64,000 bases of DNA from Ecytonucleospora hepatopenaei (taxonomy: Eukaryota; Microsporidia; Enterocytozoonidae): positions 124,001-188,000 of the forward strand of contig JAPMUG010000006.1 of assembly GCA_026692725.1 (NCBI GenBank). The letters are read 5' to 3'. Shown here piece by piece: positions 1 through 64,000 of this stretch. The notes under the pieces are model-generated. The model was given only the letters and a program-made list of their open reading frames with translations. It ran no database searches and was not told where the DNA came from. Each line of letters begins with the position of its first letter. Position 1 is the stretch's first letter. A program made the position numbers and the translations under genes.

Positions 1-1429
1 CTATTGTTACTATTAAAAAATACAAAATCTTTTTTAAAAATTATTGTATAAAAGAAAAGATCAAGTAAAAAAATTTTCTACCAAGAGGTATTAAGCATGT
101 TTTTTCCTCCCACAAAGTATAGATAAAATTTCACTCTAAACAAAAAACAAGTAAAAAATCATCCCCCAAAAAATATTTTAATATTTAAAAAATGATATTA
201 GCTTATAAAAAAACATAAACAAAAATTAAATTTTGTTTTAATTTAAAAAAAAACAAAAAAATTGATAAAGTATGAAAATTTACCTTTAATGAGTAACAAG
301 TATGAAATTTTTCTACGGGAAAAGTTTCATACTTGAATCAAAAAATGGTTTTGTAATTGATTTTTATGTATTTACTAGTTTTTTTGAAAAAAAAAACAAC
401 AAAAAACTAAAAAATGATAAGTTTTTAAATTTTACGTTTTTGTTGTATTTTTGAACTTTTAATAATGTTTTATTCTGTGACATTTTAAAAAACAATTGTA
501 AAAAATATTTTTAACAAAATTGACACTAATTTTTGATTAAGATAAAAAAGTTGTTAAAAATCTTCAAACAATAAATGAGTAAAAGAAAAATTTTGTAAAA
601 AACTGTGTTTAAAAAATGTTTTAGTGCAAAAACTAAAAAAATTAAAAACTGTTTTTACAAAAATTTACATGCAACTGCAAACTAAAATTACAAAAAAAAT
701 ATTTTTTAAACATGTAAAATTGTAAAAACACAAACTTATATGATTTTTATGTTTTGAACAAGTTTTTTTAACCACAGACAAAATTTTTACTTAAATTTAT
801 TTAAACAACATAAAAAATAAAAAAATTAAAAGAGTCATACAAATATCTAATTTTTTAAAAAAATTTTAAAAACAACAGGTTTAAAAATTTTTTAGTTTAG
901 AAAATAAAAATTTTAAAGGCAGGGTTTACTTATACAAGTTTTAAGCAATAAATTTATATAAATTTTTTGACGTTTAAATCTTTTTTTATTTTATAAACCT
1001 GCGTATTACTATTCTGAAAAAAGTAAAAATTAAAAAGTATATTTGTAAAGTTTAAAATAAGCGATTTTAGTTTAAATTTCTTGTTTTTTAAAGTTTTTTT
1101 AAGAAACATAAAGCTATACATTTGTTATTTTTTTGTTTTTTAATTTATTTTTTATTTTGTCACATAATTTTAAAATTTATTGTTTTAAAAAACTTTTGTC
1201 CTAAATTTTTTAACTTTTAAATATTGTATTCTCCAGGTAATAATTTTTTTATACAAAAAACTACTATAAGATATATTAAACTTTTTATCTGAACTTTTAA
1301 AACAAATTTTCTGGTTTAGAAAAAAATTATATAGATAAAAATTCATTTTTAAAAAACTTTTAAACATAGAAAATTGTTTAACGAAATTTCTATCAATGTA
1401 GAAAATTAACCCACTAGTAAGAAAAAAAA

Positions 1430-1976
1430 ATTCTTTTTGCGACTGAAACCCTATTCATAAATTACAAAAACAACTTGTTGTTTTCATCCTTTCTTAGGAT
1501 CACCATAAACAAACTCACATCAATTTATATAATATACACTAATGTGAAAGGCTCTACTTTCAAACCATGTGTGAAGGAGGAGCTGCTTATGAAACTTTGA
1601 ACCATCCAAACCACAGAATCAACACCTTTGGTTAAAAGTTTTAAAAAATTTTAAACTTTAAAAGAAAAAAGTATTAATTCAATTTTTAAAATTTTTTTCT
1701 TTTTTGTTAGACATATTAAAATTTTTATCTAAAATTTTTACAAATTTTGAAAATTGTTTATAACCTTTATTGAACACAGATGCCTGTGTTTTAACACATA
1801 AGTATGTAAAGTAAAAAAATACACTGCTTCGTTTATTTAGCTCACTGCTATGTGCATATTCCTGATACCAATGATTATCTTGGGAATGTTACTATCCCGT
1901 TTTTACCATTCTTGATGTTGATATGTGGTTCTTGTCCTTCAACAAATAACTCAATGTTACCACGAGCTCTTTAAAT
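1430..1976 (-). repeat. Dispersed repeat, copy 1 (inverted)
   Basis: Read on the minus strand, this stretch aligns in order with 13368-13800. It starts with AAGAGCTCGTG followed by TAACATTG, continues through an AAGAATGGTAA core and GCAGTGTAT, then an ATTGATGT block, and ends with GTAATTT and GGTTTCAGTCGC near 1438. The flanks are AT-rich and unrelated. The two full copies differ by many substitutions and small indels, so this is an old family. No coding capacity is seen. It could be a solo LTR, MITE or SINE-like element; no terminal inverted repeat or target duplication was recognised. Confidence 0.6.
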
Positions 1977-2603
1977 TTTTATTCTTTAGTAAGTCATAAA
2001 CAAATTTTATAGAAATTTTAAAAATGTAAAAAAATTAATCAATAAAAAAATTTTTTTTAAAAATACTTATACACAGTACTTTTTTCACAAATAAATTTTT
2101 ATAAAAATTTTTTTAACCAAAACTAATTTGTAAATCTCTTTTTTGGTTAAAAAAGTGAGATTTTTGTATTTTATAAAAAAGCTTGTTTTGTTTTAAGTAG
2201 CCTAGAGTGAAATATTTGCCAAAGGTAGTTTGTTTTTATTTTAAAGTTATGTTTATTTACAAAATTGTTGTTGAAATTTTTTGTCACTTGAAATAATAAG
2301 GCAATAAAGATTTTGTTTTTTTAAAGTCACATTTTTAAATTATTTTTTGATATTATAAAATTTAAAAATTGTTTATAAATTGTTATAAAAAAATTTTACT
2401 TTTAAATTTCTTGTTTTAATTTTAAAACATTTTTTATTTTTTAAAATTTTAAAATTATTTTAGGAACTTAGATATTATAGATTTATGATCCAAATAAAAG
2501 TATTTAATAGATTTTTTACTTTTTAAAAAAACTTTAAAGTTTTTATGCTATTGTTAACTGCAAATACATTGTAAGTAAGTTTTTTTAATAAAATTGTTTT
2601 CTA

Positions 2604-2830
2604 TGCTGTTCAGCTTTTGGCTGAAACACTTTGTCTTTTGTTTAAATTGTATTGATTGATTTGAGTTTGTGTATTACCTTTTAATACATGAAGAAAATTG
2701 GAGGTTATTATTATAATTTATAAAAAAAGTCTTAGCCGTCCATTACGTTTTTAAATTTTCCTGAAAATTTGGTTAATGTACTTTCATGAGCAACTAGATA
2801 GTTATAAGATTTTAAGAAGCTGTGGCAAAT
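2604..2830 (+). repeat. Dispersed repeat, partial copy
   Basis: The second half of the 13368-13800 element is present here: GGCTGAAACACTT, then ATTGATTGAT, then TCTTAGCCGTCCATTACG matching TTTAGTCGCATAGTGCG in the other copy. The tail TTAAGAAGCTGTGGCAAA matches TTAAGAATCTGTGGCAAA at 5121-5140. The first half of the element is not recognisable upstream. Confidence 0.5.
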
Positions 2831-4224
2831 ATATATTTGTAAAAACGTTTATGTATACACTGAGGCATAAAAATTTTCAATTTGTATTTATCTTTTTAGA
2901 ATATGTTTATCCACAATATTTATTATAAAAACAAACTAGAATAAAAAACATGGAGCCCATGCAAAACTAAACCTTATTAAAATTTACTGTTTTATTTTTA
3001 AAAATTTTTTAGTTAAAAAATTTTAAATATTTTTTTATTTATAAACAATACAAAAAACTAAATTTTTACATCATTAAAATACTTCTTTTAGACCTTTTTT
3101 TTCAAAATGATGTTAAAAATTTTTTAACTAAAAAATTAAAAAAACTTTATAATATTATTTAAAAAGAAAATTTAAAATACTACTTTAGTTTTTTCTCATT
3201 AGTTAAGTATGTTTAAATTGCCTTTTATTGTCATAAATGTCTTTTTTTTATATTTCCTGTTTTTTTAAAAAAACATTACAATTGAATTTTAAAAATTTAT
3301 TTTTGTAAAAAACAAGTTTTTTTCTCATCATTAAGTGATTAAAAGGTTTATTTAGTGACTTTAAAAAGCTTTAATGATGTTTTTTTTAAAAACATTTTAT
3401 AAAAAAACCATTTTTTTTGTATAAAAAACCTTATAAAAAGTCCTTAAAAATTAATTATGTAATTTTTAGAGTTAGTTACGAGATTTAATACCTTTTTACT
3501 CAATAAAAAGATTTTTTTAATTTTATCCAAACAAAATAATAAGTCAAGGGTGTTTTTTTGTACTTTTATTTTGTTAAAAATTTGTATTTTATGACTCTTA
3601 ACATTTTTTTAAATTAAAAAACTTGTATTACTTTTTAAAATTATTTATCATTTAATTTCCAAAAAAAAATTTTAGTAATTTTTAAAAAAAGCATTTTTTA
3701 AAGTTGACAAAAATATACCTGCTCCAATTTTTACAGATATATTGACAATATTTAAAAGTTGTAGTTTATAATGACTTTTTTTTCTCTGTAAAAATTGTAA
3801 ATTTTTTTGGCTTCCAGTGTATATATAACTTTTTTAATATACTTAGAAATAAATTTTCAAACTATAGATTTTTTTGATCAATTTAATCAAATAGCTGATA
3901 AAAATGTGGACTTAAAATTTTTTATTGATATGGTTCTATTTCCCACTGCAAACATCACTGGTTTTCATCTTTAAGGAGGCAAAATATATATGAGTTTAAA
4001 AGATAGTTCTTTTTTTTCTGAAACTAATACAATAAATACATTAAAAATTTTACGATAATTCTTTCAAAACTGTTAAAAACGTAAATTTAACTAATGCAAA
4101 CATTACGCGTTTATTTTCACAGCAAAAACAATTTATATGCTTCAAAAACAAAAAAAACTTTTTTGTAGTTTAATATCTAAATAAAATTTTTTAAAATACT
4201 TTTTTATTTGTTTTTATAAAAACC

Positions 4225-4420
4225 TGGTGGTTCCCGGTTTTTTAAACCTCTAGTATAGAAATTCTGGCTGAAGTTCCAAAGACCAAGGCCAAGACACCTA
4301 GAAGAGTCCGAAGGAGACGGGAGGTAAAGCTGGTCAGGTTTTGATAGGGTAAAGCAAGGGCCGATATAAACCACTGCTGGTTTAAGGTTGGACAGTTGAG
4401 GAAAAATGTCCAGCGTACGG
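4225..4420. other. GC-richer island, possible structured RNA or element relic
   Basis: About 195 bases have a much higher GC content than the surrounding DNA, with short complementary stretches (for example GGTTCCCGGTT near its start and GGGAGGTAAAGCTGGT in the middle). No long open frame crosses it. I compared it by eye with 5S rRNA, SRP RNA, RNase P/MRP RNA and tRNA boxes and found no sufficient match. It may be a non-coding RNA gene or a relic of a mobile element; its function is unassigned. Confidence 0.3.
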
Positions 4421-4994
4421 TAAAATATTTAATTATTAGAAGTAGTAAATATATTTTTAGTGTTAAAAAATTTAATGAGTCTTTTTACTATGTTCAAAAA
4501 AATTTTTTGTCATTAAAACATAAGTTTTTTAGAAATTTACAAATAAAATATTGGTTTGCTAAAATTACATTTTTAAATAGATTAACACACAATGGGTTAA
4601 AAACGATTTTAATTGTTAAAATATTTTTAAATGTTTTTTAAGCTATTCTTTTTTAGAGTAAAGAGTTTTACAGAAAATTTTATACAATGTATATACTTAA
4701 ATAAATTTTTTCTTGTTTTTAAAAATTTATTATTTTTTTGTTAAAAAAATATATAAGGTTTTAAATTTAAAAATCAAAAACTGTCATGATCGTGAGGGAC
4801 AGCTTTATATGTTCTATAAAAAGAAAGTAAAGATAATTTTGTGTTCCCTAGCATTAAATGTTTGTAGGGATAATTTATTCAATTGTTTATATACTAATAA
4901 AGAGTTATAAAGGGTGATAGCTGATTAGGATATAACAAAAACATAAAAAAATTTGAAGTTTTTTGTACTTTTAAAATACAAAATGTTTGTTTTA

Positions 4995-5140
4995 ATAAAA
5001 AAATACGGTTGTTTTTGTAATTTGTAAATAGAGTAGTCTTAGCCGCATAGTGCGTTTTTTAATTTCCTTAGGGCTTTATTTATATACTGTTAGGTAGAAT
5101 GATATTAGACAGACAATAGAGTTTAAGAATCTGTGGCAAA
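4995..5140 (+). repeat. Dispersed repeat, 3' end copy
   Basis: GTAATTTGTAAATAGAGTAG followed by TCTTAGCCGCATAGTGCG and TTTTTTAATTTCC is nearly identical to 13739-13795. The tail ending CTGTGGCAAA is shared with 2810-2827. Only the last third of the element is present. It ends just upstream of the membrane-protein gene at 5195. Confidence 0.6.
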
Positions 5141-5194
5141 AATAAATAATAGTAAATAAATTTATATATAAAAATGTACTTATTACCCCTTAAT

Positions 5195-5845
5195 ATGATA
5201 CAAGTTGCTTTAAAATATTTGATGAATTTACTTTCTTGCGTAGCATTATGTTTTTGTGCATCAAGTATTATGGGTATATTAACTGATCAAATCACGATGA
5301 GAATATGTTTAGAATATTTTACAGAAGGTTTTCACAAACCTTTAAACGATACAAATCCCTTTCTGGTTTTTTTCAACAAAAACTTTAAAGATGATATAAC
5401 GGTACAAGCCATTGCATGGGGAATATTTGCAACGTATATTTTAGGACTTAGTTTTGGAGGAGTTTTATTTCTTTTAAACTTTTTACCATACAAAAATCCA
5501 CCTGTAAAATACAAGAACATTATTTTTATAATTTTATTAGGTTTACCATTGGTCCTAGTATGTAATTTTTTAGTTGGTTACATAATATATGCTTCAAAAT
5601 TCAAAAATCTAAACAATGATAATCTTTATAAGACCATGTTAGGTTTTAATATCAGCAAAACAAAAACAGACTTTTTAAGCAACAGAAATTTGTGTTTAAA
5701 ATATTTATATTGCGCTTCAGTTCACTGGGCAGCATATATTTTTGGACCCATTCTGGGAGCTGTAGTGTTATTGTATGTCATATACAAAAGATTTATTCCA
5801 AAATTTGGTACAAAAAAAGAAGAAGAAACTGTCACAATATCATAA
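5195..5845 (+). CDS. Multi-pass membrane protein resembling a bacterial family
   Basis: The 216-residue product has about four hydrophobic segments: an N-terminal one, two in the middle and one near the C-terminus ending in a basic YKRF. An in-frame ATG lies 21 bases upstream at 5174, but ACCCC at 5185-5189 sits just before the ATG at 5195, which fits the start-proximal CCC motif of neighbouring genes, so 5195 is preferred. The spacing of GILTDQITMRICLEYFTEG, AIAWGIFATY and the late HWAAYIFGPILGAVVL recalls an uncharacterised bacterial membrane family with HDQ-T-R-C-EYF, GWG-ATWW and H-ASYL-GF-GG motifs. That resemblance is from memory and not computed. Transfer from bacteria is an inference; the function is unknown. 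Confidence 0.7.
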   Translation: MIQVALKYLMNLLSCVALCFCASSIMGILTDQITMRICLEYFTEGFHKPLNDTNPFLVFFNKNFKDDITVQAIAWGIFATYILGLSFGGVLFLLNFLPYKNPPVKYKNIIFIILLGLPLVLVCNFLVGYIIYASKFKNLNNDNLYKTMLGFNISKTKTDFLSNRNLCLKYLYCASVHWAAYIFGPILGAVVLLYVIYKRFIPKFGTKKEEETVTIS

Positions 5846-6116
5846 TCTCTAAGATAAATTCTTTTTGCATCTATTTATGTTCAATTTTATATATTTTATA
5901 GCTTTTTTTGACTTAAAATGTATTTCTTATTTATCGTTAACTTTATATTACGTTAACATTAGAAATAGCAAATAATTTTATATTTGTAAAAATTATACAC
6001 ATTTATAACGATCTTTAATTCATTAAATAATATACATTAATAATTATGTATAATTATATATAATTATATTTATATAAAGAATTAAAACATTCTTACATTT
6101 TATTTTTGTTTTTATA

Positions 6117-6119
6117 CCC
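6117..6119 (+). promoter_or_regulatory. CCC motif before proteasome start
   Basis: CCC lies four bases upstream of the ATG at 6124. It supports that start over an in-frame TTG at 6106. Confidence 0.5.
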
Positions 6120-6123
6120 TGAA

Positions 6124-6750
6124 ATGTTAGCAACTACCTCAACACTTGCATTTAAATTTAGAGACGGAGTAATTGTTACTGCCGACACGGCTGTTTCGTA
6201 CGGTCGTTTAGCAATGACAAAACTAAATAGAATTTTTGTCATTAACAACACTATTATTACTTTTAATGGAGCAGTAGGAGATTTTTTGTTTGTTAAAAAA
6301 ACACTTGAAGCAGAATTAGAACAAGATAAAAGGTACGTAGATTCAAAAGGTATTTTTAAGTTATTGCAACTTTTTATGTATGCTAAAAGGTCAGAAGCAA
6401 AACCAAAATTTTGTTCAATTTTGGTGGCTGGAAAGGACAAGCACGGAAATCCTTTTATAGGTGCAATTACCAGCAAAGGAGTATTTTGGGAAGACAGTGC
6501 AGTGGCATCTGGATTTGCGTCCCATTTGATATTGCCTTTGTTGCGTGACAAGAACACGGAAGAAATGTCACTCGAAGAAGCTAAACAATTTGCGTTGGAA
6601 GTAAATAAAGTGCTGGTTTACAAAGACTGCATTGCATCAAACAAAATACAAATGGCAATTTTGAACAAGACAGAGAAAGTTGAAATTTTAAATGAAACTG
6701 TTCCAACATCATGGAGTATTGCACATAAATTTGAAGAAATAAAATTATAG
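6124..6750 (+). CDS. PRE4: 20S proteasome subunit beta type-7 (yeast Pre4 type)
   Basis: The product of about 208 residues has the proteasome beta fold signature from the first residues: LAFKFRDGVIVTADTAVSYG, then a GAVGD segment, then FKLLQLFMY, ILVAGKDKHGNPFIGAI, and a late LVYKDCIASNKIQMAI. The early DGVIVTADT-SYG combination and the missing catalytic Thr1-Lys33 arrangement point to the inactive beta-7 subunit, which closes the core particle ring. There is almost no propeptide; yeast Pre4 carries about 40 extra N-terminal residues. It acts in cytosolic and nuclear protein turnover. It could be another non-catalytic beta subunit, but beta-7 fits best. Confidence 0.8.
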   Translation: MLATTSTLAFKFRDGVIVTADTAVSYGRLAMTKLNRIFVINNTIITFNGAVGDFLFVKKTLEAELEQDKRYVDSKGIFKLLQLFMYAKRSEAKPKFCSILVAGKDKHGNPFIGAITSKGVFWEDSAVASGFASHLILPLLRDKNTEEMSLEEAKQFALEVNKVLVYKDCIASNKIQMAILNKTEKVEILNETVPTSWSIAHKFEEIKL

Positions 6751-6981
6751 TCGTTTTAATTTAAAATTTACTGTTTTGTACAATATTCTATGTTTGCATA
6801 TTTTTACAACAATATTATTTGTTCATTTTTATAAACAAATTTATAAAGTTTTCTGTGAGTAATTTAGCAATGAATAAATTTGTACATAATTTATAAAATA
6901 TCCTTAATAAATTAACATTAAATAATATTATACTTTTAAAAAAACATTTATTTTTTATTATTATACTTTAAAGAAAAACAT

Positions 6982-7353
6982 TTATTTAATGTCTGTTTTA
7001 GAATCAGAAGGATATCCTTGTTCCACCTCTACATCTGGTGTAGCTACCTTGATTATATTTATTTGTGCTACAACTTCACCTTTTTTAATTTTTCTTTCTT
7101 CTTTACTTACCATTATCACTTTAACTTCCCCTCTATAATCACTGTCAATTAAACCACCAAGTGTTTTTATTCCTACTTTTGTAATTAACCCACAATGAGT
7201 GTTTGGAAATGACATTTTAATTCCTGTAGGCACACAGAGAGGGACGTTAGGCTCTAACAACACATCTTCACTAGCGTGCATGTTATAACCGCTTCCATTC
7301 CATTTTAAAGGAACTGCATTTTTATTCATTAGAAGAAGTTTAAAATCAGACAT
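6982..7353 (-). CDS. dUTPase-like protein with degenerate active-site motifs
   Basis: The 123-residue protein follows the trimeric dUTPase fold: motif 1 reads GSGYNMHASED (usual AGYDL, so Asp is replaced by Asn), motif 3 GGLIDSDYRGEV is intact, and motif 4 reads KKGEVVAQI. Motif 2 (usual PRSG) is replaced by THCGLITK, and the C-terminal glycine-rich motif 5 is absent. The family normally removes dUTP from the nucleotide pool; with these changes catalysis is doubtful. The start at 7353 is chosen over an in-frame ATG at 7386 because the latter overlaps the end of RPB11, and because CCC (7363-7365 on this strand) precedes 7353. Confidence 0.7.
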   Translation of the reverse strand: MSDFKLLLMNKNAVPLKWNGSGYNMHASEDVLLEPNVPLCVPTGIKMSFPNTHCGLITKVGIKTLGGLIDSDYRGEVKVIMVSKEERKIKKGEVVAQINIIKVATPDVEVEQGYPSDSKTDIK

Positions 7354-7379
7354 AAAAATACAGGGCAAAAAATATTTTA

Positions 7380-7670
7380 TTAACATCCATTTTTAACTTG
7401 TTCCATTAGATCGTTTAAATCATAAACAATGCTTTTAACGCATTTTTTAAATGTTGCAATAGGATTTTCATTTGTTTTTATGCGAATAGTAACAAAACTG
7501 TCGGTTGGGTGTGCTATTTTATATGCTGCAAATTCAGTCATATCCACCAGTCTTTCTGTAATTACACTGGCAGCAGTATGCCCTTCTCCATTTAATTTAA
7601 CATCAATGCTATTTGATCCGCACAATTCTTTAAATATCTCAATTTTCCTAAATTCGTTAATTTGTTCCAT
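7380..7670 (-). CDS. RPB11: RNA polymerase II subunit RPB11 (RPB11/AC19 family)
   Basis: The 96-residue protein has the bacterial-alpha-like dimerisation fold. GEGHTAASVI corresponds to the DHTLGN loop, FAAYKIAHP to the conserved F-AYKV-HP, and IRIKT to the LRIQT strand. The C-terminal helix (KKCVKSIVYDLNDLMEQ) matches the helix that pairs with RPB3. It is shorter than yeast RPB11 (120 residues). The LGN of the usual motif is changed to AAS. The AC19 paralogue of Pol I/III is the alternative; the FAAYK spelling favours RPB11. It lies directly upstream of the dUTPase-like gene with a 26-base gap. Confidence 0.75.
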   Translation of the reverse strand: MEQINEFRKIEIFKELCGSNSIDVKLNGEGHTAASVITERLVDMTEFAAYKIAHPTDSFVTIRIKTNENPIATFKKCVKSIVYDLNDLMEQVKNGC

Positions 7671-7839
7671 TTAAAATATGCTTAAAAGTATTCAAAAGTA
7701 TTTATAAGTATTTTATATAATATATAAAAATTTTATTAAGGGTTTTTTAAATTTAAAATAACAGTAGACACCTTATTTGAATTAATTTTTATTTTAACAA
7801 TTAATTATCTAACATTTATATTTAAGCATAACACTATTT

Positions 7840-8925
7840 TTATATAAATTCATACACAGGTGATAAATCACATGTCTCAAACAATAATTCATACACCATT
7901 TTTATCATTAAAAAGTCATTTTGCCTATTTTTACTTTTTAAATATTCATAAAGTATTTTTACTGTGTCCATTCCTTGAATCTTTTGACCGTTAAACTTTT
8001 CTTCCAAAATATCACTAAGCATTCCTTTTTCTGATTGACAACTTTTGACTGCCTCACACACCATTTTACCACACTGTTTATTTCTTCCTTTCTCACAGCT
8101 AACTATCAAATCAGCAATCCCACATGTTTCCAAAAACAATTCTTTTCCTCCTTTGTATCCTTCCTCTTCAATAAACTTTAAAATTTCTGATATACCCCTT
8201 CTTAAGACAATCACCTTTGTGTTGCTTCCAAACACTATCTTATCATGCTCGTTTTCTTTTCCTTGACTTTCTATTATTCCCTCTATAATACCATATGCAA
8301 AGGAAACTACATTTTTAAGGGCACCATACACATCTATTGTTGGATTATACTTAACAAACTTTACTTGAAAGTATGGCTTGACAAACAAACTCTTAAAAAT
8401 TCTTTTTTCAAATTCGTCGTGATAACCAATTAATGTTTCAGCCACTACTTTGTTTGCGATTTCATGCGCAATGTTTGCGCCCTGCAAGGTTGAACATTTT
8501 TTATTGATTAAATGGGAAACAAATTCACTTGGCGTACTAAGTTTTTCTTCAAACACCAATCCCTTCGCTAAGTTGATAACAATAAGTTCTTCCTTTTTTA
8601 AAATAACCTCATACACTTCACGGACAGTATGCAAAAATTGATGAGGAACGCATACAATAAGAACATCTGTATTTTTTAAATCTACAAAGTTAGTCACCGC
8701 CACAACATTTTCACTTAATTTCACATCAGGCAAGTATTTTGGATTTATATGCAAATTATTTATAATTTCAGATAATTTTCTTGTTTTTCCTTCAAATTCC
8801 AATTCTGTTTCATGCACATACATTTTTACATTATTATCAAAAATAGAAACATCTATATCTGTTGCAAGCAAGTTAGCAATTGTAGTACCCCAATTTCCAC
8901 AACCTAAAACAGCAACATGTTTCAT
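7840..8925 (-). CDS. GPD1: Glycerol-3-phosphate dehydrogenase [NAD+]
   Basis: The 361-residue enzyme interconverts dihydroxyacetone phosphate and glycerol 3-phosphate with NAD(H). The Rossmann dinucleotide motif VLGCGNWGTTIA is at residues 6-17. The NAD-binding domain continues to VCVPHQFLHTV and LIVINLAKGL. The catalytic-domain signature YGALKNVVSFAYGIIEG supplies the conserved Lys of the LKN segment, and GIADLIVSC and the GQ-IQGMDTV region follow. Length is normal for the cytosolic family. It links glycolysis to lipid synthesis and NADH reoxidation, and is commonly retained in microsporidia. Confidence 0.95.
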   Translation of the reverse strand: MKHVAVLGCGNWGTTIANLLATDIDVSIFDNNVKMYVHETELEFEGKTRKLSEIINNLHINPKYLPDVKLSENVVAVTNFVDLKNTDVLIVCVPHQFLHTVREVYEVILKKEELIVINLAKGLVFEEKLSTPSEFVSHLINKKCSTLQGANIAHEIANKVVAETLIGYHDEFEKRIFKSLFVKPYFQVKFVKYNPTIDVYGALKNVVSFAYGIIEGIIESQGKENEHDKIVFGSNTKVIVLRRGISEILKFIEEEGYKGGKELFLETCGIADLIVSCEKGRNKQCGKMVCEAVKSCQSEKGMLSDILEEKFNGQKIQGMDTVKILYEYLKSKNRQNDFLMIKMVYELLFETCDLSPVYEFI

Positions 8926-9140
8926 GCAAAAATTTTAAGGTATTTTTTATTTTTTATGAAACTTTTTTTAAATGAAATATTATATGATTTCAAACATATA
9001 TTTATTCATTATAACTAAATAGATGAGTTTTTTGAATTTTAATTTAATATAAACAATTTAACATAAACCATAAAATATAAATCATTTAAACAAACAATTT
9101 AAAATGCAAATATAAATTTTTATAATAAGTAAAAAACATA

Positions 9141-9143
9141 CCC
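9141..9143 (+). promoter_or_regulatory. CCC directly before start codon
   Basis: CCC abuts the ATG at 9144. The same arrangement occurs at 10247-10249 and 26948-26950. Confidence 0.6.
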
Positions 9144-10121
9144 ATGTCAAATGTACAAACAAGCAACAAAACATTCAGAACTGATATGGATTACACTGAT
9201 TATAATATAGATGCAAATACATGTGATAATTACATTATTACAGATATATTGGGGAAAGGAAAATATTCCATAGTTTTCTTAGGCATTGATAAAATAACAA
9301 AAAAGAAAGTCGTCATAAAAACATTGAAACCAATTAAACAGCAAAAAATTAACAGAGAAGTTTTTGTCTTGAAAAACATAGGAAAACACAAAAATGTAAT
9401 TGAACTGCTTGACGTAACGTATGACAAACAAACAAAAACATATTCTCTTATTTTTGATTATATTGAACACACTGAAAGCTATGAAACGTTAAAGAACATG
9501 AATAATTACAAGGAAATAGTTAAAATGTGTAAAAATGTGCTTTTAGGAATTTCTCACATCCACAAGCATGGAATTATGCACAGGGACATAAAGCCAGGCA
9601 ATTTAATTTTAAACACAAAAACACAAGAGCTAAAAATCATTGATTTTGGTCTTGCAGAGCTGTTATTTCCAGATAAAAATTATTGTGTTAGGGTTTCAAC
9701 AAAAAGTTACAAGGCTCCTGAGCTGCTAATGGACAATGAGTATTATGGATTTCCAATAGATATATGGTCTTTTGGAACAATCATAGGAGAGACAATAACC
9801 CAGCGCCAGCCTTTTTTCCAAAATAAAAAATCAGACAATATTTTATGCAGTGTTGTAAAGATACTGGGAAAGGCAGACCTTATAAAATGCCTTAAAAAAT
9901 ATAATTTAGAGCATAATGATTTTACAAAAGAAGCAATGGGTGTGGAAGATGCACCAAATACAAAAATAGATTTTGTCAAATTTAATTATAAAAAACCATC
10001 CAATGAGGAAGAACATAAACTTCTGTATGAGTTAGTGAAAGTCATGGAAATGTGTCTTAGGTATGATCCAAGCGAAAGACCAACAGCAGAGCAATTGCTA
10101 AAGTTAAGCATTTTCGAATGA
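9144..10121 (+). CDS. CKA1: Casein kinase II catalytic subunit alpha
   Basis: The 325-residue Ser/Thr kinase carries the CK2-alpha glycine loop GKGKYSIVFLG (about 37-47), the VIKTLK ATP lysine, and the basic KPIKQQKINRE patch typical of CK2. LIFDYIEHTESYE is a CK2-style hinge, with the catalytic loop HRDIKPGN, IIDFGLAE in place of the usual CK2 DWG, and the VRVSTKSYKAPELL activation end. The tail LRYDPSERPTAEQLL is also conserved. The DFG instead of DWG and KSYKAPE instead of RYFKGPE are unusual for CK2. CCC abuts the start. Confidence 0.9.
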   Translation: MSNVQTSNKTFRTDMDYTDYNIDANTCDNYIITDILGKGKYSIVFLGIDKITKKKVVIKTLKPIKQQKINREVFVLKNIGKHKNVIELLDVTYDKQTKTYSLIFDYIEHTESYETLKNMNNYKEIVKMCKNVLLGISHIHKHGIMHRDIKPGNLILNTKTQELKIIDFGLAELLFPDKNYCVRVSTKSYKAPELLMDNEYYGFPIDIWSFGTIIGETITQRQPFFQNKKSDNILCSVVKILGKADLIKCLKKYNLEHNDFTKEAMGVEDAPNTKIDFVKFNYKKPSNEEEHKLLYELVKVMEMCLRYDPSERPTAEQLLKLSIFE

Positions 10122-10246
10122 ATTTTATTTTTTTAATTATTTTCTATTAAATTTTATATTTTATATGATAATCTCTATAGTATTATAATTAATTATTATT
10201 TATCTCTCACTATTTATTAAATATTTACAATATATTCAACATATCA

Positions 10247-10249
10247 CCC
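10247..10249 (+). promoter_or_regulatory. CCC directly before MUS81 start
   Basis: CCC immediately precedes the ATG at 10250, as for the kinase gene upstream. Confidence 0.6.
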
Positions 10250-12784
10250 ATGCATAATTTTAAAAATGAAGTCTTGAAAATTGTTAACAACCTTTTTCTG
10301 AATACCAAAGACAATACAAAGTTTATTTATCTAAAAGTACAAAAAGAACTCAAAACAACAGAAGTAAATAACATAGAAGATTTGAAAAATGTAAAATATG
10401 TAGGCACTAAAATATTTGAAAAGATAAAGGAAAAGCTTACTAAAAAGAATATTATAGGAAATATACCACAACAAGAACATAATATAAGCAATACACAAAT
10501 TTTAAACTGTTCATATACAAAAGGAAATATAAGCAATAATGATAATAGGGAAGAAGATATAAAAACATTTGATATAAAAGACATATTAGATGATATTAAC
10601 AAATTAAGCAGCAATTTAAGTGAATTAGAAGAAAAATACTTATACAGTCAAAAACAAACAGAAACGGAAAGAAATTGCAGCAAAACCTTAAACCAAGGTG
10701 ATTTGTCTAATAGTAATTTAAATAAAGAAAAAGCAGAAATTTCAAACAAATATGTTAACATCCAGTGTGACATTGATTTGACCAAAATAAGCGAAAGCAG
10801 TAAAATAAGTGAAATAAGTGAAAAACAAAGCAAAGAGAAAAATACCAGTGAAATTTTACATGAAAATAATTTAAAACTTATAAAAATTGATGAGAACAAT
10901 ACAAAAGACTTTTCTAGTGAGGAAATATCTACAAGTTTTAGAATAAACACATCACTAAGTAATATAAAAATATCACACAATAATGGAATATCACACAATA
11001 ATAAAATATTACAGGAAGAATGCATAAAAATAGATTCAGAAAGTTTTATTGAAATAAAAAGTGATGAAATTCTTACAAATAATATAATAAGTAGTATCAT
11101 AGAAGATAAAAACAGCACAAATATACATCAAAATATTGATAAAATAATTCCAGAGTTAAATAATTTTTTATGCAATAGCACAAAAAATAAAAAAGAAACA
11201 AAAAAGAAGAAAACAGAATATATACCTGCATATCAATCAGCAGCATATGCGATTATAAGGACTCTTTATGATAACCATAAATTAAATAATGGTGATGATC
11301 ATAAATTAAATATTGGTGATACTTACAAAATAAACAGTAAAAATGGTCTCTATAAAAACATGATAGCTATAAATTCAGAGAAATACACAACCACTGCATT
11401 TGATACAACTAAAAAATTTAGTGGTTTTAATGCATTTAAAACACTTATAAAAAGGGATTTGATTTACATGGAAGAAAATAAATTTTATTTATCAGAAAAG
11501 GGAATATTGTTAGGTAAAAAGTTAGATATATTAGGAGATGCAAATCATTCAATATGCAAAACATTAAATAATTCACAAAATGTAAATTTATCAATGACTC
11601 AAAGCAATCATATAAATTTATCAATGACTCAAAATATTGATTTAATGAATAATAACATACAAAATAATTTAACACAGAATATTGATTTAATGAACAATAA
11701 TATACAAAATTTTAATTTAATAATTGATAGTAGAGAAAGAAGTAGCAGGGACTTTTTATTTTTTCAGCAGCAATTTTTAGGGTTGAATTTTATTACCAGG
11801 CAGCTTGAGCTAGGAGACTTTTTGTGGGTATGGAATGAAAATGTGTTAAATTACATAGTGGAAAGAAAACAAGCATCTGATTTTTTATCTTCTACAGTGG
11901 ATGGTAGATTTTTTGTACAAAAAGAAAAATTATTAAGGTTAACTTCCAGTTTACCACATAATAATCATAATAATCACAATAACCATAATAACCATAACAA
12001 TCATTTTACTGATAACAATTCTAATAACTTCAATATAAATAATAACCTTAATAGTATTTCTTACAATAAATGCAACAATTCTAATAACAACACAGATATT
12101 TCATATGCAAATAATTATAAACCTTTTAATGTTTTTTACATTATAGAAGATAGAAAAAATATAAACAGCAAAAGAATTCAAAATGAAATTACAAAGATGA
12201 AGCTTGTACAAAATAAAGGACATTTTATTGTAGTAGAAACACCAAACATCAATCAAACAGTGGTATTTTTAAAAAAATTACATTTATACATCTCTAATGA
12301 AATAACACAATTTACTAACACAAATAACACAGGTAAAGATATTAAAAATATAAATAACATAAACAATGATACTAAAAATATAAATAACATAAACAATGAT
12401 ATTATTAAAAAATATTACATGGATTACGGTGAATTTACTGAGACTGTTGCTAGAAAACCTTCTTTTATCAAAGAAAATTCACTTCTTTTTATGCTCTTAA
12501 AAATAAAAAAAGTAACATGGGAAAAAGCAAATGCAATTGTAGAAAAATACAAAACAATAAATAACTTTATTAAACAGATGGAAAACAAAGAATTATTTAT
12601 TAAAGAAGTATCAGACATACATTTTAATGAGGAACAAACAGAAATTGAATCAAAAAATTTAAGTCAAAATAAAACAACAAAAAATACCTCTAAAGTAAAA
12701 ACACAAGAGCATCAAATAAAAAACAAAAAAAGAATAGGAATGGCATTGGCTACAAGAATATACTCAGTGTGTTTTGTAGAATAA
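10250..12784 (+). CDS. MUS81: Crossover junction endonuclease MUS81
   Basis: The 844-residue structure-selective nuclease cuts branched DNA together with an EME1-type partner. Domains in order: an N-terminal helix-hairpin-helix (about 1-65, with KYVGTKIFEKI); a long Asn/Ser/Lys-rich linker; a winged helix (YIPAYQSAAYAIIRTLYD, about 323-420); the ERCC4 nuclease from about 490 (LIIDSRERSS, LGDFLWVW, then the catalytic VERKQASDF near 536 and VDGRFFVQK); and a C-terminal HhH near 745. Low-complexity insertions interrupt the nuclease domain, including a His-Asn repeat near residues 567-583 and NINNINND repeats. The protein is longer than usual because of these inserts. No partner gene is seen in the window. 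Confidence 0.9.
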   Translation: MHNFKNEVLKIVNNLFLNTKDNTKFIYLKVQKELKTTEVNNIEDLKNVKYVGTKIFEKIKEKLTKKNIIGNIPQQEHNISNTQILNCSYTKGNISNNDNREEDIKTFDIKDILDDINKLSSNLSELEEKYLYSQKQTETERNCSKTLNQGDLSNSNLNKEKAEISNKYVNIQCDIDLTKISESSKISEISEKQSKEKNTSEILHENNLKLIKIDENNTKDFSSEEISTSFRINTSLSNIKISHNNGISHNNKILQEECIKIDSESFIEIKSDEILTNNIISSIIEDKNSTNIHQNIDKIIPELNNFLCNSTKNKKETKKKKTEYIPAYQSAAYAIIRTLYDNHKLNNGDDHKLNIGDTYKINSKNGLYKNMIAINSEKYTTTAFDTTKKFSGFNAFKTLIKRDLIYMEENKFYLSEKGILLGKKLDILGDANHSICKTLNNSQNVNLSMTQSNHINLSMTQNIDLMNNNIQNNLTQNIDLMNNNIQNFNLIIDSRERSSRDFLFFQQQFLGLNFITRQLELGDFLWVWNENVLNYIVERKQASDFLSSTVDGRFFVQKEKLLRLTSSLPHNNHNNHNNHNNHNNHFTDNNSNNFNINNNLNSISYNKCNNSNNNTDISYANNYKPFNVFYIIEDRKNINSKRIQNEITKMKLVQNKGHFIVVETPNINQTVVFLKKLHLYISNEITQFTNTNNTGKDIKNINNINNDTKNINNINNDIIKKYYMDYGEFTETVARKPSFIKENSLLFMLLKIKKVTWEKANAIVEKYKTINNFIKQMENKELFIKEVSDIHFNEEQTEIESKNLSQNKTTKNTSKVKTQEHQIKNKKRIGMALATRIYSVCFVE

Positions 12785-13137
12785 AATACATTTGAATAAT
12801 AAACCAATATATGAAAATAAAAAACAATCTTTATCACAAACTATTGGCAAACTATTGGTATAGAGATCAATGTTAAAAATAAAAACACAAACAAAGAAAC
12901 GAAAAAGCACAAATGGATTGATATAAGCATGTATTACTTAGATATTAAATCAGATAATAGAATTATAAAAACAAAATACACTGTATTTTTTTCATGTAAA
13001 TTAAAGAACCTACTTCTTTGTTATTCTAATATTTTTATTTTTGATCATGATTCTTTAAACATCAAAAACACTTGCAATAAGAAGTTTTTCAATCAGTTTA
13101 GATTTATTTTTTTATATTTTTAGATTTATTTCTTTTT

Positions 13138-13255
13138 GTATTTTTTAATGATTACATATGATTATTATTTTTTAATGATTATATATGATGATTATTTTTT
13201 AATGATTATATATGATTATTATTTTTTAATGATTATATATGATTATTATTTTTAT
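13138..13255. repeat. 27-bp tandem repeat, about 4 copies
   Basis: The unit begins ATTTTTTAATGATTA and ends TATGATTATT. Four successive copies differ by single bases or a 3-base insertion. Confidence 0.8.
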
Positions 13256-13367
13256 TAGTATGATGAATGGATGGATGATTTTAGAAGGTAAAAACACAAT
13301 TACAAGTGATAAAGAAGTAAAGAGCATCTTTTATAAAAAGTCAAAAACTTCCGCATAGTAAAAATTT

Positions 13368-13800
13368 TTAAGAGCTCGTGATAACATTGCAAAATGTGAT
13401 GGAGGGCAAGAATCATATGACTAAGCTAAGAATGGTAACATCTGTCAATTAATCTCTGGTAACAGGATTATGCATGCAGCAGTTAACTACATTGGCGAAA
13501 CAGTGTATATTTTTGTTTTACATGCTTATGTGTCAAAGCACAAGCAAATGTGTTCTTTTTTAACAACTGTTAACAATTTTTAATATAAAACTTAATAACA
13601 TGTCTAACTTATCTTTACACATGGCTTGAAGCTAAAGTTTTTGGTCGAAGCACTTCGGCATTATTGTATTTTATATGGATTGATGTAAGTTTTTATATGG
13701 TTACCCCAAGAGGGATGTAGTTTACATTTAGTTTTTTATAATTTGTAAATAGAGTAGTTTTAGTCGCATAGTGCGTTTTTTAATTTCATAAGGGCTTGGT
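13368..13800 (+). repeat. Dispersed repeat, copy 2 (most complete)
   Basis: This is the reference copy: AAGAGCTCGTGATAACATTG at the start, an AAGAATGGTAA core, CAGTGTATATTTTTG, GGATTGATGTAAG, and GTCGCATAGTGCG near the end. It matches 1976-1430 (inverted) along its whole length, and 2604-2830 and 4995-5140 over the 3' portion. No open frame is conserved between copies. Confidence 0.65.
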
Positions 13801-14131
13801 TTATTGCATTATAAGATTAAGGTTAAGTATGTATTTATATGTTTTTATTATTTTATAAATTAATTTTTATATTTAGATAAATATACTCAAATAATAATTT
13901 CTAAATAAATATACTCAAACAACAATTTCTAAATAAATATACTTAAATAACTATACATAAGAAAATATTTTTTAAGTATTTTATTTTTTAAAAAAATTTT
14001 ACTTAAACCCTTATTTTACTCTTAACATAATACATAATATTATATTTAATACTTATACTTTAAATTATATTATATTTAATACTTATACTTTAAATTATAT
14101 TATATTTATATTCTACTAAATTTTAAATTTA

Positions 14132-14869
14132 ATGGCAATTAGAGCAGCAGGCAGTTATGTTTCAAAAAGTAAAGGTGCTAGAAAGGGAAGAAAGCAACTT
14201 AAAGAAAACAGATTTAACAAACTTAAGTTTTTCAACTTAACCAGCAAACTTTTCCCAGTTACTAACCACGGCACAACCAGCCATCCAAAAGTAAGAAGCA
14301 GACAGGATTTAAATCCATTTTTGGTAGGAAGAACCTTTAAGGTAAACCAGGGAGATTTAGAATCAGCAAATCCAGCAGATGCCCATAATTCACCAAGGTA
14401 TTTTAAGTTTAAGGTTAATAAGGTGCAAGGAAATGATTGTTGCTCAGTATTTGATGGAATGGAAATGACCAGAGATAAAGTAGCAGGGTTAATTAGAAAG
14501 TGGCATACCCTCATAACGTATTCCAATGAAATAACAACCAAGGACGGTTCAACATGGAGGGTGTTTGTCAATGCAGTAACTAAAAGGAAAAGTGAAAGCA
14601 GTCTCAAGCATTACGCCAAGGCATCAGAAGTAAAAGAGATAAGGAAAAGCATCGACGAGACAATCCAAAAGAATCTGAACAACGTAGAGGTAGAAAAGCT
14701 GGTGAAGCTCCTAAGCACAGATACAGTGGTAAGAGAGGTAGAAACGAATGCAGCCAAGATCTATCCAGTGAATGCAATGATAACCAAAGTAAAGGCAGTG
14801 AAGAACATGCAGTGCATAGTAAGAAAGGAGGAGAAGGAAGAAGAGAATGAGTTTAAAGAGGAATTATGA
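14132..14869 (+). CDS. RPS1: 40S ribosomal protein S1 (eS1, S3a family)
   Basis: The 245-residue protein begins with a basic leader (GARKGRKQLKENRFNKLKFF) and follows the eS1 family through GRTFKVNQGDL, FKFKVNKVQGNDCCSVFDGM, and the RKWHTLITYSNEITTKDGSTWR region into KRKSESSLKHYAKASEVKEIR. It is a small-subunit component near the mRNA exit. Length is close to yeast Rps1 (255). The gene is less AT-rich than its neighbours and has no Asn tracts, as expected for a highly expressed gene. Confidence 0.93.
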   Translation: MAIRAAGSYVSKSKGARKGRKQLKENRFNKLKFFNLTSKLFPVTNHGTTSHPKVRSRQDLNPFLVGRTFKVNQGDLESANPADAHNSPRYFKFKVNKVQGNDCCSVFDGMEMTRDKVAGLIRKWHTLITYSNEITTKDGSTWRVFVNAVTKRKSESSLKHYAKASEVKEIRKSIDETIQKNLNNVEVEKLVKLLSTDTVVREVETNAAKIYPVNAMITKVKAVKNMQCIVRKEEKEEENEFKEEL

Positions 14870-15239
14870 GTAATTTTAAATAAACTTAAAATTTAAAGCA
14901 ATATTAAACATTATCTTATATTAAATATAAAAGTTTATTTATTATATATTTATATATATTTATAATATATTAATCATATAATAGTAAATATAGAATTACA
15001 TATTGTTAAATACTGTTAAAAATATTTATATTTATTTATACTTATAATTTTTTAAAAAATATTTTTTCTAATAATAACCCATAAACAATACAATATATAA
15101 ATATAATATATATAACTATTTAATATACTATAATATACTATAATATATATAACTATTTAATATACTATTATATAATATACTATAATATATATAAATATAT
15201 TTGATTATAATATATAAATAATATATTATAATATTTATT
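14870..15239. other. AT-only intergenic spacer
   Basis: The spacer consists of repeated TATAATATA-type motifs with almost no G or C. No gene or RNA signal is seen. Confidence 0.6.
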
Positions 15240-16538
15240 ATGTATAATAAATTAAATATTAATGAATATAATTCTATAAATAATATATTACCATCTAGTT
15301 ATGCCTATAATGGTAAGTATTACGTATATGTAATAGATAATGTATTGCATATATTAAGCATAAAAGAAAACAAAGCAGTAAAATACAAGTATGAAGTGAT
15401 ATATAATGTATTAATAGATGATAAGTATATTTATATAATATCAAGTATAATATATATAATACAAATAAACAGTAATTTAAACAGTAATATAAATAATAAT
15501 ATTTTATATAATAATACAAATACTAATATTTTATATAATAATATTTTATATAATAATACAAATAATAATATTTTATATAATAATATAGTTGGTATGTCAT
15601 ATAGATCTAATAGTAAAATAGATAAAATAAATAGTAAATCATTAGTAACACATAGTAATATATATGATAATAAAATATTATTAGTATATACAAATGGTAA
15701 TATAGAAATATATGAAATAATACATAATACACATAATACTAATATATTAAATAATGCACATAATACTAATATATTAAATAATACACATAATACTAATATA
15801 TTAAATAATACACATAATACCAATATATCTATCAATAATATATTAAATAATATTAATATATCATATATACCTAATAATATATTTATAGGTAAGTTATATT
15901 TTGGTATAATCCATATGGATGGTATAATAGGATATAATTATAAGGGAGATAAAGTAGTAGATATATTAATAAATACATTATATGATAATATAAATACATT
16001 ATATAATAACAGTAATATATTATATGATAATACTAATATAAATAACAGTAATACAAATATATGTAATATATATGTATATGAATATAATAATATATTATAT
16101 GCTATATATAATAATATAATATATAATATATTTGATAATACTATATATAATACATATGATAGTAATATAATATATTATACACTATATAATACACCAATAA
16201 TATATTATGATAATAAATATATGAATATAATAGATAATAGTATATATGATATAAATGATATGATATATGAATATAATACACATAATATAAATACATTATA
16301 TAATAACAGTAATACATTATATAACAGTAATATATGTAATACTAATATACCTATTAAATGTATAATCAATAATATAATAGTAACATATGATAATGATCTA
16401 TTATTGATATATGATAATAAAATAGATATAATATATTCATATAATAGTAATATAACAAATATAATAAATATAGATAATACATATAACAGTAATACATATA
16501 ATAATATTATAATTAGTACTAATAATGGATATAATTAA
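15240..16538 (+). CDS. WD40-like, Asn-rich protein, apparently cut at its 3' end
   Basis: The 432-residue frame has repeated beta-propeller-like segments such as SYAYNGKYYVYVIDNVLHIL, ILLVYTNGNIEIYEI and NDLLLIYDNKIDIIYSY. They are separated by Asn-rich tracts with tandem units (ILYNNTNTN, THNTNILNN). The frame stops in what looks like the middle of a blade (ISTNNGYN), exactly where a C/A-only block begins. A second WD-like frame without an ATG starts after that block at 17609. I infer that both are parts of one WD40 gene, perhaps a small-subunit processome UTP protein, but the family is not certain. Confidence 0.5.
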   Translation: MYNKLNINEYNSINNILPSSYAYNGKYYVYVIDNVLHILSIKENKAVKYKYEVIYNVLIDDKYIYIISSIIYIIQINSNLNSNINNNILYNNTNTNILYNNILYNNTNNNILYNNIVGMSYRSNSKIDKINSKSLVTHSNIYDNKILLVYTNGNIEIYEIIHNTHNTNILNNAHNTNILNNTHNTNILNNTHNTNISINNILNNINISYIPNNIFIGKLYFGIIHMDGIIGYNYKGDKVVDILINTLYDNINTLYNNSNILYDNTNINNSNTNICNIYVYEYNNILYAIYNNIIYNIFDNTIYNTYDSNIIYYTLYNTPIIYYDNKYMNIIDNSIYDINDMIYEYNTHNINTLYNNSNTLYNSNICNTNIPIKCIINNIIVTYDNDLLLIYDNKIDIIYSYNSNITNIINIDNTYNSNTYNNIIISTNNGYN

Positions 16539-16544
16539 ATATAA

Positions 16545-17590
16545 AAGATAAGAAATGGAAAAAGAGAGAATAAAAAAAAAATAAAAGCAAACAAAAGAAA
16601 AAAATAGAAAAAAAAAAAACAAAAACAAACAACAATAGAACCCAAATAAAAACAAAAAACACAAACAAAAATAAAACCCCAACACAAACCTCCCCAGACC
16701 TCCTCCCCCGTGCCCCCCCCTCCCCTCACCCCCCCCCACCCATGTTCTCCAAGTCTCCCTCTGCCCCCCGCCACATACAACCCCTCCCCTCCCCCTCCAT
16801 GTGCTCCCCCCCTGTGTTTTTCACCTGATACTCCCACTTCTAGCGTGCCCAATAACCGCAACCCCTCCCCTCCCGTCCCTCCCCCCCCACCGAACCCATC
16901 CACTCATACCCACAAACACAACCCACACAACAATCACAACACACCCATCAACAACACCACCCACAGCCCCCACACAATACCACACCACACCACACACTGA
17001 CCCCACCCAACATCACCACAACGACTCACCCACACACCACGTCCAACACACCCAACCACACCACCACCGCCCTCACGCCACCCACAAGCCAGACACCCAC
17101 AAACTCACAAGTAAACAATCGCATATACAACCCCTTAAACCATAATATGTACCATTACAATCATGTCATATAAAACGCAACACACAAGTCGTAGCACCAT
17201 AACAGAACACACAAACACGTACCCAACACCACAGACTACTCAACACCACACAACAACAACATATACTACATTCCTCCAGATACACCCAACAAACACACAA
17301 CAATTCATCCCTGAACATCTACCAAAATCAAATCACACTCAAATCATATGAAATCGCACAACACACAACCCCCACACCACCATCAAACAACCCGCACTAA
17401 AGTGACCTCCACCATAGCTTAACAACTCACACCGACAACACCCCAAAAGCTGACCATGCAAACATGCCGCATCCTCAATCAAAACTGATACATCCACAAA
17501 CAGTCATCTCATTATGTCACCACTCACATTATTACGGTGTTAATATTCATCAAACAACAAAAAACCAACCTCTTATGCAAAATGCAAAAT
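16545..17590. other. C/A-only low-complexity block 1
   Basis: On the plus strand T and G almost vanish. The first 130 bases are nearly all A with some C (16550-16680), followed by a very C-rich core (16680-16900) and then a CA-rich stretch grading back to normal sequence near 17560. Short frames inside (for example 16710-17000) are composition artefacts. The block separates two WD40-like coding stretches. See the findings for the comparison with three similar blocks of opposite strand polarity at 58-63 kb. Confidence 0.8.
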
Positions 17591-17608
17591 GTCGCAGAAA
17601 ACCTGTGA

Positions 17609-18472
17609 GTGAGGAGCAAAAAGAAAAACTTGCCCATCTTTGATGGTTGCACCTTTCAACCACTCAAGACATTTGCTGTGGTTAGGCCTATTACTGCTAC
17701 TTTCATAATAGTACATGGTGGTAAGCATTATTTCATAGCAGTAAGTGATGTAATAAAGGTATATGATATAAATGGATATATATTATATAAGGATATAAAG
17801 GTAATAGATGCATGGGTATATACAACTATAAGTAAGTGTAATAATATAAGCAATACTTTATATAACACATATAATGATAATACTTTATATAACACATATA
17901 ATGATAATACTTTATATAACACATATAATGATAATAATGATAATGATAATAATATATGTAATATTGCTATTGGTGCCACTAATAAAATATGTATGATTAA
18001 TTTTTATTATGATACTATATTATCTAATAAGGAAATTGATGATAATAAACATATATATTTGGTTAATGAGGAATATAGTAAATATATAGAAATAGAAAAA
18101 GATAATAGAAAGATATTTAATATATTAAAGAAGATAAACACCAATACTAATATATATGATAATACCAATATATATGATAATACCAATATATATAATAGTA
18201 ATATATTCTATAATACTCTTTTATCTGTTAATGATATTGGTAATTTATTATCTGCTAATAAACAACTTAAAGATATTGAATTATATAATTATATAGTATA
18301 TTTACATTTAATTAGTAAACATAATAAAAATAAACATAACAGTAATACTAATATTAGTAGTAAAGATAATAAATATAAAAAAATAATTATTGATAAGAAA
18401 TATTATAAAGAAATAGGCAATATATTAGAAAGACATATTAAGAATATAAATGATATAATTAATAATATATAA
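17609..18472 (+). pseudogene. C-terminal WD40-like fragment lacking a start codon
   Basis: The open frame has no ATG at its beginning (its first possible initiator is GTG) and enters directly into a propeller-like stretch, LKTFAVVRPITATFIIVHGG then SDVIKVYDING. After Asn-rich tandem repeats (TLYNTYNDN) it continues into a helical tail (YIVYLHLISKHNKNK, YYKEIGNILERHIKNIND) that loosely resembles the C-terminal helices of UTP12-domain proteins. It is probably the 3' half of the gene starting at 15240, separated by block 1 and now in another frame. Whether the break is biological or an assembly artefact cannot be told here. Confidence 0.5.
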
Positions 18473-18473
18473 T

Positions 18474-18562
18474 CATTATATTATTATATTATTATATTAT
18501 TATATTATTATATTATTATATTATTATATTATTATATTATTATATTATTATATTATTATATT
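18474..18562. repeat. 8-bp tandem repeat (TTATATTA)
   Basis: About eleven perfect copies of TTATATTA follow the WD40-like fragment. Confidence 0.9.
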
Positions 18563-18572
18563 ACATTTATAT

Positions 18573-19033
18573 TTAATTTTCTATATCTAAATATACATCA
18601 TATTCTTTTAAACCATCACTATTATCAAATGTTTCATTTCTTGTTATTTGCATATCTAATTGTTTTTCTAATATTTTACTATCTAATAATTCTTTACATT
18701 TATCATATAATTCATCTTTATTAGTTAAAATACCTTTTTCTATTATTAGACCCATTCCTTTTATAATGAAATATAAAATATATTTGTTACTTCTTTATTT
18801 TCTGTATTTATTGCTTTTTCTGTTACTTTTAATGTTTTATTTTTATATAATGATCCTATTTGATTTATAGAAATATCATAGCAACCATTACATGCTTGTT
18901 CATAATAATCATTATGGGTCCATTGTAGATCAAATGGATTATCATTGCATATTCTTAAGATTACTAAGTTATGATAATTAAACAGTTTAATCTCAATGGA
19001 TAAAATATAATAGAAAAATAGAAATATTAACAT
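18573..19033 (-). pseudogene. Secreted-protein paralogue broken by a one-base deletion
   Basis: Two frames, 19033-18761 (90 residues) and 18755-18573 (60 residues), together align end to end with the intact 152-residue product at 19256-19714. Shared stretches are NDNPF, DISINQIGSLYKNKTLKVTEK versus DVYINDTQSIYKDKTLKVTEK, then FYIS, GMGL and QITRNE. At the join the intact gene reads TCATTTATTGAGGGAATG and this copy TCATTATAAAAGGAATG, one base shorter, which creates a stop. The N-terminus is hydrophobic, like a signal peptide. Either it is a young pseudogene or the base is missing through sequencing error. Confidence 0.65.
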
Positions 19034-19145
19034 TATATGATTATATTATTATATTATAAAATTATATGATTATATTATTATATGATAAAATTATATGATT
19101 ATATTATTATATGATAATATGATAAAATTATATTAATATATACTA
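19033..19145. repeat. About 33-bp tandem AT repeat, 3 copies
   Basis: Units of AAATTATATGATTATATTAT followed by TATATGAT recur upstream of the broken secreted-protein gene. They lie between the two paralogues. Confidence 0.6.
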
Positions 19146-19255
19146 TTAGTTATTGGTTATTTTATCAAATATTTATATTATTAAAAATATTATTAACTAT
19201 TAGTATTTGTTTGTTATAATTATTAAATAAACAAAACAAATATACAAAATATTAT

Positions 19256-19714
19256 TTAATCACTACTATCTTCATATAAATATTGTGCAGCCTTTTCCTG
19301 ATCAAATATTTCATTTCTTGTTATTTGCACGTCTATTTCTCCTTCAAAAAGTTTGTTATCAATAAAATATTGCCGTCTTTGATAAAATTCATCTCTATTT
19401 GATATTACACCATCCTCTATACTTAGACCCATTCCCTCAATAAATGAAATATAAAATACATTTAAAACATCATCTTCATCTGCTACTTTTTCTGTTACCT
19501 TTAATGTTTTGTCTTTATAAATACTTTGTGTATCATTTATATAAACATCATAATAACCATTGCATATTTCTTCAGTATTATCTTTATGAATCCATTTTAA
19601 AATAAATGTTCTAAATGGATTATCATTGTATATTCTAATAAACAAAGAAGTATTTTGAATAAATAAAGCTACATTAATAGCATAGATTAAATTACAAAGT
19701 AGAGTTAGAATCAT
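19256..19714 (-). CDS. Small secreted protein, family unknown
   Basis: The 152-residue product has a hydrophobic N-terminus (MILTLLCNLIYAINVALF) consistent with a signal peptide, followed by a polar acidic domain. It carries two cysteines in the pattern WIHKDNTEEICNGYYDVYIN and the early LCNL. The neighbour at 18573-19033 is a broken paralogue. I do not recognise the family. The tandem pair and predicted secretion suggest a lineage-specific, possibly host-facing protein; this is inference. Confidence 0.65.
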   Translation of the reverse strand: MILTLLCNLIYAINVALFIQNTSLFIRIYNDNPFRTFILKWIHKDNTEEICNGYYDVYINDTQSIYKDKTLKVTEKVADEDDVLNVFYISFIEGMGLSIEDGVISNRDEFYQRRQYFIDNKLFEGEIDVQITRNEIFDQEKAAQYLYEDSSD

Positions 19715-20070
19715 TTAATTTATAGTATAGATTTTTATATATTAACTTTTATGTTAGATAATTTTAACCCTAACTTTTTGTTTTAATAAATGAGTTTTAA
19801 CAAACAATATTTTAATATGAATTTTATGAATTCTTACATTTTATAAAAAATAAATGATATTATATAAATCTAATAAAACAATAAAAAATATATAATAAAT
19901 GATATTGTTTATATCAGGGCTTATTTATATATTAATGTTAGTTATAAACTATTATTAATAAAAAATATATTAAATTTAAATATCTATTTAAAAAATATTA
20001 TTAGCAGATGAAAATATTATTTATATATATTTTATAAAATATAAACAAACAAATAAATAATATTTTATTT

Positions 20071-20470
20071 CTATTCTTTAATTATTTTTATATCTAACAA
20101 CCAATTCTTAAGTGCTATTTGCAACCATTCATTATTATCTATACAGTTCTTTTCTTACTACTTTACTTTCTGCACTATCACTTATTTTTCTAAATCTAAT
20201 TTTAAATCTATTAGTCATTTTATCATTTTTGTATTCTTCTACAACTACATAATATTCTTTTTTAATATTATTCAGTGACTCTACTATTTTATCATAATCT
20301 AAATCATAATAATTTATATTATTTATAATTTCATGCATAGCAATAAATATTTTAAGCTTATTTTTAGTTTCTAGCCTTATTATATTATTATTTACATAAT
20401 ATGCTGTAATACCATTTGAGATTATATCATTAGATTGAATATTATCATATAATTTATAGACATTTATAAA
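20071..20470 (-). pseudogene. Frameshifted gene truncated at a heptamer satellite
   Basis: Reading on the minus strand, an open frame without an ATG runs from the edge of the TATAAAC satellite (about 20470) through ITAYYVNNNIIRLETKNKL and the longest ATG-initiated part (20338-20135, 67 residues, with VESLNNIKKEYYVVVEEY). Just before its stop, a neighbouring frame carries a coding-like continuation (NNEWLQIALKNWLLDIK) to a stop at 20071. One base shift near 20145 would join them. The 5' end, where a signal peptide could have been, is replaced by satellite. No family is recognised. Confidence 0.45.
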
Positions 20471-20475
20471 TAGAA

Positions 20476-20740
20476 TATAAACTATAAACTATAAACTATA
20501 AACTATAAACTATAAACTATAAACTATAAACTATAAACTATAAACTATAAACTATAAACTAAACTATAAACTATAAACTATAAACTATAAACTATAAACT
20601 ATAAACTATAAACTATAAACTAAACTATAAACTATAAACTATAAACTATAACTATAAACTATAAACTATAACTATAAACTATAAACTATAAACTATAACT
20701 ATAAACTATAAACTATAAACTATAAACTATAAACTATAAA
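20476..20740. repeat. TATAAAC heptamer satellite, about 37 copies
   Basis: A head-to-tail array of the 7-base unit TATAAAC has a few shortened (TATAAC) and fused (TATAAACTAAAC) units. It abuts the 5' end of the broken gene at 20071-20470. Confidence 0.95.
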
Positions 20741-21022
20741 ATTAAAATATAAAATTAAAATATAAAATTATTTAAATTAAAATAACAAATAAAATTTAAT
20801 CAGTAATTAAAAAAAATAAAAATGATTAAATAATTTAATTGATCAGTTTTTTAAATCAATGATTTTTTATGATGAAACAGTTTCATAAATTAAAAAGCTA
20901 ATTGATTTAAAAATTAATACAATATCACTATTATATATTTTATCATATAATATATATTAAATCAATAATATATAATCATATACTATATATATTTAATTAA
21001 ACACTATATATAGTCATATAAT

Positions 21023-21121
21023 ATGATAAAAGAATGTTTTATATTTATATGTCTACTAACACTAATATGGTTAATATATAATTATACATTTGATGATATG
21101 CATTATGAATATATAAAATAG
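21023..21121 (+). CDS. Possible 32-residue single-pass membrane peptide
   Basis: The reading frame MIKECFIFICLLTLIWLIYN followed by a short acidic tail begins at an ATG after a satellite-rich gap. It has one membrane segment. It could be a genuine small membrane protein or chance; there is no homologue I can name. Confidence 0.2.
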   Translation: MIKECFIFICLLTLIWLIYNYTFDDMHYEYIK

Positions 21122-21456
21122 AATAAAATATAAAATAGTAAATAATTTACATAATAGCAAATAATTTATATAATAGTAAAATAGTAAATATTTAACATTT
21201 TATATAATGGTATAAAAATATAAAAGTTAACCCTTAATAAAATATATACTAGTAAACTATATACTAATAATATATACTAATAAAATATATAATAATAAAA
21301 TATATACTAGTAAACTATATACTAGTAAACTATATACTAATAAAATATTATAGTAAAATATATACTAATAAAATATATATTATAGTATTAAAATACATTA
21401 AATAATAAACTATATACTATTAAAATACATTAAATAATAAACTATATTAATATTAT

Positions 21457-21666
21457 ATGCTTAATAAAAATATAAATAATACTATTACATCAACAACAGA
21501 AGGTAAAATAAAAAGATTAAAACTAACCAGAGAGAAGAAAGTAACATGGACCAAAGACACAATAGACAACAGTAAGATGAATAGAAAGAAGTCAAAGGTA
21601 TGCTGCATATACCACAGAGAAGAGTTAGATGAGCCATGTGATAGGAATAAATATGAAAGACAATAG
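21457..21666 (+). CDS. YPI1: Type 1 phosphatase inhibitor, YPI1 / inhibitor-3 family
   Basis: The 69-residue protein contains the family core KKVTWTKDTIDNSKMNRKKS followed by KVCCIYHRE. This matches the RVTWTEDVVDNE-x-MGRKSSKCCCIY block by which YPI1/PPP1R11 proteins bind protein phosphatase 1 (the KVTW is the RVxF-type docking motif). Yeast Ypi1 has 155 residues, so this is nearly reduced to the core. It is likely nuclear, controlling the PP1 catalytic subunit. Confidence 0.85.
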   Translation: MLNKNINNTITSTTEGKIKRLKLTREKKVTWTKDTIDNSKMNRKKSKVCCIYHREELDEPCDRNKYERQ

Positions 21667-21861
21667 AAATATATAAATATATAAATATATAAATATAATA
21701 TAATAAAATATTTAAACATTTAACAATTAATGTATGATAAAATAAAATAATATTTTTTAACCCTATAAAATATAAAATATAAAATATTTAATAACAATAT
21801 ATTTAATATATATATTTTTATAACAATATATTTTTATATATTAAATATATAATTAGTATAA

Positions 21862-23709
21862 ATGCAATATTTTAAAAATAAACAAGAAATGCTAATAAAA
21901 ATGACTGATTTAGCCAAGCACAACAGTATATTAAAAATAATATCTAACAATGAGTATACAATATCATTTGTATGTGAAAACAACCAGTGCGAAGCAATGA
22001 TCAGTGGAGTGTACAACACCAACACAGGGACATATGCCCTAGTAAGGTGTAATTTCAATCACAAGTGTTCATCAAACACAGATGTGATATCAAAGTGTAT
22101 AATAAAGTATATATACAATACATTGCACAATACATATAATATATATAACAGTAACACAAATACATATAACAGTAATATATGTAATACATATAACAGTAAT
22201 ATATGTAATACATATAACAGTAATATATGTAATAATATAATATCTAAGTTAACATCTAAATTAATGGCTATGAATTATACAGTTGGTTATTTTGAAACAT
22301 TTGCATATTATACATATGTATATAATAATATATTATATAATAATATAAATAACAATAATACATTATATAACAGTAATATAAATAACAATACAAACAATAT
22401 AAACAATATAAACAATATAAATAATATACAATATAATGATATATATAATAATATAAAAATATTAGTAAAGAATTGTATCATATCATTTGATAATGAATTC
22501 AACATGGTAAATACCACCAATAGCATATCAACTGATTATGGTGATAGTTGGTGGTATTATACCAATAACTCATATAGCATACTTAGACCAGTCAGAGAAA
22601 TAAAAGTATATAACATGATACACTATACAATGATAATAGGAATAGCATATGATAATAATGATAATGGTATAATATCATCATTATATATTAGTAACAGTAA
22701 TATATGTAATAATATAAATAACAGTAATATAAGTAATACTAATATAAATATAAATATAAATAACAGTAATATATGTAATATATGTAATTTTATTAAATGT
22801 GAATCTATACATAATACTATATATAATAATATTACTTATCTTATTGATTATGATACTAATATTATAGATATACTACTATCACTACATGTAAATATATTCA
22901 TAAAGAGTAGAAGTATAATACATAGGGTAATAAGTAATATAGAGGGAATAACAGAAGAAGAAATATTAGATATATTTATAATATTAAATTATAATATATA
23001 TAATGATAATAGTAAGTTATATGATAATAATAATATATATAATAGTAAGTTATATAATGATAGTAATTTATATGATAATTTATATAATGATAATAATAAT
23101 TTATATAATGATAATAATTTATATAATATTTTAGTTAGTAATGTTAAATACCACCCTAAATATTTCATTAGATACTTTAATAACCACTCTCTGTTTAACT
23201 TACATAACACTGTTTACACTGACATCGACCATATTACTGATGATATTGCTCACATGGACATGTTTGATGCTATTAACCTTATTTTATATAACATTAGTGA
23301 GGAAATAAGAATATTACAGAAAGATTATGATGAGAATATATTGAGTGATAATGGTAATAATATATTAAATAACATACTAATACATACTAATAGTAATATA
23401 AGTAATAATTTATATGATGAAAATATAAGTAATATAAATAATAATTTATATAATGAAAATATTACTAATAATTCTATATGTAACTGTTCTAAATATAATG
23501 AATATAATATAACATGTAAACATATTATAAACAACAGTAATATAAATAACAATAACAGTAACAGTAATATTGATATATCTTTATATGCTAGTCAGTATTA
23601 TCATAAACATTATATTAATAATATTATAAATGTAAAACCATTAATAAATATGGGACCAGGGATGTATAGAAATTTAAAACATAAAATTAAGATTATGAAT
23701 AAGAAATGA
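21862..23709 (+). CDS. MULE transposase-derived protein with SWIM-like zinc motif, Asn-rich
   Basis: The 615-residue protein has the domain order of Mutator-like transposases. Near residues 30-75 there is a zinc-finger-like stretch (CENNQCEAMIS ... RCNFNHKCS). In the middle MIHYTMIIGIAYDNNDNGII resembles the segment after the first catalytic Asp (LL-A-G-DGN-I-P). Near the C-terminus CNCSKYNEYNITCKHII matches a SWIM CxC-CxH motif, followed by YASQYYHKHYINN. Long Asn-rich inserts with NSNICNTY repeats split the domains. No terminal inverted repeats were seen, so it may be a domesticated single-copy gene. Assignment is by pattern only. Confidence 0.5.
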   Translation: MQYFKNKQEMLIKMTDLAKHNSILKIISNNEYTISFVCENNQCEAMISGVYNTNTGTYALVRCNFNHKCSSNTDVISKCIIKYIYNTLHNTYNIYNSNTNTYNSNICNTYNSNICNTYNSNICNNIISKLTSKLMAMNYTVGYFETFAYYTYVYNNILYNNINNNNTLYNSNINNNTNNINNINNINNIQYNDIYNNIKILVKNCIISFDNEFNMVNTTNSISTDYGDSWWYYTNNSYSILRPVREIKVYNMIHYTMIIGIAYDNNDNGIISSLYISNSNICNNINNSNISNTNINININNSNICNICNFIKCESIHNTIYNNITYLIDYDTNIIDILLSLHVNIFIKSRSIIHRVISNIEGITEEEILDIFIILNYNIYNDNSKLYDNNNIYNSKLYNDSNLYDNLYNDNNNLYNDNNLYNILVSNVKYHPKYFIRYFNNHSLFNLHNTVYTDIDHITDDIAHMDMFDAINLILYNISEEIRILQKDYDENILSDNGNNILNNILIHTNSNISNNLYDENISNINNNLYNENITNNSICNCSKYNEYNITCKHIINNSNINNNNSNSNIDISLYASQYYHKHYINNIINVKPLINMGPGMYRNLKHKIKIMNKK

Positions 23710-24025
23710 TATAATTTATATTAAAACATTACATTATAGAAATATAGTTATATAGTTATTATATTAAAAATATTTATATAGATATATAATATACTTTATT
23801 AAATTACATTAAAAATATAATACACTTTATTAAATTATGGTTATATTTTTAAGGTTATTTATTGTTTATATAAAAATAGAAAATTATTTAGCCCATATAA
23901 TAATATAATAATATAATAATATTAAATATTTTTAAAATATAATAATATAATAATATTAGTTTATAGTTTATTAAATACAGTTTATATATATTAAATATAG
24001 TGTTATATATTTTATAATATAACTT
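23710..24025. other. AT-rich spacer
   Basis: AATAATATAATA-type simple repeats are present around 23895-23960. CCC occurs at 23892-23894 but is too far from the next ATG to be a start-proximal motif. No gene is seen. Confidence 0.5.
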
Positions 24026-25279
24026 ATGTCAGTTAAAGTTAATTGTTTATGGCATGATAAAATATATAATTTTATTTTTAAATCTACATCAATTATATTA
24101 AATTATACTAATACTAATATAAATAACATTAATACTAATACTAATACTAACAATACTACTGATATTAATTTAATTGAAATATTTTATAATGATATTACTA
24201 ATATTCAAATTAAAAACACTGATAAAAATGGTAGACCTAAATATTTTATTAAGATTATATATAAAGGTGATAAAAGTATAATAATAGAATTTAATAATAT
24301 AAATTTAAGAGAATTAGTTAAGTCAATATTATTATGTAGTAGTTTAAGCAATAATACCAATAATACTAATAATACTAATAATACCAATAATACTAATAAT
24401 ACTAATAATAGTAATAATGTTAGTTTACATAAAAAATCTTTTTATTTTCTATTTAAAAATAATCAAATATTTATGGATATTTTTATTCATATAAATAAGC
24501 CATTAGATATATTTTATAATATTTATAAAACTAGTAGATTTTATACCAATACATGTAATAATAATATATTAAATAATACTAATGTATCAAATAATACTAA
24601 TGTATTAAATAATGAATTTGATATTTTACTTGATAAACATATGAGTTTACATTATAATACTGACACTTCTAATTTCAATAGCATAAATAAAAAGACATTT
24701 ACAATGGAAAATAACACATATAAAGAAAAAGAGATAAAAATAGAAAGGAAGAAAATAGATTTTGAACCATTTGACATATTTATAGGAAATAACAATAATA
24801 TAAATAATATAAATATAGATAATATACAAAATGATATAAATAATTTAAATATACAAAATGATATAAATACATATAATACTGATAATAAGTTATATAATGA
24901 TAATACTAATACTAATAATAAGTTATATAATGATAATGTAATATCATTTACTGATTATATTAATAATAAATATAATGCTAATAATTATATTTTATATAAG
25001 GAACCTGTTCATTTTGATTTTGATTGCTGTGATTTAGAAACAGCTAGAGAATTTTGTAGGCTGTTATGCAGTAAAAAACAAGAAATAAATAAAATAAATA
25101 ATAAAAATAACAATACCACCATAAAGAGTGATATTTTAAAAGAATATTTAAAAGAATATGACGAGATAAAAAATAAGGCTATGGAATTTAGTAAAGAATT
25201 TAAAAGTATGGTAGCAGGTAAATATGGAGAAGAGGCTATTAAATATATAACAACAATATTACCAGAGAATTATATATAG
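24026..25279 (+). CDS. Asn-rich protein with PH-like N-terminus, possible TFIIH subunit TFB1
   Basis: The 417-residue product starts with a stretch resembling the TFB1/p62 PH domain (LIEIFYNDITNIQIKNTD, then FIKIIYKGDKSIIIEFNN and a helix LRELVKSILLC). A BSD-like segment follows (FLFKNNQIFMDIF ... YKTSRF). The C-terminal third is helical and charged (EYLKEYDEIKNKAMEFSKEF). Asn/Thr tandem tracts separate the parts. TFB1 would be a core TFIIH subunit in transcription and repair. The match is weak and unaligned; other PH-domain proteins remain possible. Confidence 0.35.
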   Translation: MSVKVNCLWHDKIYNFIFKSTSIILNYTNTNINNINTNTNTNNTTDINLIEIFYNDITNIQIKNTDKNGRPKYFIKIIYKGDKSIIIEFNNINLRELVKSILLCSSLSNNTNNTNNTNNTNNTNNTNNSNNVSLHKKSFYFLFKNNQIFMDIFIHINKPLDIFYNIYKTSRFYTNTCNNNILNNTNVSNNTNVLNNEFDILLDKHMSLHYNTDTSNFNSINKKTFTMENNTYKEKEIKIERKKIDFEPFDIFIGNNNNINNINIDNIQNDINNLNIQNDINTYNTDNKLYNDNTNTNNKLYNDNVISFTDYINNKYNANNYILYKEPVHFDFDCCDLETAREFCRLLCSKKQEINKINNKNNNTTIKSDILKEYLKEYDEIKNKAMEFSKEFKSMVAGKYGEEAIKYITTILPENYI

Positions 25280-25439
25280 TATAAAAATAAAATATATTAT
25301 AAAATATATAATAAAATACATTATTTATAAAGATATTATTTATATTTAAAAAAATATTATTTATATTTTAATAAAATACAATATTTATAAACATATTATT
25401 TATATTTTAATAAAATACAATATTTATAAATAATTTTAA

Positions 25440-26342
25440 TCATATCGTATTTTCTTCATTAACTATTCCTCTTTTATCATCTCTTGTTACCTGCATATAT
25501 ATAAATCCTATTGCACAACATAATACTAGAAGTGCTCCACTGGCTGCTAACATATACATCATTATTTGACTTATTGTCATTTTTTGCTTTCTACTGGTAT
25601 CTTTTGGCACAAAGTCATCTGTTCTAACCTCGACCCTTATTTGAGACTCTGTATGCACATGTGTAATTTTAGTGGTAAGAAGTTCAGTGGATAAAGTTGT
25701 TTTTCCAGCTTTATTTAAAACTTTTAAGGCATTTAAATCTAAACAAAGAATATTTGCAAACTTTAAATTATTAACATTATTTTTTATATTGTTATTATTG
25801 TTTATGTTATTATGCTTAAAACAATTGCCATTATGTATAAATGGATAATTATTAAGTTTATGTTGGTCTATTATATAATTGAGTTCTTTATATAAAAACT
25901 CACCAGTATCCATATTTAACTTAATTAGCTCATCCTTTTTAATATTACTCTTTATTGTTTTATTTTGGTAATCTATGCTAGATAGTTTTTCTTTAAGGTT
26001 AAAATAGATACCACCACTTCCTACTACCTTAAACCCACCATCTATAAGTTTTACATGTACATCATCCAATAGGCGTATAATTTGGTTATTTTCATTTTTA
26101 AGAATGGTATCCCTAAGTATTTTATAACCAACATTAGCATAATAGTAGGTATTGCCATTAACATAAAAATAGCTGTGTCTGGTGGCAGGATTTACGTCCA
26201 TAACAAAGCACACAAGTGATCCACTGGGCAGAAACAAAGAAGAGTTGAAATCCAATCTTTCTTCCTTAACTCCATTATTTCCCCTTAAAAAAGAAGCAAA
26301 GCAGAAAAGCAGCAAAATTCTATTAAAATCTGAAAAGTGCAT
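25440..26342 (-). CDS. Type I membrane protein with signal peptide, family unknown
   Basis: The 300-residue protein has an N-terminal hydrophobic stretch (ILLLFCFASFLRG), an ectodomain containing an Asn tract, one strong membrane helix near residues 257-280 (MMYMLAASGALLVLCCAIGF) and a short charged tail (RDDKRG). The topology equals that of the products at 48525 and 54244. No domain is recognised. It is likely a surface or endomembrane protein specific to this lineage. Confidence 0.7.
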   Translation of the reverse strand: MHFSDFNRILLLFCFASFLRGNNGVKEERLDFNSSLFLPSGSLVCFVMDVNPATRHSYFYVNGNTYYYANVGYKILRDTILKNENNQIIRLLDDVHVKLIDGGFKVVGSGGIYFNLKEKLSSIDYQNKTIKSNIKKDELIKLNMDTGEFLYKELNYIIDQHKLNNYPFIHNGNCFKHNNINNNNNIKNNVNNLKFANILCLDLNALKVLNKAGKTTLSTELLTTKITHVHTESQIRVEVRTDDFVPKDTSRKQKMTISQIMMYMLAASGALLVLCCAIGFIYMQVTRDDKRGIVNEENTI

Positions 26343-26746
26343 AATTTAAAACTATTGATTAATAATTAAATATTGTGTATTTATAAAACAATATATAATT
26401 AAATATATAATCAAATATATAATCAAAGATATAATTAAATAGAATATAAAATAAAATAAAATATTTAAAATATATTATAAATTCTCCTTAAATTTATATT
26501 TTATATTTTAAATATAATTTAAATATAACTTTATATATAATTCTATTATGTTATATTAATCTATTTTTAAAGTATATTAGTATATTATATTATTTTATAG
26601 TATTTTATAGTATTTTATAGTATTTTAGTTTATAGTTTAGTTTATACTTTAATATATTATATTATATTATATTATATTATATTATATTTTATTTTATATT
26701 TTAGTTTATATTATATTTTATTTTTTTATTCAAGGGGTATAATAAA
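26343..26746. other. AT-rich spacer with simple repeats
   Basis: The spacer has ATATTATATTATATT and TATTTTATAG tandem stretches at 26580-26700. It ends with AGGGG at 26732-26736, ten bases before the ATG of the Sm-like gene. No gene is seen in between. Confidence 0.5.
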
Positions 26747-26917
26747 ATGTCTTTAAACATATATTTAAATAAAGAAGTAGTTATAGCATTTAAAGATGGA
26801 ACACAAATAAAAAGAGAGTTAATAGCATATGATGAACATCACAATATTTTAGTAAAGAATAATGAAGGAACTACATTTTATAGAGGAGAGTGTATAATAT
26901 GCATAGGAGTAGAATAA
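26747..26917 (+). CDS. Sm-like protein (SmG/LSM7 type)
   Basis: The 56-residue protein is an Sm fold with little else. The Sm1 part is NKEVVIAFKDGTQIKRELIAYD with HHNILV at the position of the usual MNLVL, and the Sm2 part is YRGECIICIG in place of VRGNSIV. The short loop between Sm1 and Sm2 and the tight ends fit SmG or LSM7. It would take part in a heptameric ring in splicing or RNA decay. A GGGG motif ends ten bases upstream of the start, and PTH2 follows after 33 bases. Confidence 0.6.
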   Translation: MSLNIYLNKEVVIAFKDGTQIKRELIAYDEHHNILVKNNEGTTFYRGECIICIGVE

Positions 26918-26947
26918 AAATATTATAAAATATAAATAATATTTTAA

Positions 26948-26950
26948 CCC
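26948..26950 (+). promoter_or_regulatory. CCC directly before PTH2 start
   Basis: CCC abuts the ATG at 26951, within a 33-base intergenic gap. Confidence 0.6.
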
Positions 26951-27712
26951 ATGTCATTTTTGAATAATTTACATAATAATTTATATTCTTTATATTATAA
27001 TAATATAATATATAGTAATTTATATAATAAATATATTAGTAAATACATTACATTATTTATATATTTATATATATCATATAAAATAATAATTTATTTATAT
27101 AGATTAATAAAATATATTTATAATAAAATAAACAATACTAATAATGTATTAAATAATAAATTAAATACTAACACTAATAAATGTAATAAATGTAATAAAT
27201 GTAATAAATGTAATAAATGTAATAAATGTAATAAATGTAATAAATGTAATAAATGTAATAAATATACAAACAAAGATATGAAAATATTATTTATAGTTAA
27301 TACTGATTTAAAAATGGGAAAAGGTAAAATTATTAGTCAATGTATGCATGCATATGATGGTATATTAGATTATATACAATATAACAACAATAACAATACA
27401 AATACATATAATAATGATTATAACACTAATTATAATGATTATAATGATTATAATATCAATAATTTAAATTATAATATCAATTATATTAAATATTCTGCAT
27501 GGAAATATAATGGATGTGCTAAAATTGTAGTAAAAGGTACAACAGATGATATTATAAATATAAATAATAAATTACCATATAATCTGCTACACTATATGGT
27601 AACAGATGCAGGTAGAACACAGATAGTACCAAATTCCAAGACAGTGTTAGCAATAGGACCAGATGAAAGTGAAATAATAGATGAATATTGCAAGCATTTA
27701 AAATTATTATAA
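26951..27712 (+). CDS. PTH2: Peptidyl-tRNA hydrolase 2
   Basis: This 253-residue enzyme releases tRNA from stalled peptidyl-tRNA. The PTH2 domain starts with ILFIVNTDLKMGKGKI and SQCMHAYDG, and ends with LLHYMVTDAGRTQIVPNSKT, VLAIGPDES and HLKLL, all family signatures. An N-terminal hydrophobic stretch (about residues 30-55) suggests membrane anchoring, as in yeast and human PTH2. Between anchor and domain lies a perfect tandem of about nine Cys-Asn-Lys units (nt 27181-27255). A second Asn/Tyr/Asp-rich insert interrupts the catalytic domain. CCC abuts the start. Confidence 0.93.
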   Translation: MSFLNNLHNNLYSLYYNNIIYSNLYNKYISKYITLFIYLYISYKIIIYLYRLIKYIYNKINNTNNVLNNKLNTNTNKCNKCNKCNKCNKCNKCNKCNKCNKCNKYTNKDMKILFIVNTDLKMGKGKIISQCMHAYDGILDYIQYNNNNNTNTYNNDYNTNYNDYNDYNINNLNYNINYIKYSAWKYNGCAKIVVKGTTDDIININNKLPYNLLHYMVTDAGRTQIVPNSKTVLAIGPDESEIIDEYCKHLKLL

Positions 27713-27746
27713 AAAATAGAATAAATTATATAAAATATTATACATA

Positions 27747-29208
27747 CAGTGTTACGCAAAAGTATAGAGACTGTACTTTTTGAGGGCAAAATAAAAATTT
27801 TATATAAGTTTTTTTCTTAAAAAATCAATATTAAAAATTTTTATTAAAAACTGATCAAATCCCCCTATTTATTATTAAATTTTAAGTATAAAATGTATAT
27901 TAAAAATTTATTTACCCTGATCAATAAATTTTTAACTACGCAAAAATATTGAGAATTTAATAATTTATTTTATCTCCACGGTTTTTAAGAACTTCCTTGC
28001 AACGTTTTTTCATTGACGCTACAAGTTTTTTAATTAAATTATCTGGGATTGTTTCCCATGCTTGTAAAATTGCCTTTTTCAGGTCCTTTTTTGATCTAAA
28101 AGGAATACCTGATTCATATACCCTACGGACCAACCAGCCCCACAAATTTTCAATTGGATTAAGGTCCGGGGAGCATGAGGGCCATTCTAATACTGTAATA
28201 CCCTTTTCCTCAAAAAATCCTACCATTTCTCCCTTTACATGGACACTTGCATTATCTTGCTGATAAATTAAATTTTCATCAGTGTTCAAAATGTAAGGTA
28301 CTATGATCTTGTTCATCATTTTTTGTATGAACCTGACGTCATAGTACCTTCTATGAACTCAAGATGCAAAGTTCCATGTACGGTAAATGCTCCCCAGACC
28401 ATTAAACTTCCTCCCCCTTGCTGTCTCTTAGAAAAAACCTGATCAGGTAAGGCCGGATCATACCAATGGTAGTTTAAACCATCTGGACCATCAAGATTAA
28501 ACTTTTTTTCATCAGAAAAAATAACCTTGTCCCAATAGATGTGATCTAACGCCCAATCAAACCTATCTTTTTTTTCTTCTCATCGAGATTAAAACAAGCT
28601 TTCTTTTTTCCCCATTTTCTTTGCTCATTTTCTCTTATGGCCCTTAAAACAGTATCATGTGATACCTTTAAATTCAGTTCTTTAATAATTTTACTACATG
28701 TTGCCTTTTCTTGAACTGATTTTTTTAATATCAATTTTAATACCCTTTTTGATATTAATCTAGGTCTTCCTGGGCGCGATTTTTTTTCTAAAGACTCTTC
28801 TTGATTCCAAACACGGTATATGGTAGATCTTGACCTACCTGTTATACGCTTTGTTTGGATCCAAGTCATATTTTCATCTCTGCACCTTAAGATATTGTTT
28901 TTTTCAATTTCAGTTAAATGTTTTTTCAACGGAATGCCTAATTTTTACATAAAAATTTATTAAAAAATGACGAGGGAAAATTTTATTGATTAAACTATTA
29001 ATTTTTGATTGATTCTCAATACTTTTGCGTACTTGATTTTTAAAAATTTATTATTTATACCACTAAATTTTAAAACACAACATATGAAGACAAACTATAA
29101 AAATATTTGAAAATTTTATTCAATTTTAAAGGGTCTTTTAAAGGAAATATACAGTAGCATGATTAGTTGAGCATTTTTTATTCGTCTCAATACTTATGCG
29201 TACTACTG
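27747..29208. mobile_element. Mariner/Tc1-type DNA transposon with nested inverted repeats
   Basis: The element is 1462 bases, flanked by TA on both sides (27745-27746 and 29209-29210), the expected target duplication. The outer inverted repeats (27747-27771 and 29184-29208) share ACGCA-AAGTAT-GAGAC. A second, inner pair of related repeats lies at 27937-27955 and 29013-29031, about 180 bases inside each end. This makes an IR/DR layout like that of Sleeping Beauty-type Tc1 elements. The transposase gene is on the minus strand and is frameshifted. Confidence 0.93.
27957..28929 (-). pseudogene. DD34E transposase, two frameshifts
   Basis: The minus-strand frame starts at 28929 with paired-type helix-turn-helix domains (ITGRSRSTIYRVW, SRPGRPRLI basic linker). 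It shifts at a T8 run (about 28568-28575, A8 on the coding strand), and continues in another frame with the first catalytic Asp (VIFSDEKKFNLDG) and LMVWGAF. It shifts again at a T6 run (28319-28324), and ends at 27957. The last part has the second Asp in YQQDNASVH and, 34 residues later, the Glu in LNPIENLWG, giving DD34E. Both lesions are one-base changes in homopolymers, so decay or sequencing error are both possible. Confidence 0.9.
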
Positions 29209-29751
29209 TATTTATAAGAATATATTTAATTAATTATAATTTAATAAAGTATTATACTAATATATTTATTTAAAATGTATGGTTAAATATCTATTTAACC
29301 TTATTATAATTCCATGGAATCTAACATATATAATTATATTATGTAACTATAAGGAATTAAGGTTAAAAAATAAACATAAATAAATTTTTTAAAAAATAAC
29401 CCATATATGTTATAAAATAATATGTTATAAAATAATATGATATTTATAATATGTTATTTATAATATGTTATAAAATAATATGTTATTATAATATGTTATT
29501 ATTATAATATGATATTGTTATAATATGATATTGTTATAATATGTTATTAACATATATAGAAGTATCTGTCTTAAGGGATATACTTAATAGAATATTCTTT
29601 ACACCAGATATATACAACTGTATTATATAATAAATACAAAACATTTATAATAAATTATATATTTATATATTTATATTTAATAATTAGTATTATATTATAA
29701 TTTATTTATATTATATTATATATTAGTATTATATATTATTATAATTTAATT
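29209..29751. other. AT-rich spacer
   Basis: The spacer has repeated AATATGTTAT- and ATAATATGATATT-type units (29400-29545) and TATATTATA runs near the DPH1 stop. No gene is seen. Confidence 0.5.
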
Positions 29752-31278
29752 CTATTTATACATACCCCATTCACTCTTCCTCTCTATATCATAATAATCC
29801 ATTTCATATTTCCTTACTATATCTTCTATATTCCCCAATACTTCATATGCATTAAGCAATGGTTTTTTATATGTGCTACCCCAGTCAATGCTAAGACGAG
29901 GGCACCCCACCTGCACAAAAGCATCAATGTAAGGGAAGGTGTCAAGAGTATGTTCATTGATTTCATTAATGATAATTTTATAAATCTTAACATTTTTATT
30001 GCCATTATTACCATATGTATTAGTATTACATATATTACTGTTATATGTATTAGTATTACTACATATATTACTGTTATATATATTAGTATTATAATAATTA
30101 TATATTTTATTATATATTCTATTAATTAACTTTTTATTACCTTGTTTACCTAATCCACTTAATATAATACCAATATTAAAGGTATTACTGTTATTTATAT
30201 TATTAGTATAATTTATATTATTATTGTTTTTTATAATATTATTGGTATTTATACTATTACTGCTATTTATATTATTATATAATATATTTATATCTTTTAT
30301 TCTATTCTCTACCATCCTATCATTATCATAATACTCTCTACTCATTACCTTCTTATATGGACAATACTTATAAAATATCACATTCCTATTCTTTATCATT
30401 GCTGCTTCCATATGGAACCTACCATCCCCTATGTACACGCATATGTTAGTGGTAATGGTGGGAGAAGTGCATCCCAATACTTCACCCCTGCTCAGTGGTT
30501 TGGCCTGTGGGACAACAGTGATATCACTGAGTTTATTATAAATTAAATTAATGGTATTATTAAATTGGATAGTACCAATTAATGATATTTTATTATTTAA
30601 TATATTATCATTATTTAATATATTATCATCATATATTTTTCTTATTATTTTTATTATATGCTCTACATCTATTATTATATCTACAAATATATATAATACC
30701 CTTACACTCATATCTGATACACTGATCAAACAGCTGTGTCCATAATGTATGAGTATGTCACATGGCACACTATCATCTACACAGCATGCACCATATACCA
30801 CATCATTAAGGATGGTAACATTGGCATTATAGTGGGTGGTGATATAATTGATAAGGATAGGGGCATATGATAATAGACCATCAGGGAATTGCATATTAAT
30901 GAATATTGTATTATTATATATATTGTTATTTATATTACTGTTTATATTGTTATATATATTACTGTTTATATTGTTATTTATATTATTAGTATAATTTATA
31001 TTACTGTTTATATTGTTAGTATTATTTATATTACTGTTTATATTGTTAGTATTATTTAAATTCTTTTCTCTTTGTATTTTTCCTAATAATTTCATTGTTT
31101 TTGGTATTTCAAAATTATAATTAGATGGTAATCCATTAAGAGTATTAGGCCATATTATATTATCATTATTGTTATTATTGTTATTGTTAGTATTACTGTT
31201 GTTATTGTTAGTGTTATTATTACTGTTATTGTTATTATTAGTATTATTAGTATTTAATGTATCTTTTAAATTGATCAT
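29752..31278 (-). CDS. DPH1: Diphthamide synthesis protein DPH1
   Basis: The 508-residue radical-SAM-like enzyme transfers the aminocarboxypropyl group to the histidine of elongation factor 2, acting with DPH2. LPSNYNFEIPKT, INMQFPDGLL, DVVYGACCVDD (first cluster Cys), HYGHSCLI, LYIFVDI, PLSRGEVLGCTSP (second Cys), GDGRFHMEA and VQVGCPRLSIDWG (third Cys) are all DPH1-type. Asn-rich tandem tracts lie at the N-terminus, before INMQFPDG, and before and after the GIILSGLGKQG segment. The Cys residues expected for the 4Fe-4S cluster are retained. GGG lies 14 bases upstream of the start on the coding strand. Confidence 0.93.
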   Translation of the reverse strand: MINLKDTLNTNNTNNNNNSNNNTNNNNSNTNNNNNNNNDNIIWPNTLNGLPSNYNFEIPKTMKLLGKIQREKNLNNTNNINSNINNTNNINSNINYTNNINNNINSNIYNNINSNINNNIYNNTIFINMQFPDGLLSYAPILINYITTHYNANVTILNDVVYGACCVDDSVPCDILIHYGHSCLISVSDMSVRVLYIFVDIIIDVEHIIKIIRKIYDDNILNNDNILNNKISLIGTIQFNNTINLIYNKLSDITVVPQAKPLSRGEVLGCTSPTITTNICVYIGDGRFHMEAAMIKNRNVIFYKYCPYKKVMSREYYDNDRMVENRIKDINILYNNINSSNSINTNNIIKNNNNINYTNNINNSNTFNIGIILSGLGKQGNKKLINRIYNKIYNYYNTNIYNSNICSNTNTYNSNICNTNTYGNNGNKNVKIYKIIINEINEHTLDTFPYIDAFVQVGCPRLSIDWGSTYKKPLLNAYEVLGNIEDIVRKYEMDYYDIERKSEWGMYK

Positions 31279-31652
31279 ATAATATTTTTATACCCTTATA
31301 TAATAAAATTATTTATAAAATATTTATAAAATATTTATAAAATATTTATAAAATATTTATAAAATTATTTATATCATAATAAATATTTTAATTTTTTATA
31401 CCCTTATATTTAACATATTAACATAATATATAATATAAAATATAATATAATAATATAATATAATATAATATAATAACATAATATAAAATACATATTAATA
31501 TATTATAATTTGATATAATACTTATTTAATATTTAATTTAAAAGAATATATTTTATTAATATTTTTATTTATAAACAATATAATACAGTATATAAATATA
31601 AATTAATATATAATATAATTAATATATAATATAATTTAATATATTAATCAAT
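31279..31652. other. AT-rich divergent spacer between DPH1 and the next gene
   Basis: AAAATATTTAT units repeat at 31305-31365 and TATAATATAA at 31425-31485. CCC (31293-31295) lies close to the DPH1 start. The spacer separates two divergent genes and so must hold both promoters. Confidence 0.5.
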
Positions 31653-32885
31653 ATGTCTAATAATGATAATACTACTTATACTAGAAAAAAGAAAGGTAGT
31701 GTAATAAGAAGGAAAACACTAAGAGAGGGTAATACTGAATTTACTAATGGTAATACTAATGGTAATAAATATAACACCACTAATGATTATGATAATAAAG
31801 ATAATACTACTAATGATTATGATAATAAAGTAAATGATATAAATGAGATGGATGCTAAGAAATATGATAGCAAGTCATTCAATGAGGATGAGCAGCTGGA
31901 GACGGTCCTTAACAAAGTGGAGATGGATGCATTTATGAGGAAGAGTCCAGAATACTTAAGTAAGGATGGGAATGAAAGTAGAATAAAAGAAGATGAGGAG
32001 GATAAGTTAGTTAGTGATGCAATAGAAGCAGTAAAGAATACACCTATTAAGAATGATAATATTATAAACAGTAGTAATATAAACAGTAGTAATATAAATA
32101 ATGATAATATTATAAACAATAACAATAACAATATAAACAATAATATAAACAGTAGTAACATAAACAATAACAATATAAACAACAATTATAATGATAATGT
32201 ATGTAAAACTGAAGAAGTCAGTCTTAAAGAAAAGTTAGCTATGTTTAACAAAATCAATGCTGAAGAAAAAATAAAAAGACATGAAGAAGTTCTGGCCACT
32301 CAGTTCATTGAAAAGAAGAAACTCAAACCAGTTGAAGAACAAATACTGGGAATAATGGGAGAGAAACAGGCGACCAAGGAGGAAATGAGGATGGAAGAGG
32401 CAATGTTTGCATTTGCAGACGCAGAGGAGGAAGAAGCCAAGAGGAGAGAAGAGGAGGAAAAGAGAGAGGCAGAAAGAAAGAATGAAGAGGAGTTAGTTAG
32501 GTTAGAAAAAGAGAAGGAGAAGTATGAAGAGGAGTATAGTAAATTAGAAGAGGAAAGGATAATAAACAATACATTAAACAATACTAATATATTAAATAAT
32601 ACTAATATATTAAATAATGGTAATATAGCAGATGTTGCTAAGTTTATTGAATTTAATTATCATGAGAGTGACTTTCTACTGGTAACTGACACTACTTCAT
32701 CATTGCGTGGTAAGAGACATGCCATGACTAGAAAGACAGAGCAGACAGGGAGTTTCTTCAATTGCTGCAGTGAAACAGTGCCAGATGAAAATATAAACAC
32801 AGACATTTTTGTGGTAAGGACAGAGAAGAATAGTACAGAGAGGGTAGAATTAGAGACAATGAATATAAAGGTGATAATAGAATAA
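31653..32885 (+). CDS. Coiled-coil protein, family unknown
   Basis: The 410-residue protein has a basic N-terminus (TRKKKGSVIRRKTLREGN), an Asn/Ser tandem tract (about 130-190), a strongly charged coiled coil (about 240-305: EEEEAKRREEEEKREAERKN), a second Asn tract with TNILNN repeats, and a non-repetitive C-terminus (FNYHESDFLLVTDTTSSLRG, FFNCCSETVP). No signal peptide or membrane segment is seen. The folded C-terminal part may be the functional domain. I do not recognise it. Confidence 0.65.
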   Translation: MSNNDNTTYTRKKKGSVIRRKTLREGNTEFTNGNTNGNKYNTTNDYDNKDNTTNDYDNKVNDINEMDAKKYDSKSFNEDEQLETVLNKVEMDAFMRKSPEYLSKDGNESRIKEDEEDKLVSDAIEAVKNTPIKNDNIINSSNINSSNINNDNIINNNNNNINNNINSSNINNNNINNNYNDNVCKTEEVSLKEKLAMFNKINAEEKIKRHEEVLATQFIEKKKLKPVEEQILGIMGEKQATKEEMRMEEAMFAFADAEEEEAKRREEEEKREAERKNEEELVRLEKEKEKYEEEYSKLEEERIINNTLNNTNILNNTNILNNGNIADVAKFIEFNYHESDFLLVTDTTSSLRGKRHAMTRKTEQTGSFFNCCSETVPDENINTDIFVVRTEKNSTERVELETMNIKVIIE

Positions 32886-33095
32886 ATAAATATTATTATA
32901 TAAATAAATATTATTATATAAATATTTAATATAAATTTACAATATTTTTATACCCTTATAAAATAATATAAATATATAATAAGTTATTATAAAATATAAT
33001 ATAAATATATAATAAGTTATTATAAATTTATAAATTAAATAAGTTATTATAAATATAATATAAATATATAATAAACATTATAAAACACTTTTATT

Positions 33096-33272
33096 ATGAC
33101 TAAAATAACTAAAATTAAAATAAGAAGTAAAAATGACTCATCTGTCAATAAGAACGTACAGATTAAGACTGTCTTTATTAATGTTGATCCTGCTATAAAG
33201 GATGAAGAAAATAGGAGAGTAAGCTTAAATATGGAAGGGTGTAAGATAAACATATTAAAGAAAGAAATATAA
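33096..33272 (+). CDS. 58-residue protein, possibly real, unknown
   Basis: The small frame reads basic residues at the N-terminus (MTKITKIKIRSKND) followed by an alternating strand-like stretch (VQIKTVFINVDPAIKDEENR, VSLNMEGCKINIL). It is less AT-rich than the flanks and uses varied codons, which suggests coding. A faint resemblance to the PCC1 subunit of KEOPS (L-VDP ... R-V-MEG) is noted only as a possibility. Confidence 0.35.
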   Translation: MTKITKIKIRSKNDSSVNKNVQIKTVFINVDPAIKDEENRRVSLNMEGCKINILKKEI

Positions 33273-33539
33273 ATAAATATATAAGACAATATAAGATAAT
33301 AAAATATAATAGTAAAATATAATAATTAAATATAATAATTAAATATATTTCAATTCTTTTTAATTCTTTTTAATTCTTTTTAATATCAAGGAGTATAAAT
33401 TTATTTATGATATTCTCCTTATTATATTTTATATTTTAAATTATAAACATATTTTAAATTATAAACATATTTTATATTATAAACATAAATACAATATATT
33501 ATTATATTATTATATAGTTATATTTATAAAAGTATAAGA

Positions 33540-33839
33540 ATGTTCACTAGCAGTAAAAACAATAAAAACAATAAAAATACCACTGATATTTTTAGTAAAA
33601 ATATGACCAGCACTGAAAGCTATAAACACGTGTGGAAAAAAATAGACATGGAAATAGAACAGCAGTACATTGACTCACACAAGCCACTTGTATACAAGTC
33701 AAAGATAAGCAAAGAGAGTGCCAAGGCCCTGCATTCAAAAGTACAGGATGTAGTGGAACACGCCATGAAATACATAAACAGCATAAATAGTAAAGCAAAA
33801 AGAAGGTATAAAATTAGACAGGTAGATGAGAGAATATAA
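33540..33839 (+). CDS. Small basic helical protein, unknown
   Basis: The 99-residue product has an Asn/Lys-rich start and then a helical, charged body (YKHVWKKIDMEIEQQYIDSH, ESAKALHSKVQDVVEHAM, KAKRRYKIRQVDERI). Codon use in the body is less AT-biased than in the surroundings, supporting a real gene. No family is recognised. It lies between the unknown 58-residue frame and the kinesin gene (convergent with the latter). Confidence 0.55.
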   Translation: MFTSSKNNKNNKNTTDIFSKNMTSTESYKHVWKKIDMEIEQQYIDSHKPLVYKSKISKESAKALHSKVQDVVEHAMKYINSINSKAKRRYKIRQVDERI

Positions 33840-33934
33840 ATAAAATAGTATATTATATAATATGTTTATTTATTGGTAATATTATATTTTAATTTAATAT
33901 AAATAGTATATTTTAATTTATTAATATTATATAT

Positions 33935-35779
33935 TTATTTATATTTCTCTATTTTTATTTCCATTATGTTTTTTACTGTTATTTTGTATATTATTTCATA
34001 TATATCCATAACATATAATGTATATGGTGTATTAATATATTTATATGCATGTATATTATATATATGATATCTAATATATATTTTATATACACAAATATCA
34101 AAAGATATAATATTATTGTGTATTAAAATATTATAAAACATATTATTATCATTACATAATATATTGTTATTAGTATTATTACATAATATATTGTTATTAG
34201 TATTATTAGTATCATTATATAATTCATTTCTATATTCTACCATCATACTTGTCTTACTTAATATATTTGTACATTTATCATTTATTATAAATTTTATGTT
34301 TTTTCTATTTTTTATTATTTTACTATTATCATTTAATATATTGTTATTATTTAATACATTATTGTTTAATATATTGTTATTATTTAATACATTATTGTTT
34401 AATATATTGTTTTTATTTAATACATTATTGTTATTATCTAATGATACTCTTCTAAATTTATTAGATATGTCTTTTTCTTTATTTTTAGTATGTTCTAATA
34501 ATTTATTAGTTAAATTATTTATTTCTTGTTTAAGGTTAATAATTTCATTTTTAAGCTTAAATATTATTTGATTATTATTATTAGATTTATTATTTGTATT
34601 GTTTGTATTGTTTATATTGTTTATATTATTAGTGTTACTGTTATATAAATTACTATTATTTATGTATATTCTTTTAACCTTAAATAACCTTTCTGTATAT
34701 GAAAGTGTATTTATTGCTTCTTTTCTATCTTCTATATTATTTATCTTAATACACCCTATGAATATTAAATTATTTATTAATACATGTTTAAGAATACGTG
34801 TTAATTTACTACCTCTCCATGGAATATATTTAACAGTATTATGTATATTGTTTGTATTGTTTATATTGTTTATATTACTGTTTACTGAATATAATGCATT
34901 TATTACACTCCCTATACTCAATAACCCTTTGTTTATTGAAATGCTTTCTTTTATATTTTCTCTATTGTTTCTTTTTAGTCTTTCACTTCCTGCCAAATCT
35001 ACAAATGTATATGTGTTTATATCAGTATTATCAGTATTAAAATTGTTATCTGCATTTCTGTTTACATTATATTTTACTTCTATTTGTATTATAAGGTGAC
35101 TTCTGCTGGATTTTTTATTACAGCTGGTTTCTCTTGTTTTTCTGCTTAACAAACTATTTTTTATTTTTTCCACTATATCTGATACCTTATAAAATGTTCT
35201 TTTACTTAAATTTTGTATTATTAATTCATCATTACATGAATATAAATTACATTTACATCTTTCATTTAATAAATCATATATATCATCTAAATAGATTTCA
35301 TACATAGAGAGTGATAAATATTTAATATCAGTAAAATAATGTGATAAATTATATAAAAAAATAAAAAGTATACCATCATTACATTCTGTAAAAATATTTT
35401 CTGTAAAATCATTTATAGTATTGGTATTATTATCAATTATATTATTATTATTAGTATTGTTATCAATTATATTATTATTATTAGTATTATTATCATTTAA
35501 TAATGTATATGTTTTACCACTTCCTGTTTGTCCATATACTAATATTGTAAAAGAATTTATGTTGTTTTTTTGGTTTATGCTTAAATCATGCATAATCCTA
35601 TTGTATGTTTCTAAATTGCTATGGTTACTAAAAATTCTTTTAAATGTATATGTTTTATTGTTGATAGATAGTGTATCATTATTATAAATTATATTATTAG
35701 TATCATTTGTATTATTAGTATCATTAAAATCATTTGTGTTATTAGAATTGTTAATTCTAGTATATACATTTATATTCAT
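33935..35779 (-). CDS. Kinesin motor protein
   Basis: The 614-residue protein has an N-terminal motor. The P-loop GQTGSGKT is at residues 83-90, switch I is SSRSHLIIQIEV, switch II is FVDLAGSERLKRN, and NKGLLSIGSVINALYS and KYIPWRGSKLTRIL follow. After a short neck there is a coiled coil (about 410-440, KLKNEIINLKQEINNLTNKL) and an Asn-rich tail with NNVLNNNNIL repeats. Asn/Thr tracts also interrupt the motor near residues 12-30 and 97-120. The subfamily is not clear. It would move on spindle or cytoplasmic microtubules. Confidence 0.93.
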   Translation of the reverse strand: MNINVYTRINNSNNTNDFNDTNNTNDTNNIIYNNDTLSINNKTYTFKRIFSNHSNLETYNRIMHDLSINQKNNINSFTILVYGQTGSGKTYTLLNDNNTNNNNIIDNNTNNNNIIDNNTNTINDFTENIFTECNDGILFIFLYNLSHYFTDIKYLSLSMYEIYLDDIYDLLNERCKCNLYSCNDELIIQNLSKRTFYKVSDIVEKIKNSLLSRKTRETSCNKKSSRSHLIIQIEVKYNVNRNADNNFNTDNTDINTYTFVDLAGSERLKRNNRENIKESISINKGLLSIGSVINALYSVNSNINNINNTNNIHNTVKYIPWRGSKLTRILKHVLINNLIFIGCIKINNIEDRKEAINTLSYTERLFKVKRIYINNSNLYNSNTNNINNINNTNNTNNKSNNNNQIIFKLKNEIINLKQEINNLTNKLLEHTKNKEKDISNKFRRVSLDNNNNVLNKNNILNNNVLNNNNILNNNVLNNNNILNDNSKIIKNRKNIKFIINDKCTNILSKTSMMVEYRNELYNDTNNTNNNILCNNTNNNILCNDNNMFYNILIHNNIISFDICVYKIYIRYHIYNIHAYKYINTPYTLYVMDIYEIIYKITVKNIMEIKIEKYK

Positions 35780-36073
35780 TTAACTATAAAATATATTTTA
35801 TAATATATATTTTAATGTATGTTATAATGTATTTGATAATTATATATTATACTTAATGTATAAAATAAAATAGTATACTAATAAATGTTTAAGATTAAAA
35901 ATTAAAATATTTAAAAAAATATAAACCTTAAAAATTAGGTTAAAAATATTTAGTATAATTTTAAAATATCAATATAACATTATAATATAATATTTATATA
36001 GTTTAGATGTAATATTTAAATAATGTAATAAAAACATATCATTATGATATAATATTTATATAGGTTAAATCAT

Positions 36074-36664
36074 TTAATTTACTCTTTCATTTCTATTCTC
36101 ACTATAAAACTTCTTTATTATTTCTACTGTCCTATAATCATTTATATCCTTAAATGTTATCTTGTCATTAGTATTGGATATTATATCTTTTAATACGGTT
36201 GTTGCTCCAAATATCTCATTTTTTACTCCATAATATACATAAATATGCTTTACATATTTTGATAGTCTTTCAATAATTCCATAACACATTACACACGGTT
36301 CTAGTGTTATGTATATTTCTAAAATATCGTTCTTTAAATTATTTTCAGTATTAGTTAAATTATTATCACCATTATTTATTAATTTTTCATATTCTTTACC
36401 TGTATCCATATCAACAATTATATTGCTTTTGTTAATATATTCTTCTCTACTTTCTATGTATTTTTCTATGCATATTTTTTCACAGTGTGATAATGGATCT
36501 TTATTTTTATTTGTTTGATTATGTGCACAATATTCAAAAATTAATTTGTTGTTGTTAGATGAATGTTCAAACACCTTCAAAATAGCTCCTACGGGTAGCT
36601 CATCATTATCATATGCCTTTTGAGCTAATTCCAGTGTTTTTTCAAATGTTTCTTGTTCATACAT
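36074..36664 (-). CDS. TAD2: tRNA-specific adenosine deaminase catalytic subunit (TAD2 type)
   Basis: The 196-residue cytidine-deaminase-fold enzyme converts A34 to inosine in tRNA anticodons, normally as a TAD2-TAD3 heterodimer. LAQKAYDNDELPVGAIL is the family N-terminus. The zinc site is SHCEKICIEKY (the usual HAE has Ala replaced by Cys, with catalytic Glu kept) plus LEPCVMCYGII (PCxxC). YYGVKNEIFGATT matches the substrate-side loop. An insert of about 45 residues lies between HCE and PCxxC. The retained Glu favours TAD2 over TAD3. Confidence 0.85.
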   Translation of the reverse strand: MYEQETFEKTLELAQKAYDNDELPVGAILKVFEHSSNNNKLIFEYCAHNQTNKNKDPLSHCEKICIEKYIESREEYINKSNIIVDMDTGKEYEKLINNGDNNLTNTENNLKNDILEIYITLEPCVMCYGIIERLSKYVKHIYVYYGVKNEIFGATTVLKDIISNTNDKITFKDINDYRTVEIIKKFYSENRNERVN

Positions 36665-36825
36665 CTATGAGGTGTAAAAATATAACATTTTTAAATTTAT
36701 AAAAACTATATTTTTATTGTTATATAAATGATTTAAGATTTCTTTTTATTAAATAACTATAAAAATACACTTATAACATATATTTTTTGTAAAATATACA
36801 AGTATCTATTTGTAAATAGAAAATT

Positions 36826-37950
36826 TCACTTAATATAAATATTACCATATGGTTCATTTTGTATCACAGTAATTTTCCCTTGATTTGCTTTTAATAAAAT
36901 ACCATAAAACCATTGCGCATTTATTAATCTGTGTTCTTTTTCTTTTTCAAAAGTTTCATTAGCATCGAAACTTATTGACATTGCTTCTTCTTTTTTTGTA
37001 ATGTTTTTATTAAAAGCTTTTTTAGTTGATATTATTTGATCAGAATTGGTTGAATCTCTTAAAACTGATACTTCACTTAATTTTTTATTTTCTTTAACAA
37101 ACTCTTTATTTATTACATTAATAACCAATCCTATTAAATAATTTGAATTTATAAAGCTATTTAATTTAATATTTTTGCTGTTTTTATAAGTATATTTTAT
37201 TTTATTACTTAACAAATCATCACTCTTTTTATGATTTTTGTATTTATTATGAGTTTTATACCCATTAAGATAATCACATTCAATTAATGTGGTTTTATCA
37301 AATTTATTTTTTGTATTTAAAATATTATTATAGTTTAAATTATTATTAACCTCATTATCATTTGTATTTCCTATAAAAACATCTTCTAAATATTCCACCG
37401 TATTGATAAGCTCTTTTTTTGCATTATTTCTTAGTTTTTCAATTTCTAAAAATGTGTTTTTAATGGTGCTATTTTCTAAGCTACAATCCTTATCAAAAAA
37501 ATCATTGAAATCCTTATCGTTTTGATCGCCACTAAAATCCTTAATAAAATTATTAACAGTTGTATTTATCGATCTTTTACGCTTTTTCTCCGCTTTTATT
37601 AAGTTCTTAGCAAAAATTCGTTTTTCAATAAATAAAAACTTCTTTTTATACATTTCAACCTTATAAGAATAAACATATGAAATAAAATTGCAAAATAAAG
37701 CATTAACAATCAAAAAATCATTATTATACGTGAAAGATAAACCATTACCTTTTATACATTTTTCATTAAAATATTCTACAACTTGAATAAGTTCATTAAT
37801 ATGTATGGTAGACAATTTTTCATTTTTACATTTCCCTTCAAAAAAATCTTTCAATTTGACAGAAATATTATTTTGTGTATCAATGTTTTTTAATTTGTAG
37901 TATACATCTGTTATAGACTTTCTAATTATTTGTAAACTATGCCTTTTCAT
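36826..37950 (-). CDS. Lys/Asn-rich protein, family unknown
   Basis: The 374-residue, highly charged protein has helical segments throughout (FLFIEKRIFAKNLIKAEKKR, IEKLRNNAKKELINTVEYLE) and a compact C-terminal segment (LINAQWFYGILLKANQGKIT). There are no membrane segments, signal peptide or long homopolymeric tracts. It may be a nuclear or cytoskeletal protein; no function is assigned. Confidence 0.7.
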   Translation of the reverse strand: MKRHSLQIIRKSITDVYYKLKNIDTQNNISVKLKDFFEGKCKNEKLSTIHINELIQVVEYFNEKCIKGNGLSFTYNNDFLIVNALFCNFISYVYSYKVEMYKKKFLFIEKRIFAKNLIKAEKKRKRSINTTVNNFIKDFSGDQNDKDFNDFFDKDCSLENSTIKNTFLEIEKLRNNAKKELINTVEYLEDVFIGNTNDNEVNNNLNYNNILNTKNKFDKTTLIECDYLNGYKTHNKYKNHKKSDDLLSNKIKYTYKNSKNIKLNSFINSNYLIGLVINVINKEFVKENKKLSEVSVLRDSTNSDQIISTKKAFNKNITKKEEAMSISFDANETFEKEKEHRLINAQWFYGILLKANQGKITVIQNEPYGNIYIK

Positions 37951-38471
37951 GTAAATATTGGCAATATACTAATTTTAACTAATTAAAAAATTTTTATAAT
38001 AATATTTTTATAATGTATTGATAATATTTTATAATAATATTTTTACAATGTATTGATAATGTTTTATATTCTTTTACACTGTATTGATGATGTTTTATAT
38101 GTGGGTTATTTGTTTGTTTGCTTTTATGCCTAATTTTATGCTTAAATAAATTTTATCATTTTTAAAAATGATTGACATTGACACCTGATAGTTGATAGTT
38201 GATAGTTGAAAAAGTCATCCTCATATTCAGTAAAATCTATATAAAATTATAAATAGTAAATAATCAATTGATATTTACATAATACTTATATATTTATCAT
38301 ATAAAAATATTGTTTTATAATTAATAATCTATACTTAATTTATAAACGATATTATTTAATAATCTATAAACAATCATTAATTTTATATATTCGATTTATA
38401 ATATTTAGTAATTAATTTTATATAATCAATTTATAATATTTAGTAATTAATAATTATAATTTATAAATCCA
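37951..38471. other. AT-rich divergent spacer
   Basis: This gap separates two divergent genes of unknown function. TTTTATAATAATATTTTTA and GTATTGATAATGTTTTATA units repeat imperfectly at 37990-38095. GATAGTTGATAGTTGATAG is repeated at 38188-38208. A TTATAATATTTAGTAATTAA unit is repeated at 38395-38455. No RNA gene is recognised. Confidence 0.5.
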
Positions 38472-39065
38472 ATGGAATTTCAACAAAATAAAAAAATTGA
38501 AGTTACATCTTCTAATGTTTTTGAATGCCTAAATAAAATGTTAGATGATGATTTAAAGCCATATGAAATATTTGATAAAAAAAGTTACATTAGAATGAAC
38601 ATGATATACGCATTTCCATATGCATTGATTGAGCTAAGAAAAGTGTTAAAGAAGCACAGCCTATGCAACATGAAATTTACACCTAAAGCACTGGTATTTA
38701 CATTTAACAGTGGCAAATCCATTCCTAACAAACTAAACAGTGACAGTGATAATGATAATTCTACCAGTGATACGTACAGTATAAATCTAGAAGGAACCAT
38801 TAACATAACGCTTAACAATAAAAGCAGCAAGATATTTGCAATTGACATTGACTTTGTACAGCCAAAAACAACAACACTAAAAATGGCAAACCAAATACAA
38901 CGGATTGAACTATTTATGATGAAATCAGATGTTTTCTTCTTTATGATTTATGAATTTGATTTTGATGAGGAAGTTTTATCACATCCTTTACATGAGTCAT
39001 TAGATCTTCTAACACTTGAATTTAGAAGGAGAAAAAGAACAACTTTATTAAAAGAAGATAATTAA
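38472..39065 (+). CDS. Conserved-looking soluble protein, family unknown
   Basis: The 197-residue product has mixed alpha/beta character. It opens with a helix (VFECLNKMLDDDLKPYE), then YAFPYALIELRKVLKKH, and a beta-rich middle (INLEGTINITLN, IFAIDIDFVQP). It finishes with a basic tail (LEFRRRKRTTLL). Codon use is balanced and there are no Asn tracts, suggesting a constrained gene. It is convergent with SMC5, with a gap of about 50 bases. Confidence 0.65.
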   Translation: MEFQQNKKIEVTSSNVFECLNKMLDDDLKPYEIFDKKSYIRMNMIYAFPYALIELRKVLKKHSLCNMKFTPKALVFTFNSGKSIPNKLNSDSDNDNSTSDTYSINLEGTINITLNNKSSKIFAIDIDFVQPKTTTLKMANQIQRIELFMMKSDVFFFMIYEFDFDEEVLSHPLHESLDLLTLEFRRRKRTTLLKEDN

Positions 39066-39116
39066 TTAATAATATAATAAATAAACACTATATATTAAAA
39101 AATATTAATTGATATT

Positions 39117-42100
39117 TCATATTGTATATAAAATATGTGCCTTTGTATTTTCTGGATATTCAAATACATCAAGTAACTTTGGTGTTATAATAAAAAACTG
39201 TCCGTTCATTTTGTTCAGTAACTTAAACACCTTTTCCTCGTTTTCTTTATCCATTCCTTGATTTATTTCATCCACCAGTCTAAATGAACTGTTTTCATCT
39301 TGTAGAGCCAAAATAAATAAAATTATAGATATGGACATTTCACCACCTGAACACAATTCTTTTTTTAAACGCTGCATTTCCTTCCCTTTAAACTTCACAT
39401 AAAGATACAGAGAAAATTGCATATCTTCCTCGTTTTTGCTTGTATTCTCATCATTTATAGCATTGACCTTGTTTTCTTCGTTTTTGTTTGTTTCATTACG
39501 CTTTGAATCTTTTTCAAATAAATGGACCTCTCCTGAAAAACCACATGCACTTAGAAGTGTATTAAACTTTTCATTTATATTTTGTAAATTTATTTGTATG
39601 CTGCGTTCTATTGAATTTTTTATGCTATGTATATTTTTTGTAATTTTATTGTATTCTTCCTTTAGTTTTTGCTTTTCTGCATTGGTTCCTTTATACCTGT
39701 TTTCAGCATCTATTAGCTGAGACTTTGCTTTTTCATTTATGTTGGGGAGAATTTGTTGAATTTTTGTATCTAAAAGATTTATTTGAACAGCTATGTCATA
39801 TGGTGAATCATACTTGCAATTTTCAACTTCTTTTTTCCAATTAAAAGTTTGACCCTGGGAAGTTGAAACTTCTTCCTTGCATATATTTACAGAAATATTG
39901 TTCTTGCTTGTTTCTTCAATAATTTGTTGGGAAGTTTTTGCTGTGTGATTTCCTGTAAGTGTTGCTCTCTTTCTGTTTCTTCTAACCTGTTCATCATATG
40001 CGTGTTCTATTTGCTTCATCTTGTTTTCATGCATTTTTGATTTTTCCCTCCAAACATTAAGCTTATTTGTTGATTCTTTTAAAAATTCTTTTTTACGAAT
40101 TTGGTCTGACTCACTTTGTTGTAATTTACGTTGTACATTTATCAATTCATTTTCTACACTGTTTATTCTTTCATAATTTAGGGTATGGAGTTTAATATCA
40201 TTTAAAGTTGCAACTTCTGCTAACAGCATTTGTTCATATTTTGGCAAAAGAGCATAATCAATTTCCAAAAGTTGACGCTGTTTTGAATTTGTGTAAAAAT
40301 CACCAAGAAACCTCTGCAAATTATAAAACATCATTTTAATATCAGACACTTTTGATTTGTCCTTTTCAAATTCTTTTTCTTTTTCCGCTTTTTCAACCAT
40401 TGCTTTTTTCATGTCCAAATTGACTTTTTCCCTCAATTCTTTTAATATTTTAAGCTTTTTTAATTTTCCTTCTAGATTTTTACTTAAGTTTGAATTTCTG
40501 TCAGAAAAAATGTTTTGTGAAATTAACCTGTCTATTTTTATTATTTTGTCAGAATTGTATTTATTTCCTTTACTTTCAACAATATACTTGTTTATAATCA
40601 TTTTCTTAACAAAACTATATTTGCTAAAAACATAATTTTCATCTAAATTTGTATTTCTAACCACTGGAATTTTGTTAAAATTATAAAATAAATTTAAGAA
40701 AGTTTTATAAACTTCATCGACATAAATTAAATCACTTGCTGCTCTAATATCTTGTTGTTTTTCAATATATTGCGTAGAGTCTTTTCTACAAATATTTCCC
40801 TCGGCATCTAAAAAATCTAAAACTATAAAATTTACGGCCAGCTTTTTCTGATCTTTTAAAAGAGTCGTAAGTTTAAACATGTCTTCTGATGATTTAACTA
40901 AAAAGCTACTTAAAGACTGAAAACTCAATAAAGCCTCAATTTCTGAATTATATCCTTCCTCTATTTCAATGTTCAAAAAAAGTGGTTCGTAATAGAGAGA
41001 CTTATACATAGGATTTTCTTTTAATAACATCAAAGCCTTATAAGTGTCATAGTGAAATTTCTTAAGTAATTCAAAACGCCTGCCTTTACGATCATTTAGT
41101 TCCATCCTAAAACGCTCTATATTTTCAATATCCATTTGTAATTTGTGCGCCTTTGTTTTTAACCTTTCAATTTCCTCACCGTTGAAATTTTGAGTTTCAA
41201 ATTTTGTTAAACTCAAATTCCTTAATCTTTTGAAATCACTTATATTTTCTGTATAATCTTTTTCATCTAAATTTTTGTCCAAATTTGATTTAATTTCACA
41301 AAACAAATTGCTTGTTTTAACACCTGAAAATTCAGCAAATTTTTCCAAGTAAGAATAAACTTTTTCTTTCAAGATTTGTTTGTTTTTTAATGCTTTTTTA
41401 TTTTCTTCTTTAATTTTTATGTTTTCTTTTTCCTTAATAGAAATTTCTTCCTTTTTATTTTTTATATCATTTATAAGCATACAAACCTTATTTTTAATTT
41501 GCTTTATTTTTAGATTTTCTTCAATAATTTTATCACAAACAGTCTTTGAATTTTTATATTCTGTGTCTTCTTCTAGTTCTTTTTTTAAATCATTGCAATC
41601 ATTTATGTCTTTAAGTAACTTTTTAAATTCTAATTCATACGATTTAATGTATTTTTCCTCCATTAAAATATGATTATCCACTTCTTTTTTATCCAAAAGT
41701 TCTTTTTTGTACGTCAAAACCATTTTTTGTTTTTCAAAATCCTCCATTTTATTTATTTTTTCAATTTCTTTGTAAAGTTTTGATTTTTTATTATATAAGT
41801 TATTTTCCATTTGGCTTTTCTCATTTAATTCCAAAACAATTGCTTCTTTTTTGCATATATTTGTTTTATACCTATTTATACATTCATCCATTTGAAGTTT
41901 TTTACCACCATGAGAAATCAGATGTCCCTTGAAAACATGTTCAAACAGTTCTTCTGGTTTTAGCCTTGCAAATTCACTAACTTTTTCCTGTCCCAAAAAA
42001 TTTGTCAATTTATTTACATCGATGCATAAATGGTTTAAAACAAAATTTTTGTAATTTTTAAGACCGTCAAACTTTTCGTTGTTTTTGTAATACTCTTCCT

Positions 42101-42599
42101 CTTCTTTTCTTTCATTAATTACTTTTATTTTTCTTGTCAAAATAACATAGTTTTTTGGTTGTGTATAACCACATATTTGGGTACTTTTAATCTTTTTTAC
42201 ACCTTCTTCAAAAATATTCTCAGATGTACAGTCTTCAGGTTTCTGTGTTTGTGTTAATAAGTTTTCTATGTTATTTTTTCCTTCTGTATAAACAGCAACT
42301 TTAACTTCAGCATATTTTTCACCAAATTTAACCAAATCAGAAACTCTTCTAGCCAAGCTTATCGTTTTTAAATTAGCACAAAAAGCAAATCCCAGCGCAG
42401 AAGCAACAGAAGATTTTCCTGCACCATTAGGTGCAGCAATAAGGTTTAATTTACTGCCAAAATAAAATTCTTGCTCCTCAAATGTTTTAAAATTTCTAAC
42501 ATAAAGCCACATTACATTTCCATGTTTAAATTCTTCATTCTCAATTTTATTGGGATCAAACTCAAAATTTGTATTACATGTATTTTTAATGGTTTTCAT
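39117..42599 (-). CDS. SMC5: SMC5, subunit of the SMC5/6 complex
   Basis: The 1160-residue SMC ATPase has a Walker A (APNGAGKSS, residues 56-64), long coiled-coil arms around a central hinge (about 500-680), and a C-terminal signature CSGGEMSISIILF followed by FRLVDEINQGMD, the Walker B segment characteristic of SMC5 rather than SMC1-4 or SMC6. FIITPKLL near the end is also an SMC5 trait. Length is normal (yeast 1093). The complex acts in recombination and replication-fork repair, as does MUS81 in this window. SMC3 lies directly upstream in the same orientation. Confidence 0.92.
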   Translation of the reverse strand: MKTIKNTCNTNFEFDPNKIENEEFKHGNVMWLYVRNFKTFEEQEFYFGSKLNLIAAPNGAGKSSVASALGFAFCANLKTISLARRVSDLVKFGEKYAEVKVAVYTEGKNNIENLLTQTQKPEDCTSENIFEEGVKKIKSTQICGYTQPKNYVILTRKIKVINERKEEEEYYKNNEKFDGLKNYKNFVLNHLCIDVNKLTNFLGQEKVSEFARLKPEELFEHVFKGHLISHGGKKLQMDECINRYKTNICKKEAIVLELNEKSQMENNLYNKKSKLYKEIEKINKMEDFEKQKMVLTYKKELLDKKEVDNHILMEEKYIKSYELEFKKLLKDINDCNDLKKELEEDTEYKNSKTVCDKIIEENLKIKQIKNKVCMLINDIKNKKEEISIKEKENIKIKEENKKALKNKQILKEKVYSYLEKFAEFSGVKTSNLFCEIKSNLDKNLDEKDYTENISDFKRLRNLSLTKFETQNFNGEEIERLKTKAHKLQMDIENIERFRMELNDRKGRRFELLKKFHYDTYKALMLLKENPMYKSLYYEPLFLNIEIEEGYNSEIEALLSFQSLSSFLVKSSEDMFKLTTLLKDQKKLAVNFIVLDFLDAEGNICRKDSTQYIEKQQDIRAASDLIYVDEVYKTFLNLFYNFNKIPVVRNTNLDENYVFSKYSFVKKMIINKYIVESKGNKYNSDKIIKIDRLISQNIFSDRNSNLSKNLEGKLKKLKILKELREKVNLDMKKAMVEKAEKEKEFEKDKSKVSDIKMMFYNLQRFLGDFYTNSKQRQLLEIDYALLPKYEQMLLAEVATLNDIKLHTLNYERINSVENELINVQRKLQQSESDQIRKKEFLKESTNKLNVWREKSKMHENKMKQIEHAYDEQVRRNRKRATLTGNHTAKTSQQIIEETSKNNISVNICKEEVSTSQGQTFNWKKEVENCKYDSPYDIAVQINLLDTKIQQILPNINEKAKSQLIDAENRYKGTNAEKQKLKEEYNKITKNIHSIKNSIERSIQINLQNINEKFNTLLSACGFSGEVHLFEKDSKRNETNKNEENKVNAINDENTSKNEEDMQFSLYLYVKFKGKEMQRLKKELCSGGEMSISIILFILALQDENSSFRLVDEINQGMDKENEEKVFKLLNKMNGQFFIITPKLLDVFEYPENTKAHILYTI

Positions 42600-42718
42600 T
42601 TCTAATATTTAATATTTTTTACTAATTTCTACTGTAAAATATTTAAAAATAGTTATAAAATAAAATATGTAAATTTTAAAGTAAGTTTTATATAGGTGGG
42701 TATAAAAATAAATTTACT

Positions 42719-45505
42719 TTATAAATTTAAAAAAGCATCTGCCTGTGTTATTTCTTTTATAATACTTTCTTTGCTTTCCAAAAGTTCCACTCCGATAAAG
42801 TTGTTATTTTCAATTAAACTTTCTTTTTTAAATGAGCTAATTATTGCCTGAGATTCCATTTGATTAAGAAATTCATGTATTTTCTTACAATGCATTGGAT
42901 CCAAATTTGAGTCAAATTCATCCAAAATTAAAAAAGATTCATTATAAATTAATTGAATAGATAACAAAATACACATACCAAACATTGTTTTTTGACCACC
43001 ACTCAATGCACTTATATGTGTTTGCTCGTCATTTAACACAAAAAGAATATTTTTTAAGTCATTTATGTTTTTTCTCTTAGATGTGTTGCTTTTATTTTCT
43101 CTAATCTCTTTATTCTCTAATTCTGATGTTTCATTTAAAACAAGATGACCATTCAAACCCGTGAGCATCTTAAAAATTTCATTAAATTTTAACGCGAGTT
43201 TAGTAAAAACTTCCTTTATCTTGCTAGTTTTTATTTCTTCTAGATATTCAACGTAACTATAAATTATTTCTTTATCATGCAAAAGTTCATTTAACCCATC
43301 CTTAACATTTTCAATATCTAACATTTTATCAGCACCTTTTATGTTAAAATTAAACATCGAATATGACTTGATATCTACCAAAATTCTCTTTAATTCCATG
43401 TTTAATTTATTTGGATCACTTAACTTTTTAATGTTTTTAAAAGAGACTATCCCCATCTCCTTCATAATCTTTCCTCTTTTCTCTAACAATATGTTTTTTC
43501 TTCCCACCTCTTCAATATTAGAATTTCCTTCATCACTAAACAGCATTTTAATAAGTTTGGTTTCTTCTTCTTTCTTGGCCAGTAAATTCTTTTCAATTTC
43601 TTCAAGCTTTTTTGTCATTTGATGTATAACTAAATAATTGTTGTTTTGCAATTTTGTTAACTCGATATTTATTCGCTGTAAATTGCTCTTTAAACACATT
43701 AAATTTTTGTTTAAATTCATAAGATCCATTTCCTCAGTTTTTACGGGATTTAATTTTATCGTTTTGTTTTTATGCAACTCAATTTTAAATTCCAAAAACT
43801 TTAAATACGCCAATTTGCTTGTTTGATCAAGTTCCAGGTCCAAATACACAGTGTCTTGGTTTAATTTCTTTAATAAAGAGTTTAAGTATTTAAGCTTGTT
43901 TTTACATGTAATAATTTCTAACATCGTGTCGTTTTTAGTGTCAAAACCACCAGTAATAGACCCTTTAATATTAACTAAATCACCATCTGATGTGACAACA
44001 TTTACATCATACTTTTTGCTTAAATTTATTGCTTTATTTATAGTTTCACTGAAAACATGTCCTTTGCATAAAAAAGAAACCAATTCAGGATATTTTGAAG
44101 CAACCTTGTCTTCTAAATATGTTAAAACATTAGATTTAATGATAGGCCTGTGATTTTTTATTATTGTTTCTAAATCAATAAAAGTACATCTTGCTTTACT
44201 AGAAATTTTTTTAATGCATAACTCTGCAATATTTTTATTTTCAACAAGAATGTAACTTAGAGCAGATTTTCCAACAGCCTCGAAAGCCTTTAAATATTTT
44301 TCTTCTACATTTATCAAATCATAAACAATTCCTATTACACCTTCAATATCCTTAATTTGATCATAAACATTAAACTGTTGATTGCCAACATATAACAATC
44401 TGTTTTTCAATGTTTCTTGCTTTTTTGTTATTTCTTGTATTTCTGTTTTAACTTCATTTATGTTTTGAAAATGTTGTTTTCTGTTTTTTATGTCTTTTGT
44501 ACTTTTTTTCAATTCTTTCTGTTTTTCCAGCAATTCATTTAAATCTTCCTTTTGTGTTCCACTGGCGTTGAAATACTTAAGGGCTTGTATTAAAATTGTT
44601 TTTTGATGAATTTTTGTTTCATTTTCAAAAATACTTTTTTCTGCTTCTTTTTTATCATGTACAAGTTTTTCATATTTGGTTTCAATTTCTTTATAATCGC
44701 AATTTTTATTTTGTGTGGTTGTACTTTTCAAAATAAAATTTAACTTTTGTTTTTCTTTAAACAAATTCATTAGCTCTTTTCTAGTCTCTTCCAATTTTAC
44801 TTCAGCAAGTAAGTTTTCTTCTCCTTGTATAGTTTTATCATAATTCAGTCCCATTTTTTCAATTTCCTCATTTAACACTGCTATCTCATGAATTCTTAAC
44901 TTATGCACAATTTCTTTTCTTTTGTCATCAAGTTTTTTAAATTCTTTGAATTTATTGGCATACTCATTATATTTTATTCTCTTATAATCTAATTTCTCTA
45001 ACATTAGTTCAATTTCATTTGTGTTAATTGTTCTTAGCATTTCATTTTTTGTCGATTCAAATGCAGTTGCACCTGAAATATCACTTATAATTTCTTCAAC
45101 ATTTTCAATGTGTAAAAAATTCTGATCAACAAAATTGTATTTAACTTGATTGCAAATAATATGCTTCATTTCCGATGGTGAAATAGGTTTTGAATTTATA
45201 AAGTATGATACTTCATTGTTAAAATTAAAAGACTTTTTAAGAAAAATCTTACTTGCATCATAATTTATGCTTTTACAAGAATTATCCAATTCAACTTCTA
45301 TAAAAGAATCCTCTTCGTTCCTATTAAAATGTACGTTTTTTTCACCTGCAAATTTTTCATGCATAAAAACAGAAAAAATAGCAGAAAGGAAGTTTGACTT
45401 TCCTGAACCATTTTTACCGGTTATGATGTTTTTGTTTTTAAAAGCAACCTTGTTATACTTCTTAAAAGATTTGTAATTTTTTATAGCCACAGATAAAATT
45501 TTCAT
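42719..45505 (-). CDS. SMC3: Cohesin subunit SMC3
   Basis: The 928-residue SMC ATPase is shorter than yeast SMC3 (1230). Walker A is GKNGSGKSN (30-38). The hinge near 380-500 contains FEAVGKSALSYILVEN and VNIKGSITGGFD. The C-terminal head carries ALSGGQKTMFGM and FLILDEFDSNLDPMHCKKI. The last residues EITQADAFLNL correspond to the I-ITAE-AKDF end of SMC3. KEFKKLDDKRKEIVHKL also fits SMC3. The coiled-coil arms appear shortened by roughly a quarter. CCC precedes the start by 12 bases. Confidence 0.85.
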   Translation of the reverse strand: MKILSVAIKNYKSFKKYNKVAFKNKNIITGKNGSGKSNFLSAIFSVFMHEKFAGEKNVHFNRNEEDSFIEVELDNSCKSINYDASKIFLKKSFNFNNEVSYFINSKPISPSEMKHIICNQVKYNFVDQNFLHIENVEEIISDISGATAFESTKNEMLRTINTNEIELMLEKLDYKRIKYNEYANKFKEFKKLDDKRKEIVHKLRIHEIAVLNEEIEKMGLNYDKTIQGEENLLAEVKLEETRKELMNLFKEKQKLNFILKSTTTQNKNCDYKEIETKYEKLVHDKKEAEKSIFENETKIHQKTILIQALKYFNASGTQKEDLNELLEKQKELKKSTKDIKNRKQHFQNINEVKTEIQEITKKQETLKNRLLYVGNQQFNVYDQIKDIEGVIGIVYDLINVEEKYLKAFEAVGKSALSYILVENKNIAELCIKKISSKARCTFIDLETIIKNHRPIIKSNVLTYLEDKVASKYPELVSFLCKGHVFSETINKAINLSKKYDVNVVTSDGDLVNIKGSITGGFDTKNDTMLEIITCKNKLKYLNSLLKKLNQDTVYLDLELDQTSKLAYLKFLEFKIELHKNKTIKLNPVKTEEMDLMNLNKNLMCLKSNLQRINIELTKLQNNNYLVIHQMTKKLEEIEKNLLAKKEEETKLIKMLFSDEGNSNIEEVGRKNILLEKRGKIMKEMGIVSFKNIKKLSDPNKLNMELKRILVDIKSYSMFNFNIKGADKMLDIENVKDGLNELLHDKEIIYSYVEYLEEIKTSKIKEVFTKLALKFNEIFKMLTGLNGHLVLNETSELENKEIRENKSNTSKRKNINDLKNILFVLNDEQTHISALSGGQKTMFGMCILLSIQLIYNESFLILDEFDSNLDPMHCKKIHEFLNQMESQAIISSFKKESLIENNNFIGVELLESKESIIKEITQADAFLNL

Positions 45506-45667
45506 ATTTTTATTTTAGGGTTGGAAATTTGTTTGTTAAAAAACCTTAATTATTATAAAAGTTATTTAATTAAGGTTAAATTTATTTTAAAAATAATTTT
45601 AATCGATTTTTACAATAAAATGTTTATTTGTTTTATAAAAAATTAAATTTTATGTACTAGAGTTTAT

Positions 45668-46216
45668 TTAATGTAATATCTGCTCTTTATTATCAATTGG
45701 CTCTATTACACCTTTGTTTTTAGAAGTCACTCTTGTAAATGAAAATAGCTGTGACTTATCGTAGGTGGAACATTTTACAGATCTCAACAAAAACCTGTTT
45801 ATTTTTTCGTCTTTTTTATCTACTGAAAGGCAATTCCCACTCTTTTTATTTTTAAAGACGAACAATGTCCTATTTTGATTTGGATAAACTAACCACTGGC
45901 TTTTTGAAGGGTCCAAACATGCACCAACTTTGTAAGTATTACTTGCCTGGCTGTCATATTCACACAAATACTTTCCTGCTAAATTAATAAACACTTGGTT
46001 TTCAAACTCTACATTTTTTCCTTTTATAACTTCCAATGGTAAAGTATTGTAAGATTCGTTGTTAAAAACAGTAGTTTCTGGTGCCATGTAAACTTCATCC
46101 CCTAAACGAACAAGTGTATATTGGTCATGTAAGGTGCTGTTTACTAAAAGTTCTCCAAAATTGTAAATTGGATATTGTGCGGTTCTAACTGCATTTAAAA
46201 AAACGTTTATAAACAT
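45668..46216 (-). CDS. Ricin-B-type beta-trefoil protein
   Basis: The 182-residue product resembles the R-type lectin fold: a KSQWLVYPN segment (QxW-like), KKSGNCLSVDKKD and SQLFSFT mark trefoil repeats, and paired Cys occur (YLCEYD, GACLDP, GNCLSV, VKCSTY). There is a weakly hydrophobic N-terminus. Microsporidia commonly encode secreted proteins of this fold, which are thought to bind glycans on host or spore surfaces. It is a lectin-like fold only; no enzymatic toxin domain is present. Confidence 0.6.
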   Translation of the reverse strand: MFINVFLNAVRTAQYPIYNFGELLVNSTLHDQYTLVRLGDEVYMAPETTVFNNESYNTLPLEVIKGKNVEFENQVFINLAGKYLCEYDSQASNTYKVGACLDPSKSQWLVYPNQNRTLFVFKNKKSGNCLSVDKKDEKINRFLLRSVKCSTYDKSQLFSFTRVTSKNKGVIEPIDNKEQILH

Positions 46217-46472
46217 TGTTGTTTACATTTAAAATTGTTTTATTTTTAAAACATATTTGTTTGACATTGTTTATGCGTAATATATTTCAAGATGAGTGTA
46301 TTACGATATTAATTTTATTTAACACATACTTTAAAAAAGAACCAATTTAAAAATAAAATACAAAATTTAAAAACTTTTGTTACCTTTTAAAAAATTAATT
46401 AAATATTAGATTATATACCCCTTTAAAATCATTTGCTGATAAATAAAATATGTAAAACTTAAGGGTTACATC

Positions 46473-47771
46473 ATGAGGAGGAGAGCTACTTTTGATGAAA
46501 GCAGAAATGAGCATTTCGTTTTACCACCAGTGAATATTAGAGACTATTATTGGACAGAGGAAGATTCTGATATAATAGATTCATTTAGAAAAGAAAGAGA
46601 AAGAGAAATATATGGCATTTATCAAGAAATGTCACACAAAAACGTGTATAACTCAGTGGATGAGTTTTTAGATGATGAAAAAGATCAGGTTGAAAATATT
46701 TTTATTCAAACTAAAAAAGAAAATAAAAATAAAGAAATTGTTAATGAAACAAAGAACAATCCTGTTGTTTTAGAAACTAAAAGCAATGATTTAGTTAATA
46801 AAAAGACACAAAAACAGACAAACAAAGAAGAACAGCCTGGAATAAAAACGATAAAACACGATTTTTTTGAAATAGAGTTGGAAAAAAGTGTTTCTCAAAA
46901 ATATGAGGAAGAACTTGAAAATAGAGAAGCAGATGATGCTATAAAAAGAGCAGCACTTGCAATTAAAAAAGAAGAAAATGAAAAAATACAAAAAACCAAT
47001 AAAAATGCACCTAATACTAAAAATTTAAAAAGTTCTGAAATGACCCATGGAAAGCTTATGGAAGAATTAACAGAAGTATTTAAAAAGAAATTTAATACAA
47101 ATAACACTAAACTGCATAAAAATAAAGACACAATAAATGGTCCTGTAGACAATAATAAAATAAACAAAACAAAAGAAACTAACATCAAAGTGTATAATGA
47201 TATAGCAAAATTTGATAACAAAAACAATACAGGTATAGTAGATTCTAATATTAATTTTGAACAAGAAGGTCTAATTGAATTTCAAGACAAAATGGATATT
47301 TGTTTTGATCCCCAGCTGCCACAAACTGTTCCATTTATTCAATTAAAAAACAACGAAGAATACACAAAAGAAGATTCATTTGAAAATACACCAAAAGAGA
47401 CAGAGGAAACACAAAAAGAAAAAACCGATGATATACAAAATGATAAAAAAAATATTGCTAATGATAAAAAACTTAACATAAACACGTTAAATAAGGAAGT
47501 AGAAAGACATAAAATTATGCCAAATTCTTTAGTGAGTGAAAGAATATCACAATTTAATAAGTTAATATTAAATGATAATGAAAATATACAGAAACGGAAG
47601 AAGAAAAGTTTGCCAAAAAGAATAGGCCATGGAATAATAAAGTCATTTCAGTCATTTTTTAGTGCAGAAAAAGAAGGACGGACTACTCATACCAAAAAAC
47701 GGATTGTACAAAGGGTGAACTGTTTTAAGTTTAATGACAATCCATTTGTTAAATTTGATAAGGCATATTAA
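46473..47771 (+). CDS. Charged low-complexity protein, family unknown
   Basis: The 432-residue protein has a short ordered N-terminus (LPPVNIRDYYWTEEDSDIID), a long Lys/Glu/Asn-rich disordered middle with a probable coiled coil (about 135-200), and a basic C-terminus (RKKKSLPKRIGHGIIKSFQS) ending in KFNDNPFVKFDKAY. AAGGG lies about eight bases before the start. There is no membrane segment. It could be a nuclear or scaffold protein; function is unknown. Confidence 0.7.
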   Translation: MRRRATFDESRNEHFVLPPVNIRDYYWTEEDSDIIDSFRKEREREIYGIYQEMSHKNVYNSVDEFLDDEKDQVENIFIQTKKENKNKEIVNETKNNPVVLETKSNDLVNKKTQKQTNKEEQPGIKTIKHDFFEIELEKSVSQKYEEELENREADDAIKRAALAIKKEENEKIQKTNKNAPNTKNLKSSEMTHGKLMEELTEVFKKKFNTNNTKLHKNKDTINGPVDNNKINKTKETNIKVYNDIAKFDNKNNTGIVDSNINFEQEGLIEFQDKMDICFDPQLPQTVPFIQLKNNEEYTKEDSFENTPKETEETQKEKTDDIQNDKKNIANDKKLNINTLNKEVERHKIMPNSLVSERISQFNKLILNDNENIQKRKKKSLPKRIGHGIIKSFQSFFSAEKEGRTTHTKKRIVQRVNCFKFNDNPFVKFDKAY

Positions 47772-47894
47772 AATAAATTAAAATAAAATAACATTTTCTA
47801 AATATGTCTAAACATATTTAATTATCTTTTGTATATTTAAATTTATTAAATTGTATGTTATAAACTTAAAACAAATAAATATTAAAATAAAAAT

Positions 47895-48005
47895 ATGCTC
47901 TGTTTTACACGTTTATTGTTTATTTTAACTTTATTATTTATATTTAACCTTATTTATAGTAATATTATAGCAATATTATATAAAAGTATGCAAATTATAC
48001 TATAA
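47895..48005 (+). CDS. Possible 36-residue membrane peptide
   Basis: A short frame with one hydrophobic helix (LLFILTLLFIFNLIYS) and few other features. It could be chance in AT-rich DNA, where hydrophobic codons dominate. Confidence 0.15.
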   Translation: MLCFTRLLFILTLLFIFNLIYSNIIAILYKSMQIIL

Positions 48006-48020
48006 TTAATTTGTATAACT

Positions 48021-48206
48021 TTAAAATTCCCTTAGTAAGTCAGATATGTTTTTAGAATTAGAGTGTTTTAAGTTTATTTTATTTGAATTTTTAAGAGATT
48101 CGACCAGTTTGTTGTGTTTATTTCCTAAAAATTTATCCTTAAGACTTGGAAAGTTGTTAGTCATTAAATATCCCAAACTATACACACTTTTTACAAACCA
48201 CAGCAT
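48021..48206 (-). CDS. Possible 61-residue protein, unknown
   Basis: The frame begins LWFVKSVYSLGYLMTNNF and continues with a polar Lys/Asn/Ser-rich part ending ISDLLREF. The even amino-acid mix is more gene-like than the surrounding spacer. There is no recognisable domain. Confidence 0.3.
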   Translation of the reverse strand: MLWFVKSVYSLGYLMTNNFPSLKDKFLGNKHNKLVESLKNSNKINLKHSNSKNISDLLREF

Positions 48207-48524
48207 AAATTAGCGTATCAAAATGAATTTGAAGAAATTTTAAAACAAGTTGTTTTATTTTAAATGTCACTACTGATGCAAATATGTTACAATTTTATAA
48301 AGTTATAATAAAAAAATATATATAGGAATATCTCAATAAGTAAAAATATAATTTACAACATTATAAAAGGAAAGTTTATTAAATAACCTTTTTAACAAAT
48401 AAAAAACAAATTGTATGAATAAAATATTATTACAAATAATTTATACAATTGTAAATACAATTTTAATATTTGTAAATTAATTTTTTTAATTTAAAATAAA
48501 TTAAATTATCCCTTATTTAAAAGA
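48207..48524. other. AT-rich spacer
   Basis: No gene is recognised. CCC at 48510-48512 lies 12 bases before the ATG of the next gene. Confidence 0.5.
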
Positions 48525-49544
48525 ATGTTTATATTAAATACTTTAAATTTGTTTAGTAAAGTAAAAACAGCAAATGACGTGGTCAACAATAAAGAAACAA
48601 TTTCTTTACCAAAAAATACAAAAATAAATGTAAACATGTCCTATAATCATGTATCAAATAGATTGTGGCCAAAAGCATTGCTTGGTTATTGTTTTGAACT
48701 GTATGATACTAATGATAAGCTTATGAATGTTTTTACAACAAATTGCAATGGTTCATTTATAGTTGGAAAAGATCAAATTATCATAAAAGATGACAAGCAT
48801 TATAAACTTACTGAGGATTTGAAAGTAAACATAGAAACAGCAAATTTACAGTTAAATGACAAAAGTAACCCATGGAAATTTGCAAGAATTCTTTTTAATG
48901 AAATTAAATTGAATGCTCCAATTTCAAATAGTAAGTTTTTACATCAACTTGAACTTCTATTTTTTGATACAGCAGATAACAAAGTAAAGATTAACAAAAA
49001 TCACATAACATTTGACAAAGATGACATGACCAAATTTGAAGTTGTAAGATTTGATCCAAACTCAAAAGCTGCGACAATATTTAAAATAGATTTGGATAAA
49101 ACAAGTATTGAATATGAGAATGAATTTAATATGATGCCTAAAAATTATTACGTTATAAATTATGACATGATTCAGAAAATAAACACAGATGAAGAAATAC
49201 ATAAAATAAACAAACACGAAGAAACCATTACACTTACACTTACTGATGATAGAACAGTTGCAATAGCAGGAAATGCAGCAACCATGGAATTGCAGCCATC
49301 TCCCGATACACAATTAAAAACGGATGCAGCTGAATCAACTATGTTAAAGGATACAGAAAAACAAGATGGTTTACAAACAAAAGAAAGTACATCAACTGAA
49401 AAGAAAAAGATGGGAACAGGAATGAAGGTGTTTGTTGGAATATGTGTTGTTTTGTTGCTTTTCGGTGCATTGGCTATTGGATTTGTTCTTTACAAAAAAC
49501 GACAGACTAAAAAACATCAGGAAATTTATTCACCAGTTCCTTAA
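48525..49544 (+). CDS. Type I membrane protein, family unknown
   Basis: The 339-residue product has a weak N-terminal hydrophobic segment, an ectodomain of about 280 residues, a Thr/Ser/Lys-rich stalk (about 270-297), one strong membrane helix (VFVGICVVLLLFGALAIGFV, about 300-320) and a basic cytosolic tail. The ectodomain has FELYDTNDKLMNVF, which resembles FSIYYSNDKHFQTF in the product at 54244-55314, and both contain a later NYYV/NYFV segment. The two may be distant paralogues. It is a likely surface protein. Confidence 0.7.
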   Translation: MFILNTLNLFSKVKTANDVVNNKETISLPKNTKINVNMSYNHVSNRLWPKALLGYCFELYDTNDKLMNVFTTNCNGSFIVGKDQIIIKDDKHYKLTEDLKVNIETANLQLNDKSNPWKFARILFNEIKLNAPISNSKFLHQLELLFFDTADNKVKINKNHITFDKDDMTKFEVVRFDPNSKAATIFKIDLDKTSIEYENEFNMMPKNYYVINYDMIQKINTDEEIHKINKHEETITLTLTDDRTVAIAGNAATMELQPSPDTQLKTDAAESTMLKDTEKQDGLQTKESTSTEKKKMGTGMKVFVGICVVLLLFGALAIGFVLYKKRQTKKHQEIYSPVP

Positions 49545-49674
49545 GAATTTAAGTTAATGAAAAATAAACTTAATATTGAATATCTCAAGACTATGAATAA
49601 ATTAATAAAGAAAATTCATAATATTTATAAGTGTTTAAAAATATAATATTTCATATAAATTTATTGTTAATATC

Positions 49675-50313
49675 TTAATCAATAATTTGTGTTTCAGTAT
49701 ATTTATATGTTATAGGTCCTTTATGCACTGCACTTGTGTGTGGATTTGTTGGTACATTTAGATGACCATTCTCCACCAGTGGTAATTCCTTACTAGTTGA
49801 TATGGTACGTATAACCATTTCATCTGCATTTAATGCATCTGCTAATTCTTTTCTCGTTGCATTTATGTGATTTAATGCAAGAAGCTGGTGGGCTTTAAAT
49901 GGAATTGACGCAGGTGTAAAAACAGCAACGCTTACTGGTTGTTTATATTCATAATGGACTTCATGTTTTGTATGCTCTGATAAATGTTTATTGAGTTTCT
50001 TTTGTTTGTGGGTAAGTGCGTGGAGCTGGTCTGCAATCTTTTTTGCTTTTGCTTCCGATGCTTTGATTTCTGCATCTGCCTGTTCATCCTTGAGCTTTTC
50101 AATGGCAAGTACTTGCTTGGCAGCGTCGTCCCTCATTCTGTTGTATTCCTCTGTTCCTTCTGGTGGTGCATTGCTTTCTTCAGAAACACTCTGGTCAGAA
50201 GGAGGTAGTTTTTTTCCTGTTTTTTGGTAGTTTTTCTGACATGTTGGACAATCATCAGAAAATAAATTTGGTGGATTGAATCCTAAAATACTTAATAAAT
50301 GTAAATACATCAT
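49675..50313 (-). CDS. Secreted coiled-coil protein, unknown
   Basis: The 212-residue protein starts with a short hydrophobic leader (MMYLHLLSILGF) and a CPTCQ motif, followed by a Pro/Ser/Glu-rich segment, an Ala/Lys/Glu-rich coiled coil (about 65-115) with many His residues, and a less charged C-terminal part. The gene is markedly less AT-rich than its surroundings, which suggests high expression or strong constraint. The composition would suit a structural spore or polar-tube protein; this is inference only. Confidence 0.65.
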   Translation of the reverse strand: MMYLHLLSILGFNPPNLFSDDCPTCQKNYQKTGKKLPPSDQSVSEESNAPPEGTEEYNRMRDDAAKQVLAIEKLKDEQADAEIKASEAKAKKIADQLHALTHKQKKLNKHLSEHTKHEVHYEYKQPVSVAVFTPASIPFKAHQLLALNHINATRKELADALNADEMVIRTISTSKELPLVENGHLNVPTNPHTSAVHKGPITYKYTETQIID

Positions 50314-50480
50314 AAAAATGCGGTAGGAAATAATTTATTTTTATGTTACATTTATGTTTCAAGAAATATTATGGTAATATGTTGGGTTATTTTTTTGATA
50401 TTATACTGACAGGAAAAAATAAAATATTTTATAAAAAAAGTAGTTTAATATTAACAATATGCCAATAAATTGTAATTTAA

Positions 50481-50783
50481 TTAATCACTGTGTTTTAAAA
50501 AATGCAAAATATCTTTTTCTGTTGCTTTATGTGTAACTATTAACGGTTTAAAAGGATCGGAAATAGCACTTGCCGTGTTTTTGTCGTTAAAAAGCTCATT
50601 TTCTCTTATTAAAGAATCATTATCCATTGTTACAGGTTGGTTTAAAACTTCAATCATCCTTTTTTTATACCTATCTCTATCCATTGCTCCCCTTCCCATA
50701 AATCTATTTTTATATTCACTGTTTATTTTTTCTGGATTTTCTTTACAGTCTATAAAATGTGTAAGTAAACTTATAAAAATCAT
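50481..50783 (-). CDS. Small secreted protein, unknown
   Basis: The 100-residue product has a short hydrophobic leader (IFISLLTHFIDC) followed by a charged, probably helical domain (DRDRYKKRMIEVLNQ, ATEKDILHFLKHS). No family is recognised. It is part of a run of small secreted or membrane genes between 45.6 and 55.3 kb. Confidence 0.55.
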   Translation of the reverse strand: MIFISLLTHFIDCKENPEKINSEYKNRFMGRGAMDRDRYKKRMIEVLNQPVTMDNDSLIRENELFNDKNTASAISDPFKPLIVTHKATEKDILHFLKHSD

Positions 50784-51024
50784 TATTGCTATATTGCAAA
50801 ATATTGTGTTGTTTTAAAACAAAGAATGAAACAAACACATCAAACAATAATCATATAATAACATAATATGTGAAACTATAAGTTAATAAATAAAAACAAA
50901 TTATTATAATATTTTATTAATAAATTACATTTTACTTTTTTATTGAAATATATTTGTATTGTATTCTATTATATTAAATATATTTGTATTTTAATTTTTT
51001 ATTGAAATATATTTGAATTTTATT

Positions 51025-51174
51025 TTATTTTTTATTAGGTGGTGTAACTTTATATCCTTCCTGTATTAAATGGTTCATCATTATTCTGTCTTCTATCTTT
51101 AACAATTCTTTAAAGTTATTCAACTTGCTCTGGTTTGGATTTGCACTAAATACAATGTTTAAAAAAAGTAACAT
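51025..51174 (-). CDS. 49-residue secreted-type peptide
   Basis: The minus-strand frame encodes a leader (MLLFLNIVFSANPN) resembling a signal peptide cleaved after Ala, followed by a short helical charged part (LNNFKELLKIEDRIMMNHLI) and a basic tail. It lies between another small secreted-type gene and SAR1. Codon use is coding-like. Function is unknown. Confidence 0.4.
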   Translation of the reverse strand: MLLFLNIVFSANPNQSKLNNFKELLKIEDRIMMNHLIQEGYKVTPPNKK

Positions 51175-51266
51175 TATGTAAACAAAATAAAAAAATAAAT
51201 TCAAAATCTAAAACAAGTTATATCCTTTATTTATTAGTAACCAATATTATATATAAAATATAAAAC

Positions 51267-51905
51267 TTAATATTGTGACTCTTTTTGTTTTGCCTGTCTT
51301 TCATTTATTGTCTCACCTAACCACTGGAATCCTCCCCTTAACACACCATTTTCATCGTATGTATTTTCATTTAGCACTGACAAATAAACAACCTTCGTAT
51401 TTTTTCTGTTTCGATCAATCCCTGTATTATATTCCAGCTGTTCCATCAAATCGTACTTGCCTGAAATTGTATTAGAATCCTCGCCTAGCGTATCAATTTT
51501 GTTCATAAGTATCAGGATCGGTGCATCCTGTTCTAATTGAGTTACCACCTGATATGCTTCTCTCACTTCGTCAAACCTTTCGTAATCTTCGACGTCGACT
51601 ATAAACACAATCCCATCCACTTTGTAAAAATAGTCCTTCCACGCTATACGCACAGCTGCGTGTCCTCCAATGTCAAAAATTGTGGCTGTTAAATTTCCTA
51701 TTTCAACTTTTTCCTTTACCGTGTGCTTTGTTGGAAGATAAACGTGATTGGTGTTATTTTTAAGCTTTGAAACGAGTGTTGTTTTTCCACAATTGTCTAT
51801 TCCTAAAAACAGAATATTTGCTGGCTTACCAAAAAGGTGAGAAACAAAGTTTCCAAACACTTTATCAAGCAATTCCAAAAATTTGTCTTTGATGTTTGTA
51901 AGCAT
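51267..51905 (-). CDS. SAR1: SAR1 GTPase of COPII vesicles
   Basis: The 212-residue GTPase recruits the COPII coat for ER export. The P-loop is GIDNCGKTT (preceded by ILFL), switch II is FDIGGHAAVRIAWKDYF with the Sar1-type GGH (His in place of the usual Gln), NKID is present, and GIVFIVDVEDYERFDE and the C-terminal GGFQWLGETI match Sar1. The N-terminus lacks a myristoylation Gly and is amphipathic, as expected. CCCC ends six bases upstream of the start on the coding strand. SDO1 follows upstream, about 30 bases away. Confidence 0.93.
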   Translation of the reverse strand: MLTNIKDKFLELLDKVFGNFVSHLFGKPANILFLGIDNCGKTTLVSKLKNNTNHVYLPTKHTVKEKVEIGNLTATIFDIGGHAAVRIAWKDYFYKVDGIVFIVDVEDYERFDEVREAYQVVTQLEQDAPILILMNKIDTLGEDSNTISGKYDLMEQLEYNTGIDRNRKNTKVVYLSVLNENTYDENGVLRGGFQWLGETINERQAKQKESQY

Positions 51906-51936
51906 TTTGAGGGGTTCAAAAAACTCATAAAAGTTT

Positions 51937-52740
51937 TCAACAAATTTCTTCTGATTCTGCCTCTACCTTTTCCATAAAATACTCAAATCCGTCTTCTTTG
52001 TAATTTTGAATAAATTCAGGTATTTTATCACTTGGTAAAACAATAGTTTTAAGGTTATCATTATTTATATTATCGCTATTTTTATCAAATTCCGCATTGT
52101 TATAAAAAGTAATTTTATATTTGTAACGCTCAATTCCTTTTAGTTTTTCTAATTTTTTCATAACTTCTCCTACCTGTTTCTGAGATGAAACAATTGGATT
52201 TATTATATGGTGCTTTTTAACCAGTTCCTTTAGTTTTTCTGTTCTAAATACATAACCAAAATATGTTAATTTATCTTTAAGCATGTTAATTATTTCACGT
52301 TCTAATCTGTCAATTTCTACTTTTGCTGTTTCTTTGTCTTTTCTCTCATAACCATTGTCTAGGATATATTTTATACAAATAAGATGATGATCTAATAATT
52401 GGATTGTTTTAAAATCATTAATTTCTTCAAAATTTGTAAAATTTTTAGAAAATGAAGTCTGAACATCATTGCGTTTGTTTTTTTCGATAATATCTTTTAT
52501 TTTATCTAAAATTAAGTACTCTTTGTTGCTTTCTTCTCCCCTTGTTATATTTTTAAAAATAATTTCGCTTTGTAAAATTTCGTTTTTATTTTTTTCTAAA
52601 AACGCATATGTTTTAACTTTAAAATACTCAAACAATTTATTAGGAAAACATGCAATTTCAAACATTTCGTTTGTATTTTTATCTTTAAACGTTACAACTG
52701 AAATGTTGACAAATTTAAAATTATTTTCTGGTAAAAACAT
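51937..52740 (-). CDS. SDO1: SBDS/SDO1 ribosome maturation factor
   Basis: The product (about 267 residues) releases eIF6/TIF6 from pre-60S subunits together with EFL1. Domain I begins with VNISVVTFKDKNTNEMFEIA and contains LQSEIIFKNITRGE. Domain II follows with LDREI-like helices, then IVSSQKQVGEVMKKLEKLKG and IERYKYKITF, typical of SBDS. Domain III is short with an acidic tail. The ATG at 52740 is used; the open frame extends five codons further only to a TTG at 52755. Confidence 0.9.
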   Translation of the reverse strand: MFLPENNFKFVNISVVTFKDKNTNEMFEIACFPNKLFEYFKVKTYAFLEKNKNEILQSEIIFKNITRGEESNKEYLILDKIKDIIEKNKRNDVQTSFSKNFTNFEEINDFKTIQLLDHHLICIKYILDNGYERKDKETAKVEIDRLEREIINMLKDKLTYFGYVFRTEKLKELVKKHHIINPIVSSQKQVGEVMKKLEKLKGIERYKYKITFYNNAEFDKNSDNINNDNLKTIVLPSDKIPEFIQNYKEDGFEYFMEKVEAESEEIC

Positions 52741-52872
52741 CAGAAATATGGTCAAAATATTTTAAAAATTAAAATCAACTTTTAATCAAGACATAATAAT
52801 TTATAAAATATAATCAATAAACAATATTTAAAATATAATCAATAAATAATATTCGAAGAAAATTGAATAAAT

Positions 52873-53373
52873 TTAATTAACCTGTATAACTTTTAGTTTA
52901 AAATTTTCTATAAAACACTGATGATTGTCTTTTTGTTCTGCTACCACTTGCTTTTTTATGTCCACATTTTCAAATCTTTCCAATGTATCTGCAACTACTG
53001 TCAGCTGTACGTTATCAACATCTGTAACAACGCCTCCTTCTGACCAAAAATTCATTAAAACACATTTTTCATTTTCAACTGGACATATTTTAATTTCATT
53101 TTCTCCTTCTTTATCTACACATTTAATTTTATTTTCAGGTTCACTAACGTTAACACAAATATCTGTTCCACACTCACATTTAATTGTGAAATTATATTTA
53201 GCTGGATCTTTATTTTTTGCAAATTCTTTTTCAACGGTTTTATTACCATCAATACGTATGTTTTCTTTTATTTTTTTACAACAGCCACACTCAATTTTTA
53301 TTTCAAATCTTGGTATTAGCAAACATCCTTTTACATGTGTGAAATCACCCTCTATATAACACTCAAATTTCAT
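52873..53373 (-). CDS. DUF866 (UPF0587/C1orf123) zinc-binding protein
   Basis: The 166-residue protein has two Cys pairs (ECGCCKKIKE and IKCECGTDICV) separated by about 40 residues, followed by NFWSEGGVVTDVDNVQL, matching the CXXC zinc-binding family around human C1orf123 and its fungal homologues. It is a cytosolic beta-rich protein whose molecular role is poorly defined. It lies between SDO1 and a membrane-protein gene, all on the same strand. Confidence 0.7.
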   Translation of the reverse strand: MKFECYIEGDFTHVKGCLLIPRFEIKIECGCCKKIKENIRIDGNKTVEKEFAKNKDPAKYNFTIKCECGTDICVNVSEPENKIKCVDKEGENEIKICPVENEKCVLMNFWSEGGVVTDVDNVQLTVVADTLERFENVDIKKQVVAEQKDNHQCFIENFKLKVIQVN

Positions 53374-53481
53374 TTTAGGTATTTATGCAAATAATATTTG
53401 TTTGTTTTTAGAAAAATAGGAGGGTTTTATTTTAAACAATAAAAACAGTCCAATAAACGAGTAAATAAATTTAATGACAAA

Positions 53482-54168
53482 TTATTTCTTGGTAACAACT
53501 TTTAGTTTTTGAAGTGAACCAGTGGACATTGCGGCACGGCGTATATTTTGCATTTCAGGAACTGCTTTTTTGTTCTTAGAAATTTTTATGTATACAAATA
53601 GCTTTGTAAATAAATATGTAACTATCAAAACACCAAGTGAAATATATAAAAATAGTAAAATATAATCTGAAACTTGATCAAATTCAGCAATACACAACTT
53701 ATCATTTTCCAAATATTTAGATTTTGTTTTTTCCAGACCTCCTGTAACTTTATCTTTCATACTAACATACCTGTCATCTATAAATGCCCTTATTTCCATG
53801 TCTAAAATATATCCATTTTCTATAATATTTGGGTAACTTCTTTTATAAGAATAAATTATTAGACACATAAACAATATTGTAATGGCCATCCCACAAATAA
53901 GTAACAGTGAAGTAAATCGTAATAGTGTTTTGCTTGCTATATTAAGAGCATAGTTATTTAAAAGAGTGCAAAACAAATCAATAAAAACCTGTATTTTCAT
54001 GCAAAATGTAAGCTTAAATAAATCATTTTTAAACACAATGCTTTCCAGTCTCCAAAATTGCAACTTAGAAAAACATAAAATAACAAATATTACAGTTGTA
54101 ATCACAAACATAACATTAAAAAAGATTACAAATATGCTAATGTATCTAAATGTTTTAGAAACTTCCAT
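53482..54168 (-). CDS. Four-pass membrane protein, unknown
   Basis: The 228-residue product has hydrophobic segments at about 10-32, 58-80, 85-107 and 165-190, a loop of about 55 residues between the third and fourth (ending ENDKLCIAEFDQVSDY), and a basic cytosolic tail (RRAAMSTGSLQKLKVVTKK). The topology is tetraspanin-like but no CCG motif is present. No family is recognised. Confidence 0.65.
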   Translation of the reverse strand: MEVSKTFRYISIFVIFFNVMFVITTVIFVILCFSKLQFWRLESIVFKNDLFKLTFCMKIQVFIDLFCTLLNNYALNIASKTLLRFTSLLLICGMAITILFMCLIIYSYKRSYPNIIENGYILDMEIRAFIDDRYVSMKDKVTGGLEKTKSKYLENDKLCIAEFDQVSDYILLFLYISLGVLIVTYLFTKLFVYIKISKNKKAVPEMQNIRRAAMSTGSLQKLKVVTKK

Positions 54169-54243
54169 TTGTGATAAAAATATAACCTTATAAATTTTAA
54201 AGGAGAAAAACAGCTAATAATTTTAATAATTTATTCAAGAAGC

Positions 54244-55314
54244 TTAGATGATTTCTTTAGTTTTATCACTGCCACTTCCTCTGAAAAGCAAATAAACTAT
54301 CAAAAGCAATATTATTAGACCACCGACAATGGAACCAACTATAATTCCAATTTTTTTGGTAGACCACTTGTCTTTATCTTTAGGTTCTGTTGTTGTTTCT
54401 TCACTTTCTTCATTTTGAACTTTACCTTTTTTATCTTTCTTTGGTTTTTGCTTTTTAGGAGCAGCTTCTGATGAAGTTGTTGTAGTAGTTTTATCAGAAT
54501 CTCTTTTCTTAGGAGCTCCAGCTTTCTTTTCGGCTGCAACTTTATCTTTTAACGTCACCTTACCTTGAGTTTTTGCAACATTCAAAACAACAGTGTACTC
54601 CTTGTCAATAGTTTTTTCATGATATGGATTTCGTATCCAATTCTTCTTAACAAAATAATTTTTACCCAATTCTTTTAAAAAACTTTCTTCTATAGGAAAA
54701 ATAAAAGACTTGTTTTCCAAAAATTCCTTGCTTTCTTTATCATTTTGAAAAGTAATAACATCCTTAGACATGTCATGGTCACCACTGTATTCCCATGTGT
54801 ATTTATTAAACGATTCAACATCGTTTAAATCAACAGACAACATTGTATCATTTAACGTAAAACTATGCATGGGTTTTACCTTGATTCCTAAAATTTCTAA
54901 GTTATTGATTTTTGAAGACGATCCATTATTACCAGAAATTTGAAATTCTTTATTTGCTATTTTAAACATAGTATAGTTTTTATCAATAACAACAACAGGT
55001 ATGTCTTTGCAGTCCTTGATATTAGCAGTGTCTTTTAAAGTGTAAATTTCATCATTACGCATGACTTTACAACCTTTTGACAATTTAATAGCATAAGATA
55101 CTCTGAATGTTTGAAAGTGTTTGTCATTGCTATAGTAAATAGAAAAACGCTTTTGCCAAATATACCTCATATTTGCCCTAAATGAATTAATAAAATGAAT
55201 GCTCATTTCTAATCTAGAATCCTCTGTCATTAAAAGTTCGTTGTTTGCATCGATAGTGCATGTTTCAGTTGCTGATATTAAAGCATTATAAAAATTAAAC
55301 AATCCGCTTAGCAT
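54244..55314 (-). CDS. Type I membrane protein with charged stalk, unknown
   Basis: The 356-residue product has an N-terminal leader (LSGLFNFYNALISATETC), an ectodomain of about 230 residues, a Lys/Thr/Glu-rich stalk (about 255-315, with TTTTTSSEAAPKKQKPKKDK), one membrane helix (IIVGSIVGGLIILLLIVYLL, about 323-343) and a short tail. The layout matches 48525-49544 and, less closely, 25440-26342. CCCC lies about 20 bases before the start on the coding strand. Confidence 0.7.
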   Translation of the reverse strand: MLSGLFNFYNALISATETCTIDANNELLMTEDSRLEMSIHFINSFRANMRYIWQKRFSIYYSNDKHFQTFRVSYAIKLSKGCKVMRNDEIYTLKDTANIKDCKDIPVVVIDKNYTMFKIANKEFQISGNNGSSSKINNLEILGIKVKPMHSFTLNDTMLSVDLNDVESFNKYTWEYSGDHDMSKDVITFQNDKESKEFLENKSFIFPIEESFLKELGKNYFVKKNWIRNPYHEKTIDKEYTVVLNVAKTQGKVTLKDKVAAEKKAGAPKKRDSDKTTTTTSSEAAPKKQKPKKDKKGKVQNEESEETTTEPKDKDKWSTKKIGIIVGSIVGGLIILLLIVYLLFRGSGSDKTKEII

Positions 55315-56179
55315 ATTTTTTTATAAAACTTAGGGGCTACTTTTGATCTTTTAAAAACAAAAAAGTGATTTTTTTATCAAAAAAGGAAAAACCAAAAATA
55401 ATACAAAATTGAATAATAAACAAAAAAATGAAATTAAAGTTTTTTAAAATTTGATCACTTTTTTAAAGGGAAAATTTTTTAAAAAGTATTTGTTTGTAAA
55501 ACAAAAACAGTCTTTATTTATATTTTATGAACTTGAAAATAAAAATGTATTATGTTGAATATGGGTGTAGTTAAAAGTTTAGTTAGGTAAAATATGATTA
55601 TGTAGGGTTAAAAAAGTATGAGAATATTTATAAGGGCCATATTATACCAACATATTATATAAAAAAATTTTATAAAACTCACCACTACATTATTTTTTAT
55701 TAAATAAGTGTTTTTTATATTTTCAATATTTTCATTATCTTGTGTTTATTATTTTATTATTTTCTTGTTTTTTAAATTACAAATACTTGATAATAACTAA
55801 TTTTATATTTTTTATAGCTTTTGTTGCCATTAAAGAGCATTATAAAATTTTCCTTAAGTTTAGATTTTAGTTTTTGTAGTTCATATCGCAATTATTGTTT
55901 ACATATATTCAGGTTTATCTAAAAATACTGTTTAAACGATTTAAAATGCTAAATGAATAATAATTTAAAACCTACTTTAACATATTACAATAATTTTAAG
56001 GTTAAAAATATTTTTTATAACTTATAATTTATTTACACATGAGTAACATAATAATTGTTTAATAAAGACATAATTTAAAGTTTTAAACATATTTTGAAAA
56101 TATAAAGTTTCATTATATTTGAAACGATCATGTTTTGGTTTTGAGTAAATTTAAAATATTTAAAACAATGTTATAACAA
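55315..56179. other. Intergenic AT-rich region
   Basis: This 865-base gap separates two divergent genes. It contains TTTAAAAA-type stretches and a slightly more complex stretch at 55815-55905, but no open frame, tRNA box or repeat that I can assign. Confidence 0.5.
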
Positions 56180-58300
56180 ATGTCGTTTGCAGAATATTTA
56201 AAGAAACATGCAGATTATGAAAAATATGATAATAAGTACATACGGTATGATGTATTAACAAAACTTATTGCAAAAGAAGATATATCAAAACATGCTCAAA
56301 TTATCCAGGAAGAATTTAACAGAGTATTTGATTTTATAAATAGAGAAACAGAAAAATTTAAGGAAAAGCTGTGTTTATATGAAAAAGAGATAAAAAACGA
56401 AGAAAATGAACCTTTTGAAAAAAGCAAAAGTAAAAAACATATTTTATTAGATAAAAATAATTACACAATTATTTTCGAAGATTTGCAGGAGGAAATGAAA
56501 AGTTTTGCGGAGTTTATACGCATAAACATTATTGGGTTTAAAAAATTGATAAAACACAGTGATAAAAGAAGTGGTTTAAATCTTAAAGGTACATATAGCA
56601 GGATACTAGAACAAAAGTTAAATGCAATTGATCACTTAGATGCACTAATATATCAAAATTCAAAATTAAATTTAAAACTAAAAGATAAGTATATAGAGCA
56701 GGATAAAAAAGAATCAAATATAAATAATTTGGCATTTATAAGAAAAACAAATAAGTATTGGGTACATATGGATAATTTAATGGCACTGAAATTGGCGATT
56801 GTAAGACATTTACCTGTATATGTGTTTACAGAAAAGAAGCAAGAAAATGCAGGCAATATTTCACCATATGCAGCATGGAACCATAAAACACATGATACGT
56901 GTGTAAGTTCAGTATATTTTGACAATGAGGATCATGAACTGTATATGGGAAGGTTGCAGAAGAATGAGGGTGCAGAAGCAATAAGAATACGTTTTTATGG
57001 AGATCTTAAAAATGAAAACAATGTTGTTTTTGTAGAAAGAAAAAGACATTGTGAAAGTTGGACAGGGGAAAAATCAAAAAAATTGAGGTTTAAAATAAAA
57101 GAAAAATATGTGGATGATTTTATAACAGGAAAAGATATTTGGAAACATGTGAAAGAAATGAATGTTAAATCTAAAGAAGAAAAAACAAAAACTGACAATG
57201 AAGAAGAAGTAAAACTCCTTTATAATGAAATACAAAGTGCAATATTAAACCAAAATTTATTTCCATCAGTCAGGACATTTTATAAAAGAATAGCATTCCA
57301 GCTACCTAATGATAATGCAGTACGTATAAGTCTGGACACAAATTTATGTATGATAGACGAAAGAGCAAAGTACATAGAAAAAATCAGCAAAAATTTCAAA
57401 ATAAAAGAAAGTAATTTTACAAACAGGTTGTGGAGAAGAAGTGATTTTGTAAATACAGAATGGCCATTTAGAGCATTGGATGATAAAAATATAGTGAGAT
57501 TTCCCCATGCAATTTTAGAGGTAAAAACAACATCAGTGGATGAAACAAAGCCAAAATGGATAGAAAATATTTTAGCAAGTGCATACGTAGAACACGTACA
57601 TAAATTTAGCAAATTTTTACACGGAACAGCAATACTGCACATGGAACTGGAAAAAATTCCATATTGGTTGCCGCAAATGCGTACAGACATAAGAAAAGAT
57701 GAATTTTTGGCAATAGGAAGGAGAAAAGAGTTTAATGGAAATTACAATGTAAGTGAAGTAAGCAGCAAGACAAATAGTAAAGATACTAATTCAATTTCAA
57801 ACAGTATTTTGGATCACAGTGACCATAAAAATAACCTTAAATATTTAGAAAACAATACAACACGTATAAATATTCCAGTGAGGGTGGAACCTAAGGTATT
57901 TTTTGCAAATGAAAGGACTTTCCTGAGATGGGTGCAATTTTCAATATTTTTAGGAGGATTAGGAACAGCAATGTTAGGATTAGAAAGTTTTAGGTCAAAT
58001 GTTTGTGGAGCAATAATGGTATTGTTAGCAATATTATTTGCATGTTATGCACTGCATTTATTTGCATGGAGGGCCGAAATCAATAGAGATATTAGAGAGC
58101 CGGGTCCATTGGATGATGGTATTTGGTACAGTGGTGGCAGGTGTGGTTGGGGGGGGGGGGCGCTGGTTGGGGGGCTCTGGGTGGGGGTTTTGGCAATGGT
58201 TGGGTGGCATTTTGTGGGGTGTATGGTTTGTTTGTTGTTGTGGGGTCGGTGGGGGGGGTTGGTTGGGTTTGTTTTGTGGGGGGGATGTTGGGTTTGGTGA
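56180..58300 (+). CDS. VTC4: VTC4-type polyphosphate polymerase, C-terminus lost in a G/T block
   Basis: The protein has an SPX domain (about 1-150: MSFAEYLKKHADYEKYDNKY), a VTC catalytic tunnel domain (about 190-510: SSVYFDNEDHELYMGRLQK, IRIRFYG, VFVERKRH, FPHAILEVKT), and a DUF202 membrane part from about 573 (FFANERTFLRWVQF). It makes polyphosphate from ATP, in yeast at the vacuole. Genuine sequence ends at GPLDD near residue 646 (nt 58118), where family members read GPYDDR-GP before the last membrane helix. The last 60 residues of the frame are translation of a G/T-only block. In another frame just inside the block FGTVVAGVV resembles the expected continuation. Confidence 0.88.
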   Translation: MSFAEYLKKHADYEKYDNKYIRYDVLTKLIAKEDISKHAQIIQEEFNRVFDFINRETEKFKEKLCLYEKEIKNEENEPFEKSKSKKHILLDKNNYTIIFEDLQEEMKSFAEFIRINIIGFKKLIKHSDKRSGLNLKGTYSRILEQKLNAIDHLDALIYQNSKLNLKLKDKYIEQDKKESNINNLAFIRKTNKYWVHMDNLMALKLAIVRHLPVYVFTEKKQENAGNISPYAAWNHKTHDTCVSSVYFDNEDHELYMGRLQKNEGAEAIRIRFYGDLKNENNVVFVERKRHCESWTGEKSKKLRFKIKEKYVDDFITGKDIWKHVKEMNVKSKEEKTKTDNEEEVKLLYNEIQSAILNQNLFPSVRTFYKRIAFQLPNDNAVRISLDTNLCMIDERAKYIEKISKNFKIKESNFTNRLWRRSDFVNTEWPFRALDDKNIVRFPHAILEVKTTSVDETKPKWIENILASAYVEHVHKFSKFLHGTAILHMELEKIPYWLPQMRTDIRKDEFLAIGRRKEFNGNYNVSEVSSKTNSKDTNSISNSILDHSDHKNNLKYLENNTTRINIPVRVEPKVFFANERTFLRWVQFSIFLGGLGTAMLGLESFRSNVCGAIMVLLAILFACYALHLFAWRAEINRDIREPGPLDDGIWYSGGRCGWGGGALVGGLWVGVLAMVGWHFVGCMVCLLLWGRWGGLVGFVLWGGCWVW

Positions 58301-58545
58301 CTTGGGAGGGTGGGTTGTGTGGTGTGTAGGTGTGGGTGGATGGAGTTGGAGGGGGCGTATGGGGAGTGATGTGGGGGGTTGGGATGGGCACTTTTTGTGG
58401 GTGTGGGCGGGGGACTGGGAGTAGGTAGGGAGTGGGGGTGGGTTGTTTTTGTTGTTTTTTTGGGTTTTAGATGGTGTGTTGGGTGTTAGGTGTTGTGTGT
58501 GTGTATTCGTGGTGTGGTGTATTTTTTGGGTTCTTGGTTACTGTT
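58120..58545. other. G/T-only low-complexity block 2
   Basis: The plus strand is almost free of A and C, with G runs up to 12 (58149-58160). The block begins within the VTC4 tail and ends about 45 bases before the acyl-CoA synthetase stop. Frames inside it are composition artefacts. G-quadruplex potential is high on the plus strand. Confidence 0.85.
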
Positions 58546-58589
58546 ATAAAAATATTTTCAAGGTTAAAAAAACAAAAATTTATTTCATT

Positions 58590-60112
58590 TTACTTTTTAA
58601 GTCTACTTTCTATTTCTTCTTTAAAATAATCATATAATTTACCTCTTCTTTTCTTCATGGATGGTGTTATAAGTTCACCATTTTCTAATTCCATAAATGG
58701 TGTATTTATAACATATACAGCTTTAGGTATTTCATATTTTGTTATTTTCCTTATCTGTGCCAATTGCATTCCTTTGTCACGAATGTATTTTAACATTTTA
58801 TCCTCTTCCTGCCATTCCTTTTTAGATGATACTACAACTGCACAAAGACTATCTGAATCACGTGTACCTGTTATGTAAATATCTTCTATACAACCACCTA
58901 CAAAACAATTTTCAACATGTTCAGGTACTATATACTCTCCATAACTGGTTTTAAACATTTCTTTAACTCTACCTACGCAATAAAATCTATCATTTTCAAA
59001 CTTAAAAACATCTCCTGTTTTAAGCCATTTCTCTCCATCGATTTCTTCCCACAACTCTTCTGTTTTTTCAGGCTGTTTGAAGTAACCAGAAGTTAAGGAT
59101 TTTCCTGACATTAGCAGTTCTCCATAATTTTCATATGGAAAGCTTTCAACTGGTTTTAATCTTAGTTTACAAGATGTAAATGAAATGCCTACATTATCCA
59201 TAGCAATATCAGAAATTGGTTGTACTATATTTGCAGCTAACCCTTCTGTCATTCCGTATCCCTGAAAAATCTTCATGCATAAAGTAGACTGTAGAAATTC
59301 AACAGTATTAGGATTTATAGATGCACCACCAGTCAAGCAATACTTTAGATTACCGCCAAACTTTTTACTTACTTTATTAAAGACCAATTTATCAACAAGC
59401 CAACTTTTTACATTTCCCTTTCTAACACACTTTCTTTTCCACCATAAACAAACCTTAAATAAAAATTTCTTAATAAAATTCAAATTAGAGACAGTTTCAT
59501 TGATTCTTTCTTCAAATAGATTTAAAACACGTGGAACCGCTGCTATAAAATCAGGCTGTGCTATTTCATAATCCATTTGAAGCATTTTTGGATTTCCTCT
59601 AAAAAACACAATTCTACCCCCTGTAGACATAACAACCGTAAAACATATTCTTTCAAAAACATGAGCCAATGGTAAATATGACAAATAGGTGACACTTTCT
59701 GATGGGGGAAATAAATTAGCAGCACTAACTATTTTATATCCACAAATATGGATGCAAAAGGCACTGTGTTTTAAAACAACTCCTTTTGGAGTACCTGAAG
59801 TACCACTTGTATAGCAAATGGTGGCAGTATCGCTTCCTTTAGGTCTTCTATCTAGCTCTATATCTTCACTATCTTCATCATAGTTCTTTTCTAGTAAATC
59901 ATCAAAAAACATAACCTTAATATTTATTTCCTCGTATAATTTTCTAACATTTTCATCCCTGTCAAATAAAACAATTTTTTCTAATGAAAAAATATTTTGG
60001 TTATTTAAATCATTATCTCTTTTTAAAACAGTCTCATACAGATTATTAGCTTTTTGAGAAGAAGCAAATAATATCTTCATTTCTGTTTCCTTTAAAACAT
60101 ATTCCAGTGCAC
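58590..60112 (-). CDS. Long-chain acyl-CoA synthetase, N-terminus lost in a G/T block
   Basis: The ANL-family enzyme activates fatty acids to acyl-CoA. TATICYTSGTSGTPKG is the AMP-binding P-loop, and SYLPLAHVFERI, FQGYGMTEG, WLKTGDV and MKTSYGEYI-like FKTSYGEYIVPEHVEN follow in the usual order. The first ATG in frame (60080) is internal: coding continues upstream as LEYVLKET up to about 60112, then TLQPS matches the TLGPS expected of the family before sequence dissolves into block 3. About 150 N-terminal residues are missing. The product from 60080 would be 496 residues. Confidence 0.9.
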
Positions 60113-61275
60113 TGGGTTGGAGGGTAGTGGTAGTGGTGGTTCTTGTTGGGCTCTGGGTCAGATGCCTGCACAGTGGCTACGAGTGCACATGTTGTCCCTT
60201 GTCGGGGTCGGATTAGTTGGCCTTGGTGTTCGGGGGACGTGGGCCGCGGGTTTTTGTTTTGTATGCGTGGGGGGGTTTGGGGAGTGTTTCTGAGGCGGGG
60301 GGGTGGGTAGGTTACTAGGGCTGGGGGTGTTCTCCTTATTAGGTATGGTTGGGTGGGAGTAGGTGGGTTGGCCGATCAGCATTTAACATTTCCATAGTAG
60401 CGGGACTAGGTTGATGTGGGTGTTTCAAGGATGAGTCAAGGGGCATTTACTGGTTTGGGGAAGTTTCTCATGGGGGTTAGGGGTCCAGTAAGGGGAGATG
60501 CATTTAATAATGGGATTAGAGGGTAAATGGTTTGTTTATCATATTATAAGGATTATGTTATATGTTAAGTTGCGGATTTTTACGAGATTTAATGTCTGTA
60601 ATTATATATTCTTACACACTTGTGGTGGTAGTGACGCGGTTTGTTGGTTAGGTGTGGGTTGGGGGGATTGTATTGGGTTTTTTTGTGTGTGTTTTGGGTT
60701 TTTAAGTAGGAAACACTTAGACTAGGGTTGGGTTTGGGTTGTATACTTGTGGGTTGCTGTGGGGGGTCTTATGTGGGTTTGAGGTGGGGGGGGTTGGTCA
60801 TAGTAGGGGGGTTTGTTATTTATTGAGGTGTGGTTATTAGTTTCTGATGTTTATTTGTTTTGTTTTGGTGGGGGGTGGGTTTTGGTTGGGGGGGTTTTGT
60901 GGTTTGTGTGTGTGGCGGTTTGTGTTAGGGGATTTTGGGTTGATGAGGGGGTTGAGAGTGGGGTGGGGGGTTGATAGGGGCACTCGGTGTTAGATTATGA
61001 CTTGATGTGGGGGTGGATTGGTGGCATTTACTGTTATGGTACTGGGGGTGGTATGTTATTGCTGTTGAGGGTTCACGTTCTAATGATCATGCTTTGTGTA
61101 TGGTTTTGGGTTATGTTTGTTTGTCACATGTAATGGCAGTGTTAGTTGGTTAGTGGCACAGGTGTGTGTCTGTGGGCTATTTGGTATTTTGTGAGGGCGT
61201 GGGCGGGGGGAGGTGCGTTTTGTTGCGTGTGGCTGCGTGTTGCTTGGGGGGAGTTGAGTTCTTGGAGGAAAGGGA
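60108..61275. other. G/T-only low-complexity block 3
   Basis: Over 1.1 kb the plus strand is dominated by G and T, with patches near 60370-60420 and 60490-60620 closer to normal composition. It replaces the 5' end of the acyl-CoA synthetase gene. Short frames here (60158-60382, 60498-60725) have no support. It grades back to AT-rich sequence near 61280. Confidence 0.85.
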
Positions 61276-61654
61276 TTTTTACTTTTGTATTTAGCATAAA
61301 TTTTTATGCATTATAAACAAATGTTTTATTAAACTAACTTTCTTATTACATTTAAATATCAATGCACAACAATAAATCACTACTATATAATAAAGATATA
61401 TTAAAATATTATCATGTAATAATTAAAATACAATACGTAAACAAAAACTGATATTAAACAAAAATGTAAAGATTAAATTTTTAAGGTTTATTCTTAATAT
61501 TTTTATATAGTTTTTAACTTAATAAGTGAAATAGAAACATATTTTTTGACATCAATTTTAAAATCACAAAAAACAAACATAAAATGAATCAAACAATGAT
61601 TTAATAATGTTCAATGGAATTTACTATATATTTATAAATCACATACGATTTATA
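61276..61654. other. AT-rich spacer
   Basis: Ordinary AT-rich DNA lies between block 3 and the broken PARG-like gene. No gene is recognised. Confidence 0.5.
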
Positions 61655-62416
61655 ATGCCAGCAAGTTTTTTATCAAATGGTACTGAAAAATACAAAGGAG
61701 ATAAAATAGATTAAATAGATAAAGATAAGCTTAAAGACAATTTTTTAGCAGATGCATTAGATTATGATAAAACACATAATACAGGTACAGTTAAATCTAT
61801 AATCATAGATGTTATTACAAATAAAAGAAATATTTTGTATAAAAAGACCATTTAATAGGGTAACACAGTCACATGATTCAATATTTTCACTTTTTGATTT
61901 ATTACACAATACAGGTGAAGAAGTAGCAATAGTAGCAGCAGCCAATGCCATTTATGTAGGTGGTGGATATACTGTTTTTAGGTCATGTAGAGATGGAAAA
62001 GGAACACAAGAAGAAGCATTAATGGTGTAGTACATAAATTATCAGAGGCAAATTTAACATTAGCAATAAAAGACAGAAATGGTGAATATTACAAAGATAA
62101 TAAAGGTAGAATAAAATACAATAATGAAAAATTAAAAGATAAAATATGGCTATCAGAAAAGTTAGGATTGAAAGTACCATTGGATACTGTAATGGGGTAT
62201 AGGTACAATAGTAGAAATTGTAAATTTCTAAGTGATTATATTTTATTATGTTATTATGATAAAAAGTTTAAAATCAAGGAATATAAAGAAACATCTAAAA
62301 AAGTAAGTGTATACTCAATGGCAGCATTTGATGCAAGAAATGCTAAACATGTAGATTATGATAGATTATACACTGATGTAAACAATAAGCTTATAACATG
62401 TTTGTTAGATGCTTGA
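61655..62416 (+). pseudogene. Broken PARG-like (microbial poly-ADP-ribose glycohydrolase type) gene
   Basis: Three frame pieces together read as one protein. The middle carries EEVAIVAAANAIYVGGGYT followed after ten residues by GTQEEALMV, matching the GGG-x-QEE catalytic signature of microbial-type PARG/TIGR02452 proteins. The last piece (VVHKLSEANLTLAI ... VYSMAAFDARN) ends at 62416. Lesions: an in-frame TAA at 61712-61714, a frame change at an A5 run near 61840, and another near 62026. The family removes ADP-ribose chains. It lies between two G/T blocks, so decay and poor sequence quality are both possible. Confidence 0.5.
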
Positions 62417-62429
62417 ATATGTTGTGAAC

Positions 62430-63440
62430 TATTAACATTGCTAGGTTTGTCTGGACACTGGATTCTGGGGGGTTGGCAAAGGGTGTTTTACTCTGTTGGT
62501 GTTACACTGGATTTTTGTGATGCGTTTATGGTACACTGGGGATGGTTGTATCGGAGCGTGATGGGTGGGTGGGTGGGGTGCTGATCAGATTTTGGTAAGG
62601 TTGTTTTGTTGTATGTTATGGTTTGGTATAGCGTTGGTGTTTGTGGATAAGTCGTGGTGTGGGTATTGGGTGGAGTTGCGGGTGGGTGAACGTTTTTGGG
62701 GTTAAGGGGGTTGTGTTTGTGTGTTTGGGGGTAGTTTGGTTTCTTTTTCACACAGGTGGTGGGGTTGGGGGTTGGTTGTGTTTACAGATATGGAAGGTGG
62801 AATATAAGTGACGTGGATAGTCTGGAGTATGGTTTCTTGTCTTGTGTGTTGGCCGGGATTATTTATTTCTCAGTGGGGTTGTGTGTGGGGTGGTTTTGCG
62901 GGATTTTAATTCGATTGGGTGTAGGTGGTCAGAAATCATAATATTATATTTAATGATTCAATGATCTTAAAAATTATTCACGTTATCAGGTGTGAAACCC
63001 CCAACAACCCTCACACCGAAAACTAACCTCATCTGGTAGTAATGTAGTATGTTTTGGTGCAATGGTATGTCTGGGGTAGATAGCTGGCGTTTTTTGGTCC
63101 TAGCGGGATCAGGTTTTGATTAGGGATGGAAGGTGTTGGTACTGGGGTGGGTTGGGTTAGGGATTATTGGCGGGGTTTTGGGGGTTGTTAGTTACGGCGA
63201 TTTATTGTAGAATGTAATTTTAAAGTTTTTATGTTTTGTAGCACTCTAATTTTTTTACATTGGATAAATTTAACTGGTTTGGATTCTGTTTGTTGGGATT
63301 GGGATTATAGGCTCAAGGTTTTTGTCTGTGTGGTTTGTCTTTTTGGGGTGGTTTTTGGAGGAGGGGTGCATTTGTAGGGGGGTTTTGTTTTATTTTTCGT
63401 TTAACTTCGGGCTTTTTTTCTTTGATAAATTTATTTTTTT
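62430..63440. other. G/T-only block 4 overlying the 5' half of an ABC transporter gene
   Basis: The plus strand is G/T-dominated with near-normal islands at 62930-63060 and 63195-63290. Within it GGTCCTAGCGGGATCAGGT (63096-63114) gives the Walker A core GPSGSG if one G is ignored. YVL-stop-HSNFFTLDKF (63230-63271) resembles the Q-loop YV-Q-D region of ABCG proteins, at the right distance of about 45 codons. So this block is a degraded version of the ABC gene's own sequence. Confidence 0.7.
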
Positions 63441-63441
63441 T

Positions 63442-64000
63442 TTTTCTTTTTTTTTTAGCTTAAGGACCAAAAATAAAAAAACAAAGGTCAAAAATCTAAG
63501 TGGTGGTGAAAGAACAAGACTTTATGTTGCTGTTGAATTTTTAAAAAACACACAAGTTTTTATTTTAGACGAACCAACTTCTGGTCTTGACAGTTACAAT
63601 GCAGAAATGGTTATAATGTTTTTAAAAAAACTGGTAAAAAAGTTTAATAAGATAATGGTGGTTTCAATACACCAACCAAGTTTTAAGCTTATAGAATATT
63701 TTGATAAAATTTTATTGTTTTCAGAAGGAAGAGCTGTATTTGAAGGAAAGGTGAGTGAGTGTATAGATTTTTTTGAAATTCTTGGACATAAACTTCCTAT
63801 AAATACAAATCCAATAGATTTTTTTATAGAGAAATTAGCAACATGTAAAATTGAAAATAAAAAAGAATCAAATAATTTAACAGAAAATTATAATAACATT
63901 AATACAAATGTTAATAATAAGGTCAAGATAAAAAATAAAGCCAATAAAAAAGAAATAGTTAAATCATTTAGCTTTTTAAGTTTATTTTATAGAAATATTA
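63442..64000 (+). CDS. ABCG (white-type) transporter, partial at both ends
   Basis: The readable frame contains the ABC signature NLSGGERTR, Walker B VFILDEPTSGLDS, the H-loop VVSIHQPS, and then FEGKVSECIDFFEILGHKLP with the NPIDFFIE segment typical of ABCG half transporters. An Asn-rich insert and the start of the membrane part (SFSFLSLFYRNI) follow, and the gene runs off the window. No ATG is available; the nucleotide-binding start is dissolved in block 4. It is likely a plasma-membrane lipid or drug exporter or a nutrient transporter; the substrate is unknown. Confidence 0.88.

Follow-up and report, generated by a model that had tools for sequence, protein, structure and literature searches.

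Why should three stretches of an AT-rich microsporidian genome, each taking in part of a gene, be written largely in G and T? We asked this of a window of 64,000 nucleotides, which runs from base 124001 to base 188000 of contig C10 (198,216 bp); the assembly has 3.09 Mb in 13 contigs. Block 1 (58090-58541, plus strand) covers the tail of a VTC-domain gene and continues into the DNA beyond it; compared with a clean copy of the same DNA, its text is shifted one step down a ladder of the four bases, such that A became T, T became G, C became A and G was kept. Block 2 (60122-61274, plus strand) covers the 5' end of a long-chain acyl-CoA synthetase gene, which lies on the minus strand, together with the DNA upstream of it, and block 3 (62404-63451, plus strand) covers the 5' part of an ABC transporter gene and its upstream DNA. 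Both of these are partly shifted.

An earlier note on this DNA had named the three affected genes VTC4, acyl-CoA synthetase and ABCG, and the parts that lie outside the blocks matched the corresponding Pfam models. The intact part of the VTC4-like gene (56177-58089, plus strand) matched PF09359 (E 1.5e-72) and PF02656 (E 2.6e-11) over 56177-58087. The intact part of the acyl-CoA synthetase gene (58593-60121, minus strand) matched the AMP-binding model PF00501 (E 1.7e-44), and its product was 57% identical to the acyl-CoA synthetase of Enterospora canceri and 55% identical to that of Nucleospora cyclopteri. These identities, together with the telomere repeats described below, place the genome among the microsporidia near the Enterocytozoonidae. 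The intact part of the ABC transporter gene (63452-64000, plus strand), which runs on past the window, matched PF19055 (E 2.1e-9) and PF00005 (E 3.9e-7) over 63448-63999.

The composition of the blocks was unusual, as the same note had described. G and T made up 88% of block 1 (58120-58541), 77% of block 2 (60128-61274) and 74% of block 3 (62413-63451), versus 55%, 51% and 47% in the clean copy. The description of all three as nearly devoid of A and C suited block 1 (A+C 12%) better than blocks 2 and 3 (23% and 26%). The edges were softer than first described: against the clean copy, ladder-type mismatches in block 1 started at 58092 and thickened to 58111, the block ending at about 58541, and shifted calls started at about 60122 in block 2 and at about 62404 in block 3.

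The clean copy lies at the opposite end of contig C10. When part of the VTC gene was used as a probe, an inverted copy appeared at C10:14489-15567, and the left end of C10 (piece L004) matched window positions 56568-58119, 58542-60127, 61275-62412 and 63452-64000 on the opposite strand at 97.9-99.5% identity, including 1048 bp at 100%. Between these matches, four-letter stretches of 415, 1057 and 865 bases in the copy stand opposite 422, 1147 and 1039 G/T-rich bases in the window, so that blocks 1, 2 and 3 exceed the copy by 7, 90 and 174 bases, respectively. On either side, each block is bordered by sequence that aligns to the copy, and the copy's bases are replaced in place; we therefore concluded that the blocks overwrite the genes rather than interrupt them, as had been proposed. 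The copy encodes an acyl-CoA synthetase of 626 residues, every one of which is the same in protein P0001; P0001 comes from another assembly and may or may not rest on independent reads. The intact part of the window's own acyl-CoA synthetase matched the same 626-aa protein at a rounded 100% over the query, yet a few residues differ. An unshifted stretch (61275-62403) separates blocks 2 and 3, and the window differed from the copy over 61275-62412 by 22 substitutions, which were of mixed types and included 6 of the ladder type. Because the substitutions in this clean stretch are mixed, the right-end segment looks, by sequence comparison, like a true second locus of a subtelomeric segment.

All 256 base maps were applied to the copy and each was aligned to each block, the score being reduced by the mean of four shuffles. 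The ladder map (A to T, C to A, G to G, T to G) ranked 1st, 2nd and 2nd of 256 in blocks 1, 2 and 3, and a twin map in which C is kept ranked 2nd, 1st and 1st. Three other candidates (the identity map, A to G with C to G, and A to T with C to G and T to G) scored below the ladder in all three blocks. In block 1 the change was nearly deterministic: A was read as T at 147 of 154 sites and T as G at 176 of 189, G was kept at 38 of 38, and C was read as A at 25 of 34 and kept at 8. Blocks 2 and 3 were mixtures of shifted calls with a mostly unchanged remainder. Block 2 had A to T at 305 of 402 sites, T to G at 324 of 428 and C to A at 42 of 120, with C kept at 74 of 120; the values for block 3 were 273 of 377, 200 of 298 and 34 of 85, with C kept at 48 of 85. 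Over the blocks and their flanks, in an alignment that was itself fitted to the ladder, 1540 of 1586 changed pairs were one step down, and G was unchanged at 300 of 304 sites and missing at 1 of 304.

Under the ladder map, the copy's own sequence reappears in the blocks. Faithful calls equalled or outnumbered shifted calls around 60521-60640, 62921-63040 and 63201-63280, inside blocks 2 and 3. This bears on the gene relics that had been read within the blocks. The P-loop-like relic near 63096 and the Q-loop-like stretch near 63230 each sit in a partly faithful patch and align with the copy. The relic read as TLQPS past 60108 is TFQPS in both the copy and P0001, one base having been miscalled at 60122. 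We judged the supposed relic FGTVVAGV in block 1 to be a product of chance, because 27 informative letters at its place were shifted and 0 were faithful.

The alignment used for the counts had begun from the ladder, and block 1 was therefore refitted from other starting maps. The start from the map expected of two-colour sequencing (see below) and two of three random starts arrived at the ladder, with a score of about 266, and the starts from identity, from deamination and from A to G with C to G, like the third random start, remained stuck at 0.4-5.3. Controls gave -9.8 to -5.5 for three shuffled copies, 0.4-3.0 for three unrelated clean segments and -9.5 for the reverse-complemented copy. 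A homologue-free test, based on an order-4 Markov model from clean DNA of contig C10, did not single out the ladder, which came 2nd of 256 maps in block 1, 3rd in the middle of block 2 and 8th in part of block 3. The identity map came 1st in the clean control of this test.

The map is also independent of the gene in which it is found, in that a TTAG telomere repeat on contig C2 showed the same change as the genes. Many contig ends of the assembly carry TTAG/TTTAG telomeres. TTAG repeats have been reported in Glugoides intestinalis (PMC12449221) and in Microsporidia sp. MB (PMC13174016), both members of the Enterocytozoonida. At the C2 end (piece L029), the TTAG/TTTAG telomere first gave way to TTTG- and GTTG-like text and then to GGTG/GGGTG-like text, the whole transition taking about 500 bases (about 830-1340); the GGTG-like text lasted to about 1875, after which TTAG was read again within about 80 bases. 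The onset was gradual. In successive bins of 60 bases, A numbered 13, 8, 5, 2 and 0, T was steady at 31-33 over the first four bins and then stood at 15-17, and G climbed from 16 to 43-45. The plateau (1291-1875) was 73% G and 27% T, where a clean array shifted by one step predicts 77% and 23%. Its G runs were shorter than predicted, and its units had 3.7 letters versus 4.3 predicted; because the units are shorter than predicted, some letters were lost as well.

Similar-looking tracts were found at the starts of 3 of the 13 contigs (C1, C2 and C4) and at 1 of the 11 contig ends sampled, those of C1 to C11 (the one at C2); some adjoin runs of N. The comparison with an expected sequence covered the telomere tract at the C2 end. 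No similar tract was found in the parts of C10 that were scanned beyond the window, C10:1-106000 and C10:188001-198000. We also observed that C2 and C13 each start with a G-strand telomere array, behind which lies a C-strand array; this looks like the fold-back of an end read.

We concluded, with a probability of roughly 93%, that the blocks are a base-calling artefact, in which ordinary AT-rich DNA was represented by a few bad reads whose bases were called one level low on the ladder C > A > T > G. The underlying DNA would be ordinary AT-rich microsporidian sequence, near-identical to the subtelomeric segment at the left end of C10. Miscalibration would have affected the signal model in the one or few reads behind the consensus. 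Every base would then drop by one level of an intensity ladder, so that C was written as A, A as T and T as G, with G, as the lowest level, staying G; in an AT-rich genome, A and T would then be rewritten as T and G. The fault would probably lie in the base-caller's amplitude normalisation. Wrong normalisation is likelier than a plain loss of light, because light loss should drop G, yet almost no G was missing. The map operates on single letters, which agrees with an instrument in which each base gives one pulse, measured along a single intensity axis, and the platform may have been a single-channel instrument of the PacBio Sequel II type. We take this generation to be single-channel, with an amplitude order of C > A > T > G. 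Low coverage may have let one bad read, or a few, into the consensus. We know of no mutational, deaminase or repair process that gives A to T, T to G and C to A with G spared. The earlier note had urged that a technical cause be weighed first, and the letter map, the clean copy and the telomere shift support that advice; its suggestion of poor consensus alone fails, since this would not yield a fixed letter-for-letter map.

Some observations count against the ladder. Over the blocks and their flanks, 308 inserted and 33 deleted letters lie outside the map, as does a T-rich insertion in block 3 (about 63361-63440). The frequent keeping of C in blocks 2 and 3, the short G runs of the C2 plateau and the outcome of the homologue-free test weigh in the same direction. 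Multi-pass consensus reads should average out a fault of this kind. Among the papers listed by a literature search, none was found to describe such G/T blocks or the amplitude order C > A > T > G. An A/C patch in block 3 (about 62992-63035) was also tried as an upward shift, which ranked 184th of 256, and the ladder does not fit the patch either.

The fault could instead have arisen on a nanopore instrument, if wrongly scaled signal were turned into G/T text. If the scaling drifted along one long molecule, the onset might be gradual and the end sudden, and biased miscalls of telomeres are known from that technology. However, nanopore current is set by several neighbouring bases, whereas single letters in block 1 map with a regularity of 93-95% for A and T, and we consider this explanation unlikely.

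A different technical fault had been suggested for the blocks, in which two-colour short-read sequencing loses one of its signal channels; this would turn A into T and C into G, leaving T and G unchanged. It has A to T in common with the ladder, and we counted for it that the refit of block 1 begun from its map ended at the ladder without returning. The rest of its map is contradicted by the C to A counts and by T, which in block 1 became G at 176 of 189 sites and was kept at 3 of 189, and C became G at 1 of 34. The two-colour map ranked 80th, 155th and 55th of 256 in blocks 1, 2 and 3, and blocks of 0.4-1.1 kb are longer than a short read. Such a channel failure is therefore very improbable as the cause.

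The other proposal had been biological, namely a real, strand-asymmetric hypermutation such as the deamination of A and C on one strand. Genes that are overwritten in place, and one strand that looks uniform, speak for such a process. Nevertheless, the map of A to G with C to T ranked 241st, 254th and 162nd of 256, and block 1 contained A to G at 0 of 154 sites and C to T at 0 of 34. Hypermutation would need to cause A to T, T to G and C to A together, with G spared, at about 90% of the sites in block 1, and the same change in a TTAG telomere; we give it hardly any credence. Least credible of all is that foreign or repetitive G/T-rich DNA was inserted into the genes. Such an insertion would suit blocks that exceed the copy's length by 7, 90 and 174 bases but not the replacement of 415, 1057 and 865 copy bases over nearly equal length, nor the reappearance of the copy's sequence under the map.

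The window holds a further block, which was absent from the earlier note. This mirror-image block (about 16540-17600, minus strand) is A/C-rich on the plus strand and G/T-rich on the minus strand, is flanked by two N-rich open frames and lies at least 58 kb from the contig end. In the homologue-free test, the ladder ranked 3rd of 256 on its minus strand over 16560-17140 and 11th over 17141-17600. When a second copy was sought of the gene that adjoins the block, 117 matches were obtained, among which only the gene's own locus was near-identical and the next stood at 67% (the best 40 of 93 first-look candidates were scored); no clean copy was found among them. The mirror-image block is consistent with the ladder fault on the other strand and probably represents it.

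If the base-calling explanation is right, a striking case of hypermutation is removed as false, and what is left is an artefact that is useful as a diagnostic. At the right end of C10, the three genes (VTC, acyl-CoA synthetase and ABC transporter) are not to be taken as broken, and the telomere-near G/T or A/C tracts on C1, C2 and C4 are to be doubted. The blocks also create open frames that could find their way into protein databases, such as the one of 159 aa at 58058-58537 on the minus strand. We lean slightly towards the broader view that this is a general and little-described error of single-channel long reads, partly invertible, which would leave decodable ciphertext in public assemblies, mainly at telomeres and in places of low coverage. 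Were this so, such ciphertext could be mistaken for G/T-rich DNA, unusual repeats or novel genes. A simple test for a suspect G/T-only or A/C-only block is to compare it with a clean copy after applying A to T, T to G and C to A.

The blocks can be set beside several known systems. Poly-G and channel loss in two-colour Illumina sequencing resemble the blocks in that a fading signal darkens bases and A to T occurs in both; there, however, C and T become G or stay, whereas in the blocks C becomes A or stays and T becomes G. Deaminase hypermutation and RIP similarly replace bases in place, in a regular and strand-related manner, but they produce transitions, and the blocks show mainly A to T, T to G and C to A. 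Telomere miscalling by nanopore likewise turns a telomere repeat into another regular repeat. That miscalling is repeat-specific, whereas here the same single-letter map occurs in unique genes as well, and its onset is gradual. In PacBio Sequel II sequencing, base identity is based on amplitude, and an error of one level gives the observed map if the order is C > A > T > G.

A segment of about 8 kb (window positions 56130-64000, and the left-end sequence L004) lay at each end of C10, the contig that holds the window, in inverted orientation. The two copies reached up to 100% identity across 1 kb. The segment looks like a subtelomeric duplication of ordinary appearance.

The third G/T-rich block (62404-63451) contained two irregular stretches, an A/C-rich patch at 62992-63035 and a T-rich insertion at 63361-63440, and the one-step-down map (C to A, A to T, T to G, G kept) accounted for neither of them. 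An upward shift, considered as the source of the patch, also failed to account for it.

Another block within the window, at 16540-17600, was A/C-rich and opposite in orientation to the three G/T blocks. It was distant from any contig end and was flanked on both sides by N-rich open frames. Reading of the sequence around this block also revealed a tandem array with a short TAAACTA-like unit (20480-20740).

Elsewhere in the assembly, the start of C1 included about 5 kb (L008, 2500-7500) that on the minus strand read as four-letter sequence intermixed with G/T-rich text. Contig C2 contained an A/C tract, GGGT-like on the opposite strand (L009, 9421-9980); its edges were sharp, with an ordinary AT-rich stretch on either side. 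Contig C4 (L031) had no telomere at its end and finished instead in a tandem array whose repeat unit was about 30 bases long. Lastly, C2 (L009, 1-2000) and C13 (L019, 1-3000) both opened with telomere repeats that ran G-strand first and then C-strand, forming inverted arrays that look like a fold-back artefact.
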